NCBI GenBank assembly: GCA_016793115.1
Contig: JAEUIN010000273.1
Span: 124,001-188,000 of the forward strand
Source: Planctomycetaceae bacterium
Lineage (GTDB): Bacteria > Planctomycetota > Planctomycetia > Pirellulales > PNKZ01
Direction of reading: 5' to 3'
Length of the DNA: 64,000 nucleotides
Made by a program: the position numbers and the translations under genes. Numbering within the stretch: position 1 is the first letter of the stretch; the number at the start of each line of letters is the position of its first letter. Under the pieces are notes generated by a model. That model ran no database searches, was not told where the DNA came from, and saw only the letters and a list, made by a program, of their open reading frames with translations. Of the stretch, positions 1 through 64,000 are shown in pieces.

Positions 1-2
1 AG

Positions 3-794
3 CAGACGAAGTTTTGGGTTCACGACCCCGACGGCTGTCTCTGGGAGATCTACGTTCTCCACGGCGACGTCGATGAGCACGACCACGAGAGTGCGAGTCA
101 CGAGCGCGGGCTCGTTGGTAACTCCGCATTCCGCGGTCGAGTGCAAGGCCTCGCCGTGCAAATCGCCGCCGCGACGTCGAACGTCCCGCAGCCGATCGTG
201 TGGCAGCACATCCTTACGCAACCGCTTCCGGCGCGAATCGACGCCGCCGACGGCTCCGTCGACGAAGTGCAACTGCAAGGCACCCTCAATCGGCGCGACT
301 CGGCCGAGGCGGTTCGCACGTTTCTGGCCGATGTGAAGCGGGCCTTGAAGGCCGGCGGCACAATCTCCGCGCATGTGCTCACGGCCGATCGCCCGCTCTC
401 GGAGAAGCCGACCCTGCCCGGCCCGGCGTCGCTCGTCGAACAAGTTTGGACCGATACGGAGATCGGAGAGTTTTTCTCCGCAGCCGGGTTCGTCGGCTTG
501 CGATTCAGTAAGCTTAGTCAGAAGCCTTGTTTCACCGTCGGAAAGGCTCAACTGCGTGAGACGAAGCTGAGCGGTTCGAAGCCTGGAACGGCCGACGGAG
601 ATTTTTGCGGACCGGTCGAAGTGCTCTACAAAGGCCCGCTGCGCGAGCTTCGTGACGACTTCGGTAACGTCTATCCGCGCGGCACACGCGTGCGAATCAA
701 CGGTGCGGCGGCTAAGCTGTTGGCCGAGTTGCCGCAGGCCGCGGAGACCTTTCTGTTTAGCGACGGAAACGATCCGTCAGGCTGTTGCGGCTAA
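3..794 (+). CDS. VOC (ArsI/CadI-like) domain fused to ArsM-like C-terminal domain, 5' partial
   Basis: The reading frame is already open at the window edge. The first ~20 residues (KFWVHDPDGCLWEIYVLHGD) match the C-terminal strand of a vicinal-oxygen-chelate domain of the ArsI/CadI type, in which the Glu is a metal ligand. After a short linker the protein resembles the C-terminal half of arsenite-methyltransferase-like proteins: a 'VLKPGG'-like segment (VKRALKAGG), then LPGP, KPCFTV, LRETKL and a 'YKGP...DD.G.V.PRG' block. It ends in SGCCG, a possible thiol metal/arsenic site. The glycine-rich SAM-binding motif I that should precede these blocks is absent, so methyltransferase activity is doubtful. 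The ArsR-family gene at 1777 fits metal or arsenic resistance. Domain assignments rest on motifs recognised by eye; the protein's true start lies outside the window. Confidence 0.7.
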   Translation, partial: QTKFWVHDPDGCLWEIYVLHGDVDEHDHESASHERGLVGNSAFRGRVQGLAVQIAAATSNVPQPIVWQHILTQPLPARIDAADGSVDEVQLQGTLNRRDSAEAVRTFLADVKRALKAGGTISAHVLTADRPLSEKPTLPGPASLVEQVWTDTEIGEFFSAAGFVGLRFSKLSQKPCFTVGKAQLRETKLSGSKPGTADGDFCGPVEVLYKGPLRELRDDFGNVYPRGTRVRINGAAAKLLAELPQAAETFLFSDGNDPSGCCG

Positions 795-812
795 CAACGG
801 AAGGGTTGCGCC

Positions 813-1658
813 TCAGGTGGCGTCCGGATGCGTGAAACGAACCGGCTTCGCCACGACGACGGCCACATTCATCCCTAGAAGTCGGGCCGGCGTGAACCGC
901 CAGGTGAGGGCCGTGCGTCGTGCGGAGTCGTCGAAACTCGGCACTCCGCTCGATTCGGCGACAACCGCGTCTTCGACGACCCCATCGGCGGTGATTCTTA
1001 ACTTCAAGAGCACGACCCCTTGAAGCCGACGCGTTCGGGCGTCCGGCGGGTATGGCGGCTTCAGATTGTCGACGGAAGGTTGCGGAGGCTCGTCGAACTG
1101 CGAGCCGTCGACGGCCACCGAAGCCGCCGACTCGACGCTCTCGACCGGCGCAACGGTCGCGGTCTTCGTCGTCGACCTTTTGGGTCTCTGTTCCGTGATT
1201 TGCTCCGGCGGCGTTTTCTCCGGCGGCGTCTCGGTTCGCTCGACCGGCGGCTTCGGAACTTTGGTTGCGACGGCAGCCAACCCGACCGACGGCGTGGGAC
1301 GCTCGGCCGGCTTCGAATCGGCGGATTTTTCGATCTGGACCGGCCGCGCGATCGGTTTCTCGCAAGGTTTCTCGACCGGCATCTTCACCGGCCGCGTTTG
1401 CCGTTCCGCTTCGCTTGGTTCCGGAGCGCCTGCGATCGAAGCTTGAAGTTCGACCGAAGCCTGCCGACTACGGGTCAGAAGTTGAGGCGGAGTGAAACCG
1501 AGCCACCCGGCTATAAGCATCACCAGAAGGTAGCCGGCGTAGCCCGACGCGTGGCCTGCCAAGCTGAGGCAAGACGCGGTAATAAGCTGCCCGCGCGACG
1601 TCGCACGGGTGCGGCGCGGCGAGGCATCGTCGATGATCGGGAATTCCGGTAAACTCAT
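813..1658 (-). CDS. TonB-family energy transducer
   Basis: A protein of about 281 residues with a short cytoplasmic N-terminus, one hydrophobic segment (about residues 32-55), a long Pro/Lys/Glu-rich periplasmic spacer (repeated EKP, PPVE and PPEK motifs), and a C-terminal TonB domain containing YPPDARTRRLQGVVLLKLRI and the 'W.F.PA' signature (WRFTPARL). TonB proteins couple the inner-membrane proton motive force (via ExbB/ExbD) to outer-membrane transporters. The ATG at 1658 is preferred over an in-frame start at 1766, because that one would leave only 10 nt to the divergent arsR-like start and would put a non-hydrophobic extension before the membrane segment. No exbB or exbD is adjacent. 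It converges on the upstream fusion gene with 18 nt between them. Confidence 0.85.
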   Translation of the reverse strand: MSLPEFPIIDDASPRRTRATSRGQLITASCLSLAGHASGYAGYLLVMLIAGWLGFTPPQLLTRSRQASVELQASIAGAPEPSEAERQTRPVKMPVEKPCEKPIARPVQIEKSADSKPAERPTPSVGLAAVATKVPKPPVERTETPPEKTPPEQITEQRPKRSTTKTATVAPVESVESAASVAVDGSQFDEPPQPSVDNLKPPYPPDARTRRLQGVVLLKLRITADGVVEDAVVAESSGVPSFDDSARRTALTWRFTPARLLGMNVAVVVAKPVRFTHPDAT

Positions 1659-1776
1659 GCCGTCGGAGAGGAGGCTGTTGAGGGCTCCAAGACAATCTAA
1701 TAGTCGTAAGAACGTGAGGCAAGTTCGGACCGCGGCCGTTTTTGCGGCGGCGATCCCAACATTCAAGCGAGCGCTT

Positions 1777-2118
1777 ATGAAGAAGCCCGAAGAGTTTCAA
1801 TGGTGCGCCGAGCGGCTGAAGGCGCTGGCCGATCCTGAACGGCTGCGCATTCTCACCGTCTTGCTCGCCGGTCCCCGACACGTCAGCGCACTGGCCGATG
1901 AACTTGACGACGCGATCGTTAAAGTCTCGCATCATCTCGGCGTGCTACGACACTCCGGCATCGTTCGCACCACGAAGCATGGCCGGCATGTCGAATACGC
2001 GGTGTCGCCGGACGTCTTCGCCGTGGCGAACATTTCCGAGGAAGGCAGCTATCTCGATCTAGGCTGTTGCCGGCTAGAGTTGCCCATCGAAAAGGATGCG
2101 CGGCGGAAGCGAAATTAA
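1777..2118 (+). CDS. ArsR/SmtB-family winged-helix regulator
   Basis: A 113-residue protein with the ArsR-type winged helix: ALADPERLRILTVLLAGPRHVSALADEL, then VSHHLGVLRHSGIV (recognition helix) and an HGRHVEYAV wing. Family members are repressors that leave DNA when they bind metalloids, metals or other signals. The canonical ELCVCDL metal box in helix 3 is absent (here HVSALADEL), but a C-terminal GCC occurs in the LGCCRLELP segment, so any metal site would lie at the C-terminus. It is divergent from the TonB gene and 1 kb from the VOC-methyltransferase fusion, its most likely target. The ATG at 1777 starts MKKPEEF, directly before the helical domain. Confidence 0.85.
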   Translation: MKKPEEFQWCAERLKALADPERLRILTVLLAGPRHVSALADELDDAIVKVSHHLGVLRHSGIVRTTKHGRHVEYAVSPDVFAVANISEEGSYLDLGCCRLELPIEKDARRKRN

Positions 2119-2184
2119 TCAGTCGCTCGTCGGACGGAATTTCCGACACCGCGGAACGCTCGATCCTGAGCGTCAAAACCGCGA

Positions 2185-3609
2185 TCAGTTCATGAGAAGT
2201 CCGGCGAGCGAGGCATTGAGCAGCGTGGCGACGAAGCCGCAGAGCAAGGCTCGGCCGCCGAGCGCGGCGAGATCGCCTCGGCGCGTCGGCGCCAGTGCGC
2301 CGATCCCGCCGATTTGAATGCCGATCGAGCCGAGGTTCGCGAAACCGGTCAGTGCGAACGTCGCGAGCATGACTCCCTCTCGACTGATCAGCCCGTGGTA
2401 CGCCCCGTCGGGCGCGATCTTCTGATAAGCGATGAACTCGTTGGCGACGAGCTTCGTGCCGAGTAAATCGGCGATCATCCCGGCCTCGCTCACTTCGCAC
2501 CCCATTAAGAGCGCAACCGGGTAGAAAACCTTCGAGAATATCCGGGCCAACGACAAATCGGCGTCGACGAGCGCGAGCAGAGCATCGGCGAGAGCGAGAA
2601 ATCCCAGGAAGGCGATGATTACCGCAGCCACATTGAGAGCCAAATGCATTCCGTCGCTCGCGCCGGCGGCGGCGGCGTCGACCACGTTCGCATGGAACTT
2701 CTCGAGCGGGATTTTGGCCCGCCCCTCGGTCTCAGGCGTTGCCGTTTCGGGCATCATCAGCTTCGCGATATAGAGGCCGCACGGCGCGGCCATGACGCTC
2801 GTAGCCAGCACCGCGGCGGCGTCGGCCCCCATCTGCACGTAGGTGGCCATCACCGTTCCGGCGATGGTCGCCATACCGCCGGTCATCATCGTCAGGAGTT
2901 CGCTGCGCGTCATTCGGGCGATGTACGGCTTTACGATCAACGGCGCTTCGGTCTGGCCCATGAACACATTCGCAGCGGCAGACAGCGTCTCCGCGCCGCT
3001 CGTCCCCATGAGAAACATCATGGCTCGGGCCATCATCCGCACGACGAACTGCAGAAGGCCTAGATAGTAGAGCACTGTGAAAAATGATGAGACAAAGATG
3101 ATGATCGGCAGTGCTTGAAACGCGAAGATGAATCCACCGCCGCGGCCGAAGACACCTTCGACGGCCGCCGGATCGGCGAGCTTGCCGAAAATGAACATCG
3201 CGCCGTGTGCCGAGAAAGACATAAAGCGCTGCATCACTTCGCCGGCGGCGCGGAATCCGGTTTCACCGGCCGTGGTTTTCAAGATGACGAGCGCCAACGC
3301 CAACTGAAGCACCACGCCCCAAGCGATCGTCTTCCAGCGCACGGCCCGCAGATTCGTCGAACAGCCGGCGATCAGCGTGAGAAAGCAGACGATACCGAGC
3401 GCCGCGCGCGCATGCCGACCTAAAGAATCCGGTACGACGCACACGCCCGCTGCGATCAGGGCCACCAGACCGAACAGGCCCAGCCGCCAAGCAATCGGGG
3501 TCGGCGGATGAACGGGCACGACGGAAACACGTTCCGCCGGCGCAGACAAACTTTCGGGGGTCGGGAACGGAGCATCCACTCGATCGGTCTCGCGGGTCAC
3601 GACATGCAT
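2185..3609 (-). CDS. CNT-family nucleoside:cation symporter (NupC-like)
   Basis: A 474-residue polytopic inner-membrane protein with many hydrophobic helices. It carries concentrative nucleoside transporter hallmarks: GQTEAPLIVKPY in the middle and LGTKLVANEFIAY near the C-terminus, with helix-breaking glycines in GFANLGSIGIQIGGIG. Family members import nucleosides with H+ or Na+. The first ~40 residues before the first helix are longer than usual, and the exact start is uncertain. It lies 35 nt downstream of cytidine deaminase in the same orientation, so uptake and deamination of cytidine are probably co-expressed. Confidence 0.93.
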   Translation of the reverse strand: MHVVTRETDRVDAPFPTPESLSAPAERVSVVPVHPPTPIAWRLGLFGLVALIAAGVCVVPDSLGRHARAALGIVCFLTLIAGCSTNLRAVRWKTIAWGVVLQLALALVILKTTAGETGFRAAGEVMQRFMSFSAHGAMFIFGKLADPAAVEGVFGRGGGFIFAFQALPIIIFVSSFFTVLYYLGLLQFVVRMMARAMMFLMGTSGAETLSAAANVFMGQTEAPLIVKPYIARMTRSELLTMMTGGMATIAGTVMATYVQMGADAAAVLATSVMAAPCGLYIAKLMMPETATPETEGRAKIPLEKFHANVVDAAAAGASDGMHLALNVAAVIIAFLGFLALADALLALVDADLSLARIFSKVFYPVALLMGCEVSEAGMIADLLGTKLVANEFIAYQKIAPDGAYHGLISREGVMLATFALTGFANLGSIGIQIGGIGALAPTRRGDLAALGGRALLCGFVATLLNASLAGLLMN

Positions 3610-3644
3610 CGCGGTCGTGGATTATGCCGATCGACGTCGTAACG

Positions 3645-4043
3645 TCAAACTTTCCTGAATTCGAAGCGGCTCGGCAGTAGCGACGCGAGCGAGGTCTCAA
3701 TGACCAGCCACGGCCGGTCCGCATCGACCAACAACACGGGCAACTGCGGATTGAACTCGGCGAGAAACTGCCGACAAGCGCCGCATGGCGTACCACCGCC
3801 GGCTAGGGCCACGGCGATCGCCGCAAACTCCCGCTCGCCCGCCGCGACGGCCGAGCAAGCGGCGCCGCGCTCGGCGCAGATTGTGAGGCCGTACGACGCG
3901 TTCTCCACATTGCATCCGGTGACGATGCCGCCCGATACGGTGAGGAGCGCGGCCCCGACGGCAAACTGTGAATACGGTGCGTAAGCCTGCCGTCGAGCTT
4001 CAAGTGCGGCGGCGATCAGCGCGGCTCGATCAAACGTCGACAT
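3645..4043 (-). CDS. cdd: cytidine deaminase
   Basis: A 132-residue homotetrameric-type cytidine deaminase that converts (deoxy)cytidine to (deoxy)uridine in pyrimidine salvage. Zinc-site motifs are intact: ICAER (Cys ligand plus catalytic Glu) and PCGACRQ (two Cys ligands). Substrate-binding GCNVENASYG and the N-terminal YSQFAVGAAL are also present. The length is typical. It sits between a secreted LamG-like protein (10 nt upstream) and the nucleoside transporter (35 nt downstream), in one apparent transcription unit. Confidence 0.95.
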   Translation of the reverse strand: MSTFDRAALIAAALEARRQAYAPYSQFAVGAALLTVSGGIVTGCNVENASYGLTICAERGAACSAVAAGEREFAAIAVALAGGGTPCGACRQFLAEFNPQLPVLLVDADRPWLVIETSLASLLPSRFEFRKV

Positions 4044-4053
4044 GACCGGCTCG

Positions 4054-4710
4054 CTACTTCTTTACGCCCCAAAGCTTCACGTTGTCCCAGTCCCCTAGAT
4101 CGTCGAACGCCCCCAGACCGACCTTGCCCCAAGCAAACGTCTTGTCAACGGCCGTCATGACCGGTTCGTGCATGTTGTCGAAGAAAATCTTGATGTCACC
4201 CGTCGTCGGATTCCGCTCGACCTTCACATGATGCCACTGGTCGTCCCAATCGGTGCCGGGAGTCGTCTTCGTCGAAATCTTGGTCCGCGGGGCGTCGTTC
4301 ACAATAAAGATTTGGTTCGCATGGTCATCCGTCTTCTTGCCGAAATGCACGTAGTAGAAGTGCGACGGATCTTGATAGCCGAACACCATGACCATAGATC
4401 GGTGCGGGTACTCGCGGACCGTCGAAAGCACATCGGCCTCGAGTTTAAACTCCGTGACTTCCGTGCCGTCGGCCAGAGCAATGTTAAATGGGCTGCGATG
4501 CACCGGCTTGTATTTGCTTTGTTGAAACAAGCTGAACGCTTTGCCGGCCTTCGAATCAATGAGCTTCCAGGCGGCGGGGTCCGTCGGCTTCCATCGATCG
4601 GCTCCCTTTTCAAAGTCGTCTTCGAACACGAGCGGCAGTTCGGCGCCGACCGCTGAGAAAGTAAGGGAGGCAAAAAGGAACGCGGTCAGAAGCGAGGTAA
4701 GATGTTTCAT
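4054..4710 (-). CDS. secreted LamG/concanavalin-like domain protein (DUF1080-like fold)
   Basis: A 218-residue protein with a clear signal peptide (MKHLTSLLTAFLFASLTFSA). The mature part looks like a single beta-sandwich of the concanavalin/LamG or 3-keto-disaccharide-hydrolase (DUF1080) type: VFEDDFEKGADRWKP at the start, FEAD-like strands (FKLEADV), HFYYVHFG, WHHVKVERN...GDIKIFFD and VGLGAFDDLGDWDNVKLWG. Such modules bind or cleave sugars outside the cytoplasm; catalysis cannot be judged here. The ATG at 4710 is chosen because it starts exactly at the signal peptide. It is the probable first gene of the cdd-transporter operon, though the functional link is unclear. Confidence 0.75.
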   Translation of the reverse strand: MKHLTSLLTAFLFASLTFSAVGAELPLVFEDDFEKGADRWKPTDPAAWKLIDSKAGKAFSLFQQSKYKPVHRSPFNIALADGTEVTEFKLEADVLSTVREYPHRSMVMVFGYQDPSHFYYVHFGKKTDDHANQIFIVNDAPRTKISTKTTPGTDWDDQWHHVKVERNPTTGDIKIFFDNMHEPVMTAVDKTFAWGKVGLGAFDDLGDWDNVKLWGVKK

Positions 4711-4825
4711 CGCTAAGTGTCTCGTTAGGTCGTGCAACGTTTCAATAGCCGTTCAACGCCGCGAGGTGTCACGGCACCTTCTCCTCTCCCGGATTGCAGA
4801 AAGGAATCCAAGACCGTCGGTGCGA

Positions 4826-5242
4826 TCAATCATGCTTCGCCGGAAGTTTGCCGTAACGTTCGGCCGGATCGAAGATCGGCTGCGTGATGATTTTCACGCT
4901 CCCGGTCGGACCGACTTCATGAAAGAAGCAACTTACCCGACCGGTGTGGCAAGCCGCATCGCCCTGTTGGCGGACTTTGAGCAGAATCGCATCGCCGTCG
5001 CAATCAACGAGGACTTGCAGGACGTCTTGCCGATTGCCGCTTTCTTCCCCCTTGCGCCAGAGCCGACCGCGGCTGCGACTGTAATACACGGCCCGGCCGG
5101 TTGCCATCGTTTCAGCGAAACTTTCGGCGTTCATGTAGGCAAGCATGAGGACGGCGCCCGTCTCGGCGTCTTGAGCCACGGCCGGAAGTAGCCCATCGGC
5201 CGAGAGCGTGAAATCGGGAACGGACTGGGGAGGGTTCGACAT
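4826..5242 (-). CDS. hisI: phosphoribosyl-AMP cyclohydrolase
   Basis: A 138-residue stand-alone HisI, the third step of histidine synthesis, which opens the adenine ring of phosphoribosyl-AMP. All family blocks are visible: MLAYMNAESF, YYSRSRGRLWRKGEESGN, the metal-binding DCDGDA, and CHTGRVSCFF with its conserved Cys. The HisE (pyrophosphohydrolase) domain seen fused in many bacteria is absent, so HisE must be encoded elsewhere. It is monocistronic in this window. Confidence 0.95.
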   Translation of the reverse strand: MSNPPQSVPDFTLSADGLLPAVAQDAETGAVLMLAYMNAESFAETMATGRAVYYSRSRGRLWRKGEESGNRQDVLQVLVDCDGDAILLKVRQQGDAACHTGRVSCFFHEVGPTGSVKIITQPIFDPAERYGKLPAKHD

Positions 5243-5564
5243 GGGCGACGTTCGAGGTGCCGAGTTGAGCGGTACGGAGCTAAGCCGATTATCGATGCTT
5301 AACTCTCCTAATCGTTCTCACCATTAGAACTTAGCGGCTCCCCGGTTGTCGACCGCTCGCTGCTCAACTCCGGTCGCCGTCGCACTCCACATTTTTCGCA
5401 CGATCCATAAGGTCGCTGAAAGTCGGCTTCGCGGAAGCCGGCTGGAGTTCGCTTCGAGCCGCGACCGATGCTATCAGGGCCATTCGCCGGCTCGTACGTG
5501 GTTATTTCAAAATTTCCCGCCTCGGATCAATTTGGCAAGGCCGCCCCAGCGTAGGAAAACCGTT
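5243..5564 (+). other. intergenic region with one short hairpin
   Basis: A 322-nt gap between divergent hisI and the glycosyltransferase. It should hold both promoters, but no strong -35/-10 pair was recognised. A 9-bp hairpin (one G-T pair, 3-nt loop) lies at 5422-5442. No convincing short gene was seen. Confidence 0.4.
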
Positions 5565-6383
5565 TTGAATCCTTCCCTCACGGTCGTCGTGCCTGTCTGC
5601 AATTCGCAATCGAGCCTGCCCCGTCTGATCGACGAACTTCTCGAGGTTGTGCCGGAACTCACATCCGACTTCGAAATCGTGCTCGTCGACGACGGTTCGA
5701 CCGATGCGACCGTCGAGATCGCCCAAGAGCTTTCGCTTCACTTCCCCCAAGTGCAACTCTTAGTCCACCCCCAGCGACTCGGCCCGCAGGAAGTGCTCCG
5801 CAGCGCTCTACGATACTCGCACGGCCAAACGCTCTTGGCGCTTCGCAGCGACTCGGATTTCGACCCACATGAATTGCCGAAGGTTTGGTCGCACCGAATG
5901 GAAGACGACGCCGTGATCGCCCGCTATAGCGGAGCGGCAGGCTCCCTCGGCACGATTCCGCAGACACCGCAGCGCCTGACCGAGAAGTATTCCGGGAAGA
6001 CGACGACAGTCGCCGCGGTGCCGTTTCCCGATTTGGTGTTAGTCCCGCGAAGAATCCTTGTCGGCTGGCAACAAATGGCCGAGCGACCGGCGTTAGTGTC
6101 GTACCTCAAAACTCGTGGCTACCAAACGCCTTCGGTCATAGTGCGTCCGCGTCGCTTACGGCGTCCGCCGGCCGCGTTGATCGCGGCGCTGGAACAAATG
6201 AAGGTCGCCGTGAGGCAGGGGGGCGTCGTGTCGGCGGTGTCCGCCCTGCCCGCGGCGGGCGTCAACGCGACGACGCCGGCCATCCGCAGCGCAAATCAAC
6301 TCGACGGCGCGCCGAGAGGCGAACGTCCGCGCGGCCCAAGCTATTTGTTAGCAAGACTGCGTGCCTTCGCAACGGGAGAGTAG
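5565..6383 (+). CDS. family 2 glycosyltransferase-like protein
   Basis: A 272-residue GT-A-fold protein with a typical N-terminus: LTVVVPVCNSQSSLPRLIDE, then FEIVLVDDGSTDAT (nucleotide-sugar binding) and LALRSDSDFDP in the place of the DxD metal site. It is shorter than full GT2 enzymes and has no membrane segment; the C-terminal ~80 residues are basic and low in complexity. Activity is uncertain because the usual acceptor-side motifs were not found. A TTG start at 5565 is chosen because AGGA stands about 8 nt upstream and the GT fold begins at once. The same frame stays open upstream to 5346, but that extension does not resemble protein. Confidence 0.7.
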   Translation: MNPSLTVVVPVCNSQSSLPRLIDELLEVVPELTSDFEIVLVDDGSTDATVEIAQELSLHFPQVQLLVHPQRLGPQEVLRSALRYSHGQTLLALRSDSDFDPHELPKVWSHRMEDDAVIARYSGAAGSLGTIPQTPQRLTEKYSGKTTTVAAVPFPDLVLVPRRILVGWQQMAERPALVSYLKTRGYQTPSVIVRPRRLRRPPAALIAALEQMKVAVRQGGVVSAVSALPAAGVNATTPAIRSANQLDGAPRGERPRGPSYLLARLRAFATGE

Positions 6384-6421
6384 GCGGCGGAATCCGACAT
6401 CGGAAATAATCTCCGGCGTGC

Positions 6422-6450
6422 TTGTCGGCACTTGATAAAAGCGCTATGAT
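6422..6450 (+). promoter_or_regulatory. sigma70-type promoter
   Basis: TTGTCG (6422-6427) and TATGAT (6445-6450) are separated by exactly 17 nt, close to the housekeeping consensus. Transcription would begin around 6457, just before the structured region and about 300 nt upstream of the HTH gene. It is seen in sequence only. Confidence 0.6.
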
Positions 6451-6456
6451 TTTTTC

Positions 6457-6706
6457 TGAACCGCGAAGGGGGTAGTTGCGTACTTCGCGTATGCCGGGTG
6501 CAGGTCACCTACGGTCAGTCTGAGCCGAGCCGAACGACGAAGGGCAAGTCGTCGTTCCCTGTGGTTTTGCGGATTGATGCTTCGGTGTTCGTTGTCACTG
6601 GTGAGGCTTTCGGGCCGTCCGCGATTCAGGCCGATCGGGTTCGTCCGTAGGACACCCGTCTTGGTCCGTCAATCGCGGAGACGCCGAAAGCGCGGGCTTG
6701 TCCCGC
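6457..6706 (+). ncRNA. candidate structured RNA or long structured leader
   Basis: A 250-nt non-coding stretch rich in complementary pairs. CCGCGAA (6461-6467) can pair with TTTGCGG (6566-6572, one G-U), closing a 112-nt domain that contains a 9-bp hairpin (GAACGACGA with TCGTCGTTC, 6532-6557 region, 8-nt loop) and a short arm near 6477-6494. A second domain pairs GCTTTCGG (6606-6613) with CCGAAAGC (6684-6691) and TCCGCGATT (6618-6626) with AATCGCGGA (6671-6679), enclosing an inner hairpin built from CGGGT/ACCCG and GTCC/GGAC. A GCGGG/CCCGC hairpin follows at 6692-6706. No tmRNA, SRP, RNase P or known riboswitch motif was recognised. It could be an independent RNA or the leader of the HTH gene at 6758; no poly-U terminator is present. 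Confidence 0.45.
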
Positions 6707-6757
6707 CGACCGCGACGATGAACGCTCGATCGATCCAGCGGAACGATTAGTAAACTC

Positions 6758-7384
6758 ATGAGTGTTTACGAGTTTGACTTGCCCTCCGCCGCAATGCCGG
6801 CGATCCCGCTCCCACCCGTCGCGAAACTCCATGCGGCGGCGGAACCGCGTCTATCCAACCCGGAAGAAGCCAGTCGGTTTCTCGACGAGGCGTTCGCCGA
6901 CGAAACCTCGCAGCCCCTGCCGCGTAAAAGCTGCGGGCCGATGCATCGGGTGCAAGAGGTGAGGCGCGAACAAGGGATCTCGATTCGTCGCGCGGCCCAG
7001 CTGCTACGTTGCACCGTCGAACAGGCTCGCCAGTTGGAGGATCCGACGAACGATCTTACACTCGCTCAGATCTACGAATGGCAGCGGGTGCTCGAAGTCC
7101 CAGTAAGCGATTTACTGGTGGAGCCGTATGCTCCGCTGTCCGCTCCGGTGCTTGAGCGGGCCCGTATGGTGCGGCTGATGAAAACCGTGCAGGCAATCGT
7201 CGAACGCTCGAACCAGCCGGCTATTCGTCGTTTGGGCGAGACGATGGCGCATCAGCTCGTCGAAGTCATGCCCGAGTTAAAAGACGTCTCTCCTTGGCAC
7301 TCGATCGAGCGCCGCAAGACTTGCAATCAAAACGCTCGCATTCTCGAAAGCGACTATCTGCGCAGCGACGACGACGAGGAATAG
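6758..7384 (+). CDS. Cro/CI-type HTH domain protein
   Basis: A 208-residue soluble protein. After about 60 residues of low-similarity N-terminus comes an XRE-like helix-turn-helix: VQEVRREQGISIRRAAQLLRCTVEQARQLE, followed by LTLAQIYEWQRVLEVPVSDLL, as in Cro/CI domains where the last helices close the fold. The C-terminal half is helical with an acidic end (DDDEE) and is not assigned. It is probably a DNA-binding regulator; targets are unknown. It is preceded by a 300-nt structured region with its own promoter. Confidence 0.75.
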   Translation: MSVYEFDLPSAAMPAIPLPPVAKLHAAAEPRLSNPEEASRFLDEAFADETSQPLPRKSCGPMHRVQEVRREQGISIRRAAQLLRCTVEQARQLEDPTNDLTLAQIYEWQRVLEVPVSDLLVEPYAPLSAPVLERARMVRLMKTVQAIVERSNQPAIRRLGETMAHQLVEVMPELKDVSPWHSIERRKTCNQNARILESDYLRSDDDEE

Positions 7385-7484
7385 TCGGTTGTAGCCGTTA
7401 CTGCGTTCGTCTTTGTCCCTGCCTATGCCGGGGCAATCGAAGTCTCTCATTCGAGCTGAGTCGAAATACCCGACACAATGCTCG

Positions 7485-8486
7485 TCATTGCACCGTCTGC
7501 GGCGTCTTCTCGATCAAATCGCGCAACACTTGGTCGGCGTCGATCTGTTCGGCTTGAGCTTCGTAATTGAGCAAGATGCGATGCCGCAGCGCCGGCATGG
7601 CGACGGTACGCAAGTCGTCGAAACTGACGTTGAATCGTTGGTCGAGCAAGGCGCGCACCTTGCCTGCGAGCACCATGGCCTGCGCACCGCGCGGCCCGGC
7701 TCCGTAACGCAACCATTTGTTCGCCGCCTCGCCGGCTTGCGGTCCGCCGGGATGGGAAGCGAGCACAAGCCGCACGGCGTAGTCTTGCACGTGCGGAGCG
7801 ATTACCACCTCGCGTACCGTCTGACGCATCGCCAAGATCCGTGCCGAGTCGAGCACGGCACCGGCCTCGACGTGCACCGTGCTCGTCGTTCGATTCAGGA
7901 CTTCGTGAAGCTCCGTCCGGGTCGGATAATCGGCCAGGACCTTGAAGAAAAATCGATCGAGCTGCGCTTCGGGCAGGGGATAAGTTCCTTCCTGTTCGAT
8001 CGGATTTTGCGTCGCCAAGACGAAAAAGGGCTGCGACAGTTTGTGCGTCGCTCCCGCCGTGGTCACCGACCCCTCCTGCATCGTTTCCAAGAGCGCCGAT
8101 TGCGTCTTGGGCGTTGCGCGATTGATCTCGTCGGCCAAGAGTAGCTGAGTAAAAACCGGCCCTCGACGAAATTCAAGCGAGCGCCGCCCGTCCATCGTTT
8201 CAATGAGCATGGTGGTGCCCAAAATGTCGGCCGGCATCAAATCGGGCGTGAACTGGATTCGCGAAAACTCCAATCGCAATGCTTGAGCGAGCGCGCGCAC
8301 AAGCAATGTTTTGCCCAGTCCCGGCACACCTTCGAGTAAGCAGTGACCGCCTGCGAACAGACACGTCAGCACCCCTTCGACGACGGACTCTTGTCCGACG
8401 ATCACTCGCCGCAACTGCTCATCAAGAGCTCCGTAGCTGCGCGTGAACTCCTGGGCCTGATGTTCGAGCGTCTCGGCGGTCGTCAT
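7485..8486 (-). CDS. MoxR-family AAA+ ATPase
   Basis: A 333-residue MoxR ATPase. It has Walker A GVPGLGKT (residues 53-60), Walker B LLLADEINRA (116-124), and the MoxR signatures ATQNPIEQEGTYPLPEAQLDRF and PGGPQAGEAANKWLRYGAGPRG. MoxR proteins act as chaperones that assemble or activate partners with VWA domains. The start codon overlaps the stop of the upstream VWA gene by 4 bp, so the two are probably translationally coupled. The DUF58 gene that commonly follows MoxR is not present downstream; the next gene converges. Confidence 0.95.
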   Translation of the reverse strand: MTTAETLEHQAQEFTRSYGALDEQLRRVIVGQESVVEGVLTCLFAGGHCLLEGVPGLGKTLLVRALAQALRLEFSRIQFTPDLMPADILGTTMLIETMDGRRSLEFRRGPVFTQLLLADEINRATPKTQSALLETMQEGSVTTAGATHKLSQPFFVLATQNPIEQEGTYPLPEAQLDRFFFKVLADYPTRTELHEVLNRTTSTVHVEAGAVLDSARILAMRQTVREVVIAPHVQDYAVRLVLASHPGGPQAGEAANKWLRYGAGPRGAQAMVLAGKVRALLDQRFNVSFDDLRTVAMPALRHRILLNYEAQAEQIDADQVLRDLIEKTPQTVQ

Positions 8487-11470
8487 GCGCGGTCCTGCGG
8501 GGAATTGGGGCTGTCGTCGGCACGGTCGGTCGAGTTCGATCGATCATAATCGACCGGACGACGTTCGGCTCGGGCACGCAGTTTCGCTTGCCGCAAGCGC
8601 GCCGCGTAACTCGTTTTAGAATCGACGGAAGAAGGCGAACTTGGTTCCGCAGTGCCGTCGGCGGGGGCGACGTTCGACCGATCGACCGTCGCCCGCAGTT
8701 TGTCGAATTTGCGGACTACCTCGCGCTTCCGCGCCGTCAATCGCGACAGAGCCGCGCCCCGTTCCGCGGCCGCCGCAGTCGCCGCCGGCCGACCGACAAC
8801 GCGGCGGAACGCTTCCGTTAACGGAGCAAAATCGACCGCAACACGCCTGACGAACACATCGGCTACGAACAGGATCAGCGCCACGAGCACCAGCGGCGGC
8901 CACGCATCACGCCGTCCCACGGCGCTCGGCAAATTACGCCGAAAGAAATCGCCGACTTGCCGCGGGACATTGCTCGCCGCGGTCACCGGCGGCGCGACCG
9001 TTCCCACGACGCCGTCCGCCGATTTCAAAGTGGCGAGCGAATCCAGCAATGCCAAGTTCGGTTCACGATCGCGCAATTCCGGTGAATAAGAAACGGCCGC
9101 TCCTGCCCGCACTGTCGGCTGCCCCGGCGCCGGCCGAACGACGATAAAATAGCTCCCCACGTCCGTCGCCGGGAACGTCGCCGAATAGCGCCCCGGCGCG
9201 ATCTGTTCCAGCCTTAACGGCCTCGTCGTCAAGTCCGGCCCGACCAGCGTTCCCTGAGGGTCGAGCAAGTTTTGCGCTTCGCCGCTCTCGTCGACGGCCG
9301 TCATGATAAGTTGCCCGATCCCGTCCTCAATCTCGGCGCTCATGGCGAAGCGGCCGCTCGTCGGCGGTGGGCGCATCGTCCAGCGAATGAGCCCTGTGAG
9401 CAAACGATCGAACTGCGGCCAGTCGTTCCACTGCGCCGCCCAATTCGCACCGCAATCGGTCGTCCACACCGCGCTTCGACCGAGTCCATAGCTCCACACG
9501 GCGGCAACCGTTCCCGTCCCCTCATCGGCAAACTTCGGATTCGCCAGCAGCGACTGCGCGAGCGAACTCGACTTGCGCTGCGTCAGAATCATTCCGGTCA
9601 ACGGCGGCAGCGGTCCGTCGATTCCGCGCAGGACCTCATGCGTCGGGCTTTCGCGTCGCACGTCAATTCCCTCGGCCCGTTCATACACCAGCGGCCGCGC
9701 GACCCGCATTGCCTCAAGCATGAAAATCTTTGGTATTTCCTCAGGCGTACCGAGCGGATAGAACCGGCCGCCGCCGCCCCGCGCCATACCGTCGAGCAAT
9801 AGACCGTTGCTGTCCGGCCCGACGGCGACTGTCGTCGTCGTGATTCCGCGGGCTTTCATCTCGGCGGCTTGTTTTTCTAAGCCCTCGCCCGCCGTGAGCC
9901 CGTCCGTTAGGGCTATGAGGTGTTTCACAGCTCCCTTGGAATTGAGCAATGCTTCGTAGGCTTCGTCGAGCGCGGGCTTCATATCGGTGCCGCCGCCGGC
10001 GGAGATTCCGCCGATTTGCCTGAGCACGCGAGTGAGCGAGTCGATGGGCGCGAGCGGCACGATCCAATGCGGTGATGAGTCGAACGCCACGACTCCGACC
10101 GAGTCTTTCGCACCGAGCACGCGAACGGCGGCGGCCGCCGCGCGGCGACTCATGTCGAGTTTCGGACCCATCATCGACCCGGAGCTATCGATTAGGAGCG
10201 CCAATGCGCCGCCTGCGACAACCTTCACGTTTTTGATCTGAAAGTCGACCGGCATCGCCGCTTCAACCGGCGAGTTCGCCCAGCCTCCCGCGCCGAACGA
10301 GTTCGGCCCGCCGAGCATGACCAGACCGGATCCCATCTCGCTTACGTTGGTAGCGAGCATCCGCACTTGTTCGTCGCCGAATGCGACGACGTCGTCCGCC
10401 GAGTCGCCGCCGGAGCGCGGAACGTCGGCCAGCACGACCGTATCGAATGCGAGCAATTCCGCCGGAGATTGAAATAGCCGATTGCTCGGCATGACGACGA
10501 CTTCCAGCTTCTCGCGCCGCAGCGCTTCCACAAGTCGCGCATGCCGGCCACGATCTTGGAAGTTCTCGATGAGGAGCACGCGGCCCGAACCTGCAAGCTG
10601 CGTGAAATTGCTCGCGCGGTTGTTCTGCGGTCGCGGATCGGCAAGCGCATCGTCAGGCGTGAACGACGCCTCATATTCATAAAAGTCCGGCGCATCGAGC
10701 GTCTGTTGCACTTGGAAAGTTCGCTTCCCTCCGGACCACTCAACTCGCTGTTTGCCGAGTAGCGTCGTCTCGCCGCCCCGACGACGAGCCAGTTCCAGCG
10801 TGCCGGCAACGGGCTTCGACACATCGGCTCCGACATGGTTGAGTAGCACTTGCACATCGAACGGCTCGCCGCGCCTTGCGATGGCGGGCAAAGTCACCTT
10901 CTCCACGAGCACATCGCTTAGCGGCGGTGCGACGACTGGTACCACGTCGATGCCGATCCCTTGATCGACCGCGGCCCGCGCTTCGTCGTACACGTCGCCG
11001 ACGTTGGCGTTGCCGTCCGATACGACGACGATCCGCCGCGCCATGCCGGCGGGAAACGAAGCCTCAGCCAAGCGCAGCGCGCCGGCGAGGTTTGTTCGCC
11101 CTGAGTCGACGATCGCGAGGAAGTCGGGCGAGAGCGTCAGTCGCTCCGCTTGCGGCGGCGATTCAGTGCGCGCCTCCCGTCCGAAGACGACGACGCCGAC
11201 CCAATCCTCACCGAGGCGGCGTCCGGCCAACGATCGGTTTACATAGTCGACCATCGCGCGACTTTCCGCTTGCGGAATGCTTTGCGATCGGTCGAGGAGA
11301 TAAATCACCGTGAGGCGAGCATCGGTTCGCACCCACTGCATCTCGGAGCACGCGGCCACGACGAGCAGCCAAACGAGGGACCGCAACCCCAGCGCGGCCG
11401 CTCCGCGGCGCCGTCCCAGTCCGCCCACGCGGCGTCGCCACCACCACCAAAACAGCGGCAGCGCGGCCAA
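8483..11470 (-). CDS. large membrane protein with two VWA domains
   Basis: A protein of about 995 residues. An N-terminal membrane segment is followed by VWA-like domain 1 (YLLDRSQSIP, residues 57-66), a glutamine-amidotransferase-like region (LVMLGGPNSFGAGGW), and VWA domain 2 with an intact MIDAS (DSSGS at 427-431, then GGGTD). Beta-rich repeats and a C-terminal membrane helix (WPPLVLVALILFVADVFV) follow. Such proteins belong to BatA/YfbK-like systems worked on by MoxR, whose gene overlaps this one. The start is unresolved: TTG at 11470 is the last possible conventional start, yet conserved-looking coding sequence (PFSIAFDRPAYLALL) continues in frame upstream to about 11515, with no ATG/GTG/TTG before the stop at about 11560. 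Confidence 0.88.
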   Translation of the reverse strand: MAALPLFWWWWRRRVGGLGRRRGAAALGLRSLVWLLVVAACSEMQWVRTDARLTVIYLLDRSQSIPQAESRAMVDYVNRSLAGRRLGEDWVGVVVFGREARTESPPQAERLTLSPDFLAIVDSGRTNLAGALRLAEASFPAGMARRIVVVSDGNANVGDVYDEARAAVDQGIGIDVVPVVAPPLSDVLVEKVTLPAIARRGEPFDVQVLLNHVGADVSKPVAGTLELARRRGGETTLLGKQRVEWSGGKRTFQVQQTLDAPDFYEYEASFTPDDALADPRPQNNRASNFTQLAGSGRVLLIENFQDRGRHARLVEALRREKLEVVVMPSNRLFQSPAELLAFDTVVLADVPRSGGDSADDVVAFGDEQVRMLATNVSEMGSGLVMLGGPNSFGAGGWANSPVEAAMPVDFQIKNVKVVAGGALALLIDSSGSMMGPKLDMSRRAAAAAVRVLGAKDSVGVVAFDSSPHWIVPLAPIDSLTRVLRQIGGISAGGGTDMKPALDEAYEALLNSKGAVKHLIALTDGLTAGEGLEKQAAEMKARGITTTTVAVGPDSNGLLLDGMARGGGGRFYPLGTPEEIPKIFMLEAMRVARPLVYERAEGIDVRRESPTHEVLRGIDGPLPPLTGMILTQRKSSSLAQSLLANPKFADEGTGTVAAVWSYGLGRSAVWTTDCGANWAAQWNDWPQFDRLLTGLIRWTMRPPPTSGRFAMSAEIEDGIGQLIMTAVDESGEAQNLLDPQGTLVGPDLTTRPLRLEQIAPGRYSATFPATDVGSYFIVVRPAPGQPTVRAGAAVSYSPELRDREPNLALLDSLATLKSADGVVGTVAPPVTAASNVPRQVGDFFRRNLPSAVGRRDAWPPLVLVALILFVADVFVRRVAVDFAPLTEAFRRVVGRPAATAAAAERGAALSRLTARKREVVRKFDKLRATVDRSNVAPADGTAEPSSPSSVDSKTSYAARLRQAKLRARAERRPVDYDRSNSTDRADDSPNSPQDRA

Positions 11471-11559
11471 AAGCGCAAGATAAGCGGGGCGGTCGAAGGC
11501 GATTGAGAATGGGATCGGCGGTACTCGGCGCTGCTTACGAGGTAAAAACTGAGATATTT

Positions 11560-11870
11560 ATCCTACGCGAGTTCGAAGCGTTGTGGTGTCTTGTGTGCTT
11601 GGAACCAATAGACGGTAGTTCACGTTCATTAATTCCTTCGCACCGCCGAATCGGCTCGCTAGCCTTCGGCAGTGCTCGAACATGCCTGGCAGTTCGCGGG
11701 ACGCGTGCCTACATCCTTGACCCCCGCGGCACGGCACATCTATACTTAAGTGCTTAATCTCCCAAGGGGTTAGGGCCGATGCGGCTCCCGCAGGATTGCG
11801 GAAGTTCGTGTCTCCGACGTCGCGCTCGCTGCGCCGCGCGTCGCCCACGCCCGGCCCGGCTGGATGCCGT
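11560..11870 (+). other. intergenic region, no recognised gene
   Basis: About 310 nt between the divergent VWA and YrdC-phosphatase genes. It should contain both promoters; none was identified with confidence. No short gene or strong hairpin was seen. Confidence 0.3.
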
Positions 11871-13025
11871 ATGCCTCCGCGTGTCATCGACTTACGTAAT
11901 AACGAAGATCCTCGCGATGTCGTGCATTTGGCGGTGCAGGCGTTGGCCGAGGGCAAGATCGTCGCGTTTCCCACCGAGACCGTGTACGTTCTGGCCGCGG
12001 CAGGACTGAAGGAATCGGCCGTCACGCGATTGCGGAGTTTGGCCGGCATCGATCCCAAGTCACCGCTGACGCTCGCCGTCAAAAGTGCCGACGAAGCGAT
12101 CGACTACGTTCCGACGCTCGACGCTCTCGGCCGTCGCCTTGCCCGTCGCTGTTGGCCCGGGCCGGTTACGCTTGTCGTCGACAATCACCACCCCGACGGT
12201 CTTCTACAGCAGCTTCCCAAAGGGGCGCAGCAGGCGATTGCCCCGCATGGAAAGCTCGGTTTGCGCGTGCCGGCCCACCCGATTATCCAAGACGTCCTGC
12301 GGCTCACCGCCGGGCCGATCGTCATGGCCGGCGCCGGCGGCGGCGACTCGTCGCAAGCGGTGACGGCGGCCGGAGTCGCTCAGCGTCATGGCGATCTCGT
12401 TCAATTGATCATCGACGACGGTCCCTGCCGCTTCGGCCGCCCCAGCAGCGCCGTTCAAATCAATTCCGGTGGGTTCGAGATGCTTCGCGAGGGTGTCGTT
12501 TCGTTACAAACGTTGAAGCGGCTCGCCAGCGCCATGGTGTTCTTCGTGTGCACCGGCAACACTTGTCGAAGTCCGATGGCCGAAGTGCTCTTCCGGCAAC
12601 GTTTGGCTAAGCGGCTCGAGTGCTCGATCGATCAGTTGGAAGAACACGGCTACGTCGTCATGTCGGCCGGGATTGCTGCCATGATGGGGGGCCGCGCCGC
12701 GGCTGAAGCGCACGCCGTTGTTTCGGAATATGGACTCGACCTCCGCAATCACGAAAGTCAGCCGCTGACCGACTCCATCGTCCGCAATGCCGATCTCATG
12801 ATCACGATGACGCGCTCGCATCGCCATGCCATCATCGCGGAATGGCCCGAGGCCGCGCCGCGCGTTAAGCTGTTATGCAAAAAGGGAGGCGACGTCGCCG
12901 ACCCCATCGGCGGACCGATCGAGGCCTATCGGCGCTGCGCCGAACAAATTGGCGCAGAACTCGATTTTTGGGTCAACGAACTTGTCGGGCCGGCCGGCGA
13001 ACAAATCATGAACGAGAAGCATTAA
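11871..13025 (+). CDS. degenerate YrdC/Sua5 domain fused to YwlE-type protein-arginine phosphatase
   Basis: A 384-residue two-domain protein. Residues 1-220 have the Sua5/YrdC fold (PTETVY at 35-40, WPGPVTLVV, LGLRVPAHP, GRPSSAVQIN), but the K-x-R nucleotide motif after TVY is replaced by SLAGIDPKSP, and the S-x-N motif by MAGAGGGDS, so threonylcarbamoyl-AMP synthesis is doubtful. Residues 222-384 are a low-molecular-weight phosphatase: CTGNTCRSP (nucleophile Cys227, Arg233) and DPIGG with the general acid Asp344. Thr231 takes the position that in Bacillus YwlE confers phosphoarginine specificity (Ile in tyrosine phosphatases), and the DPxGG tail is YwlE-like. The rpiB gene follows at 45 nt; in Bacillus ywlC, ywlE and rpiB are also neighbours. 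The ATG at 11871 begins the YrdC fold. Confidence 0.88.
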   Translation: MPPRVIDLRNNEDPRDVVHLAVQALAEGKIVAFPTETVYVLAAAGLKESAVTRLRSLAGIDPKSPLTLAVKSADEAIDYVPTLDALGRRLARRCWPGPVTLVVDNHHPDGLLQQLPKGAQQAIAPHGKLGLRVPAHPIIQDVLRLTAGPIVMAGAGGGDSSQAVTAAGVAQRHGDLVQLIIDDGPCRFGRPSSAVQINSGGFEMLREGVVSLQTLKRLASAMVFFVCTGNTCRSPMAEVLFRQRLAKRLECSIDQLEEHGYVVMSAGIAAMMGGRAAAEAHAVVSEYGLDLRNHESQPLTDSIVRNADLMITMTRSHRHAIIAEWPEAAPRVKLLCKKGGDVADPIGGPIEAYRRCAEQIGAELDFWVNELVGPAGEQIMNEKH

Positions 13026-13070
13026 GCGCGCTCGCGCTTCAGCGGTGAGGCGGAAAAAGACGAGGTTGCC

Positions 13071-13526
13071 ATGCGAATCGCCGTCGGGTGTGATCACCGA
13101 GGGTTCGAAGTCAAGAAGCGGATTCTCGATCTGCTCGCGCAACTTGGGCACGAAGGCATTGACGCCGGCCCGGGAGATTGCGAGGCCGTCGACTATCCCG
13201 ACATCGCCGGCGCCGTCGGCCGTCAGATTTCGAGCGGGGAAATCGATCGCGGCATACTTATTTGCGGCACCGGGATCGGGATGGCGATCGCCGCAAACAA
13301 GTTTCCCGGCGTCCGTGCCGCGCCATGCCACGACGACCTCACGGCCGAAATGAGCCGGCGGCACAACGACCTCAACGTGCTGTGCCTCTCGGCCGACCTC
13401 TTAGGCGAGAAGCTTATTCATCGTATGGTCGAGATTTGGCTTGCGACACCGTTCGACGGCGGACGCCACGCCCGCCGCATCGAGAAGATTCGGGAACAGG
13501 AGAATAGCCGACAGCATGGAAGCTGA
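13071..13526 (+). CDS. rpiB: ribose-5-phosphate isomerase B
   Basis: A 151-residue RpiB/LacAB-family sugar isomerase interconverting ribose-5-phosphate and ribulose-5-phosphate. Family signatures are present: MRIAVGCDHRGFEVK at the N-terminus, DYPDIA, the active-site segment ILICGTGIGMAIAANK with its Cys, and the phosphate-binding HNDLNVL. It lies 45 nt downstream of the YrdC-phosphatase fusion in the same orientation and is probably co-transcribed with it. Confidence 0.95.
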   Translation: MRIAVGCDHRGFEVKKRILDLLAQLGHEGIDAGPGDCEAVDYPDIAGAVGRQISSGEIDRGILICGTGIGMAIAANKFPGVRAAPCHDDLTAEMSRRHNDLNVLCLSADLLGEKLIHRMVEIWLATPFDGGRHARRIEKIREQENSRQHGS

Positions 13527-13784
13527 TGCTTCCCGGGCGCCGCTTCGCGAGCCGGCTCCGCCGGCGGCCGCAAACTCGCCGTATTTTCTCGGTGTTTTCG
13601 CAAAAAATTCCGATCGTGTCGATTTTGCGGCGGTCGCTAAAAAACTTCATGTAAACAGGCGGCGGCGCGTCTTGAATCGCTTCGATCGCTTGATAGAGTC
13701 GATTCTTAACAGTGTGGTTCGCCGACGCATTCAAGCGACGACGGTACGCATTCACTCCCCTGAACCGACTCCCCAAGTAGCACA

Positions 13785-14354
13785 ATGGCAGACTTCGGCG
13801 CGACTCCCTCGCACGAGATCGAGGCTCTGATGCGCAATGCGGAACTCCGCAACGCACTCGAGCCCTATTTCGACGACGCGATCATGCACCTTGATTCCGG
13901 CGAAGTGCCGACCGAGGTCGAAAACGAATACTTGGCGAGCATGCTTGCGTGGGAACGCGCGCCCGTACTTCCCATCTGCCAGTGGTTCACTCCGCCGCTC
14001 ACGCTTCCGCTTCCGGAAACGCTCGACGACGAAACTTTGCATGACAAGCTCTGGGAAGTCGTCCAATTGCTTTACGACAAGCGGATCGTGCTCGATTTCA
14101 CCGACCATTTGAGCGATCGGCAGCTCTATTGCCTGATCTATCGCGATATTCTCCCGTCGCCCGAAAAGAAAATCGACGAGTCGCAGTCGTATCTGCACTG
14201 GGACTGCTCGGACGCCTCCGGCGACGCGGAGACTTGGCTCCGATATTATGCCGATGAAGACGACCGGGCTCATTGGGCGGAAGAATACGGCGAAGACCTG
14301 CCGAGTTCGGAAGAGCCGCCGTTCCCGCGCCGCCTGCCGCGCGAACCGCAATAA
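13785..14354 (+). CDS. conserved hypothetical acidic protein
   Basis: A 189-residue soluble, acidic protein of unknown function. No signal peptide or membrane segment is visible. The middle (LWEVVQLLYDKRIVLDFTDHLSDRQLYCLIYRDILPSPEK) looks like a compact helical domain, and the end carries acidic and Pro/Arg-rich stretches. It is likely real because the frame is long, codon use matches the neighbours, and it begins with an ATG. Its opposite strand also stays open but does not look like protein. No function is proposed. Confidence 0.7.
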   Translation: MADFGATPSHEIEALMRNAELRNALEPYFDDAIMHLDSGEVPTEVENEYLASMLAWERAPVLPICQWFTPPLTLPLPETLDDETLHDKLWEVVQLLYDKRIVLDFTDHLSDRQLYCLIYRDILPSPEKKIDESQSYLHWDCSDASGDAETWLRYYADEDDRAHWAEEYGEDLPSSEEPPFPRRLPREPQ

Positions 14355-14432
14355 GCGAAGTTGTCAGGCGCGGGGAGCTAGGCGCCAGTCGCAGGCAGCC
14401 CATACCGGCGCCCGGCTCCTCACGGCGGGGCC

Positions 14433-16541
14433 TTATTCCCTCGGCATCTCATTCACGTTGTAAAACGCGTCCGCGTGCAGCAACGTATCGCCGTCCGCGG
14501 CCTGCACGTTGCTCGCCGTGATCTTGCAGACCTTCTCGGTCTTAAGCGGCGAAGTGACCAGCCGCACGCTTTTGCGGTCGCCGGACCATCGGATCTCACG
14601 CACTTCGATTTGCTCTAGATTAACGCGCGGCGAGCCGTATTTCTCCCAGTGATTGTAGCCGTACTGTTCAAGCTGAAACGCCGGTACTCTGCCGGCCCGC
14701 TCTTCGGCGACCGGCTTGGTAAAGGCAATCTCGAAGCCGTCGCGCAGCAGATGCACGGTCGCCATTTCCAGCGGCGTGCGTCCGGTGAATTCGAGCCTCG
14801 CCACGCCGTCGCCCAAGCCGCCCCCGCCCCATCCGCGATTGACGCGCGCGAAGTAAAGCTTGCCGTCGGGTCCGAATGCCATGCGGTTCACCGCGCCCAA
14901 GCCGCGGCGAAACAAGAAGCATGCTCCTTGATACCGACCATTCACTTTTTCGAGCGCCACTCGCGCGATCAGCCCCTTCGTCATTTCGCCGACGAACAGC
15001 TGACCGGCGAACGGACCGAACTTCCCTTGCGTCGAGTCGGCTTGGATATCGGTCGCCGATTGGCAAAGTTCGTCGTAAGGAAACCACACGGCCGGCAGCA
15101 TACGCTTCGGCTCGCCGGCCCCGCTCCGACCCGGAATCGTCGCCGCCCAAGGCAAGCTCATCGGCACGCCGAAGTAGCCGCCAGGCTGCACATGATAGAG
15201 CGGGCACACGGGAACCCAGTTGCCTTGATTGTCGGTGACGAAGATGTCGCCTTCGAGATTACGACCGATGCCGTTGGGACTTCGCAGCCCGACGGCGACC
15301 GTCTCCGTTTTTCCTGCCGGCGTAAGCCGTAATACGCAGCCGCGATACGGCACACGGGACGACTGCCCTCCTTCGCCGAAGGTGAGATTCAGTGCCACAT
15401 ACAGATTCCCTGCCGCATCGCTCGGCAGCCCATATGCATACTCGTGGTAATTGCCGGTCACGCCCCAATCGTTCGTGAGCGCTTCGAAGCGATCGGCCTT
15501 GTCGTCGCCGTCGACGTCGACAAGTTTCGTCACCTCGCCCCGATTGACGACCGCGAGTTCCCCGTCGGCGATGCCGAGCCCGAGCGGTTCGTGAAGCCCT
15601 TCAGCGAAGCGCTGGAATTGAATCTGCGCCGGGTCGTCGCTCCCCGCGTTCTTAATGAGATAGACATAGCCGCGCCGCGTGGCGACGGCGACGCGGCCGT
15701 CTTTGGTGATCGCCATCCCGGTCCCTTCGATCACGTCGCCCGGCGGCGACTCGATCTCGATAAGCCGATAATACCGATCTTCGGCGGCTGACGACGCCAG
15801 CAAGGCCCGCTCGCGAAATCCGCTCACGCGCGCGGCATCGGACGGAAAATCGGCTTCCAGCTTCGCGGCGAGTTCCGCTTCGAACGTCGCGCCGAAATCG
15901 GGCTGAATGAAGAACCGCGCCGGGTTCGTGCGGTGCGGCATCTCGAACATCAACAGGTTTTCCCCGGCCTTAAGCGGTAATACGACCGACTCCTCACCCG
16001 GCTGGAAGCTCTCTTTACTGCCGGCGTAGAGCACCTGCTTGCCGTTGAGCGTGACGATGAAGTGGGCGTCGCAGCCGATGAACACTCGGATGCTAGTCGG
16101 CCCGGCCGCGATCACCGTTCGCCGCAAGTAAAACGTCGACATCGCATCGACGAGCTTCTTAGCGACGCCGGACACGTCGAGCGCATTCCAGGCGCCGTCG
16201 ACGTACGGCACCGCGCGCCATGAACCGCGCCCGCCGCCGTTGAGCGTGTACTGCGCGTCGAGCCGCGGATCGAGATCCGGCCCTTCGACCTTGCGCAAGA
16301 GCGGCGCAAACGGCCCCGCTTGGTACCACGATCCGAACACCGGCAACCCCGCAGCCTTCAGCGCCGCTTCATACGTCGCCGCGCGGGTCTCTTTCTTCTC
16401 GTACTTGAGCTGCGGCTCCGCGGCGAGCGCCGTCGAGGCGGCGATCACAAGCCACGCGGCGGCCGCCCAAGCGGAACGCTTCGGAGGCGTTCGTTGCGCG
16501 TTCATCATTCGGACATCCAACTTGCCTTGATTGGCGCTCAT
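14433..16541 (-). CDS. secreted beta-propeller dehydrogenase-like protein (PQQ-sugar-dehydrogenase fold)
   Basis: About 702 residues, with an Ala-rich signal peptide after a basic N-terminus (a second ATG at 16505 may be the true start). An N-terminal carbohydrate-binding-like segment (residues ~50-210, including FIGCDAHFIVTLNGKQV) precedes a propeller containing GTGMAITKDGRVAVATRRGYVYL, GLRSPNGIGRNLEGDIFVTDNQGNW and FGPDGKLYFAR. This architecture is typical of planctomycete 'membrane-bound dehydrogenase' proteins paired with PVC cytochromes. Its start overlaps the stop of the pentahaem cytochrome gene by 4 bp, indicating coupled translation and a joint periplasmic electron-transfer role (inferred). 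Cofactor and substrate are unknown. Confidence 0.85.
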   Translation of the reverse strand: MSANQGKLDVRMMNAQRTPPKRSAWAAAAWLVIAASTALAAEPQLKYEKKETRAATYEAALKAAGLPVFGSWYQAGPFAPLLRKVEGPDLDPRLDAQYTLNGGGRGSWRAVPYVDGAWNALDVSGVAKKLVDAMSTFYLRRTVIAAGPTSIRVFIGCDAHFIVTLNGKQVLYAGSKESFQPGEESVVLPLKAGENLLMFEMPHRTNPARFFIQPDFGATFEAELAAKLEADFPSDAARVSGFRERALLASSAAEDRYYRLIEIESPPGDVIEGTGMAITKDGRVAVATRRGYVYLIKNAGSDDPAQIQFQRFAEGLHEPLGLGIADGELAVVNRGEVTKLVDVDGDDKADRFEALTNDWGVTGNYHEYAYGLPSDAAGNLYVALNLTFGEGGQSSRVPYRGCVLRLTPAGKTETVAVGLRSPNGIGRNLEGDIFVTDNQGNWVPVCPLYHVQPGGYFGVPMSLPWAATIPGRSGAGEPKRMLPAVWFPYDELCQSATDIQADSTQGKFGPFAGQLFVGEMTKGLIARVALEKVNGRYQGACFLFRRGLGAVNRMAFGPDGKLYFARVNRGWGGGGLGDGVARLEFTGRTPLEMATVHLLRDGFEIAFTKPVAEERAGRVPAFQLEQYGYNHWEKYGSPRVNLEQIEVREIRWSGDRKSVRLVTSPLKTEKVCKITASNVQAADGDTLLHADAFYNVNEMPRE

Positions 16542-19498
16542 CGCTTATTCCCCATCTCGGCGCGCACGTAACGCAACACGACCTGATGTGTCTTTCCGTC
16601 GGGAATCGCCGGCACGACGAGTTGCTGCGACGCAGCGGCTCCCGCCTCCGTATCCTTCGGGCCGGCCTTCGGCGAGCCGGCCAGCGTAGCTCCGTCGACC
16701 TCGACGCGCCAGCCCGCGGCCGCAGTCCCAATGTCGAGCGTCACGCTCGGCACATCTCCTTTGGCCGTGATCGTAAAACGGCGCTCGAACCCATCCTTTG
16801 TGCCGAGTGGGCGTTCGGCGATGCCGAGCGTCGCACCGTCATCGCACGTTACCTCATAGCTGAAACCGGCATCTTTCGTGGTAGCCCACGCCGCGCGATA
16901 GCGCACTGCGAGCGGCGGCGACGCCGACGCATCTCCCTTCGCCGTTCCGCCGGCATAAGCTTGCCAGCCGCCCATCGCCGGGCCGCGCCAAACGATCTTT
17001 CCGAGCGGCTTGAGCGCGTTGTCTTCCGGCGTGCCGCGGCCGTTGTCGTACCAACCGCCGATCTCGGCGAAGTCACCTTCCCAGGCCGCCGCGAGCGTGC
17101 AACGCTCGCTGTCGAAGGCAAAGTGCGTCTTCTTCGGCGAACCGAGCGCGATGCCGCGCAGTCCGCCCGTTCCGGGCATAAACCCGCGCACGATCATGGG
17201 CCGATCGGTCGGCATGAAGTGCGGATTCTCACCCCCCGGCACGATCGCATTCGCCGGCGGCGCGAGGCTTGGCAGTTCCATCATTGAACCTTGAGACAGG
17301 TACGCCCAGAGGGCATCGATCTGCCGTTCCGGATCGCCGTCGAGGACCTGCGGCGCGGCGCTCTTACCGCCGAAAAAAACCGTCGGCATCCTTGTTCCCG
17401 GAGCAAAACGTTGCGGATCGGTGAGCCACATGCGGAACCACTCCTCGCGCACACGATTCGGCACCTTCGCCAAGTCAGGTCCGCGCACGCCGATGCTCGC
17501 GACGCCGCGGATGTCGTGGCAACTCACGCAGTTCAAACCGGTCCGCCCAACCAGTTGCCGCCCGATTTCAATGTCGTCGTCGCCCGTCGACTCCGCACTC
17601 TCTCCCTTCGTCGGCGTCTCATCCTGATGCGGGCTCACACCGTCGATCGCCGCGAGCGAGGAGCCCAACCCTTTCACATGTTCCGGCGCGAACATCGGCA
17701 TGCGCAGCGCCATCCAAGGCCGCGAGCGCGTCTTACCGTCGATCACTCCTTGCATCGCCTTCACCGTGAGTTTCTCGCCGATGCCGCCCAAATTCGGCGG
17801 CGCGAGGTCGTGAATCGTTTGGTCGGTACCCAGCGGCACGAACGAGAGAAGCCGCTTGGCAAACCAACTTTCTTCGCGTCCCGAACTGTGACACTTCAAA
17901 CATCCGCTACGCTCCAACTGCCGCTCGGCCGTATACAGCGGCGCGGCCGTCCGCTTCGGCTTCACGAATTGCTTAAGCGCTTCGCGGACGGCCGTGCGTT
18001 GCGGCTCCGTGAGTTTGTAACTCGCCGCCGTCGCGGTCGGTTCGGCCGCCAGGCAACCGCGCTCCAAAATCGCCGTGTCGGCCTTCGCAAGGCTTGGCGG
18101 CGCGGCCTTGGTCGTCCGTTTGTCGAGATCGTGGCAATTTAGACAGCCCCGCGTCTCGACGACGCGCGCCCCCAGCGCCGTCCAGCGTTCTTGCTCGGGA
18201 AGCTGCTCAAAGCGCCCGCGCTCTTTCTCGTCGGTAAACAGCGCGTTCCACCTCGCTTCGAGCAGGTCGCCCCTTGGCGCTTCCGGGGCCGGCTTTTTCG
18301 TCGCAGAATGCTGCGCTGCGAGATAATCGGCGATCTCGTCGAGGAGCTTCGGCTGCTCTTTATCGAGCTCGAAGTCGGGCATCCGGCTCCCAGGATAATA
18401 CTTGCGTGGTTCCGCGATCCGTTCGCGAAGCACCGCCGCCGTCGTCTTGTCGCCAAGCTTGTCGAGCGAACGCAGCTCCGGAAACTTCGTCGGGTCTTCT
18501 CCCGGCAACAAGTGGCAAGCAATGCACCCGGTCGACGCCATCGCTTTACGTACCGCATGGACGTCGGCATTCCGCTTCGGTTCCGCTTCGCCCACGCCGG
18601 CCGCCGGCTCTCTCTTCTTCCCATGCAGCGACGCTATATACTTCGCGGCCGCAAAGAGATCGGCCTGTTCCTCCGGCGAGTCGCCGAACAAGGCGGGCAT
18701 CGTCGCTTGCCGACGCACATCCTTCGGCCCGCGGAGCCAACGGTGCAACCATTCTTCTTTCAAACGATCGCCGACGCCGACCAAGTTCGGGCCGCGCTCG
18801 GTCGCTCGCTCGCTTTCCGGCGGGTTGAGCGAACCCAGGTCGTGGCAGGCGGCACAGCGCAAATCGGAGACCAGCGTGCGACCGGCTTCGGCCCCTAACG
18901 GCCGCGCGGCGAGTTCCGCCGCCGTCGGCTTCTTACGGCTGAGCACAGCCGACGGAACTGAGAATTCCGCTTCGCCCTCGCGCCGCCAAAACAGCCGCAG
19001 CCGCGCCGGTTGCTCCGCCGCGAGCTTCGTGAACGTCGCCGTCAATTCGTTCTGACCGTACTTCAGCGGCACGCTCGGGCTGGTAAACGAACCCTCCGCG
19101 CCGTCGCTCGCGACGCCGTCGAACACCGTCTGCCCGCCGATCTTCAACGTGAACTTGCCGCTTAGCTCCACGCGAAACGAATAGCTTCCCGGCCTTTGCA
19201 CGAACAGTCGGCCGGCGTAGTCGGCCTGAAACTTGTCGGCCGCAAGACTCGGGTCGATTCCGCTCTTCGCATCGAGCGCCAATGCCGGACGCGCGGCGAG
19301 CTTTGCGATCGGCATACGCCCGCCGTCGCCCGGCGTACGGTAGGTCACCGCTAGGCCCGGCAGACCCACGTCGTCTTCATCTTCGTCGTCTTCATCGGCG
19401 TGTGTCGTGACTAGGCCCACCAACAACTGCGCCGTGCAGAGCGACAACAAGGCAAGCGTCAGGCCGCGCGGCCGACGTGTCAGAAATAAACAAAACAT
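16538..19498 (-). CDS. PVC-type multihaem cytochrome c with PA14-like domain
   Basis: About 986 residues with a signal peptide (MFCLFLTRRPRGLTLALLSL...) and an acidic run just after it (DEDDEDEDD). A PA14-like beta-barrel follows (FRVELSGKFTLKIGGQTVFDG). Five CxxCH haem-binding sites come next, in the order CAACH, CIACH, CLNCH, CLKCH and CVSCH, several with a distal Met (RMPDF, RMPMF, RMPTVF). The C-terminal third is a haem-free beta-domain. Such proteins carry electrons from periplasmic dehydrogenases; the partner is probably the overlapping downstream gene. The ATG at 19498 is chosen because it begins the signal peptide; an upstream in-frame extension to 19633 looks non-coding. Confidence 0.9.
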   Translation of the reverse strand: MFCLFLTRRPRGLTLALLSLCTAQLLVGLVTTHADEDDEDEDDVGLPGLAVTYRTPGDGGRMPIAKLAARPALALDAKSGIDPSLAADKFQADYAGRLFVQRPGSYSFRVELSGKFTLKIGGQTVFDGVASDGAEGSFTSPSVPLKYGQNELTATFTKLAAEQPARLRLFWRREGEAEFSVPSAVLSRKKPTAAELAARPLGAEAGRTLVSDLRCAACHDLGSLNPPESERATERGPNLVGVGDRLKEEWLHRWLRGPKDVRRQATMPALFGDSPEEQADLFAAAKYIASLHGKKREPAAGVGEAEPKRNADVHAVRKAMASTGCIACHLLPGEDPTKFPELRSLDKLGDKTTAAVLRERIAEPRKYYPGSRMPDFELDKEQPKLLDEIADYLAAQHSATKKPAPEAPRGDLLEARWNALFTDEKERGRFEQLPEQERWTALGARVVETRGCLNCHDLDKRTTKAAPPSLAKADTAILERGCLAAEPTATAASYKLTEPQRTAVREALKQFVKPKRTAAPLYTAERQLERSGCLKCHSSGREESWFAKRLLSFVPLGTDQTIHDLAPPNLGGIGEKLTVKAMQGVIDGKTRSRPWMALRMPMFAPEHVKGLGSSLAAIDGVSPHQDETPTKGESAESTGDDDIEIGRQLVGRTGLNCVSCHDIRGVASIGVRGPDLAKVPNRVREEWFRMWLTDPQRFAPGTRMPTVFFGGKSAAPQVLDGDPERQIDALWAYLSQGSMMELPSLAPPANAIVPGGENPHFMPTDRPMIVRGFMPGTGGLRGIALGSPKKTHFAFDSERCTLAAAWEGDFAEIGGWYDNGRGTPEDNALKPLGKIVWRGPAMGGWQAYAGGTAKGDASASPPLAVRYRAAWATTKDAGFSYEVTCDDGATLGIAERPLGTKDGFERRFTITAKGDVPSVTLDIGTAAAGWRVEVDGATLAGSPKAGPKDTEAGAAASQQLVVPAIPDGKTHQVVLRYVRAEMGNKR

Positions 19499-19765
19499 GG
19501 TGACCGATCGAGTTCGAGGCGGGACGGAATCGCCCGCGTCGCAGGCACGAGTCCGGCGAGGGACGTTTCGGCGGGAGCTTTCCGCAAGAAAGCGACTAAC
19601 AGAATAGCCGACGACGATTCGCCGCGGCAGCAAAAAATTTGGCCGGCCTCGGCGTCCGCTGAAAGGTGAATTCAGCCGTTTCCCTCGCGCCGACTCGCTC
19701 CCGGTGGCCCGATTACGGCTCGCAAGTTAGATTTGAATCAATTCATTAATACGCAGGCTGACGGA

Positions 19766-21202
19766 ATGGCTTCGGCACGTGTTTTCATCTTCGACTCCGA
19801 TCAAGCGGCGGCCGCGCGCTACGAGCCTGCGCTGGCCAACTTGGAGCCGACCGAGTTGGCCGTCGTGAGCGATCTGACCGCAGCCCACAAGTTGCTCGCC
19901 GCGGAATCGTTCGACGGGCTGGTCGTTGCGATTCGCTCTGCTGAGGGGACAGAATTGGAGCTCATCGCCGCCGCGCGTCAGACCGACGGCGAAGTGCCGG
20001 CGGTGGCCGTGTGCGACAAGCCGACGGCGGAAAACGCGTTAGCCGCGCTCAAGCTCGGCGGCGTCGACTTCCTCACGCCGCCGCTCGACGACGACGTCTT
20101 GGCCCGCGCGGTCGATCGTATGCTCGGGGCACGCCGCGCCGAGGCCGAAAACGCGCTGCTGCGTCGGCAAGCCGGCCGGCCGTACGTGTTCGACGACATG
20201 ATCGGCACCTGCGCGGCGATGCGTCGCGTGTTCGACATCATCGCTCAAGTGGCCGACTCCGGCGTCGACTGCCTGATTCACGGCGAAACCGGCACCGGCA
20301 AGGAACTCGTCGCCCGCAGCATTCACACGCGCAGCAAGCGGGCCGACAAGCCGTTCGTGCCCGTCGACTGCGGCGCGATTCCCGACAACCTGCTCGAAAG
20401 CGAGTTCTTCGGACACGAGCGCGGCGCGTTCACCGGCGCCGACAAGCGCGAGATCGGCCTGTTGGAATTCGCCGACGGCGGCACCTTCTTTCTCGACGAG
20501 CTCGGCGAGCTGCCGCTGCTGTTGCAGGCTAAGCTCTTGCGCACGTTGCAGGAACGTCGAATTCGCCGCGTCGGCGGGCGGATGGAGATTCCAGTCGACG
20601 TCCGGGTCGTCGCCGCTTCGGCCCGCAACTTGGAAGAGATGGTCGACGACGGCCGCTTCCGCCGAGACCTTTACTACCGGATCAATGTCGTACGCATCGA
20701 CCTGCCGCCGCTGCGCGAACGCGGGGACGATTTGGGCCTGCTGGCCGAACGCTTCGCCGCCAAATACAGCCGCGACATGGGGCGTACGATCCACGGTCTT
20801 TCGCCGGAAGCGTATCAAGTCATGTCGCAATACGCCTGGCCGGGCAACGTGCGCGAGTTGCAAAACGTGATGCGTCGCGCGATTGCGCTGTCGACGGACA
20901 CGCTCATCGGGCCCGACGATTTACCGGAATCGCTCGTCACTCAGGCCGGCCGGCGCGCCGCCCGGACGCCCCCGACCGCCGGAAAAGGCGCAACATCGTC
21001 AACCTCGCCCGGTCCGGCCGACGTCGGCTACTTTCACCTCCGCGACGAACACCTGGCCAAGTTCGAAAAGCAGTACCTTAGCGATCTGCTCACGCGTCAC
21101 CAGGGCGACATCAAAGCCGCGGCCCACGAAGCCAAACTCCCCAGAGGCACGCTCTACCGGCTCATGAAAAATAACGACATTGAAGGTGGGCAGTTTCGAT
21201 AA
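19766..21202 (+). CDS. NtrC-family sigma54 activator with degenerate receiver
   Basis: A 478-residue enhancer-binding protein: receiver-like domain (1-125), AAA+ domain (143-380) and a Fis-type HTH at the C-terminus (GDIKAAAHEAKLPRGTLYRLMKN). The AAA+ part is complete: Walker A GETGTGKE (173-180), the sigma54-contacting GAFTGA (220-225), Walker B GGTFFLDELGELPL and the arginine-finger region RRDLYYRINV. The receiver lacks its three key residues: the phosphoacceptor position is Ala55 (FDGLVVA), the Thr/Ser is Cys83, and the Lys of 'KP' is Pro106. Only the acidic pair (D10, D12) remains. Control must therefore differ from simple Asp phosphorylation. The ATG at 19766 is preferred to TTG 19733 because the receiver begins there. 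No cognate kinase is adjacent. Confidence 0.92.
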   Translation: MASARVFIFDSDQAAAARYEPALANLEPTELAVVSDLTAAHKLLAAESFDGLVVAIRSAEGTELELIAAARQTDGEVPAVAVCDKPTAENALAALKLGGVDFLTPPLDDDVLARAVDRMLGARRAEAENALLRRQAGRPYVFDDMIGTCAAMRRVFDIIAQVADSGVDCLIHGETGTGKELVARSIHTRSKRADKPFVPVDCGAIPDNLLESEFFGHERGAFTGADKREIGLLEFADGGTFFLDELGELPLLLQAKLLRTLQERRIRRVGGRMEIPVDVRVVAASARNLEEMVDDGRFRRDLYYRINVVRIDLPPLRERGDDLGLLAERFAAKYSRDMGRTIHGLSPEAYQVMSQYAWPGNVRELQNVMRRAIALSTDTLIGPDDLPESLVTQAGRRAARTPPTAGKGATSSTSPGPADVGYFHLRDEHLAKFEKQYLSDLLTRHQGDIKAAAHEAKLPRGTLYRLMKNNDIEGGQFR

Positions 21203-21238
21203 TACCTTCCTCCCAAGCGTGTGCCCCCCGGAGAAGCT

Positions 21239-22252
21239 TCACAGCCAGCCCACCTTGCGGAACCAGCGGTAGAGGAAGTAGCAGGCGCCCGCCATGAATA
21301 GCACCGCGGCCGGGTAGCCGAACGTCCATTCCGTTTCCGGCATGAACTTGAAGTTCATGCCGTAGAGGCCGGCGATCATCGTCGGCACGGCGAGGATGGC
21401 CGCCCAGGCGGCGAGGCGTTTGGTGTCGTCGTTTTGGGCGACCGAGATTAACGCCAAGTTCGCTTCCAGCGCGATATGCGAAAGCTGTTGCAGCTTGGCG
21501 ATCAGGTCGGCGATCCGTACGACGTGATCGTGGACGTCTTGGAAGTAGGGCCGCGCGTCGGGCGGGATCAGCGGCGAGTTGATCCGCGACAGGCGGGCCG
21601 AGACTTCCTGCAGCGGCGTCACGGCTTGTTCGAGTGAGAGCAAATCGCGGCGCACATGATAAAGTCGCGCCGTGATCGTGCGGACGAATTTGCCGCCGAA
21701 GATCTCTTCTTCGAGCTGATCGAGTTCGACCTGCATGGCGTCGATGATCGGAAAATACTGGTCGACGATGAAATCCATTAGGGCGTGCAGCACGAAGCAC
21801 TCGCCGCGGGCCAGCGCCTGCGGCGACGCCTCGCAGCGAGCCCGCAATCCGACGTGCGACTTCATCGACCCGTGCCGCACGGTGACGACGTAGCGTGGGC
21901 CGACGAACACATGCGTCTCGCCGAACTCGATCCGATGGTCTTCTCCTTCGGCGAGCCGCGCCGTGCGAAGCACGACGAACAGCGAATCGTCGTACACCTC
22001 GAGCTTGGGCCGCTGGTGAGCCTGATGCGCGTCTTCAATCGCGAGTTCATGCAGCCCGAACGCTTCCTGAATGTGCGAGAGCAGCGCCTCGCTGGGCTCG
22101 TAGAGCCCGACCCAGAGAAAGCGATCGCTGTAGCGCCACGCATCGCCGAGGTCGGGCACGGGGACGTCGGCGACGCGAACGCCGTTGTGGTAGGCGGCCG
22201 AGTTGATGACGCCCTTCCGCGGCGGCGGTTGATCGGGTTTGTCGGGCGTCAC
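21239..22252 (-). CDS. corA: CorA-family magnesium/cobalt transporter
   Basis: A 337-residue CorA-family channel: a cytoplasmic alpha/beta domain, a long helix (FFVHALMDFIVDQYF-like segment to the LEEEIFGGK region), and two C-terminal membrane helices flanking the selectivity motif YGMNFKFMPE. The C-terminal tail is basic (RWFRKVGWL). The length is typical. It lies convergent with the NtrC-like gene, with a 36-nt gap. Confidence 0.93.
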   Translation of the reverse strand: MTPDKPDQPPPRKGVINSAAYHNGVRVADVPVPDLGDAWRYSDRFLWVGLYEPSEALLSHIQEAFGLHELAIEDAHQAHQRPKLEVYDDSLFVVLRTARLAEGEDHRIEFGETHVFVGPRYVVTVRHGSMKSHVGLRARCEASPQALARGECFVLHALMDFIVDQYFPIIDAMQVELDQLEEEIFGGKFVRTITARLYHVRRDLLSLEQAVTPLQEVSARLSRINSPLIPPDARPYFQDVHDHVVRIADLIAKLQQLSHIALEANLALISVAQNDDTKRLAAWAAILAVPTMIAGLYGMNFKFMPETEWTFGYPAAVLFMAGACYFLYRWFRKVGWL

Positions 22253-22367
22253 GACGTATACCGAAAACTAGAGGCGACCTGCATTCGAGGGCGCCGCAGG
22301 CGAGGAGCGCAACTCATCGAAATTCAACTTCCGCGCGACCGCTTCTATCGGTCTCGTCCGGCGACGT

Positions 22368-22397
22368 CATCGATTTCCCCGCGCGGGGAAATCGATG
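22368..22397. repeat. perfect 30-bp palindrome
   Basis: CATCGATTTCCCC, then GCGC, then GGGGAAATCGATG: two perfect 13-nt arms and a self-complementary centre. It lies 20 nt beyond the stop of the hydroxyacid dehydrogenase gene and upstream of corA. As RNA it forms a 13-bp hairpin that may end or stabilise transcripts, but no U-run follows on either strand. A protein-binding operator for corA is the alternative. Confidence 0.8.
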
Positions 22398-22417
22398 CTT
22401 CGATTCATCGGCCGATC

Positions 22418-23335
22418 TTAGCGACCCTTCCAATCGACGTTCGCCAGTTTCGCCAGCGCCAACTGCATGGCTTGCACACCGTCGCGCCCGTGGCCTTGCG
22501 ACTTGAGCGAGATGTAGAGCTGATGCGCCAGCGCTAGGCCCGGCATCACGAGCCCCATCCGCTTGGCTTCGTCGAGCGCGATGCCCATATCTTTGATGAA
22601 GTGCTCGATCGCGAAGCCGGGCGCGAAGTCGTTCTTGATGATGCGCGGGCCGTAGTTCGCGAGCGACCAACTGCCGGCCGCGCCGGGGCCGACCGAAAGC
22701 AGCACGGTGTTCAGGTCGAGGCCGGCCTTGTAGGCGTAGAGCAAGCCTTCGGCGAGAGCGACCATACCGGAGGCGATCAGGGTTTGGTTGACCATTTTCG
22801 TATGCTGGCCGCTGCCGGCGGGGCCTTGATGAACGATGGTCTTGCCCATCGCTTCCCAGCAAGGCTTGAGCGCGTCGACGACTTCCTTGTCGCCCCCGAT
22901 CATGATCGAAAGCCGCGCTTCGCGGGCACCGATGTCGCCGCCGGAGACGGGAGCATCGACGCTCAACACGCCCTTAGCCTTCGCGGCCGCGGCGATCTCC
23001 ACGGCCAGCGACGGCTCGCTCGTCGTCATGTCGACGATGATGTTTCCCTTCTTGCCGCCGGCGAGAACGCCGTCGTCCCCGAGGATCGTGCTGCGCACGT
23101 CGCTCGGAAAGCCGACGATCGTGAAGACGACGTCGCTTGCTTCCGCCACGGCTTTCGGCGTATCGGCCCACTTCGCGCCCTTGTCGAGGAGCGATTGAGC
23201 CTTCTCTTTGGTGCGGTTGTAGCAAGTGACGGCGAAGCCCTTGTCGATCAAGTGGCCGGCCATGCTCTTGCCCATGACGCCGGTGCCGATCCAACCAAGT
23301 TTCGTTTTGCCGGGGACGATTTCGGGAATGCTCAT
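22418..23335 (-). CDS. NAD(P)-dependent beta-hydroxyacid dehydrogenase
   Basis: A 305-residue member of the 3-hydroxyisobutyrate / tartronate-semialdehyde (2-hydroxy-3-oxopropionate) reductase family. It has the Rossmann motif [14 protein letters not shown] (GxGxxG), the substrate-binding [11 protein letters not shown], the catalytic Lys in [11 protein letters not shown], and the C-terminal [11 protein letters not shown]. The cofactor loop shows NRT after the second strand (CYNRTKEK), which usually favours NADP(H). The exact substrate cannot be told from sequence. It is monocistronic by spacing. Confidence 0.9.
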
Positions 23336-23441
23336 GTCTACTCGTTAGGGAATTCGGAAGAAAATCGCCGACTTGTTCGGCGCGAAAAAACGAAATGGAA
23401 CGCACCGGTGGGCGTTCCCAGAAAACTGCGGCCTCCGCGAT

Positions 23442-24215
23442 CTACCAGCGGTCGGTCGGCGGACGAAGAATTTCTTGCAAGATAACGGCGTTGCGCATAC
23501 TTTGCGGATCGCGAAGCATGGCCACGATTTGCTCGGCGGGACCCGCAGTTGTCGCCACGACGGCCGCAGTTTGCACGGTCGGCTTGTCGGTCAGCGTGCC
23601 GACCTGATGATCGAACACGCTCCTTACGTGGCCGCCGATGTCTTGCTCGACGGTCGACTGCAAATGCGACAGCCGACCGGCGCGCTCGTCGAAGCGGTGC
23701 GTGTCGAGATGCTCGGCCACGTGCTCGGCGACGGTGCCGCGAAACGTTTCCTCTTCCGCCGAAAGTTCGAGTTTCGATTGCAAGTGGCGATCGGAAAGAC
23801 CGCTCAAGGAACGAGTTTCGCCCCGTTTCGCCGGCTGCGACTTTTGTTGTTGTTTCTGCTTCGAAGCGGCGCGCTGAGCCGCTTTCTGCTGGTTGCGCAC
23901 GCGCCGTTGCTCCAGAACTTGCGGCGTCGGCACTTGCTGTTGCGGCGGCCGATTCTGAGCCTTCTCGGTCGCCTTGCGGGCCTCCTGCAGGAACCGCTCG
24001 ACTTCGTCGAGCAGTCCCTTCGCGCCCCCTTGCGGATTATTGCCGCCGGCTTGCGGCTTCGCGACCGGCTTCGGCGGTTGCTTCTTCTTTTTGTCGCCGC
24101 CGAGCAATTGATTGAGAATGCCGATGCCGATCACCACCAACCAGATGATGAAGCTCCAATCGGCGGCGAACAGCACCGGCGGCCAAGCCGCAAGAAGCGC
24201 CGGGGCGAGGCTCAT
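23442..24215 (-). CDS. FloA-associated single-span membrane protein
   Basis: A 257-residue protein of unknown function. A hydrophobic N-terminal segment ([19 protein letters not shown]) is followed by a basic KKKK stretch, a long Gln/Lys/Ala-rich region likely to be helical or disordered, and a C-terminal block ([22 protein letters not shown]) that looks like a conserved short domain. Its start overlaps the floA stop by 4 bp, so it is probably translated with floA and located in the same membrane domains (inferred from context). The NfeD-type partner usual for FloA in other phyla is not present here. Confidence 0.75.
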
Positions 24216-25243
24216 GATCCCGTCCTTTGCGCCGCACGCGGATTGCCGGCCGAAGCGATGCTGTTGCGCATCTCGGTGTCGGCCTGCACGTTGCGGAGCT
24301 TGTAATAGTCGAGAATGCCGAGTTTCCCGGTTTGAATCGCCTGCGCAATCGCCTTCGGCACTTCCGCCTCCGCTTGCGTCACCTTGGCGCGGCTCTTCTC
24401 GATATCCGCGATGTTTTCTTGCTCCTCGGCCACGGCCATCGCGCGGCGCCCTTCGGCGTTGGCGCGCGCCACGCGCGTGTCGGCCTCGGCCTGATCGGCC
24501 TGCAACCGCGCGCCGACGTTGTCGCCGACGTCGATATCCGCGATGTCGATCGACACGATCTCGAACGCCGTTTGCGAGTCGAGCCGGCGAGCGAGCACGG
24601 CCTTGGAGATACGATCCGGGTTTTCGAGCACGTCGCTATGCTTCTCGGCCGAGCCGATCGCACTCACGATCCCTTCGCCGACGCGAGCGATGATCGTTTC
24701 TTCCGTCGCTCCGCCGATGAGCTGGCGGATGTTGGCACGCACGGTGACTCGCGCGCGAACTTTGAGTTGGATGCCGTTGCGCGCGACGGCGTCGAGCGAG
24801 TCTTTGCCGGAGCTCGCGCCGGGGCAATCGATCACTTTGGGATAGACGCTCGTCTGTACGGCTTCGAGCACGTTGCGGCCGGCCAAGTCGATGGCCGTGG
24901 CCAGGCGAAAATCGAGCGGAATGTTCTTGGCCTTCATAGCGGCGATGATCGCGCGGATGACGAGCGGCACGTTGCCGCCGGCTAGATAATGCGCTTCGAG
25001 GGCCTTGCTCGTCAGGCCGGTCTCTTCGCCGAGGCCGGCTTGCACGGCCATGATCTTACTGCGGACGATCACCTCGGGCCGGACCTTGCGAAACGACATG
25101 CCGACCAAGTCCCAGATGCCGATGCCGGCTCCGGTCGTGACCGACTGGATCCAGAGCCGGAAGTACTTTGCGAACACCATCATCAAGATCAAAAAGATCA
25201 CGATCACCACGATGAGCGCGATGATCACAAACGGCGACGGCAT
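24212..25243 (-). CDS. floA: flotillin-like protein FloA
   Basis: A 343-residue SPFH protein with an N-terminal hydrophobic anchor ([20 protein letters not shown]). The FloA-type sequence is well conserved: [37 protein letters not shown], and [32 protein letters not shown]-terminal coiled coil rich in Glu/Ala ([22 protein letters not shown]) drives oligomerisation. FloA organises functional membrane microdomains. It is the first gene of a two-gene unit with the downstream membrane protein. Confidence 0.95.
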
Positions 25244-25645
25244 GGCAAACTCCGGATAGCGGCAAAGCCTAAGAAATCGAACTCGGCGAAGTTAGGCGGC
25301 AAAGCTCAGAAAATCGTCCCCGAGCGGCCGGCGACTGTCAAGCGCCGCGCGGCAACCGGGGCGGCCCGTGCGCATCTATTCGGGCGGTTGTTGCGCACCC
25401 CTATTGTCTTACTTAAATGTGCGCATCTACCCCCGAAATAGATGCGCGGATTGCGCGACAATTCTCACGGAATTCGGCCGCGTCTTCAGCCCCGGACTTT
25501 TGAGAGTTCAGGAGTCGCAGCGCGATCGATTCAGCATCCCGCAGAGTAACACAGCCGCGCCGGGCCATCGAGGCGGCTTTATTGGCCGGCCGGAGCTCGG
25601 GTTGCTTTCGCTTCGTGTCGTCCCGATTCGGTCCAACTTAAATGG
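25244..25645. other. intergenic region with repeated GCGCATCTA
   Basis: A 402-nt gap upstream of floA and downstream of the cobalamin adenosyltransferase (both minus strand). It contains GCGCATCTA at 25370-25378 and 25421-25429 and its reverse complement at 25439-25447. The last two form a 9-bp stem with a 9-nt loop; the first and last extend as an imperfect 15-nt inverted pair. This is possibly a floA regulatory site. No gene was recognised. Confidence 0.5.
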
Positions 25646-26188
25646 CTAAGTCTTTTGCCACGGAATATCGGCTTGCCCGGCACGATGATTCACCAAACGG
25701 GCGGCGACGAACAGGAGGTCGCTCAGGCGATTCAGATAAACGATGGACCGCGCCGAGATCTCTTCGCTGTGGTCGAGCGACACGAGCATTCGCTCCGCCC
25801 GCCGACAGACGGTCCGCGCGACATGGAGATAGGCGGCCGCCGGCGTGCCGCCGGGCAGAATGAACTGCTTGAGCGGCTCGAGTTCCTCTTCAAAACGATC
25901 GATGGCCTGCTCGAGTCGCGAGGTCTGCACTTCGCCGACGCCGTGGATGTTGAACTTCGCCGGCTCCGGCGTGGCCAGTTCGGCGCCGAGATCGAACAGT
26001 TCGTTTTGCACGTTCTCGAGTAACGAATCCACGTCGTTCGGCAGGGCGTGCGTGCGCACCAAGCCGAGCACGGCATTGAGTTCGTCCACCGTGCCGTAGG
26101 CCTCGATGCGCGGATGGTCTTTGCGGACGCGCGGGCCGCCGAACAGCCCGGTGTCGCCGTCGTCGCCGGTCTTCGTGTAGATCTTCAT
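25646..26188 (-). CDS. PduO-type cob(I)alamin adenosyltransferase
   Basis: A 180-residue corrinoid adenosyltransferase that moves adenosyl from ATP to cob(I)alamin. Family motifs are clear: TKTGDDGDTGLFGGPRV.K (ATP binding), RIEAYGTVDELNAVLG, LPGGTPAAAYLH, VCRRAERM and YLNRLSDLLFVAAR. The fold is a trimeric four-helix bundle and the length is typical. This indicates that B12 coenzyme is made or salvaged; no B12-dependent enzyme is adjacent. It ends only after a 402-nt spacer from floA and is separated from the next upstream gene by a hairpin. Confidence 0.93.
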   Translation of the reverse strand: MKIYTKTGDDGDTGLFGGPRVRKDHPRIEAYGTVDELNAVLGLVRTHALPNDVDSLLENVQNELFDLGAELATPEPAKFNIHGVGEVQTSRLEQAIDRFEEELEPLKQFILPGGTPAAAYLHVARTVCRRAERMLVSLDHSEEISARSIVYLNRLSDLLFVAARLVNHRAGQADIPWQKT

Positions 26189-26204
26189 GAGGCCGACCGT
26201 CTTA

Positions 26205-26229
26205 GCCCCCGGCGCTGCAGGCCGGGGGC
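26205..26229 (-). repeat. GC-rich hairpin between minus-strand genes
   Basis: GCCCCCGGC (26205-26213) is the exact complement of GCCGGGGGC (26221-26229), with a 7-nt loop. It lies 50 nt after the stop of the small basic protein gene and just before the adenosyltransferase start. It may attenuate read-through, but no U-run follows, so it is not a standard terminator. Confidence 0.6.
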
Positions 26230-26280
26230 GAACGAGAGAGGCAACGAATCGATTTGCGATCGCGACGGCGATAAGCCGAG

Positions 26281-26472
26281 CTACTTCCTACCCTTCTTGG
26301 CGGCCTTCTTCTTAGCGCTCTTGGGAGCGGCGGTCTTCTTTGCGGCCTTGGCGGCGCTCTTCTTGGCGCTCTTCGATTCGGCGCCTTTCTTGGCTCCGCC
26401 CTTGCCGAAAATGCTGTCCCAGTTTGCGGTGAACTTAGGGCTCGGACCGGAACGGATGATCGGACCAGACAT
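26281..26472 (-). CDS. small basic protein with histone-H1-like Lys/Ala tail
   Basis: A 63-residue protein. A short N-terminal motif (MSGPIIRSGPSPKFTANWDSIFGKGG) is followed by a tail of AKKS, AAKK and KKAAKK repeats like bacterial histone H1/Hc1 tails, suggesting nucleic-acid binding (inferred). The ATG at 26472 is chosen because AAGGAG stands 8 nt upstream; an overlapping GTG three codons earlier would swallow that site. A second small basic protein of similar flavour lies at 29866. Confidence 0.7.
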   Translation of the reverse strand: MSGPIIRSGPSPKFTANWDSIFGKGGAKKGAESKSAKKSAAKAAKKTAAPKSAKKKAAKKGRK

Positions 26473-26481
26473 CGACTTCAC

Positions 26482-26778
26482 TCCTTAGAGACAAACGACT
26501 GTCATCAAAATCGGCCAAGACTTCTCAAGATCGTGCGACGCCGAGCGGCAGGGCGCGCCGGCGGGCGGAAGCGGGCATACTCGCGAGTCGCCTAGCGAGG
26601 AGTATAATCGCCATAACCAAAATCGAACATCGCCGAGCGGTTTCGTCAAGCAGCGCCGTCACTTACAAGTCGTCGCCGGCTCGCGCAGCGTGCCTCTTCA
26701 GCGGCCGCCTGCGACCTGTATCGCTCACGCTTGGCACAACGTTTGAACTTATTGTCGACGCCCCGTGGAGTAAACATC
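26482..26778 (+). other. intergenic region, no recognised gene
   Basis: About 300 nt between the divergent small basic protein and the WD40 gene. It must hold promoters for both; none was clearly recognised. No hairpin of note was seen. Confidence 0.3.
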
Positions 26779-28152
26779 ATGTCGTACCGCTTCGTTCGAC
26801 GTTACCTCGCCTGCATCGCGTTGATCGGCTTGCCGACGTTCGCGACGGCCGTGCCGGCCGCAGCCGCCGACGCCCCTACGGCCGTGAAACCGGCGGCCGT
26901 CGGCCCTTCGACGTTGCCGACCCACCTGCGCTGGGTCACGAAGACCGCATTCGCCCCCGACGGCAAACTGCTGGCCACGGTCGGCGGCGAAAGCTTGCTC
27001 TATCGACCGGGCGACGTGGTGCTATGGGAAACCGCGACCGGAAAACAGCACGCCAAACTCGAAGGTCACGAGTCGTGCGTGTGGGGCTTGGCCTTCAGCG
27101 CCGACGGCAAGACGCTCGCCTCAGGCGCTTACGACGGCACCGTGAAGCTCTGGGATACGGCGACGGGCAAAGAGAAGTTGAGCTTCGCGGCCGCGCCGCA
27201 TTGGGTGAAGGCGTTGGCCTTCGTGCCGCAAAGCGGACTGTTGGCCGTGGCCGGCGAAGACGGCACGGTGAAACTCTGGGACACGGCCAGCGCCAAGGCC
27301 GAAGAGAAACAAAAATTCGTCGGGCATACGGCTGCGGTCAACGCCTTGCTGTTTACCACCGACGGTAAGAAACTTATCACGGCAAGCGACGACAAGACGG
27401 TGCAGATTTGGGACGTCGCCAAGGCGACGCCGTCGGCGAAATTGGAAGCCCACGACGAACCGGCGCTCGCACTCACGTGGATCGTGCCCGACAAGACGTT
27501 CGCTTCGGGGGGAGAAGACCGGCGGATTTACGTCTGGGACGTCGGCCAACCGAAGTCGGTCGCGGAACTGCCGACGCAGCGCAATTGGGTGACGGGCCTC
27601 GCCGCGACGCGCGACGGCAAGACGGTGCTGGCGAGCGGCTACGATCGCACGGTCCGCGTGATCGACGTGGCCAAAAAAACGGAAACCGCGGTGCTCGACG
27701 GCTTCACCACGACCGTCTGGACCGTCGCTCTGTCGGGCGACGACAAATATCTCGCGGCGGGGGGCGCTTACGACTCGAGCGGCAAGATCCCTTCTACGCG
27801 CGTTTGGACTTTGGCCGACCGCAAAGAGCTGTTTCCCGTGGAACGACCGGCCGCGGCGAGCGGCGCGAAACTGAATCCGCCGGCGACTCCGAAACCGGTC
27901 GCCAAGGCCGAACCGGAAGCGAAACCGGCGGCCGATGGTGCGAAGCCGCAAGCGGACGCGAAGCCGAAAGCAACGGAAAAGCCGGCTGAGAAGAAGCCGG
28001 CCGACAAGAAACCGGAGGACAAGAAAACAGACGACAAGAAACCGGCCGCGAAGCCGAAGACGGAATCGAAGTCCGAACCGAAACCGGAAGCTTCCACGAA
28101 AGCCGGCGGCAAGGCGGCGCCGTCGGCCAAAGTCGAAGCGAAACCCAAATAA
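26779..28152 (+). CDS. secreted WD40-repeat protein with Lys/Pro-rich tail
   Basis: A 457-residue protein. A signal peptide (MSYRFVRRYLACIALIGLPTFATAVPAAAA) precedes a seven-bladed WD40 propeller with visible repeats ending in TVKLWDTATGK, TVKLWDTASAK, TVQIWDVAKAT, RIYVWDVGQPK, TVRVIDVAKKT and RVWTLADRK. The last ~90 residues are a low-complexity Lys/Pro/Ala/Glu tail (EKKPADKKPEDKK and similar), possibly cell-wall or surface interacting. The ATG at 26779 has GTGGAG 10 nt upstream and starts the signal peptide. The role is unknown; such propellers are scaffolds. Confidence 0.88.
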   Translation: MSYRFVRRYLACIALIGLPTFATAVPAAAADAPTAVKPAAVGPSTLPTHLRWVTKTAFAPDGKLLATVGGESLLYRPGDVVLWETATGKQHAKLEGHESCVWGLAFSADGKTLASGAYDGTVKLWDTATGKEKLSFAAAPHWVKALAFVPQSGLLAVAGEDGTVKLWDTASAKAEEKQKFVGHTAAVNALLFTTDGKKLITASDDKTVQIWDVAKATPSAKLEAHDEPALALTWIVPDKTFASGGEDRRIYVWDVGQPKSVAELPTQRNWVTGLAATRDGKTVLASGYDRTVRVIDVAKKTETAVLDGFTTTVWTVALSGDDKYLAAGGAYDSSGKIPSTRVWTLADRKELFPVERPAAASGAKLNPPATPKPVAKAEPEAKPAADGAKPQADAKPKATEKPAEKKPADKKPEDKKTDDKKPAAKPKTESKSEPKPEASTKAGGKAAPSAKVEAKPK

Positions 28153-28185
28153 CCGCGACATTACACTCGTTGAAGGAGCGCAGCC

Positions 28186-29769
28186 ATGGCCGCCTTACCG
28201 GACCTCAGCCGCTACGGGATCTACCACAAGGAGTACGCCCGCAACGTTCCGCCCGCCAAACTGTATGAGGAGGCGATCAAGCACGATCACGGAGCGATCA
28301 GTTCGGCCGGGGCGCTGATGTCGCGCTCCGGCTCGAAGACCGGGCGAAGTCCGAAAGACAAGCGAATCGTCGAGCATCCGCTGTCGAGCCCCGACGTCTG
28401 GTGGGGCGACGTGAACATCAAGCTGGCCGAACACTCGTTCATGGTCAACAAGCAGCGGGCCGTCGACTTTCTGAATTTCCGCTCGCAGATCTACGTCGTC
28501 GACGGTTTTGCCGGCTGGGATCCGCGCTACCGACTGAAGATTCGGGTGATCTGCGCACGGCCGTATCACGCGTTGTTCATGCACAACATGCTGATTCGGC
28601 CGACGCGCGACGAGCTTGAGGCGTTCGGCGAGCCCGACTACGTGATCTACAACGCCGGCGAGTTTCCCGCGAACTTGCATACCGTGCAGATGACGTCGCG
28701 GACGACGATCGACCTCAGCTTCGAGTCGAAGGAATTCGTGATTCTCGGAACCGAATACGCCGGCGAGATGAAGAAGGGGGTCTTCTCCATCATGAACTAC
28801 CTGATGCCGAAGCGGGGCGTGCTGTCGATGCACTGCTCCGCCAACGAAGGCCCGGCCGGCGACGTGTCGCTCTTTTTCGGCCTTTCGGGCACCGGCAAGA
28901 CGACGCTCTCGGCCGACCCGCGGCGGGCGCTGATCGGCGACGACGAGCACTGCTGGACCGACGAGGGCGTGTTCAACATCGAAGGGGGCTGCTACGCCAA
29001 GTGCGTGAATCTGACGCGCGAGAAGGAGCCGGAAATCTTCGAAGCGATCCGCTTCGGCTCGGTGCTGGAAAATGTGGTGTACGACGAACGAACGCGCCGC
29101 GTCGACTATACGAACATTTCCGTCACGGAGAACACCCGCTGTTCGTACCCCATCGAGTACATCCCCAACGCCAAGATTCCCTGCACGGGCGGCCACCCGA
29201 AGAACATTATCTTGCTGACTTGCGACGCCTTCGGCGTGTTGCCGCCGGTGAGCAAGCTCTCGCCCGAACAGGCGATGTATCACTTCATCAGCGGCTACAC
29301 CGCCAAGGTGGCCGGCACCGAGGTAGGGGTCAAGGAACCGTCGGCGACTTTTTCGGCCTGCTTCGGCGCGGCGTTTCTCGTCTGGCACCCGACGAAGTAT
29401 GCGACGATGCTCGCCGAGAAGATGCGTGAGCACGGGTCGACGGCCTGGCTCGTCAACACCGGCTGGTCGGGAGGCGCGTACGGGACCGGAATGCGCATGA
29501 AGCTGGAATATACGCGGGCCATCATCGACGCGATCCACTCCGGCGAACTGGCAATGGCGCCGACGATCTTCGATCCGGCGTTCGGGCTCGAGGTGCCGCA
29601 GCACTGCCGCGGCGTGCCGGAAGCGATTCTCACTCCGCGCAAAGTTTGGAGCGACGAAGCCGCCTACGAGAAAACGGCGGCCCACTTGGCGGAGCTGTTC
29701 CGACGGAACTTCGCCAAGTACGCGGAGTCGGCCACGCCCGACCTGATGGCCGCCGCGCCGGGCGGATAA
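28186..29769 (+). CDS. pckA: phosphoenolpyruvate carboxykinase (ATP)
   Basis: A 527-residue ATP-type PEPCK converting oxaloacetate to phosphoenolpyruvate, the entry step of gluconeogenesis. It has the kinase loop [14 protein letters not shown], the metal-binding [21 protein letters not shown], substrate-site [10 protein letters not shown] and the C-terminal [15 protein letters not shown]. The length matches the family. GAAGGAG lies about 10 nt before the ATG. It is 33 nt downstream of the WD40 gene, so read-through is possible. Confidence 0.97.
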
Positions 29770-29865
29770 TCGGCGACAAGGATCGCGAACGACGACAGCA
29801 GAAGGTAAAGTCTGTTCTTGTTTCGAACAACGAGCGGTAGGAAACGACTCAAGGAGCGTAGACTC

Positions 29866-30111
29866 ATGGCGGAAAGCAAGAAGAAGAGCGTCGGGAAGCG
29901 CAACGTGCAGCGATCGGCCACGGCTAAGACGGCCGTGCTCAAGCAGGGCAAGTTCCCCAAGGAAATCACAGCCGCCAAGAAGAAGGAGCAAACGCTGACG
30001 ATGCGACCGGAGACACGCAAGGCGAAGGGCGGAAAGGTCGTCGGCGCGAAAGCCAAGGCCGCTCCGGCCGCGAGCCGCCCGGCCAAAACCGCGAAGAAGA
30101 AGAAGGCCTAG
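29866..30111 (+). CDS. small Lys/Ala-rich basic protein
   Basis: An 81-residue, strongly basic protein (MAESKKKSVGKRNVQRSATA... ending AKTAKKKKA) with no hydrophobic segment. Composition suggests nucleic-acid binding, like H1-type proteins, but no defined domain is visible. The ATG at 29866 has AAGGAG about 12 nt upstream. A DUF3592-like gene follows after only 2 nt and is probably co-transcribed. Confidence 0.65.
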   Translation: MAESKKKSVGKRNVQRSATAKTAVLKQGKFPKEITAAKKKEQTLTMRPETRKAKGGKVVGAKAKAAPAASRPAKTAKKKKA

Positions 30112-30113
30112 CC

Positions 30114-30560
30114 ATGGCGGAGCGGCCGTCGCTCCGGGCCTTGCTGCGGCGCGACTATCCGGCGCGGGTGGTCGGCGTCTTCACGTTGCTGTTCGGCGCG
30201 GGGGCGCTGGTGCCGCTCGCGGCCGCGCCGTTCGTCGCCGACGGCGAGGATCGCCGCTTCTGCCTCTTCTTCGCCGCTTGCTTCGGCTTGTTCGCCGTCG
30301 GCTGCTGCGCCTATTTCCTGCGGCGAATGTCCTGGATTAGGCGGCTCACCGAGCGGGGCGTCGTCGTCGACGGCCGCGTACTCGTCGTCGATCAAAACTC
30401 GGAAGACGTCTGGTATCTGATCGTCGGCTACGAGTGGGACGGCGTACCCCACCGCGCCTGGCAAGGCACCGGCGACAAGTCGAAATTCCAGCCCGGAGAT
30501 ACCGTGCGGCTGCTCGTCGATCCCGCCCGGCCCGATAAAGCCTGGCCGGCGGAGTCCTAG
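30114..30560 (+). CDS. DUF3592-like two-span membrane protein
   Basis: A 148-residue protein with two hydrophobic helices (VVGVFTLLFGAGALVPLAAAPFV and FCLFFAACFGLFAVGCCAYFL), then a small beta-domain (GVVVDGRVLVVDQN...VGYEWDGVPHRAWQGTGDKSKFQPGDTVRLLVDPARPDKAWP) with the 'G..v.v.yDP..P..a' ending usual for DUF3592. Function is unknown. It starts 2 nt after the small basic protein gene. Confidence 0.75.
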   Translation: MAERPSLRALLRRDYPARVVGVFTLLFGAGALVPLAAAPFVADGEDRRFCLFFAACFGLFAVGCCAYFLRRMSWIRRLTERGVVVDGRVLVVDQNSEDVWYLIVGYEWDGVPHRAWQGTGDKSKFQPGDTVRLLVDPARPDKAWPAES

Positions 30561-30580
30561 TCTCAAACCGCCCGGCGCAT

Positions 30581-30632
30581 AAAAAAACTCGCGACCGGTT
30601 CCGAGCTGAATCGCTCCAGGAACCGTCGCGAG
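30581..30632 (-). terminator. rho-independent terminator of glnB (distal)
   Basis: On the minus strand a 14-bp stem with one bulged base (arms 30588-30602 and 30619-30632) is followed by seven U residues (A-run 30581-30587 on the plus strand). It lies about 60 nt beyond the glnB stop. Confidence 0.85.
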
Positions 30633-30667
30633 AAAAGCCGCCCCGGACGATTGCGGTCGGGGCGGGG
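30633..30667 (-). terminator. second hairpin before the glnB terminator
   Basis: Arms of CCGCCCCG(G)AC and GTCGGGGCGG (about 30637-30667) form a GC-rich hairpin followed on the minus strand by UUUU. With the distal hairpin it makes a tandem terminator. Confidence 0.6.
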
Positions 30668-30691
30668 GGCATCGGCATTCGCGCTCGGGCC

Positions 30692-31519
<828 letters not shown>

Positions 31520-33019
31520 ATGCCGCTTCGACTCGCCCCGCTCGCCCTGGCTCTTGCCGCCGCCGCTTCGTTGTTCTCCGCCGCGGCCTCGGTCGCCGCG
31601 CCGCCCAACATCGTCTGGATCATCGCCGACGACATGTCGCCCGACGTCGCCGCCTACGGCGCGAAGCAGGTGCGAACGCCCCACCTCGACCGACTCGCAG
31701 CCGAGGGCCGGCGCTACGAGCGGGCCTACGCCTCCGCGCCGGTCTGCAGTTCCTCGCGCTCCGCCTTCATCCTCGGCACTTACCAAACGACGACCGGGCT
31801 CCACGCGCACGACGTCGAGAACCCGCAACCTTTGGCCACGCCCTATCGTCCGCTCACCGAACTGCTGCGCGAGGCGGGCTACTTCGTCACCAACGCCGCC
31901 GCGCCCGGCTCCGAGCGCAACCGCCGGCCGCTCAAGCAAGGCAAGACCCACTACAACTTCGCCCACGACGCCCGAACGATGTTCGACGGCGACGATTGGC
32001 GCAAGCGCCGGGCGGGCCAACCGTTCTTCGCGCAATTCCAAATCAGCGAGCCGCATCGTCCATTTCCGATTCCGCCCGAATTCCAAAAGTCCGACTACGA
32101 CGCAGCCCAACTCGCCGCGCTCGAGCTCCCGGCAAACTATCCCGATCATCCGCTCGTGCGCCGCGACTGGCTCGCCTACCTGCGGAGCGTCGAAAAGGTC
32201 GATCGTCGCGTCGGCGCGATCCTCGACCAATTGCGGAGCGCAGGCGTGCTCGACGACACGTTCGTCTTCTTCTTCGCCGATCACGGCCGGCCGATGTCCT
32301 GGGGCAAGCAGTGGCTCACCGTCGAAGGGCTGCAGGTGCCGCTCCTCGTCCGCGGGCCGACGATCCCGGCCGGCACGACCGAGTCGCGACCGATCAGCCT
32401 CATCGATCTTGCGCCGACCGCGCTCCGCATCGCTGCGGCCGACGTGCCGCCGTGGATGGAAGGGCTCGATCTCTTCGGCCCGGAGTCGCCGCGCCGCGAG
32501 GTCGTCTTTGCGGCCCGCGATCGCTGCGGCGACGCCGAAGATCGCATCCGCGCCGTCGTCACCGCGCGCGGGCTGCTCGCGCACAACTTCCTGCCGGAGC
32601 TGCCGCACCTGAATTGGTCGAGCTACAAAGAGGCGAGCTATCCGGCGATGCCTTTGCTGCGCAAGCTGCAGGCGGCCGGCAAGCTCACGCCGCGGCAAGC
32701 GCAGTGGCTCGCGCCGAGTCGGGCGGAGTGGGAATACTACGATCTGCGAAGCGATCCGCAGGGTCTGACCAATGTCGCGGCCGATCCGCGGTATCGCGAC
32801 GAAATCGCCGGCTTACGACAACGGCTCGACGATTGGATTCGCACGAGCGGCGACCGCGGTGCGCTTCCCGACCCGCCCACCGAGCCTTCGCTCGCCGAAA
32901 TCAAACAGGCGAAGCGAGCCGACTACGCGCGGGTTTGGACGACGCGCCTCGGCAAACCCGAGCCGAGCGACGCGGAACGGCTCGCCTGGTGGCTCCGCAG
33001 CTACGGGCTGAAGCCTTAG
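31520..33019 (+). CDS. secreted sulfatase (CSSSR active site)
   Basis: A 499-residue family S1 (alkaline phosphatase-fold) sulfatase with a signal peptide (MPLRLAPLALALAAAASLFS). Metal-binding IIADDMS (Asp37, Asp38) and the formylglycine motif APVCSSSRSAFILG are visible; the maturation site reads C76-S-S-S-R80, so the usual Pro of C-x-P-x-R is Ser. Later ligands appear in FFFADHGRPMSWGKQW. The GTYQTTTGLHAHD sequence resembles N-sulfoglucosamine/heparan-type sulfatases. The likely substrate is a sulfated polysaccharide (inferred). The ATG at 31520 begins the signal peptide. Confidence 0.92.
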   Translation: MPLRLAPLALALAAAASLFSAAASVAAPPNIVWIIADDMSPDVAAYGAKQVRTPHLDRLAAEGRRYERAYASAPVCSSSRSAFILGTYQTTTGLHAHDVENPQPLATPYRPLTELLREAGYFVTNAAAPGSERNRRPLKQGKTHYNFAHDARTMFDGDDWRKRRAGQPFFAQFQISEPHRPFPIPPEFQKSDYDAAQLAALELPANYPDHPLVRRDWLAYLRSVEKVDRRVGAILDQLRSAGVLDDTFVFFFADHGRPMSWGKQWLTVEGLQVPLLVRGPTIPAGTTESRPISLIDLAPTALRIAAADVPPWMEGLDLFGPESPRREVVFAARDRCGDAEDRIRAVVTARGLLAHNFLPELPHLNWSSYKEASYPAMPLLRKLQAAGKLTPRQAQWLAPSRAEWEYYDLRSDPQGLTNVAADPRYRDEIAGLRQRLDDWIRTSGDRGALPDPPTEPSLAEIKQAKRADYARVWTTRLGKPEPSDAERLAWWLRSYGLKP

Positions 33020-33046
33020 CTTTGGCCTACGCAATTTGAGAATCGC

Positions 33047-33109
33047 GTGGCACTGGTGGCTTGCCCACCAGTGTTAATAGCACGGGTGGACAAGCCACCC
33101 GTGGCACCC
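33047..33109. repeat. dispersed palindromic repeat, family 1, copy 1
   Basis: Two adjacent hairpins with CACTGGTGG...CCACCAGTG and CACGGGTGG...CCACCCGTG arms, between the convergent sulfatase and TPR genes. Close relatives lie at 55101-55134 and 61725-61803. It may double as a bidirectional transcript end. Confidence 0.8.
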
Positions 33110-33119
33110 ATCCTGATCT

Positions 33120-34244
33120 CTACGGCACGTTGCGGAGAAACGGATCGTCGGCCGCGCGGCGGGCGACTTGTTGCGCTTCGTCGCTTGCGCCGCGGCGCTG
33201 GAGTTCGCGCGACCAACGCGTGTAGGCGTCGCGAAGCGCCTTCGTTTGCGGGGCCGATTCCTCGATCGTCACCGCTTTCGCCAGCCGCTGCTGATGCAGG
33301 GCAACGAGGTTCTCGTGAAACAGTCCATACTCGGGAGCGTAGGTGAGGCCGATCTCCAAGAGTTGCAAGGCTTGCGCCAAGTCGCCGCGACGCCCGACCT
33401 CGAGCGACCAATTGTTCACGGCCGCCAAGAGATTCGCGCGGGCCGCGGAGTTGCGCGCGTCGAGCTCGAGCGCCGCTTCATTCGCCGCGACGGCCTCTTC
33501 AAACCGGCCGGCTTCGAGCAAGTCGACGCCCCGGTTGTAGTACACCACGGCCACGAGCCCGACGTCGTCGAGCTTGCGTTGTTCGAGCGCCGCTTCCGAA
33601 GTGGCGGCGGCCGCTTCGCCGATCGTCCGGCGCAAGAGATCGCGTTGCGTCGCGGCGTCGTCGGCCGCGGCAAACCAGCCGCGGCAGGTCGTCTGCACGA
33701 CGATCGGACCGCTCGGCGACTCGACCACGGCATAGGCATGACCCGGCGTTTCGACGCCGTGAATCGCCAGCGCGAACCGCTCGCCGAGCGAGCGATAGAG
33801 GATCACGGAGCTGATGCAATTGAAGCGGCCGTGCTCGAACGCTTCGTCGAGCGACGTGCTGGTGTCGCGAAACCCGCCGGTCAGCACGCGATCGTGGAGA
33901 TACTCCAGCAGCGCGCGGGCCTTGTCGCGTTCCGCGCCGGTCATGCGGCCCGACACTTGCAGTTCGGCGACCCAATGTTCGAACCGGCGGCGATAGGTTT
34001 CTTGAGCCCGCGGATCGACGATCCCGCCGGCGGTCATCGCGGCTTCGAGCAGCGGCACGCGGTCGAGCCGGCCGTCGGCGGCGTCGGCGGCGAGGGCCTC
34101 ATCGGCGGGCGAGGTCGCGACCGGCCCGCGCGGCTTCGTCGCCGGTTCTTGCCCGGGAAACACGAAGCGCGCGTCGCCCGATTGCGCAAACGCCGGCGAA
34201 GCGGCGGCGGCGACGATCGTGACAAGGGCGACGAGGCGGAGCAT
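33120..34244 (-). CDS. secreted transglutaminase-like (SirB1-type) and TPR protein
   Basis: A 374-residue protein with a signal peptide (MLRLVALVTIVAAAASPAFAQ). The middle has a transglutaminase/SirB1-like core: the nucleophile Cys in FEHGRFNCISSVILYRSLGERF and His in VETPGHAYAVVES. The C-terminal half contains TPR helices (YYNRGVDLLEAGRFEEAVAANEAALELDARN, LAQALQLLEIGLTYAPEYGLFHENLVALHQQ). It may bind or process peptides in the periplasm; whether it is catalytic is unknown. The ATG at 34244 is chosen for the signal peptide. Confidence 0.8.
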   Translation of the reverse strand: MLRLVALVTIVAAAASPAFAQSGDARFVFPGQEPATKPRGPVATSPADEALAADAADGRLDRVPLLEAAMTAGGIVDPRAQETYRRRFEHWVAELQVSGRMTGAERDKARALLEYLHDRVLTGGFRDTSTSLDEAFEHGRFNCISSVILYRSLGERFALAIHGVETPGHAYAVVESPSGPIVVQTTCRGWFAAADDAATQRDLLRRTIGEAAAATSEAALEQRKLDDVGLVAVVYYNRGVDLLEAGRFEEAVAANEAALELDARNSAARANLLAAVNNWSLEVGRRGDLAQALQLLEIGLTYAPEYGLFHENLVALHQQRLAKAVTIEESAPQTKALRDAYTRWSRELQRRGASDEAQQVARRAADDPFLRNVP

Positions 34245-34641
34245 GGCGGTGGGGAAACCAGGCCTTGAGGAAGCGAAGGGGCCGCCGTGGGGAAGTGCGG
34301 CTCGTAGCGGTCGTGCCGACTGCGAAAACTCGTCGGGCACGACGACAAGCAAGTATGCGCTCCGCTAGAGCAAGCTCGAGTGCGAACGCATTTTTTTCGT
34401 CTTGGGAAGCGCTTGCCCCATCGGAATAAACGGCCTCGCTTGGGTGCCTGGGGCTGGAGCCGAAGGTGAAGACCCAGTGTCCGGGGCGGCACTTCGTTTT
34501 GCCGCGGGCACCCGGCTGCGACGTCGCACGTCGAAACGGCCGAACTTCTCACACTCGCTTCACGCGGGGCTCACACTCCGGGAGTAACAAGGAAGCTGCG
34601 CGGTGGCCCAGTTGCTTGGTCGCAAGAAGGGACGAACGGCG
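34245..34641 (+). other. intergenic region, no recognised gene
   Basis: About 400 nt between the divergent TPR protein and the zinc-ribbon protein. A poly-T run (34392-34398) and GC-rich imperfect inverted sequence around 34440-34500 are seen. No gene, promoter or clear repeat copy was identified. Confidence 0.3.
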
Positions 34642-35667
34642 ATGTCGTCGATAAGCGTAGTGTGCTCGAAATGCGGCCGCCCGCTGGGCGCGACGGGCCC
34701 GGCGAGCCCAGCGCCGCCGCTCTGCGATCGCTGCGGCCCGGCAAAAGCGCGATCAAGCTCGCCCGCCGCTGCCGGCAAGCTCGACGCTTCGCTCGATCGC
34801 TTGTTCCAAGACGAGTTGCGGAATGCGCGTTCGGCGCCGCGGCGGATCGTGCTGCGTTCTCCGGCGCGGCGTTGGAATTTCGTCCCCTTGTTCGTCGGGG
34901 CCGCGGCGTTGATCACGAGCGCGATCGTCGGCCTCTTGATCTATCTGTTCATTCGCCCCGAAACGGGGACCGAGGAAGTGCCGGCACGAGTGACGGCGAA
35001 TCGAGAGAGCCTGCGGGCGTCGGGGCCGGAGCGGCGCGGCGGCGCGGCGGCGGCGAGCGTTGCGGCGAGTTCGTCCTCTTCGCCGCTCGCGACTCGTTTG
35101 GAAGTCCGGCCGGTTCCGTCGCTCGCCGGCGGGTTCGGCCCGTTCGGCAAGTTTCGCGACGTCGCAGATTTCCGCGGCCAATTGCGGCGCTACGCCGACG
35201 ACTATCGGCGGCTCGTGCCGGTCGAGCCGAGCGAGCCGCTCCGCTGGCTGCGGTTCGAGGCAAACGTGCGCCGGCGGAACATCGACGCCGTACGGTTCAC
35301 CGTGGCCGAAGAACCGGTCGACGTCGTCTGGGCGTTCACCGCCGACGCCGGCTTGCTCGCCTGGGGCGTGCTCCCCGTTGAATCGAGCGAGTTGGCCCAG
35401 GGAGACCGCTACACGCAAGCGGAGCGGGCCGATTGGCCGGGACTTTCGGTCCACGAGTCGCTGCGGGTCGCGGTGCAGGGAGCGGCCGGCCTACGACTCG
35501 CGCCGGGGCACGACTACTTGCTCTGGTTCCAGTTCCAAGACGACCGGCGACGACCAATGGCCGCGGCGATGCGCTACGTGCCCGCCGGCTCCTTCGATGA
35601 GAACTCGACCGACATCGTAAAACTGCTCCGCGACGGCGTACCGCCGGCGGCAGTCGACGCGAAGTGA
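34642..35667 (+). CDS. zinc-ribbon, single-span membrane protein
   Basis: A 341-residue protein of unknown function. An N-terminal zinc ribbon (CSKCGRPLG ... CDRCGPAK) is followed by a cytoplasmic linker, one membrane helix (FVPLFVGAAALITSAIVGLLIYLFI), a Ser/Ala-rich spacer, and an extracytoplasmic domain with many Trp and Arg residues (PLRWLRFEANVRRRNIDAVRFTVAEEPVDVVWAFTADAGLLAWGV) that reads like an all-beta module. The ATG at 34642 begins just before the ribbon, with AAGGGA upstream. Confidence 0.7.
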   Translation: MSSISVVCSKCGRPLGATGPASPAPPLCDRCGPAKARSSSPAAAGKLDASLDRLFQDELRNARSAPRRIVLRSPARRWNFVPLFVGAAALITSAIVGLLIYLFIRPETGTEEVPARVTANRESLRASGPERRGGAAAASVAASSSSSPLATRLEVRPVPSLAGGFGPFGKFRDVADFRGQLRRYADDYRRLVPVEPSEPLRWLRFEANVRRRNIDAVRFTVAEEPVDVVWAFTADAGLLAWGVLPVESSELAQGDRYTQAERADWPGLSVHESLRVAVQGAAGLRLAPGHDYLLWFQFQDDRRRPMAAAMRYVPAGSFDENSTDIVKLLRDGVPPAAVDAK

Positions 35668-35695
35668 AGTGAGGCCGGGAGTCGGTTGGTTGAGT

Positions 35696-35757
35696 CCGGA
35701 ATCCCGACGGGATTCCACAGCAAAGCCCGGAGTCGCGGCGAGGCCGCGCACTCCGGG
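35696..35757 (+). repeat. dispersed palindromic repeat, family 2, copy A
   Basis: A ~62-bp unit beginning CCGGAATCCC and ending GCACTCCGGG, with inverted arms GGAATCCC/GGGATTCC and CCCGGAGT/ACTCCGGG. It shares most positions with the reverse complement of 37889-37950. Confidence 0.8.
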
Positions 35758-35809
35758 TTTCGTGCCCAAACACTTGGCAATTATATATCTGACTCATCAC
35801 GACTTTTGG

Positions 35810-35840
35810 AAAAAATAGCCCCGCCGTTTCCAGCGGGGCT
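35810..35840 (-). terminator. rho-independent terminator, minus strand
   Basis: AGCCCCGC (35817-35824) pairs with GCGGGGCT (35833-35840), 8-nt loop. On the minus strand it is followed by a U-rich run (A-run at 35809-35815). It sits about 35 nt beyond the end of a possible small minus-strand ORF. Confidence 0.75.
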
Positions 35841-35874
35841 CTCTCGTTGTTGCATGAGTCGGCGTCAGGCCCGA

Positions 35875-36063
35875 CTACTTGGCGAACACTGGGAAGCGGA
35901 ACGGCAGGCCGTCTTTACGGTAGATTTGCCGCTTGCTGCGCCAGTGCCGAACAGACCAAACCACTACCCAACGAACTGGCGTTCGCCCTCGAACATGATC
36001 CGTTTTTCCGGACATGGCCGAGCATCCTTTCTCGATCGAGGCTGGTTGCTCTCGCCACGGCAC
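35875..36063 (-). CDS. possible small basic protein
   Basis: A 62-codon minus-strand frame from a GTG, or 46 codons from an internal ATG (MSGKTDHVRGRTPVRW), ending VRHWRSKRQIYRKDGLPFRF. It is basic, with no signal peptide. The only support beyond the open frame is the good terminator 35 nt past its stop. It may be a genuine small gene of the islet or a remnant. Confidence 0.3.
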   Translation of the reverse strand: MPWREQPASIEKGCSAMSGKTDHVRGRTPVRWVVVWSVRHWRSKRQIYRKDGLPFRFPVFAK

Positions 36064-36357
36064 CGTTTAGAATGCTATTGTTAAGAGTATCCCGACGGTC
36101 CATGCGATGGGGGGCAGCCCTGCACTCCATCGAATGCGGTGCCGAGCCGGCAGAAACGGCTCGACACCTAGGTCGTGATAAGGAATAGCATCATGCGGTT
36201 TTCTACTATGCACTCCGCATGTGCTGACGTACTGAGCGGTCGTGGTGATCGTCCCTCGAAGTTCAATCACCACGGCCGTTTTGTATTTGTCTGGGGGCGC
36301 TCAGACGCCCCACGTGCTATTCTGCGGTGCATATCGCTTCTCCCATTGGTTGATCGA

Positions 36358-37116
36358 TTACTCGTCGTCTTCGGACGCCATCGTCTTGATATAGGCGACC
36401 ATTGCGTCAATTCGTTTGCAGTCGGCCATCGTCACGCTTTCCGGAAATACGATCGACCCGGTGAGCATGAACACCGTTCCGTCAGGCTTCAGACGCTTGA
36501 ATTGAATCGGCTGGCTCGTCATCCCAGTGGGAACTTCTTGTTGTTTCACGGCTGCTGCGGCGGGCTTCCCGTCTGCGCCGGACTGTTCGACAGACTCGGC
36601 ATTTTTCTTTGTCGCCTTTGCGGGCTTTAGGCCGCGGTTGTACGGCGTCGTGATCTTCATGTTTGCAAGATGCGGACCGATCTCGATCTTGGCATCTTTG
36701 ACCGCCTGCAAGTAGAAGCGAATGGCTTTGTCGGCTGTTGCTCCCTTCGCCTCGCTGTTTTCGCGAAATGTCTCCACAAGTTGCTGCGGAGAGGCTTTTG
36801 TCAGATCGATCCCGTCAACGATGTCGCTATACGCAAGTGCGACAACCTCTTTGAGCGCCGCGGGCCATTGGTCGGTGCCGTGTGCACCGGCAAGAGAATG
36901 AAGCAACGGAAGCGGGGAGTTGCTTTCATTAACAAGCCCGAGGAACTTCATCGCCGAAGCGAGGTGGCTTTGAACACCGCCAGCCAGCCCCTTCATCACC
37001 GACTTGTCGATTCGCGAAGGAACTCCGCTTGCCTTGAGACTTCCAATGAAGTTGGCGAACGTGACGTAGCCGACATACGCCGGAAGCACCTTTGGGCTCG
37101 TTTCTGCCGTGGACAT
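36358..37116 (-). CDS. DUF5343 domain protein
   Basis: A 252-residue soluble protein. The N-terminal ~150 residues look like a DUF5343 domain: YVGYVTFANFIGSLKASGVPSRIDKSVMKGLAGGVQSHLASAMKFLGLVNESN, then LKEVVALAYSDIVDGIDLTKASPQQLVETFR. A Lys/Ala-rich linker and a C-terminal piece (MLTGSIVFPESVTMADCKRIDAMVAYIKTMA) follow. The molecular role is unknown; the domain is often met in variable gene neighbourhoods. The ATG at 37116 is preferred over one at 37152. It is divergent from the small-ORF pair across a region with repeated AACTACCGCA. Confidence 0.75.
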   Translation of the reverse strand: MSTAETSPKVLPAYVGYVTFANFIGSLKASGVPSRIDKSVMKGLAGGVQSHLASAMKFLGLVNESNSPLPLLHSLAGAHGTDQWPAALKEVVALAYSDIVDGIDLTKASPQQLVETFRENSEAKGATADKAIRFYLQAVKDAKIEIGPHLANMKITTPYNRGLKPAKATKKNAESVEQSGADGKPAAAAVKQQEVPTGMTSQPIQFKRLKPDGTVFMLTGSIVFPESVTMADCKRIDAMVAYIKTMASEDDE

Positions 37117-37150
37117 GTTTACACCGTTAAGAGTACGCGACAGGGACCGC

Positions 37151-37233
37151 AACTACCGCAAGTCGCGCTGCGGTAGTTCGATTAATAGAACCGGAAGAAT
37201 GGGAAATGTCAACTACCGCACACAACTACCGCA
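37151..37233. repeat. four copies of AACTACCGCA in a divergent promoter region
   Basis: Forward at 37151-37160, 37211-37220 and 37224-37233; reverse complement at 37169-37178. The first and the inverted copy form a 10-bp dyad with an 8-nt centre; the last two are direct repeats 13 nt apart inside the start of the 37206 gene. It looks like an operator for the divergent genes. Confidence 0.65.
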
Positions 37234-37517
37234 CGCAAACCGAGTCCGTCATGGTGCGTGGCCACGAAGATCGCGCCTACCGTGTTACGCCACTTGACTT
37301 CGACGGTCGCATCGTTGGGGTGACTGGGAGCGACGTAAACCACGCCATTGGGTATCTACGTCACTGCGTGTATCTCTTTGATAGCAAGCTGTTTAAGTCA
37401 CTTTCGAGCGAACTCTCGCCGGAGCGGCGGTCTAGACTTTGGAAGAGTGCGTCGCCTTTCGATGCAACCGTACTGCCACGGTCACTCGTGAATGGGGGCG
37501 ATATAGGTGGCGAATAA
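37206..37517 (+). CDS. hypothetical protein of the DUF5343 islet
   Basis: A 103-residue protein starting MSTTAHNYRTQ, with GGAAG 8 nt before the ATG. The body (YRVTPLDFDGRIVGVTGSDVNHAIGYLRHCVYLFDSKLF) appears as a small alpha/beta domain with no recognised family. It lacks a signal peptide. Its end overlaps the start of the next 54-codon ORF by 11 nt, suggesting coupling. An alternative start at 37251 would leave the repeated AACTACCGCA sites untranslated. Confidence 0.5.
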   Translation: MSTTAHNYRTQTESVMVRGHEDRAYRVTPLDFDGRIVGVTGSDVNHAIGYLRHCVYLFDSKLFKSLSSELSPERRSRLWKSASPFDATVLPRSLVNGGDIGGE

Positions 37518-37671
37518 GCCCAAGGAATCCAAGGCGAAGCAGCCGTCGATTGGCGGAAATGAATTTGACAGCCTAATGCGTGGACTCGTCGCCGTCCCTG
37601 TTAAGGAACTTGCAGCCGAACAGTCCAAGTATGACGCCACTAAGGCTAGCCGAAAGGCCAAGAAGCGATAG
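37507..37671 (+). CDS. 54-residue basic protein
   Basis: A GTG-started short gene: residues begin MANKPKESKAKQPSIGG, then EFDSLMRGLVAVPVKELAAE and a Lys/Arg-rich end (KASRKAKKR). The 'F..lmr..v.VPk.el...' core followed by a basic tail resembles short conserved bacterial proteins often found as small partners next to larger genes (a recalled resemblance, not tested). It overlaps the upstream gene by 11 nt. Confidence 0.5.
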   Translation: MANKPKESKAKQPSIGGNEFDSLMRGLVAVPVKELAAEQSKYDATKASRKAKKR

Positions 37672-37833
37672 GCGGGGGCCGCTGCAGCGGTGAGTTCGTC
37701 GTACGTCGAAAAGGTGAAGTCGTACATCGACAATCAGATGGAACATCACCGCCGCGAGTCGTTCTAAGAAGAATTTCGCCGCATCTGCGCGAAGTATCAG
37801 ATTGCGATCGACGAGCGCTACGCGTGGGATTGA
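37672..37833 (+). pseudogene. C-terminal remnant of IS200/RAYT-type transposase
   Basis: Reading on in frame after the small ORF gives SYVEKVKSYIDNQMEHHRRESF, then a stop (37765-37767), then EEFRRICAKYQIAIDERYAWD and a final stop. This matches the C-terminal helix of Y1 (IS200/IS605 or REP-associated tyrosine) transposases, with typical 'YI.NQ.EHHR..SF.DEFR...KYGI..DERYVWD'. The HUH and catalytic Tyr regions are missing and an in-frame stop interrupts it, so it is dead. It directly abuts the palindrome cluster at 37847-38059. Confidence 0.8.
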
Positions 37834-37846
37834 TTGAGATGACTGT

Positions 37847-38059
37847 GAAACCCTTACAGGGTTTCGGCCGATTGTAGACGACACCTTTCCCGGAGTGCGC
37901 GGGCATACCGCGACTCCGGGCTTTGTTGTCGAATCCCTTTGGGATTCCGGACATCTCGTCCGCCGTGGAGGTTGCCTCCACTGAACCCAGGTTGCGAGCA
38001 ACCTGGTCCGCTCGAAGAAAGCCGGTACCCGGTGCGCGGAACGCCGCGGAGGGCGTTCC
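37847..38059. repeat. cluster of short REP-like palindromes
   Basis: Successive inverted repeats: GAAACCC/GGGTTTC (37847-37865), a family 2 unit (37889-37950, reverse orientation, containing GAATCCC/GGGATTC), GGAGG/CCTCC (37967-37979), CCAGGTTGC/GCAACCTGG (37987-38006) and GGAACGCC/GGCGTTCC (38038-38059). None has a U-run. They fill the gap between the transposase remnant and the pyruvyl transferase gene. Confidence 0.75.
37889..37950 (-). repeat. dispersed palindromic repeat, family 2, copy B
   Basis: The reverse complement matches copy A at 35696-35757 over most of its ~62 bp, including both arm pairs. Differences are concentrated in the loops. Confidence 0.8.
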
Positions 38060-38119
38060 CTACAGGTCTGCTTGCGCCTTGGTAGCGGCCGCTGCTGGGA
38101 GACTTGGTCGCGGCCGCGG

Positions 38120-39388
38120 CTACTTCGGCAGGCTCGCGCGGAGGGTTTGCATCGTTTCGGCTTGGCGTTTGGCGACGAAGGCGCGGGCTTGTTCCGCTTT
38201 GGCTTTCGCCGCGGCCGGGTCTTTCGCCATCTGCACGGCCGCTTCCGGCATGCGGGCCACTTCGGCCTCGACGTCGAAATCGAAGACCCAATCGGCGAGG
38301 CCGATATCGCGCCACATCGTCCCCTTGGTCGTTTGCTCGGCCCAGCGGCAGACGATCGCCGGCACGCCCATGCCGATGCACATGATCGGCGAGTGCATCT
38401 CGTTGCCGAAGAGGCCGGCGCTGCGGGCATAGACGCTGCGGGCTTCGTCGGTGAGCCAGTAATCCTTGCGCCAGGCGACGCGCTTCACGACGTCGGCGGG
38501 GAGTTTTTCCAGCAACATCTCGCGGCCGAGTTCCATGTGGCTGGAGTCTTCGGGGCAGAGGAGCACCTTCATCTCGGTCTCGCGAACGATTCGCGTGATC
38601 GCCTCGCGGAGCGGCCGGTGATCGTGCTCCTTCATTTCCTCGTTGCGGGCATGCCGGCCGGGATGAAACTCGACGTTCGGCTTCATCTTCCAATACGGCG
38701 AGATCCGCAACCGCGGGATGCAGCAGAGAAACTTGCCGGCCTCGAGACCGGCGCTCTTGAGAAAGGCCTCGGCCGCGGCGTCGTTCGTGAGATCCGTGGC
38801 GAAGGCGGCGTCGGGTCCGTATTCCATGATGGGCGCCCGGCAGCCCAACTCTTGGGCGCGGCGCATCGAGACGGAGTCGCGGAAGAAGACGAATTTCGCC
38901 TGGTTGAGCACTTCGATCGTCGACGGCCCCGACGGCGGCGAGACGACGAGCTTGACGACGGCCTCGGGATACTGCGGCACGCCGACGCCGTAGATGCCGA
39001 ACGGCTTGCCGGTTTCCTTGATCCACTTGCGGACGTCGCCTTCCGAGAGCGAGGCGGCGGAGCCGTGCAGGAGGAAATCGCACTCCCGGAAAGCGGCGAC
39101 GCGATCTTCGTCGGTGCGCGTGATCTTCAGTTTGGGAAAGCGGCGGAGGATCAATTGGTCGACGCCCATGTCGACGTTGCGCGGCCAGAGCGTGAGTTCG
39201 GCTTCCGGCAGATACTTTTCGAGAATCGCCAACAACCCGGGGGTGTGGGCGATGTCGCCGATGTTCACCGTTTGCCAAGCGGAGCGAATGAGAATCTTCG
39301 GGGTGCGCTTGTCGGCGGCGACGGCGGCGCGGACGCCGGCGGCCAGCGCGGCGCACAGACCGGCTTGAAGGAATTGACGGCGCTGCAT
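38120..39388 (-). CDS. Tat-exported polysaccharide pyruvyl transferase-family protein
   Basis: A 422-residue protein with a twin-arginine-like signal (MQRRQFLQAGLCAALAAG). The body matches the polysaccharide pyruvyl transferase/CsaB-like fold: AWQTVNIGDIAHTPGLLAIL at the start, the glycine/His-rich CDFLLHGSAA, PFGIYGVGVPQYPE, FFRDSVSMRRAQELG and a late GNEMHSPIMCIGMGVPAIVC loop, all typical positions in the family. Family members add pyruvate ketals to surface sugars using PEP, normally in the cytoplasm, so export is unusual and its biochemical role is uncertain. Confidence 0.8.
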   Translation of the reverse strand: MQRRQFLQAGLCAALAAGVRAAVAADKRTPKILIRSAWQTVNIGDIAHTPGLLAILEKYLPEAELTLWPRNVDMGVDQLILRRFPKLKITRTDEDRVAAFRECDFLLHGSAASLSEGDVRKWIKETGKPFGIYGVGVPQYPEAVVKLVVSPPSGPSTIEVLNQAKFVFFRDSVSMRRAQELGCRAPIMEYGPDAAFATDLTNDAAAEAFLKSAGLEAGKFLCCIPRLRISPYWKMKPNVEFHPGRHARNEEMKEHDHRPLREAITRIVRETEMKVLLCPEDSSHMELGREMLLEKLPADVVKRVAWRKDYWLTDEARSVYARSAGLFGNEMHSPIMCIGMGVPAIVCRWAEQTTKGTMWRDIGLADWVFDFDVEAEVARMPEAAVQMAKDPAAAKAKAEQARAFVAKRQAETMQTLRASLPK

Positions 39389-39406
39389 GATTTATCGCTC
39401 TCCGAA

Positions 39407-40318
39407 CTACTTGCCGCGGGCGATCAACACCGAGCAGGGCGCTTGATTGAGCACCTTGCTGCTCGTGCTGCCGATGAAGATTCTTTCGAGCAGGCTTTTG
39501 CCGTGGGTGCCGATGACGACGAGGTCGCCTTGCTTCTCTTGCACGACGCGGAGAACTTCCTGAGCGGCGTGTCCTTCGGCGCAGACGACTTCCGCGCCGC
39601 TGAACGGCGCAGGCTGCTTGCCCATGAACTCGCCGAGCTGATCGCAGGCCTGCCGCTTCTCCGCTTCATGTTCGCGGAGCCAGGTGGCCGACATGGCTTC
39701 CGTGTCGGCGTCGCGGGCCTTGGTGAGGAGCCATTGCGGAATCTCGCCGGCCGTGAGGGCTTCGATCACCGTGAGCGCGACGACGTGCGTCGCGGCCGGC
39801 AAGCTGAACTTCTCGGCGACGGCGAGCGCCGCCGTGCTGCCGGCGGAGCCGTCGTAGGCGTAGACCACGCACAGCGGTTGGCCGACGCGATGCTGGGCCT
39901 GCGGGCGGACGACGAGCACGGGCACCGGCGAGCTTTGCGCGATGGCGTTGGAAACGCTGCCGAGGAAGATGTGTTCCAGAGTCGAGAGGCCGCGCGCGCC
40001 GACGACGATGAGATCGGCGTTCCACTTCTGCGCTTCGATGACGACGCCTTCGGCCGCGGTGTGTTCGGCCACGATGTTCACGGCCTTCGCGGCCAGCGCG
40101 GGGGGAAGCAGCACGCGGGCCTCGTTGAAGATCGTGGCGCAGAGCGCGGTGCGGGCCCGCTCCTGCATTTCTTCCGTCGCGGCGGCATGGCGGACGATGA
40201 GTTCGGGAGGCGCGAAGTAGAAGGCCGCTTCATCGCGATCGGCCTGGAGCCATTGGCCGGTCTGACGCACGGCGGCCAGCGAGCCGGGCGACCCGTCGAC
40301 GGCGAAGAGAACTTTCAT
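39407..40318 (-). CDS. tandem universal stress protein
   Basis: A 303-residue protein with two Usp domains. The first starts MKVLFAVDGSPGS and ends GARGLSTLEHIFLGSVSNAIAQSSPVPVLVV; the second starts VVYAYDGSAGS and ends GTHGKSLLERIFIGSTSSKVLNQAPCSVLI. Both carry the G-x2-G-x9-G(S/T) ATP-binding motif. The role is stress endurance and nucleotide sensing. It lies 18 nt upstream of the pyruvyl transferase gene; co-transcription is possible. Confidence 0.92.
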   Translation of the reverse strand: MKVLFAVDGSPGSLAAVRQTGQWLQADRDEAAFYFAPPELIVRHAAATEEMQERARTALCATIFNEARVLLPPALAAKAVNIVAEHTAAEGVVIEAQKWNADLIVVGARGLSTLEHIFLGSVSNAIAQSSPVPVLVVRPQAQHRVGQPLCVVYAYDGSAGSTAALAVAEKFSLPAATHVVALTVIEALTAGEIPQWLLTKARDADTEAMSATWLREHEAEKRQACDQLGEFMGKQPAPFSGAEVVCAEGHAAQEVLRVVQEKQGDLVVIGTHGKSLLERIFIGSTSSKVLNQAPCSVLIARGK

Positions 40319-40449
40319 GATTGGAACCTCGAGTGGCGAAAGGGGCGGAAAGCGTCGGCGGGCGACTGGGCCGGAACCGAAGCCCCGGTTTGCGGGGCTT
40401 CACTGCGTTCCGCCCCGAGGATCCGACGCTCACCACCTATTCTTGGCTA

Positions 40450-41523
40450 TTAGTCGATCAAGGGAACTTTGTACGGTGCGCCGGACTGTTCGCGGACGTA
40501 GCGCGGCACGGCGTAGCCCGGCAGACGCTCGCGGAGCGCGGCGACGAGTCGCAACCCTGCGGCCTCGGGCACTTCGAAATGCGCGGCTCCGGCGACGCGG
40601 TCGAGCTGATGCAGATAATACGGCATGACGCCGAGGGCAACCAGCCGGCGGGAGAGCTCGTCGAGCGCGGCGACGGAGTCGTTGACGCCGCGGAGCAGCA
40701 CCGCTTGGTTGAGCAGCACGACGCCGGCGCGGCGGAGGCGATCGCAAGCGGCGGCGACGTCGTCGTCGAGCTCGGCCGCGTGGTTGGCATGGACGACGCA
40801 GATCGGCGTCAGCCGCGAGCCGGCGGCCGAGAACCATGCGAGCAACGAATCGCAGACGCGCTCCGGAATGAAGATCGGCAGCCGCGTGTGGATGCGGAGC
40901 GTGCGGAGATGGGGAATCGCCTCCAGGCGGCGCACGAGCGGTTCGAGAACGTCGTCGACCACGGTGAGCGGATCGCCGCCGCTGAGGATCACTTCGTCGA
41001 TCGTCGGGTCGGCGGCGATCGCGTCGAGCGCCGGCAGCCACTCGGCGAGCGAGTGCGGAGCGGCGGAGTAGGGATAGTGGCGACGGAAGCAATAGCGGCA
41101 ATGAACGGCGCAGGCTCCGGTCGTGATGAGCAGGGCCCGCGAAGAATACTTTTGGAGCAGGCCGGGGGCGCGCTCGGCGGGGGCGTCGCCGACGGGATCG
41201 GCCGTGAAGCCGGGGGCGGCGCGGAGTTCATCGTCCAGCGGCAAGACTTGGCGGAGGAGCGGATCGGCGAGGTCGGCCTTGCGCATGCGGGCCAGAAAGG
41301 CGCGGGGGACGAACAGGCCGAACTGCTGGGCGGCGCGGCGGGCGGCGGGGAGAAGCGTCGCCGGAAGTTCCAACAGGCGACAGAGTTCGGCCGGATCGCG
41401 CACGGCCTGCTTGAGCGCGGTGCGCCAGGCCGAGCCGGCGGCGGCGGGCGGGCCTTCGAAAACCGGCTCGGGCTGCGGCAAATTGGGGCTGACAGGCCGG
41501 GCGGGTTTCGTGGATAATGCCAT
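40450..41523 (-). CDS. epmB: EF-P lysine 2,3-aminomutase EpmB
   Basis: A 357-residue radical SAM/PLP enzyme of the KamA/EpmB family that makes (R)-beta-lysine for EF-P. The [4Fe-4S] ligands are C138, C142 and C145 (ACAVHCRYCFRRHYPY); ILSGGDPL and RIHTRLPIFIPERV follow, and the PLP Lys lies in the C-terminal part. It is shorter than clostridial aminomutase and matches EpmB length. The ATG at 41523 is chosen because the upstream frame is not protein-like. It is divergent from efp, 155 nt away, which supports EpmB over a catabolic aminomutase. EpmA is not in the window. Confidence 0.93.
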   Translation of the reverse strand: MALSTKPARPVSPNLPQPEPVFEGPPAAAGSAWRTALKQAVRDPAELCRLLELPATLLPAARRAAQQFGLFVPRAFLARMRKADLADPLLRQVLPLDDELRAAPGFTADPVGDAPAERAPGLLQKYSSRALLITTGACAVHCRYCFRRHYPYSAAPHSLAEWLPALDAIAADPTIDEVILSGGDPLTVVDDVLEPLVRRLEAIPHLRTLRIHTRLPIFIPERVCDSLLAWFSAAGSRLTPICVVHANHAAELDDDVAAACDRLRRAGVVLLNQAVLLRGVNDSVAALDELSRRLVALGVMPYYLHQLDRVAGAAHFEVPEAAGLRLVAALRERLPGYAVPRYVREQSGAPYKVPLID

Positions 41524-41678
41524 ATTCCCGTATTTTAAGGCATCGCCGGCAAGGGCGACAGAGCCTCGCCACGCGTTGGAGCAGCAGGCCGGGCGGCCGC
41601 GCATTCGCCCGCCGCAGCCCGCGCCGACGCCGGGCCGCCGCCGATTTGTTTCCCCCCTCAGCACAGGACCGATTTCCC

Positions 41679-42248
41679 GTGGGTACTTACAGCACTAGCG
41701 ATTTCAAGAAGGGTCTGAAGATTCAGATCGACGGCGAGCCCTACCTGATTACGGAAATGAACTTCCGCAAGCCGGGCAAAGGCAACGCGCTCTACGAGTG
41801 CAAGATGAAGAACCTGATTCGCGGCACGACGCTGCAGCGAACCTACAAGGGGGGCGACTCGCTGGAGAGCGCCGACGTGACGGAAATCGACGCGCAGTTC
41901 TTGTACCGCCAGGGAGACAAGTTCGTGTTCATGGACAACACGAGCTTCGAGCAATACGAACTCTCGCCGGAACAGATCGACGACGCTTGGAAGTACATCA
42001 AGGAAGGGACGGTCTGCTCGGTCGTGTTGTTCAACGACAACCCGATCACCGTGACGCCGCCGAACCACGTGGTGCTGAAAGTGGAATACACCGAGCCGGC
42101 GGTGCGCGGCAACACGGCGACCAATCTGACGAAGCCGGCGAAGATGGAAACCGGCGCGGAGTTCATCGTGCCGGCGTTCATCGAAATGGGCGAGATGATC
42201 AAGATCGACACTCGCACCGGCGAATACGGCGGCCGCGTGGCGGAGTAG
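41679..42248 (+). CDS. efp: elongation factor P
   Basis: A 189-residue EF-P that relieves ribosome stalling at polyproline. KOW/N-domain: MGTYSTSDFKKGLKIQIDGEPYLITEMNF; the modifiable loop FRKPGKGNA has Lys at residue 34, the site beta-lysylated in Escherichia coli. OB domains follow (DVTEIDAQFLYRQGDKFVFMD, LKVEYTEPAVRGNTATN, GAEFIVPAFIEMGEMIKIDTRTGEY). The start is GTG at 41679; CAGGA stands about 12 nt upstream. It is paired head-to-head with epmB. Confidence 0.97.
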   Translation: MGTYSTSDFKKGLKIQIDGEPYLITEMNFRKPGKGNALYECKMKNLIRGTTLQRTYKGGDSLESADVTEIDAQFLYRQGDKFVFMDNTSFEQYELSPEQIDDAWKYIKEGTVCSVVLFNDNPITVTPPNHVVLKVEYTEPAVRGNTATNLTKPAKMETGAEFIVPAFIEMGEMIKIDTRTGEYGGRVAE

Positions 42249-42279
42249 CCGCGCGGGTCGGTCGGGCCGGGCCGCTGCC

Positions 42280-43563
42280 CTAGCGACCGGCCCAGCTGTT
42301 GGGTGCGCCCGTCGGACAGCACGAGCCGCGGCTGAAGCGCCAGGTGAGACCGGCGCCGACCCAGTAGCTGCTCACGGAAGTCGTCGTCAGCGGGCCGATC
42401 TGTTCCGAATCGCGGAACATACCGCCGGCCATCAGGTCGAAATCGACGCCGGGCAGCACGTCGACGACGCCGACGCCCGCCGTGATGCGGTGTCGGCTCG
42501 TGATCGCCAGCAAGCCTTCGGTGTATTGCACCGCGGGCAATCCGCCCGGCACGACGACGCCGCCGACGTTCGTGTCGGGCGACGAGTCGAGCGGATTGGC
42601 GGCCCAAACGTAGCCGGAACGCAAACGGATTGCGCCGAGCGACAACTGAGAGCCGAGCTGCACGACCCACTGATTGTCGTAAACCGCTTTGAACAGCGCG
42701 GCCTCGTCCCACATCTTGTAAAGCACGTCGACGCCGAGCAGCAAACGTCCGTCGAGCAGCGCCGAGTTGGCGATCCCGAAGCCGATGTTGCGCGGCAGCT
42801 CCATGTTGACGTCGACGTTGGCTTGGAACGGCAGAAACAGCGGATCGAAGACGACCGCATTGTCGAACGTGTACGATTGCTCGGTTTGATAGTAGGCCCC
42901 GATCGTCGTCGCCTCCGTCAGGCGAAAGTTCGTTCCGAAAGTTCCCCGCGGCGCGTAGTCGGGCGTCATGCCGCTATGCCGGATGAACGGACTGTCGAAG
43001 AACGCGATGCCGAGCGAAGCCGTGGCGCCGACGGACCAACGATCGGTCAGATCGACGCCCAGCGAGGCCGGCAGGTTGAAGATCGTCGAGCCCATGTTCG
43101 TGCCGTTGCTTTGCGGCACGTCGCGAAAATCGGCGAAGCCGCCGGACGTCGTCACGAAGCCCAGCGCGAACACGGCGGGCAGCCCGAAGGCGCTGAAATC
43201 CTGCGAGACGCCGAAGTTGCCGACCGGCGTCCCGGGCGCGGACGACGTGGCCGAAAAAGGTTGAATCAGCGCCGGTCCGACGGTCGGAATATTCCCGGTC
43301 TGCGTCATCTTGAAGGTGACGTCGGCCCAGGCTCCGCCGAAATGGAATTGCGTCCCGCGAAATTGCGTGAGCGTCGCGGGATTGCCGTTGATGCCGCTGA
43401 CCACGTCTTGCGGCCGGGCGATGCTCACGCCGCCCATGCCGCCGGCGGCGGGCATGAGCGTATTGTGCAGTTCGGTACCGAAGGGCTGTGCCTGCACCGT
43501 AGTCGCAACGGCCGCGAGAGCCAGCCAAACGACGGCCGAAAGTCCACGGTTGGTCTTAAACAT
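42280..43563 (-). CDS. OmpP1/FadL-family outer-membrane protein
   Basis: A 427-residue protein with a signal peptide (GLSAVVWLALAAVATTVQAQ). FadL-type N-terminus: GMGGVSIARPQDVVSGINGNPATLTQF. Alternating beta-strands ending in aromatics follow, with late strands RLRSGYVWAANPLD, SRHRITAGVGV and SSYWVGAGLTWRFSRG. FadL channels take up hydrophobic compounds. A C-terminal CC pair (RGSCCPTG) is unusual. AAGGAGG lies 40 nt above the ATG, too far to act as its ribosome site, yet no start closer to it is in frame. Confidence 0.88.
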   Translation of the reverse strand: MFKTNRGLSAVVWLALAAVATTVQAQPFGTELHNTLMPAAGGMGGVSIARPQDVVSGINGNPATLTQFRGTQFHFGGAWADVTFKMTQTGNIPTVGPALIQPFSATSSAPGTPVGNFGVSQDFSAFGLPAVFALGFVTTSGGFADFRDVPQSNGTNMGSTIFNLPASLGVDLTDRWSVGATASLGIAFFDSPFIRHSGMTPDYAPRGTFGTNFRLTEATTIGAYYQTEQSYTFDNAVVFDPLFLPFQANVDVNMELPRNIGFGIANSALLDGRLLLGVDVLYKMWDEAALFKAVYDNQWVVQLGSQLSLGAIRLRSGYVWAANPLDSSPDTNVGGVVVPGGLPAVQYTEGLLAITSRHRITAGVGVVDVLPGVDFDLMAGGMFRDSEQIGPLTTTSVSSYWVGAGLTWRFSRGSCCPTGAPNSWAGR

Positions 43564-43935
43564 GGTCGTGCGATACCTGAGCGATTGACGCGGTTCCGTC
43601 GATTCCTCCTTGGTTTCTATCGGCGAGTTCTAGGAGTATTGTTCATCGCATTGCGGCGAATGGAGTCGCCCGGCGCTCGAGGTTCGCGCCCTCCGATCGG
43701 CGACTAGTGCGAATCTCGTCCCCACGAGCCGGCGCGACCGACCTTAAAGCCCGTAGCTTTGCATTGAGTCGGAAACGACCGACGGACGTGTGCGTATGCG
43801 CCCTAAGGCAAATACGTGATTGTGCGGCCTTTAGAGCCGATTCATGCTGGCGCGTTACCGCGAGCGTCGCCGCACTTTCGCTTTCCAAATCGCCGCTCGA
43901 GACCGCGCTTACCTAGTCACTGGAGACACTCAAAG
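43564..43935. other. intergenic region, no recognised gene
   Basis: 372 nt between the divergent FadL-like protein and the second sulfatase. It contains a small hairpin (AAAGC/GCTTT near 43747) and no clear promoter. Frames open here look non-coding. Confidence 0.3.
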
Positions 43936-45528
43936 ATGAAGCATCTCAGACAAATTCGAGCCTTGCTGACGGCGGCCGTCGCCGTCTGGGGATTTGCCGC
44001 GGCGCCCGACGTCGCCTCGGCGCAACAGAAGAAACCGAACATCGTCGTCATCTGGGGCGACGACATCGGCGTCCACAACATCAGTGCGTACAACCACGGC
44101 ATCATGGGTTATCGCACCCCGAACATCGATCGAATCGCCGCTCAAGGTATGATGTTCACCGACTCGTACGCTCAACAAAGCTGCACGGCCGGCCGCGCTT
44201 CGTTCATCCTCGGTCAGCACCCGTTCCGCACCGGCTTGCTCACCATCGGCATGCCGGGCAGCGATCACGGCATTCCGGATTGGACGCCGACGATCGCCGA
44301 CCTGCTCAAAGAGCAAGGCTACGCCACGGGGCAGTTCGGCAAGAACCATCTCGGCGACCGCGACAAGCATCTGCCGACGATGCACGGCTTCGATGAGTTC
44401 TTCGGCAACCTCTATCACCTCAACGCCGAAGAAGAACCGGAAACCTATTACTACCCCAAGGATCCGGAATTCCGCAAAAAGTTCGGGCCGCGCGGCGTTT
44501 TGCATTGCCGTGCCGACGGCAACGGCGGGCAAACGATCGAAGACACCGGACCGCTGACGCGCAAGCGCATGGAGACGATCGACGAGGAAGTGCACGAGCA
44601 TGCGATGAACTTCGTCGACCGCAGCGCCAAGGCCGACAAGCCGTTCTTCCTCTGGTACAACAGCACGCGCATGCACGTGTGGACGCATCTCAAGAAGGAA
44701 TCCGAAGGTAAGACGGGAATCGGCATCTATCCCGACGGCATGGTCGAGCACGACGGCTTCGTCGGCGAAGTCCTCAAGAAGCTCGACGACCTCGGCATCG
44801 CGGACAACACCATCGTCGTCTACAGCACCGACAACGGCGCGGAGACGGCGTCGTGGCCCGACGGCGGAACCACGCCGTTCCACGGCGAAAAAGGGACGAC
44901 CTGGGAAGGCGGTTTCCGAGTTCCGCTCTTCGTCCGTTGGCCGGGCGTGATCAAGCCGGGCAGCGTCGACAACAGCATCATCTCGCAAGAAGACTGGATG
45001 CCGACGCTCCTGGCCGCCGCGGGCGAGCCGGAGATCGTCGAGAAGCTCAAACAGGGCTACAAGGCCAACGGCCGAGAGTTCAAGGTGCATGCCGACGGCT
45101 ACAACTTCGTGCCCTACTTCAAAGGCGAAGTCGCGGAAGCTCCCCGCAAGGAAATCTTCTACTTCGGCGCCGGCGGCGAGCTCAACGCGCTCCGCGTGCA
45201 GAACTGGAAGATTCACTTCGCCGTGCAAAACGGCAACATCGCGACCGCGGTCCGCGAAGTTCCCGGTTGGCCGCTCGTGATCAATCTGCGGGCCGATCCC
45301 TATGAGAAGGCCCCGCATGAAGCCGTGGTCGGTTACCTGCGCTGGTACGGCGACAATCTCTGGACGTTCGTGCCGGCTCAGATTTACATCAAGAAGTTCT
45401 TGTCGACGATTCCCGACTTTCCGTTCCAGTCGGGCAGCAGCTTGAACGCCGGCGGCATCAACTACCAAACGCTTAAAGCGGCCGAGGTGTTGAAGAAGCT
45501 GGAAACGTTGTCGACCCCGAGCAACTAG
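43936..45528 (+). CDS. secreted arylsulfatase (CTAGR active site)
   Basis: A 530-residue family S1 arylsulfatase with a signal peptide (ALLTAAVAVWGFAAAPDVASA). Metal ligands: VIWGDDIG. The maturation motif is SCTAGRASFILGQ with Cys83-T-A-G-Arg87 (C-x-A-x-R). Further conserved segments: GKNHLGD, ENG-like STDNGAE, FHGEKGTTWEGGFRVPLFVRWPG. The substrate is unknown. GGAGACAC lies before the ATG at 43936. It is followed by a strong terminator, so the gene is monocistronic. Confidence 0.95.
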   Translation: MKHLRQIRALLTAAVAVWGFAAAPDVASAQQKKPNIVVIWGDDIGVHNISAYNHGIMGYRTPNIDRIAAQGMMFTDSYAQQSCTAGRASFILGQHPFRTGLLTIGMPGSDHGIPDWTPTIADLLKEQGYATGQFGKNHLGDRDKHLPTMHGFDEFFGNLYHLNAEEEPETYYYPKDPEFRKKFGPRGVLHCRADGNGGQTIEDTGPLTRKRMETIDEEVHEHAMNFVDRSAKADKPFFLWYNSTRMHVWTHLKKESEGKTGIGIYPDGMVEHDGFVGEVLKKLDDLGIADNTIVVYSTDNGAETASWPDGGTTPFHGEKGTTWEGGFRVPLFVRWPGVIKPGSVDNSIISQEDWMPTLLAAAGEPEIVEKLKQGYKANGREFKVHADGYNFVPYFKGEVAEAPRKEIFYFGAGGELNALRVQNWKIHFAVQNGNIATAVREVPGWPLVINLRADPYEKAPHEAVVGYLRWYGDNLWTFVPAQIYIKKFLSTIPDFPFQSGSSLNAGGINYQTLKAAEVLKKLETLSTPSN

Positions 45529-45555
45529 TCGACATTTTGCTCTGTCATCTCGAAT

Positions 45556-45598
45556 GGTCCGGGGGCACGGTCGCCGTCGCCCCCGGACCCGTTTTTTT
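45556..45598 (+). terminator. rho-independent terminator of the arylsulfatase
   Basis: A perfect 11-bp stem (GGTCCGGGGGC with GCCCCCGGACC), 12-nt loop, then CG and seven T residues, 28 nt after the stop codon. Confidence 0.95.
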
Positions 45599-45649
45599 GT
45601 TCGGCGATCTCCAACCGTCGGCCGTCGCGGACGAGCTGCACGGCGAGCG

Positions 45650-47023
45650 TTACCAAGTGAGGTTCGCTCGCAGACCGTAGACGAACGCTTTGTCGGCCAG
45701 CGCACTCGCTTCCGGTCGAAGGAACTGAATGTCCGGAGTGACGTTGAGGAACCGCGTCACTTGGAAGTTGTAGAACATCTCCAGACCGGCGCCGTCGCGC
45801 GGGGCGAACAAAAACTGCGGGATCGCGCCAAACTCATTACTCGCGCCGACGTAGTACCAACCGATGCCCCACTTATCGTTTTTGTCCGGCCGCAGCACGC
45901 TGTCGCCGCCCACGCCGCCGCTCAAAAAGTAGCGGATCGGCGTCGGATTGCCGTCGCTCAGCGAAGCTCGGCCGAAGAGTCCCCACCCTTTGCGCGGCGT
46001 GTCCGAGTAGATTCGCAGATATTGATCGAAGCCGGTGTAAATCGTCCACGAGTTCGGCAACGTCGGAAAGCCGGGCACCGTCGGCTCCGGATAAACGCCG
46101 GGCGGCGGTTCGTTGAAGCGGAGATCCGTGAGATCGACGTGCTTCCAAAAGCCGCCGACATGTTGCTGGCCCGGCCGCCCGAGAAAGTTGGTGTTAACCT
46201 TCACTTCGCCGCCGAGAATCACTCCCTGCGAGTACAGATCGCCGAGGTCGAAGAAGTCGCGCGTTCGATCTTTGGGATCATACGCAATGACCGAGACCAT
46301 GCCCCAATCTTGCGGCAGAGCCACGCCCGTCACAAAGCCCGTGTAAGGTAGCCCTAGCAAGAACGCGGGATTAGCGATGAGCGCTTGGTTGACGAACTGT
46401 TCGGTTCCGTCGCCGCCGGCGAAGTCGTCTTGATCGGCGGCGCCCAAAACGTCTTTCTTGCCGGCGAAGACGACGAGTTTCTCGGACAATGGCTGGGTGA
46501 AGACGAAGTTCGTTAAGAACAGATCTCCTTTGTCGTCGGCGGCCGGCGGGAGCGCGGCGGGAAATACCGGCGGCGAGAAGCTTCCTGTGCGAAGCGAGAC
46601 GTTGCCGTATTCGCCGTACCAATGCTCGGCACGGACCAAGAGCTTGCCGTGCGGCAGGCCGCCGAACTTTTCGAGATCGAATATCGCGTCGTATTCTCCC
46701 CGGCCCGTGTAGCGAAACACGTCGCCCCGGCCGAACGGCGGCGGAGGCGCGGCGACGTTGATCCCGTCGACGACGCCGAAGCCGAAGTGCGTCGAACGGC
46801 CCGCCAGCTTGATGCCGCGTTGCTCGAGACCCGAGCGAACGCCGAACCAGTCGCAAGCAGGCCGCGGCTGCGCGGCATAGTCTTCGCAACTGGCGCAGCA
46901 ACCGTCGGATGACGGCCCCAGGCCGGCGTCGCAACTCATGTCGCCGCGCGTCTCCGCGACGCGCAGCAGGCCGACGACGATCAGCGCCGACAATACGCCC
47001 GTAATCACTTTGACCGCGGCCAT
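45650..47023 (-). CDS. OprB-type carbohydrate porin
   Basis: A 457-residue outer-membrane protein. A signal/anchor (VKVITGVLSALIVVGLLRVAETRG) is followed by a Cys-rich segment (CDAGLGPSSDGCCASCEDYAAQPRPAC), then an OprB-like barrel: RSGLEQRGIKLAGRSTHFGFGVV, RGEYDAIFDLEKFGG, KLLVRAEHWYGEYGNVS, FAGKKDVLG, WGLFGRASLSDGNPTPIRYFLSGGVGG, and the end FNVTPDIQFLRPEAS...RANLTW with a terminal Trp. It imports sugars passively. The ATG at 47023 is chosen for the signal peptide. Confidence 0.88.
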   Translation of the reverse strand: MAAVKVITGVLSALIVVGLLRVAETRGDMSCDAGLGPSSDGCCASCEDYAAQPRPACDWFGVRSGLEQRGIKLAGRSTHFGFGVVDGINVAAPPPPFGRGDVFRYTGRGEYDAIFDLEKFGGLPHGKLLVRAEHWYGEYGNVSLRTGSFSPPVFPAALPPAADDKGDLFLTNFVFTQPLSEKLVVFAGKKDVLGAADQDDFAGGDGTEQFVNQALIANPAFLLGLPYTGFVTGVALPQDWGMVSVIAYDPKDRTRDFFDLGDLYSQGVILGGEVKVNTNFLGRPGQQHVGGFWKHVDLTDLRFNEPPPGVYPEPTVPGFPTLPNSWTIYTGFDQYLRIYSDTPRKGWGLFGRASLSDGNPTPIRYFLSGGVGGDSVLRPDKNDKWGIGWYYVGASNEFGAIPQFLFAPRDGAGLEMFYNFQVTRFLNVTPDIQFLRPEASALADKAFVYGLRANLTW

Positions 47024-47620
47024 CGTGCGAACTCCGTTTCGCGATGCCGGCAAGAGGGAACTCTTGTCGTACCTTTTCCGCCGGCGTAAGCACTACTTGC
47101 TGTATCGGATCGAGCAGTGCTTCCGACATGGAAGATAAAAACACCAAGCGTTTGGTTTTTCGCCGAAAGAAGGCGATCACGCGGCGCTGCGGGCGGCGCG
47201 ATCGGCAGAGTTTTCCTCCCCGGCGCGTCACGTCGGCCCACGTGCGAAACCGCGCACCAAGCGCGAGATCCCGGAGTTCGATCAGGCACGCGCCGCCGAA
47301 CCGAGGTCGCCGCGGTCGGGCGACGAAGCCGGCGTCGGACGGCGCCCCGCCGAGTCGGGCGCGTTCGAGCGGCGCGCGAACTTCTCGCGGCGCATCGCAA
47401 CCAAGACCGCGGTGCGCCGCGCGTCGCGCGACGGCGAGCGAGGAGAAGTCTTGCGCCGCGTATCGCGCCGCGGCGAATCATCGTCGTGGTAGCTGTTGCA
47501 AATCAGCACGCCGGCATCGATCCACCGGCGTCGACGGCGGCGTGAGTTGGCGACTTCACCCCAAACGACCGCCGGCAACCGACGGTTTCGGCTTCACCCC
47601 GAAATCTTTCCCTGAATGCT
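47024..47620. other. intergenic region, no recognised gene
   Basis: About 600 nt between two divergent porin genes. Long chance frames exist on both strands but are Arg-rich and non-protein-like. A weak CCAA/TTGG hairpin flanked by A and T runs lies near 47137-47160. Promoters must be here; none was identified. Confidence 0.3.
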
Positions 47621-49177
47621 ATGGAGCCCCTGACCGATAAATTCGGCAGGATCCGAAATGAACGACACGTATGCGGACCGCGCGGATGCCGAGCCCTTCT
47701 CTTGAGCGCCTTTCTTAAAGCCACGCCCTTCGCACTTATCGCGGCCCTCTTGCTGGCCGCCGACTTAGGGCGGGCGCACGCTCAGGAACTCTTGCTCTCG
47801 CCGCCGAGCGGCGGGGCGACCGAAGCGTCGCCGATCGCCGGTCCGTCCGTCATGCCGCCGGTCGTGACGGCCCCGCCGTTCGCGACGCCGCAAGCGCCGA
47901 CCGCGACGAAAGCCGACGACTTCGCCGGCATGGCCGACGCCGGCCTCGCCGAGTTGCCGGCCGACGACTTTTTGCCCCCCTCGCCGCCGGCCCCGCCGAA
48001 GCCTGCCTTCGATGCAGGCTACGACAACGGCATTTTCTTGAAGCTTCGAAAAGGGAACGATTCGTTTGAACTGAAGACGAATCTGCGCAGTCAATTCCGG
48101 ATCGTCACGTTTCGGCGCGACGTCGAGAGTTGGACGGACAACGCCGGCGTCGTGCGGCCAGTTCAGAATCGGCAAATCTTCGAGCTCGAGCGGGCTCGGC
48201 TCGTGCTTTCGGGTCACGCTTTCACGCCGAAGCTGAGATACTTCATGCAACTCGACGGCGATACCGACAGCCGGCACGTCGTCGCCCTTCTCGACGGCTG
48301 GTTCGCATGGCGCTTCTCCGACGCCTTCGAGATGCAATTCGGCAAGCGCAAAGTGCCGGGCACGCGCAATTGGATGCTGGGAGCGTTCGACACGCGACTG
48401 GCCGATCGTCCGTTCGCCAACGAATTCTTTCGGCCGAGCCGTACGACCGGCATTTGGTTCGTCGGCGATCCTTCCGAGAAGACGCACTACGAACTGATGA
48501 TCGGACAAGGCTACAACACCGAAGGGCTCACGCCTTCGGAAATGGGGGACGATTTCGCCGTGGCGGGCACCTCGTGGTGGGACGCCGTCGGCAACTACGG
48601 ACCGAATCGCCCCTGCGATTTCGAGATTCACGACGAACTCGCGGTTCGCCTCGGCTCGTCGTGGGTTACGTCGCAAGAAGGAACGCCGGGACGACAACTA
48701 GAAGAAGCGGATTTCTTGCGCCTCACCGACGGCACGCGGTTGACCGATCCCAACGCTTTGGCTCCCGGCGCGACCGTGCAAAGCTTCGACGTCTCCTTGT
48801 TGGCCGTCGACGTCGCGTTTAAGTATCGAGGCTGGAGCGCCAACGCCGAATACTTCTGGCGCTCGGTCACGGATTTGAAGGCGAACCTCCCGGTACCGAG
48901 CGTCGGCCTGCAGCACGGCTTCTACGTGGAAGGGGGCTTCTTCGTACTGCCGAAGCAATTCGAATTGAATTCGCAATTTGCCGCGGTGTACGGCAAGTAC
49001 GGCTCGACGACGAGTTTCGCGACCGGCTTTTCCTACTATCCCCGCAAGACGCAGAATCTCAAGTTGACGATCGACGCGACCATGATCGACGGGAGTCCGG
49101 TCAACAGCACCGGCAGCGATATCTTAGTCGGCGATTCGGGCGTTCTGATTCGAACGCAATTTCAAGCGTTGTTCTGA
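47621..49177 (+). CDS. OprO/OprP-type (phosphate-selective) porin
   Basis: About 518 residues. A long N-terminus leads to a signal segment (ALIAALLLAADLGRAHA), then a Pro-rich spacer and an OprP-like barrel: KLRKGNDSFELKTNLRSQFRIVTF, FELERARLVLSGHAFTPKLRYFMQLDGD, WFAWRFSDAFEMQFGKRKVPGTRNWM, FANEFFRPSRTTGIWFVG, and a C-terminal RTQFQALF with a final Phe. An in-frame start nearer the signal peptide is possible (no clear RBS), so the first ~25 residues are uncertain. Ion selectivity cannot be judged. Confidence 0.88.
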   Translation: MEPLTDKFGRIRNERHVCGPRGCRALLLSAFLKATPFALIAALLLAADLGRAHAQELLLSPPSGGATEASPIAGPSVMPPVVTAPPFATPQAPTATKADDFAGMADAGLAELPADDFLPPSPPAPPKPAFDAGYDNGIFLKLRKGNDSFELKTNLRSQFRIVTFRRDVESWTDNAGVVRPVQNRQIFELERARLVLSGHAFTPKLRYFMQLDGDTDSRHVVALLDGWFAWRFSDAFEMQFGKRKVPGTRNWMLGAFDTRLADRPFANEFFRPSRTTGIWFVGDPSEKTHYELMIGQGYNTEGLTPSEMGDDFAVAGTSWWDAVGNYGPNRPCDFEIHDELAVRLGSSWVTSQEGTPGRQLEEADFLRLTDGTRLTDPNALAPGATVQSFDVSLLAVDVAFKYRGWSANAEYFWRSVTDLKANLPVPSVGLQHGFYVEGGFFVLPKQFELNSQFAAVYGKYGSTTSFATGFSYYPRKTQNLKLTIDATMIDGSPVNSTGSDILVGDSGVLIRTQFQALF

Positions 49178-49354
49178 CGCCCGCGCCGTCGCCCGGCGGC
49201 GCAGGATGCGAAAGAACGTCGTGCCGCGACTGCCTTATTTCTTGGTCGTTGTTCGACCATGAAACTCTTCCCGCGTCGATCGTGTCTTGAGGTACAATGT
49301 GCGACGCGCGGCCGGAAAGTCGGCCGGGCGACGACTCCCGCAAGGAACTTGACG

Positions 49355-49780
49355 ATGAAGACTTCCGGTTCGGCCGTCTGGCAAGGCGGCATCAAAGACG
49401 GTCGCGGCGCGATCTCCAGCAAAAGCGGCGCGCTCAACGCCTATCCCTACGGCTTCAGCAGCCGCTTCGAAGGCAAGCCGGGCACCAATCCCGAAGAGTT
49501 GCTCGGCGCGGCCCACGCCGGGTGCTTCACGATGGCGCTCTCGCTCATCCTCGGCGAAGCGAAACTCACGGCCGAGAAGATGGAGACGACCGCGGAAGTC
49601 ACGCTCGACAAAGTCGCCGACGGCTTCGCGATCACCGCGGTGCACCTGACGCTCAAGGCTAAGATTCCCGGCGCCGACGACAAAACGTTCCAAGAGTGCG
49701 CCGCCAAAGCCAAGGCCGGCTGCCCGGTGTCGAAACTGTTCAACACCCAAATCACGCTCGACGCCGCGCTCGTCGAGTGA
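49355..49780 (+). CDS. OsmC-family organic hydroperoxide protein
   Basis: A 141-residue OsmC-type thiol peroxidase: SAVWQGGIKDGRGAIS at the start, NPEELLGAAHAGCFTMALSLIL with the peroxidatic Cys, and AAKAKAGCPVSKLF with the resolving Cys. It detoxifies organic hydroperoxides. The ATG at 49355 has AAGGA about 9 nt upstream. Confidence 0.95.
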   Translation: MKTSGSAVWQGGIKDGRGAISSKSGALNAYPYGFSSRFEGKPGTNPEELLGAAHAGCFTMALSLILGEAKLTAEKMETTAEVTLDKVADGFAITAVHLTLKAKIPGADDKTFQECAAKAKAGCPVSKLFNTQITLDAALVE

Positions 49781-49868
49781 TCGCCCCGGCCGTTAGCCAA
49801 GCCGTCCGTTCGCCCGCGCCGGCGCGCTTCGTCGGTCGCTCCCTCTCTCTCCCGGATTCTATTCGCCC

Positions 49869-51104
49869 ATGTTTTCGTTCGCTCCGCGTCGCCTCGGCGG
49901 CGCCGTCGTCTTCGCCGCGTGCTTGTTGATCGTGCCCGCCGTCGCCTCGGCGCAAACCGTCGGGTCGGGCTCGGCTTCCGGTGCGGCCGCGCCGTCGGGC
50001 GCGCGGCAGGATTATCGTTCGCAGCACTTTCTCGTGCACAGCGACTTGAGCCCAGCCGAGGCCAAGCAACTGCTCGAGAAGCTCGAATACATGCTCGGCA
50101 TCATTTCCACGTATTGGGCCAAGCCGCCCAAGGGCGTGATCGAGTGCTACGTGGTGAAAGACCTGGCCAACTGGCCGGCCGGCACCATCCCCGACGACTA
50201 CGGCCGCGAGAAGATTCAGCGCAAGGAAGGGGTCACCGTGAGCCTCGTGCTCGGCAACGAAGGGCGCGCGACCGTGTACGCGACCGCGGAAGGGGGCGTC
50301 GCCCAGCATGAAGCGGTGCACGCCTACTGCGCGCAAAACTTCGGCACCACCGGCCCCACGTGGTATAGCGAAGGCATGGCCGAGATGGGCCAGTATTGGA
50401 AGAAAGGGGAGCTCGCGGTCGCGGTGCACGACTACGTCGTCGAACACATTCGCACGAGCGAGCCGAAGTCGCTCAACGAGATCGTCAACAGCAACGATCG
50501 GACCGGCGACTCCTGGCAAAACTACGCCTGGCGCTGGGCGCTCTGCCACCTGCTGGCGACCAATCCCAACTACGCGGCCAACTTCCGTCCGCTCGGCCTG
50601 GGCATCTTGAACCAAAAGCCGGTCAGCTTCGAGCAGGCCTACGGCCACGTCGCCGACCACATCTCGTTCGAGTATCTCTTCTTCCTCCAGCGGCTGTGCA
50701 ACGGCTATCGGGTCGATCTCTGCGCGTGGGATTGGAAGCGCAAGTTCACGGCCTTGCCGCCGGGCACGTCGCGCACCGTGCAAGTCGCCGCCGGCAAGGG
50801 CTACCAGCCGACCGGCGTGCTCGTGAAGGCCGACGACCGGCTGGAAGTCGCGGCGACGGGCTCGTGGAAGCTCGATAAAACCAAGCCGGCCGCGGTCACG
50901 GCCGCCGGCGACACGGACGGCGAGGGGAAACTCGTCGGCGTCGTGTTCCACAACTTTCAGCTCTCCGACGAATTCGAAATCGGCGACTCCGGCGCGTTCA
51001 CCGCGCCAAGCGAAGGCCAACTCTTCGTCCGCTGCAAAAGCGATTGGGGGAGCGTCGGCGATAACTTCGGCAACGTCACCGTGAAGTTCAGCGCCCCGAA
51101 GTAG
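49869..51104 (+). CDS. secreted gluzincin-like metallopeptidase with PA-IL-like domain
   Basis: A 411-residue protein with a signal peptide (GGAVVFAACLLIVPAVASAQ). The catalytic-like part has His147-Glu148-x-x-His151 (QHEAVHAYC) and a third ligand Glu168 in TWYSEGMAEMG, a gluzincin pattern (DUF1570-like). The C-terminal ~110 residues (GDTDGEGKLVGVVF ... FEIGDSGAFTAPSEGQLFVRCKSDWGSVGDNFGNVTVKF) resemble the galactose-binding PA-IL/LecA fold, with several Asp/Asn near its end. It probably acts on the outside and binds sugar. Assignment is by motif. Confidence 0.78.
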   Translation: MFSFAPRRLGGAVVFAACLLIVPAVASAQTVGSGSASGAAAPSGARQDYRSQHFLVHSDLSPAEAKQLLEKLEYMLGIISTYWAKPPKGVIECYVVKDLANWPAGTIPDDYGREKIQRKEGVTVSLVLGNEGRATVYATAEGGVAQHEAVHAYCAQNFGTTGPTWYSEGMAEMGQYWKKGELAVAVHDYVVEHIRTSEPKSLNEIVNSNDRTGDSWQNYAWRWALCHLLATNPNYAANFRPLGLGILNQKPVSFEQAYGHVADHISFEYLFFLQRLCNGYRVDLCAWDWKRKFTALPPGTSRTVQVAAGKGYQPTGVLVKADDRLEVAATGSWKLDKTKPAAVTAAGDTDGEGKLVGVVFHNFQLSDEFEIGDSGAFTAPSEGQLFVRCKSDWGSVGDNFGNVTVKFSAPK

Positions 51105-51126
51105 TTGCCGGCGAGTTCGCACACCG

Positions 51127-51522
51127 ATGCAAGTCACCGCACTCGATCATCTCGTGCTCACGGTTCGCGATCTCGCGGCGACCTGCGAGTTCTATACCGG
51201 CGTGCTCGGCATGCGCGTGACGACGTTCGCCGCCGGCCGCACGGCGTTGGAGTTCGGCGTGCAGAAGATCAATCTGCACGTCGCCGGGAAAGAATTCGAG
51301 CCGAAGGCGGCGCAGGCCGTGCCCGGCTCGGCCGACCTCTGCTTTCTGACGCTCGAGCCGATCGAGCTCATGGCCGCGCATTGGCAGGCCTGCGGCGTCG
51401 CAATCTTGCAAGGCCCGGTCGAACGCGCGGGCGCGGTCGGCCGCCTCCGCTCGATCTACTGCCGCGACCCGGACGGCAACCTAATCGAAGTCGCCAACCA
51501 ACTCGGCAACCACGCCGACTAG
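51127..51522 (+). CDS. VOC-family (glyoxalase-like) protein
   Basis: A 131-residue vicinal-oxygen-chelate protein: LDHLVLTVRDLAATCEFYTGVLGMRV at the start, with the His ligand, and IYCRDPDGNLIEVANQ at the end, with the Glu ligand. It has two beta-alpha-beta-beta-beta units. The substrate is unknown; the family includes metallothiol transferases and dioxygenases. It starts 22 nt after the metallopeptidase stop. Confidence 0.9.
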   Translation: MQVTALDHLVLTVRDLAATCEFYTGVLGMRVTTFAAGRTALEFGVQKINLHVAGKEFEPKAAQAVPGSADLCFLTLEPIELMAAHWQACGVAILQGPVERAGAVGRLRSIYCRDPDGNLIEVANQLGNHAD

Positions 51523-51556
51523 CAGGCGGCTCGCTGCGGGTAATGGGAAAAGAAAA

Positions 51557-51586
51557 GGGGTCGGGTCTTTTCTTGGACCCGACCCC
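51557..51586 (-). terminator. hairpin terminator between convergent genes
   Basis: A perfect 11-bp stem (GGGGTCGGGTC with GACCCGACCCC), 8-nt loop. On the minus strand it is followed by CUUUUCUUUUCC, serving the gene ending at 51618; on the plus strand it is followed by TGTTTG, a weaker end for the VOC gene. Confidence 0.8.
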
Positions 51587-51617
51587 TGTTTGAACGACGC
51601 CTGCAAAGCCGGGCCGT

Positions 51618-51950
51618 TTAGTCGCCGGTCACGAAGCGGTGCGGGTCGGACTTCGGCAGCAGCCAAGTCGGCGTGTTCCCGTGCGCGGCACGATAGGCGT
51701 TCGGATGTCCGTAGTAATAGTACCGTACCGTGGGTGCGGCGCCCGGCTCCACCGACATCGAACGCGTGCCGGTCACGTCGCTCGGCGCGGCCGCAACCAT
51801 CGGCGCGGCGGCGACCGGAGCGCGATACACGACCACCGGCCGGCGATTGGCGTGAGCCATCGTGTCCGTGTAGGTGTAGGCCGCCGCCGATGCGTCGACC
51901 GCCGTCGCCAAAACAAGACCCGCCGTCACAAACTTCAAGAAGCGCAACAT
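51618..51950 (-). CDS. small secreted Ala/Pro/Tyr-rich protein
   Basis: A 110-residue protein: signal peptide (MLRFLKFVTAGLVLATAVDASA) and a low-complexity mature part (PVVVYRAPVAAAPMVAAAP, VRYYYYGHPNAYRAAHG). No catalytic motif is seen. It may be a cell-envelope structural protein; function unknown. Confidence 0.7.
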   Translation of the reverse strand: MLRFLKFVTAGLVLATAVDASAAAYTYTDTMAHANRRPVVVYRAPVAAAPMVAAAPSDVTGTRSMSVEPGAAPTVRYYYYGHPNAYRAAHGNTPTWLLPKSDPHRFVTGD

Positions 51951-52405
51951 GGCGATTCTCCCGACTTAGCCCGACGCAGATCGCTTTGGGAGCGAGCGGC
52001 GAGCGCCTGTGCAAGGACAACATTTGGAGGTCGTACAGCTTCAGGGCTCACGGCCTTGCAACTTGTGAAACCCGAACGCGCCTGCTTGAAACCTCCCAAC
52101 GTATTATGGCATGTTCCAGATCAAAGCTTCGGCCGCAACGCGTCGGTCGCGGCCGGGCAACTCGCCATAACACCTTGAATTCCGGGACTTTGAGACGCCG
52201 TGCCCCGCAACATTACAATTTCGGCGGGAAGAAGGCCGAGCGCTGCACGCCGGAGTCTGCACGCTCAAACGACCCGCTTGCGCGCCGGCCGACGCGCGCC
52301 GCGTCCGGGCGGAAGAGAAGACGATCGCTCCGTGTCGGAAAGCTCAGCGAGCGGGCTCGGTTAAAGAATCGCGGCCTGCGCCGCTCGTTCTACTCGGGCC
52401 GCTTT
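51951..52405. other. intergenic region, no recognised gene
   Basis: 455 nt upstream of the small secreted protein gene and downstream of the VOC gene at 52406 (both minus). Frames here do not look coding and no hairpin of note was found. Confidence 0.3.
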
Positions 52406-52876
52406 TCATTTCTGCAACGGATTGGTGCGGGTCGCCGGCGCGCCGAGTTGTTGGGCGAGGCCGATGAGGATTCCTTCGGGCCCGCGGATGTAGCAGAGGC
52501 GATACATGTCTTCATATTGGACGACTTCGCCGACGAGCTGCGCGCCGCGTCGGGCGAGGCGGGCCACGGTGTCGTCGATGTCGTCGACGGCGAACATCAC
52601 GCGGAGATACCCGAGCGCGTTCACCGGTGCGGCGCGGTGATCGGCGACGACCGGGGGGGCGAGGAACCGCGACAGTTCGAGCCGGCCGTGGCCGTCGGGG
52701 GTGCGGAGCATGGCGATCTCGACGCGCATGTCGCGCAAGCCGGTCACACGGTCGGCCCAGGCTCCCGCGACGGGAGCCCGCCCTTCGAGTGTCAGACCGA
52801 GTTCGCTGAAGAACTCAATCGCGACATCCAAGTCGTCGACCACGATGCCGACGTTGTCCATCCGCTGAACGGCCAT
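52406..52876 (-). CDS. VOC-family (glyoxalase-like) protein
   Basis: A 156-residue VOC protein: MDNVGIVVDDLDVAIEFFSELGL at the start, GYLRVMFAVDDIDDTVARL in the middle, and YIRGPEGILIGLAQQL at the end. The metal-ligand positions differ from classic glyoxalase I (Val after NVGI, Gly in ILIGLAQ where Glu is usual), so the metal site may be incomplete. Function is unknown. Confidence 0.88.
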   Translation of the reverse strand: MAVQRMDNVGIVVDDLDVAIEFFSELGLTLEGRAPVAGAWADRVTGLRDMRVEIAMLRTPDGHGRLELSRFLAPPVVADHRAAPVNALGYLRVMFAVDDIDDTVARLARRGAQLVGEVVQYEDMYRLCYIRGPEGILIGLAQQLGAPATRTNPLQK

Positions 52877-53018
52877 TGAGATTCCTTTGTCGAAGCAGGG
52901 ATTCAGTTGTGCGGTAGGAACGCGAACGACCGTCGCCGATGGCTACAATGTAGCGGCCCCAATTAGGCCGCTCAAACCGGCGACACCGATATCAGCACGG
53001 CTGAAATCGAGGCAGCAA

Positions 53019-53201
53019 ATGGAATCGATTATCGGATTCGTCCTGGTAGCGACGGCAATCTATCTGGCTTGGATTCTGCCGGTTCAGTGCGCCCGTGCCA
53101 ATGCGGAGCGCAACGCGAAGGTGCGCGGGCGCCGCGGCGACCGAGACGACAGCCCCGATGGAATGCAGCCGGACGGTAGCGATCTTGGCGGACCTGCATA
53201 A
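53019..53201 (+). CDS. small single-span membrane protein
   Basis: A 60-residue protein: MESIIGFVLVATAIYLAWIL is a good membrane helix, followed by a basic region (RANAERNAKVRGRRGDRD) and a Gly/Asp-rich tail. GAGG lies 6 nt before the ATG. It is probably inserted with its basic part in the cytoplasm. No family was recognised. Confidence 0.5.
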   Translation: MESIIGFVLVATAIYLAWILPVQCARANAERNAKVRGRRGDRDDSPDGMQPDGSDLGGPA

Positions 53202-53363
53202 CTCGTTTCGCGGCCAAAGTCCTAAGATACTCCCGCCGCACGCGTGCCCGCTGGCCGGCCGGGGGGATTTGGAGGATGATGAACTGACACGGCGCGGAGC
53301 TTCTGCGGCCGTGGCGCGCTTCGTCGTCGATTCTCGGTCGTTCCTCGTCTTTCACCGCTCCGC

Positions 53364-55052
53364 ATGTCGAACATCCTGGGACTGCCGAACGCCATTCGCG
53401 ACATGAAGCGCTACGCCGAGATCGTCGGCGTGCTCGTGCATCACGGCTTCGCCGAGATCGTGCAGGAACTCAAGCTCGACCGGCTGCTCGACAAAGGGCT
53501 CTCGCTGTTCGGCGCCTCGCCCGGCTCGCGGTTCACCCATTTACCCCGCGCGGCGCGGTTGCGGCGGGCCATGGAACAACTCGGCCCGGTGCTCGTGAAG
53601 CTCGGGCAGTTTCTTAGTACCCGCGCCGATCTGGTGCCGGCCGAGTGGGCCGAAGAATTCAAGCTGCTTCAGAACCAGTGCCCGACCGTCCCGTTCGACG
53701 ACATCCGCAAGCGGCTCGACCAAGAATTCCCCGACGGACTCAAGAAGACGTTTCGCTCGATCGATCCGAAGCCGTTCGCCGCGGCCTCGATCGCGCAGGT
53801 GCATCGCGCGGTGCTCATCTCGGGGAAGCACATCTTGGTGAAAGTCGTGCGGCCCGGCATCGAAAACATCATCGAGGCCGATTGCCAGATCCTCGACGCG
53901 CTGGCCGAGCTGACCGAGCAATACTTTCAGAACCTCGGCTACAGCCCGCGCGACGTCGTGCGGGAATTTCGCCGCGAAATCCTCCGCGAGATCGATCTGA
54001 CGCACGAGGGGCGGGCGACGGATCGCTTCCGCGCGATGTTCGCCGACGATCCGACGGTCGAGTTTCCGCAAGTGTATTGGAAGGCGACGACCCGCTATGT
54101 GCTGGGCGTGGAGGAGATCAAAGGGACGTTGTTCTCAGAGCTCGACGAGAAGAAGCTGAGCCGCGACGAGCGCCGCGCGCTCGTCGAGACCGGGTCGCGG
54201 GCGCTGTTTCGCCAGTGCCTCGACGTCGGCTTTTTTCACGCCGATCCGCATCCTTCCAATCTGTTTTGGCTCGGCGACGGCCGGCTGGCGTTCATCGATT
54301 GCGGCATGGTGGGCCAGCTCGACGACGAAATCACGCAGCCGTTGGCGCAGTTGCTCGTCGGCGTCGCCCAGGGGAACGTCGAAGCCGTGGTCGACGCGGC
54401 CGTGCGGCTGACCGACGCCGACCCGGACAAGGCCGTCGATCGGACGTTTCGGGCCGACGTGCGCGACTACGTGGAGCACTTTCAGAACGTGCCGCTCGGC
54501 GCGATCGACTTGGGCGTGTTGCTGCAGATGCTGTTCGAGAAGCTGCGGGCCCATCACCTCCGCTGCCCGGCCGATCTGGTGCTCTTGATCAAGGCCATCA
54601 CCACGGTCGAAGGGATCGCCAAGCGGATCGATCCCGAGTTCGACATGGTCGCGTTCGCCGAGCCGTACGTGCAAGCGCTCGTCGAGCGGCGCTACGGAGC
54701 GCGGGCCTTGGCCGAGCGGTGGAAGAATACGATGTTCGCCTATGCCGGCTTGGTGGAAACGCTGCCGCGGGAAGTGGCGCAGTTGCTGCGCCTGTTGCGG
54801 CGCAACAAGGTCACCGTGCAGTTGGAGCATCACGAGTTGCCGCGGCTGACGAACACCGTGGAGCATGCGAGCCGCAACGTGGCCTTCGCGATGATCATCG
54901 CGGCGATGCTCGTCGGGTCGTCGATCCTCGTGCTGGCGGATCGGGGCCGCGACGGATCGTCGGGCATCGGCACGCTCGGACTCGTCGGCTTCTGCGCGGC
55001 GTGCGTGTTTATCGTCGTGCGGTGGGTGATGAACCGCAAGCGACTGAAGTGA
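53364..55052 (+). CDS. UbiB/ABC1-family atypical kinase
   Basis: A 562-residue member of the ABC1/UbiB family. It has the KxGQ motif (GPVLVKLGQFLSTRADLVP), the Ala-rich loop AAASIAQVHRA, the Lys in ILVKVVRPGI, the catalytic HADPHPSN, and the metal site IDCGMVGQL, where the usual IDFG reads IDCG. Two C-terminal membrane helices (NVAFAMIIAAMLVGSSILVLA; LGLVGFCAACVFIVVRWVM) anchor it. The family supports quinone synthesis and lipid handling. Confidence 0.92.
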   Translation: MSNILGLPNAIRDMKRYAEIVGVLVHHGFAEIVQELKLDRLLDKGLSLFGASPGSRFTHLPRAARLRRAMEQLGPVLVKLGQFLSTRADLVPAEWAEEFKLLQNQCPTVPFDDIRKRLDQEFPDGLKKTFRSIDPKPFAAASIAQVHRAVLISGKHILVKVVRPGIENIIEADCQILDALAELTEQYFQNLGYSPRDVVREFRREILREIDLTHEGRATDRFRAMFADDPTVEFPQVYWKATTRYVLGVEEIKGTLFSELDEKKLSRDERRALVETGSRALFRQCLDVGFFHADPHPSNLFWLGDGRLAFIDCGMVGQLDDEITQPLAQLLVGVAQGNVEAVVDAAVRLTDADPDKAVDRTFRADVRDYVEHFQNVPLGAIDLGVLLQMLFEKLRAHHLRCPADLVLLIKAITTVEGIAKRIDPEFDMVAFAEPYVQALVERRYGARALAERWKNTMFAYAGLVETLPREVAQLLRLLRRNKVTVQLEHHELPRLTNTVEHASRNVAFAMIIAAMLVGSSILVLADRGRDGSSGIGTLGLVGFCAACVFIVVRWVMNRKRLK

Positions 55053-55100
55053 GGCGGAGCGGGCCGGCTAAGGTCTTTGCCATTTATGAGTGGATGCCGG

Positions 55101-55134
55101 GGTGGCACTGGTGGACAAGCCACCAGTGCCACCC
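55101..55134. repeat. dispersed palindromic repeat, family 1, copy 2
   Basis: Near-perfect palindrome with arms GGTGGCACTGGTGG and CCACCAGTGCCACC around ACAAG/CTTG-type centre sequence. It lies between the convergent UbiB gene and the basic helical protein gene. See copies at 33047 and 61725. Confidence 0.85.
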
Positions 55135-55152
55135 GCTAAAGCTCAACCGCGG

Positions 55153-55866
55153 CTAGCGTTTGCCGGTCGGCTTCGACTTGGCCGTGCGGCCGGCCGGGGT
55201 TTTCTTGTTGGGCTGCGGCGCGGCGCCGCGGAGCGACTTGCCGAGGCCTTCGAGCAGGCCGCTGGCGGTGAGCAGCGCGCCGCTTACGGCGTCGGCTCCG
55301 ACCTTGAGGCCCGCCGAGGCGATTTCGGCCGCCGTGCTCAACGGATGATTCATCACGGCCTTGCCGGCCGAGCGGACGGCGGGACCGATCGCGGTGCCCG
55401 TTCGGCGGACCTTGCCGACGACCGACTTGAACTCGTCGGCGACGTCCCCTTGCAGGCGGCCGGCGTATTTATCCAACGTGCCGACGAACTCCTGCTCGAG
55501 CGAGCCGAGGTCTTTCGAAAGGCGGGTCATGTCGCGCTTCGCCGAGCGCATGCCGTTTTCCTGCGCGTGGCGCACGGCGCTTGCGCCGGCGCGGGCCGTG
55601 GTCGCCCAAGCGTCGGCGAAGCCGTCGACGATTTTCCGCAGCGCGCTTTGCCGCGATTTGGGCACGGCGTCTTGAATCGACTTGGTGGCGCGGCCCAATA
55701 CCTCGTCGCCGAGCTTCGATAAGTCGCTCAGCTTCAAATTGCGCTCTTGCACCAGCTGCAGCGTCAAGTCGCGCACGCGGAACCGCATGTCGCCCGCCGC
55801 CGGCGCGCTCTTCTTCTTCGCAGGTTTGGCCGGACGAGTTTTCGCCGCCGCACGTTTCTTCGCCAT
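55153..55866 (-). CDS. basic, helical (phasin/DUF6781-like) protein
   Basis: A 237-residue protein. A basic N-terminus (MAKKRAAAKTRPAKPAKKK) and basic C-terminus (KKTPAGRTAKSKPTGKR) enclose long amphipathic helices (SALRKIVDGFADAWATTARAGASAVRHAQENGMRSAKRDMTRLSKDLGSLEQEFVGTLDKYAG). The helical core resembles phasin-like or DUF6781 proteins that coat granules or membranes; this is a recalled resemblance. No catalytic motif is present. Confidence 0.65.
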   Translation of the reverse strand: MAKKRAAAKTRPAKPAKKKSAPAAGDMRFRVRDLTLQLVQERNLKLSDLSKLGDEVLGRATKSIQDAVPKSRQSALRKIVDGFADAWATTARAGASAVRHAQENGMRSAKRDMTRLSKDLGSLEQEFVGTLDKYAGRLQGDVADEFKSVVGKVRRTGTAIGPAVRSAGKAVMNHPLSTAAEIASAGLKVGADAVSGALLTASGLLEGLGKSLRGAAPQPNKKTPAGRTAKSKPTGKR

Positions 55867-55998
55867 GGCATCATCTCTTCGAGGAAGTATTTCGTTCGTC
55901 GTTGACGATCGTATTCATGTTACCACACGGCGGGCGCTCTTCGGCAACGGCGGGCGCGACGATCTACCACATTTCGATCGCCGCACGGTCGCGGTCGG

Positions 55999-57198
55999 CT
56001 ACCGCGCCTCGGCGACGAACAGTTGCGTATGCTTGCCTGCGGAGACGTTGAAGTAGATTCGTTTGCCGTCGGCGCTGAAGGCCGGATGGGGGTGGTTGCG
56101 CCGCCAGCTTTTGGCCCCTTGATCGTTGCGAAACTTGTGCAGCACGACGAACTGCCCGCCGCGCAGATCGCCGACCATCACGCCCCACTCGCCGACGTCG
56201 CCGCCCCCTTGGTCTTTGCCGAGCTTGTCGACCAGCCCGTCGGTGACGAAGAGCGTCATCGCGGGGTTCGTCGACGGGTGGCTGCCGCTCAGGTGCGGCA
56301 AGTTCGTAAGCCGCTCGGCGGCACCGCCGTCGGCGTCGATGAGAAAGTGGCCGACTTCGATGATCCGCCGCGAGTCGGCGAGCCAGGCGGGGTGGCCCCA
56401 CTTGGTGCGCATCATCGTGAAGTCGCCGCGGCGGAAGTCGTAAGCCAAAAGCCCCTGGCGGTGACTCGCGGCTTTGCTCATGAAGTTGTCGCCTCCGGAA
56501 CCGGCGGCGACTTTAAGAAAGGCGCGATTGCCGTCGGGGCTGAGCACGGGAAAGAAGATCGAAATCTCTTTGCCCGCGAATTCCTTGGCGACCCACGCGC
56601 CGTATTTCGCGCGGACGTCGGCCGACGTGGCCGTGGTGCGGCGCTCGCCGGTCGCGACGTCGAGCAGTTCCAGATCGCGATACTCGCCCGGCTTCCAGTG
56701 GCAGCCGTAGAGCGGCAACACGTTGCCCAGCGGCGCGCCGAACCCGAGCTGATGGTCTTCGGCGACGACGCGCTTGTCGCCCGTCGCAATGTCGACCGTG
56801 ACGACGCGCCAGCGGCCGTCGACGACTTCGTGAAACGCGACGAGCTTGCCGCCGGCGAGCCATTGTTGGCAGGCCGCGCGGTGCGCGTCTTCGGTCCGCA
56901 CGTTCGCGGCGAGCACCGTCTCGCGGCCGCTCGCGCGCTCGAGCAGGCAGACGTCGCCGAACTGACCGTCGTCGGCGCGCGAGGCGTAGAACAACACGTA
57001 CCGGCCGTCGGGGCTTTCGGGGTTCGACACGTAGTAGCTATGAATCGTATGCCGACCGGGCACCTCGCTCACGGGGCGCACGACGACGTCGCGGCGCCAA
57101 GGAGCAAGCCGATCGTCGAGCGGTTCCGCGCGCAACATGTCGCCGCACAGCGACCAGGCGCAAACGAGCGACAGCGACGCGGCGGCGAAGCGCGACAT
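55999..57198 (-). CDS. secreted TolB-like beta-propeller (oligogalacturonate lyase-like)
   Basis: A 399-residue protein with a signal peptide (SRFAAASLSLVCAWSLCGDM). The body is a seven-bladed WD40-like/TolB propeller: SPDGRYVLFYASR, FFPVLSPDGNRAFLKVA, TKWGHPAWLADSRRIIEVGHFL, HLSGSHPSTNPAMTLFVTD and NHPHPAFSADGKRIYFNVSAGKHTQLFV. His-rich spots (GHPAW, GSHPS, NHPHP) recall the manganese site of oligogalacturonate lyases. Activity is uncertain. The ATG at 57198 is chosen at the signal peptide. Confidence 0.75.
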   Translation of the reverse strand: MSRFAAASLSLVCAWSLCGDMLRAEPLDDRLAPWRRDVVVRPVSEVPGRHTIHSYYVSNPESPDGRYVLFYASRADDGQFGDVCLLERASGRETVLAANVRTEDAHRAACQQWLAGGKLVAFHEVVDGRWRVVTVDIATGDKRVVAEDHQLGFGAPLGNVLPLYGCHWKPGEYRDLELLDVATGERRTTATSADVRAKYGAWVAKEFAGKEISIFFPVLSPDGNRAFLKVAAGSGGDNFMSKAASHRQGLLAYDFRRGDFTMMRTKWGHPAWLADSRRIIEVGHFLIDADGGAAERLTNLPHLSGSHPSTNPAMTLFVTDGLVDKLGKDQGGGDVGEWGVMVGDLRGGQFVVLHKFRNDQGAKSWRRNHPHPAFSADGKRIYFNVSAGKHTQLFVAEAR

Positions 57199-57314
57199 GG
57201 GCACATTCCTTCTGGAAAAAGCGTTCCAAAATCCTCGGCTCCGGCTTGCATTATGTTCCCGCCGCGGAGCATGATCAACGCGGCTTCTCGACGCTCGCAC
57301 AAGGATCACCCGCT

Positions 57315-59066
57315 ATGGTTCGCTCCCGCCCTCGACTGTTGCTCGCCGCCGTCGGCTCCTGCGCCGTTTTCTCGCTGTTCGCCGCCGCCCGTGCCGGGGC
57401 CGAAACGAAAGCGGACGCGGCCCCGCCCAAGGGCGAAGTCGTTAAATATGAATTCAAGAACAGCAAAATCTTTCCCGGCACGGTCCGCGACTATTGGATC
57501 TACGTGCCGGCTCAATACGACGCTTCGCAGCCGGCTTGCGTGTTCGTCTGCCAAGACGGGATTCGCTACGAGGCCCCGGCGGTGTTCGATCGGTTGATCG
57601 CCGCGGGCGACATGCCGGTGACGATCGGCGTCTTCATCATGCACGGCCGCGTGCCGGCCTTGAACGGCGAAACGGCCCTCGATCGCTTCAATCGCAGCTA
57701 CGAATACGACGGCCTCGGCGACAACTACGCCCGCTTCCTGCTGGAGGAACTCTTGCCCGAGGTGGAGACGAAGAAAACGGCCGACGGACGGGCGATTCGG
57801 CTGTCGCAGAGCGGCAACGATCGGGCCATCGGCGGCAACTCGAGCGGCGGCGTCTGCGCGTTCACCGCCGCGTGGGAACGGCCCGACGCCTTCACGCGCG
57901 TGTTTACGGGGGTCGGCACCTACGTGGGCCTGCGCGGCGCGCACAACTACTCGACCCTAGTCCGCAAGTACGAGCCGAAGCCGCTCCGCATCTTCTTGGA
58001 AGACGGGAGCAACGATTTAAACATTTACGGCGGCGATTGGTGGATCGCCAATCAAGCCATGGAGCGGTCGCTCACGTTCGCCGGCTACGAAACGGCGCAC
58101 GCTTGGGGCGACGGCGGCCACAACAGCAAGCACGCCACCGAAGTCTTCCCCGAGGCGATGAAGTTTCTCTGGAAAGATTGGCCGGCCCCGGTGAAAGCCG
58201 GCCGCGGCTCGCCGCAGTTGCAGGAAATCTTTCCGCCGGAGAGTCGCTGGGAACTGGTCGCCGAAGGCTTCAAGTTCACCGAAGGCCCGGCCGTGAACGC
58301 CGCGGGCGAGGTCTTCTTCAACGAGGTGCCGAGCAGCACGACCTATAAGATCGGCCTCGACGGCAAAGCGGCGAAATTCTTGGAAAACACCAACCGCGGC
58401 GACGGCCAAGCCTTCGGACCCGACGGCCGGCTGTATAGCGTCGCCGGCGGTTCGGAGCAGATCGTGGCCTACGACGCGGGCGGCAAAGCGAGCGTCGTCG
58501 CCGAAGGGTTTCGCGGCAACGATCTCGTCGTCCGGCACGACGGCGGCATCTATGTGACCGAGCCGGGCTGGGACGGCAAAGCGCCGAGCCAAATCTGGTA
58601 CGTCGCCCCCGACGGCAAGAAGCGCGTCGTCGACAAGGGGCTGAAGTTCTCCAACGGCCTCGCGCTCTCGCCCGATCAATCGCTGCTCTACGTCGCCGAT
58701 ACGAAAACGCACTGGGTGTACAGTTATCAGATCCGGCCCGACGGCGGCTTAGCCTACAAGCAGAAGTACTACCATTTGCACATGCCCGACGCGGCCGACG
58801 ACTCCGGGGCCGACGGCGTCGAGGTCGATCGCGACGGCCGGCTGTATGTGGCGACGCGACTCGGGCTGCAAATCTGCGACCAAGCCGGCCGGGTGCTCTG
58901 CATCGTGCCGACGCCGAACGGCAAGGTGTCGAACGTGACGCTCGGCGGGCCGCGGTTCGACGTGCTCTACGCGACCTGCGGCGACAAGGTGTTCAAGCGG
59001 CAACTGAAAACGGCAGGCGCGCCAAGCTGGGGCAAGCCGGTGAAGCCGGCCGCGCCGCGATTGTAG
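57315..59066 (+). CDS. secreted esterase fused to SMP-30/gluconolactonase-like propeller
   Basis: A 583-residue two-domain protein with a signal peptide (RLLLAAVGSCAVFSLFAAARAGA). The first ~290 residues are an esterase (Fes/EsteraseD-like) alpha/beta hydrolase: YWIYVPAQYDASQPACVFVCQDG, nucleophile elbow GGNSSGGVCAF, and HAWGDGGHNSKH with the His. The last ~290 residues are an SMP-30/gluconolactonase-like propeller (EGPAVNAAGEVFFNEVPSS, DGQAFGPDGRLYSVAGG, SNGLALSPDQSLLYVADT, DGVEVDRDGRLYVAT). Linking an esterase and a lactonase suggests consecutive steps on a sugar ester. The ATG at 57315 begins the signal peptide. Confidence 0.88.
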   Translation: MVRSRPRLLLAAVGSCAVFSLFAAARAGAETKADAAPPKGEVVKYEFKNSKIFPGTVRDYWIYVPAQYDASQPACVFVCQDGIRYEAPAVFDRLIAAGDMPVTIGVFIMHGRVPALNGETALDRFNRSYEYDGLGDNYARFLLEELLPEVETKKTADGRAIRLSQSGNDRAIGGNSSGGVCAFTAAWERPDAFTRVFTGVGTYVGLRGAHNYSTLVRKYEPKPLRIFLEDGSNDLNIYGGDWWIANQAMERSLTFAGYETAHAWGDGGHNSKHATEVFPEAMKFLWKDWPAPVKAGRGSPQLQEIFPPESRWELVAEGFKFTEGPAVNAAGEVFFNEVPSSTTYKIGLDGKAAKFLENTNRGDGQAFGPDGRLYSVAGGSEQIVAYDAGGKASVVAEGFRGNDLVVRHDGGIYVTEPGWDGKAPSQIWYVAPDGKKRVVDKGLKFSNGLALSPDQSLLYVADTKTHWVYSYQIRPDGGLAYKQKYYHLHMPDAADDSGADGVEVDRDGRLYVATRLGLQICDQAGRVLCIVPTPNGKVSNVTLGGPRFDVLYATCGDKVFKRQLKTAGAPSWGKPVKPAAPRL

Positions 59067-59180
59067 AGAACTGCGTGAGCAGGAGGAGATCGGCAACGGA
59101 GACCCGAAGCGCCCGGAGAGCAGGAGCAACTCCTCTGCGTTCTCCGGGAACTCCGTTGTGAATCTCCGCTCGTGCGGGCG

Positions 59181-60635
59181 TTACGACTCGCTATTGGTCA
59201 ACTCGCCGAGCATCTCCAGCAAGTGCTTGATCAAGATGTCCGACGTGTCTTCTTGCACCCAGTTGGTGCCGAGCCAAGTTTCGTAGCCGCCCCAGCGGTG
59301 TTGTTGCGGGGTCGGCAGGTAGCCGTGCCGCGAGTTGGACAGGCCGACGACCATCGTCTGTTTGAGCGGACTCTTGTCTTTGAGTTCCAAGCCGATCTCG
59401 CAAAACGTCTCGAACGGAATGCAGCACACGGCCAAGTCGCCGATGCGGATCGCTTGCAGTTGCACGGTGAGCGTCGATTCTTTGTTCTCCGCCGCGTTGA
59501 CGACGCGGCCGGCATACTCGCGCGCGAGCCTGGGCAGGGCGTCTTGCCGGGCTTTGTCTTTGATCGCCAGCACGGCCTTGGCCGCGGCGACCTGCTCTTC
59601 GGTCGGCTTGCGAAGCCGCAACGTGACCTCGCGCTGGAGCATGCCGAGCGGCACGTGGGTTTCGTGCTTTTCGATCTTGTTGCGAGCATGCCACGCGGCG
59701 TCGGCCGTCTTGGCGGCGACGAGGCGAATCTGTTCGAACGGCTCGCGCGGCGGACGACCGACGCCGAACGGAATGTTGTTGATGTCGCCCGAAGCGCCGT
59801 TGGAAAGCATCGCCACGAATTTCTCGTCGCCCCGCACGCGCGACGGCATCACCCGCGCGAACTCGCCGAAGTAGTCGGACGACATTTCGCCTTGCGGCGC
59901 GCCGCCGACGTAGTGCAGCGCATAGTTGGCGTAGACGGCGATCGGCTTCTTCGACGATTTCGCTTCGTGCACGGAAATGATCGTGACGTCGGGATCGGTC
60001 GGGCCGGCCGGGCGATCGAGAAACTTGTTGTCGGCCCCGGGATTCATCTTCACTTCGTCGAATTTACCGAACGGATTCAGCGGCATCGCGCCGGCCTTCA
60101 AGAACCAGCGGCGGTTGAAGACTTCGTCGGGCAGCGGATGCGACGCCGCTCCGACGGCCGCCGGCCGCAGCGCGGCGTGGGCCTGGATAATCGACTCGGC
60201 GACGCCGTTGACGAAGATCGTCCGATACTTCGCCTCGTTGCCGCTTTGGCCGTTCGACGTCGGGCCGCTGTGCGTGTGCGTCGAGCTGACGAGCATGTTT
60301 TCCATGGGAATGCCGGTCGCCTTGTGGGCGATGGCCTTGGCTTCGTCGAGCGTCTCGCGGCCGGCGCCGAGCGAATCGACGACGACCATCGCGAGCTTCG
60401 TCTTGCCGTCGCTCAAGACCAGGGCCCGCGCGTGAAACGGATCGTGAGCCTTGGTCGCCGGGTTGGGACTGAACCCGCCGCGCATGTTGAGCGGGAAATC
60501 CTGGGGCGTGATGTCGACGGCCGCGGCCCCGGCCTCGAGCGGGCCCGGCTCGGCCGCTACGGCGAACGAAGTTCCGCCGGCGAACATGCAGATGAAGGCG
60601 AACAAACCGACACGGTGGGACGAGGAGCGATTCAT
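59181..60635 (-). CDS. neutral/alkaline ceramidase-like secreted hydrolase
   Basis: A 484-residue protein with a signal peptide (RVGLFAFICMFAGGTSFAVA). It has the family start LEAGAAAVDITPQDFPLNMRG, the metal-binding HTHSGP (SSTHTHSGPTSNG), and late GASGDINNIPF with a HYVGG segment (YALHYVGGAP), as in neutral ceramidase-type hydrolases widespread in planctomycetes. It is shorter than true ceramidases and lacks their C-terminal domain, so its substrate may differ. The ATG at 60635 begins the signal peptide. It is divergent from the alpha/beta hydrolase gene. Confidence 0.88.
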   Translation of the reverse strand: MNRSSSHRVGLFAFICMFAGGTSFAVAAEPGPLEAGAAAVDITPQDFPLNMRGGFSPNPATKAHDPFHARALVLSDGKTKLAMVVVDSLGAGRETLDEAKAIAHKATGIPMENMLVSSTHTHSGPTSNGQSGNEAKYRTIFVNGVAESIIQAHAALRPAAVGAASHPLPDEVFNRRWFLKAGAMPLNPFGKFDEVKMNPGADNKFLDRPAGPTDPDVTIISVHEAKSSKKPIAVYANYALHYVGGAPQGEMSSDYFGEFARVMPSRVRGDEKFVAMLSNGASGDINNIPFGVGRPPREPFEQIRLVAAKTADAAWHARNKIEKHETHVPLGMLQREVTLRLRKPTEEQVAAAKAVLAIKDKARQDALPRLAREYAGRVVNAAENKESTLTVQLQAIRIGDLAVCCIPFETFCEIGLELKDKSPLKQTMVVGLSNSRHGYLPTPQQHRWGGYETWLGTNWVQEDTSDILIKHLLEMLGELTNSES

Positions 60636-60850
60636 CGTGATCGTGCCGCGGTGCGGCACCCTATGAGGACGAGGCGGGCCGCGGCGCTTGCACGACCGCG
60701 GCGGGCGGGGGGGACGCCTATCGTAGACGCCGCGTTTCCTCGAACTCAACAATATTTTTGTCGGCCGTATTTTTGTTGGCCGCGACAACGCGACGTGCGA
60801 TACCATCGGACGTCGCGCGGATCGCTTCCTCGATTGTTGCAGGATGATTT

Positions 60851-61708
60851 ATGAATCTCATCGCCGCCCTCGCTTCGATTGTGTTGGCCGCCGAACCACG
60901 GGCGGTGAAAGACATCGCTTACGTCGAACCGAAGAACGAGCGCCAAACGCTCGACGTCTACTACGCGCCCGACGGCAAGAACCGGCCCGTCGTGTTTTGG
61001 ATCCACGGCGGCGGCTGGCAGCAAGGCGATAAGTCGAGCGTGCAAGTGAAGCCGCAGTATTTCGTCGACCGCGGCTTCGTGTTCGTGTCGACGAACTACC
61101 GCTACGTGACGCAGGTGACGATCGACGTCATCACGAGCGACGTCGCCAAAGCGATTCGCTGGACGCACGAGCACGCGCGGGAATACGGCGGCGATCCGAA
61201 TCGCTTGCTGGTGATGGGGCACTCCGCCGGCGCGCAACTCGCCGCGCTCGTCTGCACCGACGAGAGCTACTTGAAACACGAAGGGCTGCCGCTCGCGATC
61301 GTCAAAGCCTGCGTGCCGGTCGACGGCGACACCTACGACGTGCCGCTGGAGATCAAAATGGGGAACGAGCGCCGCGCCGCCAAGGGGGAACCGCCGCCGA
61401 AGTTCGGCCATCGCGCGAAGTTCGGCGACGAGGCGGCACAAGTGAAGCTTTCGGCCGTGACGCACGTGGCCGCGGGTAAGAACATCCCGCCGTTTTTCCT
61501 GCTGCACATCGACACGAACCCGGAAACGATCACGCAGGCCAAGCGGTTGCAGACGGAATTGCAGCAGGCAGGCATTCGCGCCGAGCGATTTCAATCGACG
61601 GGGGTGAACCACGTCGACGTGAGCTACAACCTGGGTAAGCCGGAGGACGAGCCGACGGCGGCCCTCAAGAAGTTTCTCGACGAAGTGCTGGCCGAGTCGA
61701 AACGTTAA
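60851..61708 (+). CDS. alpha/beta hydrolase (BD-FAE/esterase-like)
   Basis: A 285-residue esterase with a short hydrophobic leader (MNLIAALASIVLAAEP). The oxyanion motif WIHGGGW, the nucleophile elbow GHSAG, and a late Asp/His pair (LHIDTN, GVNHVD) are intact, so it should be active. Related enzymes cut acetyl or feruloyl esters of polysaccharides. It lies next to the ceramidase-like gene. Confidence 0.9.
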   Translation: MNLIAALASIVLAAEPRAVKDIAYVEPKNERQTLDVYYAPDGKNRPVVFWIHGGGWQQGDKSSVQVKPQYFVDRGFVFVSTNYRYVTQVTIDVITSDVAKAIRWTHEHAREYGGDPNRLLVMGHSAGAQLAALVCTDESYLKHEGLPLAIVKACVPVDGDTYDVPLEIKMGNERRAAKGEPPPKFGHRAKFGDEAAQVKLSAVTHVAAGKNIPPFFLLHIDTNPETITQAKRLQTELQQAGIRAERFQSTGVNHVDVSYNLGKPEDEPTAALKKFLDEVLAESKR

Positions 61709-61724
61709 CAACTTCGTAGCTTCA

Positions 61725-61803
61725 GGGTGGCACTGGTGGCTTGACCACCAGTGCTGCTCAAAAAGTCCGCTTTGCACTGGTGGACGAGCCGGCAGTGCCA
61801 CCC
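61725..61803. repeat. dispersed palindromic repeat, family 1, copy 3
   Basis: Two partly decayed copies of the CACTGGTGG...CCACCAGTG unit in tandem, between the convergent hydrolase gene and the gene at 61820. Outer arms GGGTGGCACTG and CAGTGCCACCC are intact. Confidence 0.85.
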
Positions 61804-61819
61804 GCACTAAGCCGGCCGC

Positions 61820-62980
61820 TTACTGCTTGCTCGTCAGGGCTGCGGCGTAGGCTAAGAGGTCGCCGCGGTCGCGGGCGAGCTTGGCGAGGCGCTCGTAGTC
61901 GCCCGATTGTTGGGCCAGCTCTTGCAGCGTCGGCGCCAAGTCGGATTGGCGCGTGCCGGGCTTTTGCAGGCGGGCCGTTTCTTCCATCGCCTCGGTGGTG
62001 CGACCGAGCCGCGCCAAGAGCGAGAGATAGACCTCGACGGGCGTCGTATCCTGATCTTCGAGCGACGACTCCGCTTCCGCTTTGAAATAGGCGACCGCTT
62101 CTTCGACGTTCTCCCCCAGCAACGCGCGGAAAAACAACGCGTGGTGTTCGTAAACCTCGTTAAACGGCGCACGCCCCGGAAACTGATACGACGGGCTCAA
62201 GCGGCGACCGTACTCGGTGAGGTCGAGCGCCAAACGCAGCAACCGCGGATCGTCGAGCACGACGGCGAAGCGGACGATCGACTGCAGATGCGTGGCGTCG
62301 GTATGGTAGTTGTCGTTCTCGAACAGCCACTCGCGGTCGCGAACCAAGTCGGCCAGCGTCGTTTCTTCCGGCGGCGAGCCGGCCTGCTGGGCGATGTCGT
62401 TGCGGACGTTGGTCATCAATTCGTCGTGGATGTGTTCGACGAGCAGTCCGGCGACCGCTTGGCGATCGGCCTTGGGTCGATTGTGCATCGACGAGTCGTA
62501 CGTCGTCACGCAGTTGCAGAGGCCGTAGTTTTCCAGCATCAGCTTGAATCCGAGCCGCGGGGCGACGTTTTCATTCAGCGCGATGTCGATCACGTCTTCC
62601 GAAAGCGTGGCGTCTTCTTCGACGATCTGCTCCAGCGCCTTTGCCAGTTCGGCCTTCTCGCCGGTCGGTCGGAGATACATCCACGCCTCGCGGACGCGGC
62701 CGATTTCCAACAGCCCGCGCCCCACTTCCTTGCAGGCGACGAGCGAGGCGTCTTCCACGGCCGTGCGAGCCGGTTCGGGTAGATCCTCCATCGTCTTCGT
62801 CCAGATGATCGGCTGGCCCTGCTTGTGGCGAGCCTGCATCAAACGGACGTCGAACAGGTCGTGAAAGCGAAACGACGATTTGAAGTGCGCGGCGAGTTTC
62901 TCAAGCGCTGGTTCGACGCCGCCCGATTGCATGGCGGCGGCGAGTTCGTCGTAGATCGAGGTTTCGGTCGAAGAGGCCAT
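61820..62980 (-). CDS. conserved hypothetical TPR-like helical protein
   Basis: A 386-residue soluble acidic protein without signal peptide. It appears as an all-helical repeat array (SIYDELAAAMQSGGVEPALEKLAAHFKS at the start; PVEVYLSLLARLGRTTEAMEETARL and QELAQQSGDYERLAKLARDRGDLLAYAAAL at the end), consistent with TPR-like repeats. A central Cys/His/Tyr-containing stretch (YGLCNCVTTYDSSMHNR) is conserved-looking. Function unknown. Confidence 0.75.
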   Translation of the reverse strand: MASSTETSIYDELAAAMQSGGVEPALEKLAAHFKSSFRFHDLFDVRLMQARHKQGQPIIWTKTMEDLPEPARTAVEDASLVACKEVGRGLLEIGRVREAWMYLRPTGEKAELAKALEQIVEEDATLSEDVIDIALNENVAPRLGFKLMLENYGLCNCVTTYDSSMHNRPKADRQAVAGLLVEHIHDELMTNVRNDIAQQAGSPPEETTLADLVRDREWLFENDNYHTDATHLQSIVRFAVVLDDPRLLRLALDLTEYGRRLSPSYQFPGRAPFNEVYEHHALFFRALLGENVEEAVAYFKAEAESSLEDQDTTPVEVYLSLLARLGRTTEAMEETARLQKPGTRQSDLAPTLQELAQQSGDYERLAKLARDRGDLLAYAAALTSKQ

Positions 62981-63140
62981 CGGCGTGTGCGTGCTGAGGG
63001 ACGAACGGGATGTGTGTCGGCGGGGAGACCGGTGAGTCGCCGTGGGTGTGACGGAAACGACCTCGGCGGGCGAGAATCCATCCTATCAGAGCCCTCGGCG
63101 GCGGGCAGCCTCCTTTTTTGCCGTCGCCGGGCGGGTTAGC

Positions 63141-64000
63141 ATGGCTGGTCAACGAAATTCGTCTAGAGAAAGAATCGGCGTGAGCGAAGCAGCGGCAAAG
63201 TTCAACGGGTTGCGCGTCGGGGCGTTCGAGAGCCGACGAGCGGAAGAAATGGCGCGCCTCATCGAGCGCTTCGGCGGCGTGCCGTTCGTATCGCCCTCGC
63301 TCCGGGAAGTCGGGCTGGAGAGCAATCCCGACGCCGTCGATTTCGCGCAGCGCGTGATCCACGGCGAGATCGACATCGTGGTGTTGATGACCGGCGTCGG
63401 CACGCGGCATCTCGTGTCGCAGATCGAGCGCCACGTCGACAAGCAACGTTTCCTCGATGCGCTCAGCGACGCCGTGACGATCGTCCGCGGCCCCAAGCCG
63501 CTGGCCGTGCTGCGCGAGTGGGGCGTTCAGCCGAAGCATAAAGCGCCCGAGCCGAATACTTGGCGCGAGGTGCTGGCGCTCATCGATTCCTCGGTGCCGG
63601 TCGCGAATCAGGTCGTCGGCGTGCAGGAATACGGCAAGCCCAACGTGAGCCTCACCGCGGGACTGGAAGCGCGCGGGGCGACGGTTCGCACCGTCAAGGT
63701 CTACGGCTACGACTTCCCCGTCGACACCGGCCCGCTCGAGGCCAACGTGCGCCGGCTCGCGGCCGGCGAACTCGACGTGGTGCTGTTCACCTCGGCCCAT
63801 CAAGTGATCAACCTGCTGCGGATGGCCGAACAACTCGGCTTAGGCGACGCCGTGCGCGAGGGGCTCGACCGGGTCGTGGTCGCGTCGATCGGCCCGACGA
63901 CGAGCGAATCGCTCGACGACAACGATGTGCGGGTCGACATCGAACCGCAGCACGGCAAGATGGGGCAACTCGTGCAGGCCGCGGCCGAGCACGCGCGCGA
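63141..64000 (+). CDS. hemD: uroporphyrinogen-III synthase, 3' partial
   Basis: 286+ residues to the window end, still open. HemD closes hydroxymethylbilane into uroporphyrinogen III for haem/sirohaem/cobalamin. Features: LNGLRVGAFESRRAEEMARLIERFGG at the start, IDIVVLMTGVGTRHLV, VANQVVGVQEYGKPN, VKVYGYDFPVD, VVLFTSAHQVINLL, and VASIGPTTSESL, which fits the family's two-domain layout. ATG at 63141 and GTG at 63180 are both in frame; the GTG has AGAGAAAG upstream and starts close to the fold. Confidence 0.88.
   Translation, partial: MAGQRNSSRERIGVSEAAAKFNGLRVGAFESRRAEEMARLIERFGGVPFVSPSLREVGLESNPDAVDFAQRVIHGEIDIVVLMTGVGTRHLVSQIERHVDKQRFLDALSDAVTIVRGPKPLAVLREWGVQPKHKAPEPNTWREVLALIDSSVPVANQVVGVQEYGKPNVSLTAGLEARGATVRTVKVYGYDFPVDTGPLEANVRRLAAGELDVVLFTSAHQVINLLRMAEQLGLGDAVREGLDRVVVASIGPTTSESLDDNDVRVDIEPQHGKMGQLVQAAAEHAR

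Follow-up and report, generated by a model that had tools for sequence, protein, structure and literature searches.

A conserved folded leader that probably controls a helix-turn-helix regulator gene in one order of planctomycetes

The window, meaning the whole 64 kb stretch of planctomycete DNA that was analysed, holds an intergenic stretch at 6422-6757 that is flanked by a glycosyltransferase gene (stop codon at 6383) and a gene for a helix-turn-helix (HTH) protein (ATG at 6758). The original prediction had placed a promoter, TTGTCG-17-TATGAT at 6422-6450, at the head of this stretch, followed by a gene-free, structured RNA candidate. A consensus scan found that promoter to be the sole sigma-70-like match in 6300-6860, and no other gene is apparent between the glycosyltransferase stop and the HTH start, so both claims stood. 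Read from the scan together with conservation among orthologue leaders, the promoter is CTTGTC-N17/18-TATGAT (6421-6450, forward strand), and GCGCTATNATT of the promoter region is kept in the alignment of the window's own family. Transcription would be expected to start near 6457.

The HTH gene (6758-7384, forward strand) encodes 208 amino acids and is labelled an XRE/lambda-repressor-like regulator from its open reading frame, its structural matches and its order-wide orthologues. The protein matched no Pfam family. Its AlphaFold model, with a mean pLDDT of 74, was matched by Foldseek to lambda-repressor-type HTH domains (best E 0.006), and the label is an assignment of predicted fold, not of function. 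Of 297 genomes of the order, which we infer to be Pirellulales, 234 have a relative of the gene, and none turned up in 144 genomes tested from other parts of the phylum. Shortly ahead of the start codon lies a CGGAAC box (6739-6744, forward strand) that recurs among the orthologues: 30 of 108, across families, have it within 100 nt of the start, mostly at -18 to -30 and near the ribosome-binding region, while its reverse complement is found in the same 100-nt zone in 4 of 108. On the reverse strand, 7485-11470 holds a gene for a MoxR-type AAA ATPase, convergent to the HTH gene, and after it a long open reading frame resembling a VWA-domain membrane protein; as read from the sequence, the MoxR neighbour seems to be retained beside the HTH orthologue in genomes G002 and G003.

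Folded as RNA, 6457-6757 reaches -135 kcal/mol, with a z of -3.3 on the forward strand. The candidate had been described as far above what neighbouring gaps show, and for folding energy this did not hold. The complementary strand scores nearly the same (z -3.2), and 46 evenly spaced 300-nt control pieces of the window (mean z -0.94, sd 1.23) include two below -4, lower than the leader, so that its energy is unexceptional for this DNA. Nor is stability a constant feature among the leaders of 12 orthologues (z -3.4 to +1.3); over 13 leaders, the window's included, z averages -1.4. Folding energy is thus weak evidence and alone would not carry a claim of structured RNA; the element exceeds chance because of the comparative signal.

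The helices proposed for the leader were mostly recovered in the minimum-energy fold. The exception is the closing pair CCGCGAA/TTTGCGG, in whose place CGCGAAG (6462-6468) pairs with CTTCGCG (6483-6489) as a 5' hairpin; a reading of L004, one of the genus relatives, gives a comparable CGCGA/TCGCG hairpin, which is weak support. The 9-bp hairpin, here called H2 (6532-6557), is present, as are a large 3' hairpin formed by GCTTTCGG/CCGAAAGC (6606-6613/6684-6691), its inner helix TCCGCGATT/AATCGCGGA (6618-6626/6671-6679) and a small hairpin GCGGG/CCCGC (6692-6696/6702-6706), all on the forward strand. Aligned with it, the leaders of the two nearest (genus) relatives show no sign of the large 3' hairpin, which carried much of the original case; this hairpin is apparently species-specific and may be an insertion into the leader or a product of chance folding. 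No conservation of the small hairpin was seen. Of the multi-domain architecture first proposed, then, the 5' domain stood and the large 3' domain seems particular to the species: as judged from the compared leaders, conservation covers about the first 120 nt, with two sequence boxes (A and B) and a hairpin. A terminator search of 6300-6860 yielded H2 alone, at chance level, and no convincing terminator separates the 3' part of the leader from the start region. Neither a terminator nor a sequestered ribosome site was recognised in the leader as an expression platform, and of the short upstream open reading frames that can be read in it none was seen on inspection to be conserved.

The two boxes were found by comparing the oriented upstream regions of 117 orthologues or paralogues of the HTH gene, taken from genomes that are mostly drafts or MAGs. 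Box B, GGGCAAG (6542-6548, forward strand), lies in the loop of H2 and is the most frequent 7-mer in these regions, occurring in 39 of 109 vs 2 in control stretches further upstream, and in 40 of 117 vs 6.3 in shuffles. Box A, CGGTCAG (6512-6518, forward strand; consensus CGG(N)YCAG), recurs in seven families, standing 27-36 nt before GGCAAG in members of f1 (the window's own family), f2, f5, f7, f11, f17 and f19. Both boxes occur together in 24 of the 117 upstream regions; dinucleotide shuffles give 0.5 (at most 4), the reverse strand gives 3 and the control stretches give 1. These counts are to be read with the facts that members were found partly through their defining boxes and that related genomes are not independent. 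In the window both boxes occur at three places, and a hairpin of more than four pairs accompanies them at the leader only. A search of the 297 genomes for the exact string GGGTCAG-N-GGGCAAG was uninformative, since it was about as frequent as its reversed control. Upstream of most leaders with box B, CTTG-N17/18-TANNAT is found at the matching place, typically 86-142 nt before the box, so the boxes should fall within the transcribed leader.

Hairpin H2 has nine pairs, GAACGACGA/TCGTCGTTC (6532-6540/6549-6557). Its arms vary between families yet still pair, reading GAACGACG, TTTGAGTGACA, TCCGGCGC, TTCGGCACC, GCGGCGCT, GCGACGTT or CGAACGC. Because a MAFFT alignment of H2 across families put the arms out of register, pairing was evaluated with an arm-swap test, in which the 3' arms are exchanged between species. 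Over 26 H2 sites the native score was 6.35 vs a mean of 4.02 (sd 0.24) for exchanged arms, and 0 of 5000 permutations reached the native score. For H1, the hairpin around box A, native pairing also lies above that of swapped arms (9 of 2000 reach it); this signal comes mostly through f7, and the hairpin is weak in the window. The comparison within the window's own family covered five sequences, the three closest of which have almost the same arms. The H2 loop AGGGCAAGT (6541-6549) is also a perfect 9-nt complement of ACTTGCCCT (6777-6785) in the first HTH codons. Genus relatives keep seven of these pairs (one of them G-U), other families do not keep the pairing, and across the order it is perfect in the window only; it could be a local mechanism or chance.

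Compensatory change is clearest in family f7. In its 14 sequences, two-sided changes were found in 17 of 26 pairs, 85.8% of cells are paired vs at most 46.8% in slid registers, and the covariation score is 0.440, where shuffles give 0.216 and slid registers no more than 0.176. The f7 leaders hold GGGCAAG as a bulge, followed by an inserted hairpin, within the covarying stem, and their third hairpin (H3) has a nearly invariant UGAU loop (ANUGAUN) inside a covarying stem. The window leader has ATTGATG at 6573-6579 (forward strand), whose TGAT is common to the genus relatives L004 and L005, and this UGAU box is a possible counterpart of the f7 H3 loop. A covariance model, R1, was built from the f7 sequences and run on the 297 genomes. 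Matches below E 1e-7 were found in 19 genomes, at one place each and all just upstream of an HTH orthologue. Five or more of the 19 did not contribute to the model (G127, G178, G182, G198 and G206 among others), and no paralogue of the HTH gene had a strong match. R1 does not score family f1, the window leader included, so homology of its leaders with those of f7 is argued from boxes A and B, the hairpin and the shared position before the HTH gene. A match in G023 (E 5e-4) was set aside as chance, there being no HTH gene at that place (tblastn of an orthologue, E 7.5).

That the original prediction saw no match to tmRNA, SRP, RNase P or a familiar riboswitch motif agreed with the searches made. 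Rfam 15, whose families include riboswitches, 6S, tmRNA, SRP and RNase P, gave no match at the gathering score in the 64 kb window; up to E 10, only a sub-threshold tRNA-Sec (E 7.9) appeared in 6300-6900, and up to E 1 nothing credible appeared in the leaders of 20 relatives. BLAST of the leader in 57 relatives matched only upstream of the same HTH gene, and no second copy was found in the window's genome. The c-di-GMP-I (GEMM) riboswitch holds GGGCAA next to a helix, and the f7 members resemble it in reading GGGCAAGAACC or GGGCAAAACC; unlike it, the 20 members are without an Rfam match up to E 1, and inspection revealed no second half of the GEMM consensus. The literature search for an earlier description returned one possible predecessor, the Rhodopirellula-1 motif, a candidate cis-regulatory RNA from Proteobacteria and Planctomycetes (Weinberg et al. 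2010, PMC2864571) that is listed there without an Rfam accession, so that Rfam searches may not test for it. Like the leader it is described as a candidate cis-regulatory RNA in Planctomycetes; unlike the leader, whose gene has no relative in the 144 genomes of the phylum tested outside the order, it is also reported from Proteobacteria, the table of the paper giving taxa and a cis-regulatory mark (PMC2864571). Unless the leader is identical to Rhodopirellula-1, it is a new family of gene-specific structured leader.

Taken together, the probable reading of 6457 (approximately) to 6757 is that it forms the 5' untranslated leader of the HTH gene, made from its own promoter, and that its 5' part belongs to a conserved structured RNA family which would act in cis. 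Sequence comparison makes it very probable that the conserved folded leader is a new RNA for gene control and not a product of chance folding, and the new gene-specific family would span one planctomycete order, putatively Pirellulales. The original prediction had left a regulatory leader of the HTH gene and a new small RNA side by side. The leader is the one favoured here: the same gene follows it across many families, it keeps its place relative to the promoter and lies between this and the start codon of a single orthologous gene, its structure is kept by compensatory changes (the arm-swap test over families and the pair counts in f7), and it has no Rfam match. The association with a single gene and the position between promoter and start codon are also why control of the HTH gene in cis is favoured, and the leader probably exerts it.

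The leader would be transcribed from the HTH gene's own promoter and may act in cis on translation or on transcript elongation of the regulator. Its exposed loop boxes may be recognised in trans, by a protein, a small RNA or a ligand, or may pair with the start region, and the amount of the XRE-type regulator would in this way be set after transcription starts. Autogenous structured 5' leaders, for example those of ribosomal proteins, are similar in that they belong to a single gene family, are lineage-restricted and have, between promoter and start codon, loops with conserved nucleotides; unlike those of the ribosomal-protein type, the leader described here precedes a gene for an XRE-type regulator, and we know of no binding protein, RNA mimicry or RNA-binding product for it. 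It is a tentative further proposal, and a doubtful one, that the leaders are a new order-wide class of regulatory RNA with a ligand as its signal, or with the encoded XRE-type protein as its binding partner. Were the protein to bind it, a lambda-repressor-fold protein would be an RNA-binding autoregulator acting through GGGCAAG loops.

Among the competing explanations, a stand-alone or leader-derived small RNA survives best and is still unlikely. Its GGGCAAG loop would pair with targets elsewhere and its adjacency to the HTH gene would be a mere matter of locus, which would suit a structured element with its own promoter and a conserved loop box exposed as single strand. The association with one gene nevertheless holds over many families and is exclusive in f7, and no convincing terminator precedes the start region, H2 being the sole terminator-like match, at chance level; the evidence did not favour a free transcript over a leader. 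Next, and improbable, comes a new class of metabolite riboswitch. Conserved unpaired boxes held in covarying helices are what aptamers have, but a riboswitch class is usually found ahead of several unrelated genes in one pathway, whereas this element precedes a single gene family only and its architecture changes greatly between families. Autoregulation and binding to inverted repeats are common among XRE proteins, and H2 is a good palindrome that the HTH protein or another regulator might bind as a DNA operator. That its arms are free to vary while its loop is fixed is the opposite of operator behaviour, and with the extra hairpin that f7 members hold after GGGCAAG within the covarying stem it makes this explanation very improbable. 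Chance folding of GC-rich intergenic DNA, which the two lower control pieces and the uneven stability of the relatives' leaders would allow, is contradicted for the 5' part by the box statistics, the arm-swap test and the f7 covariation, and can there be practically dismissed.

For the favoured reading, a leader controlling the HTH gene in cis, the wider interest is that few regulatory RNAs of planctomycetes are described in the literature searched, and a covarying leader on one widespread, order-specific regulator offers a concrete and testable planctomycete case. It suggests that the level of the regulator matters enough for the order to keep post-transcriptional control of it.

Many orthologues, those of family f15 for example, are without box B and carry other leaders, and the conserved leader sequences in families without GGGCAAG may be diverged forms or replacements. 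Eight leaders without the box (L037, L041, L044, L064, L094, L102, L106 and L108, f15 among them) have a conserved sequence of their own, with CGGAACAGA about 200 nt upstream, and represent another leader type on the same gene.
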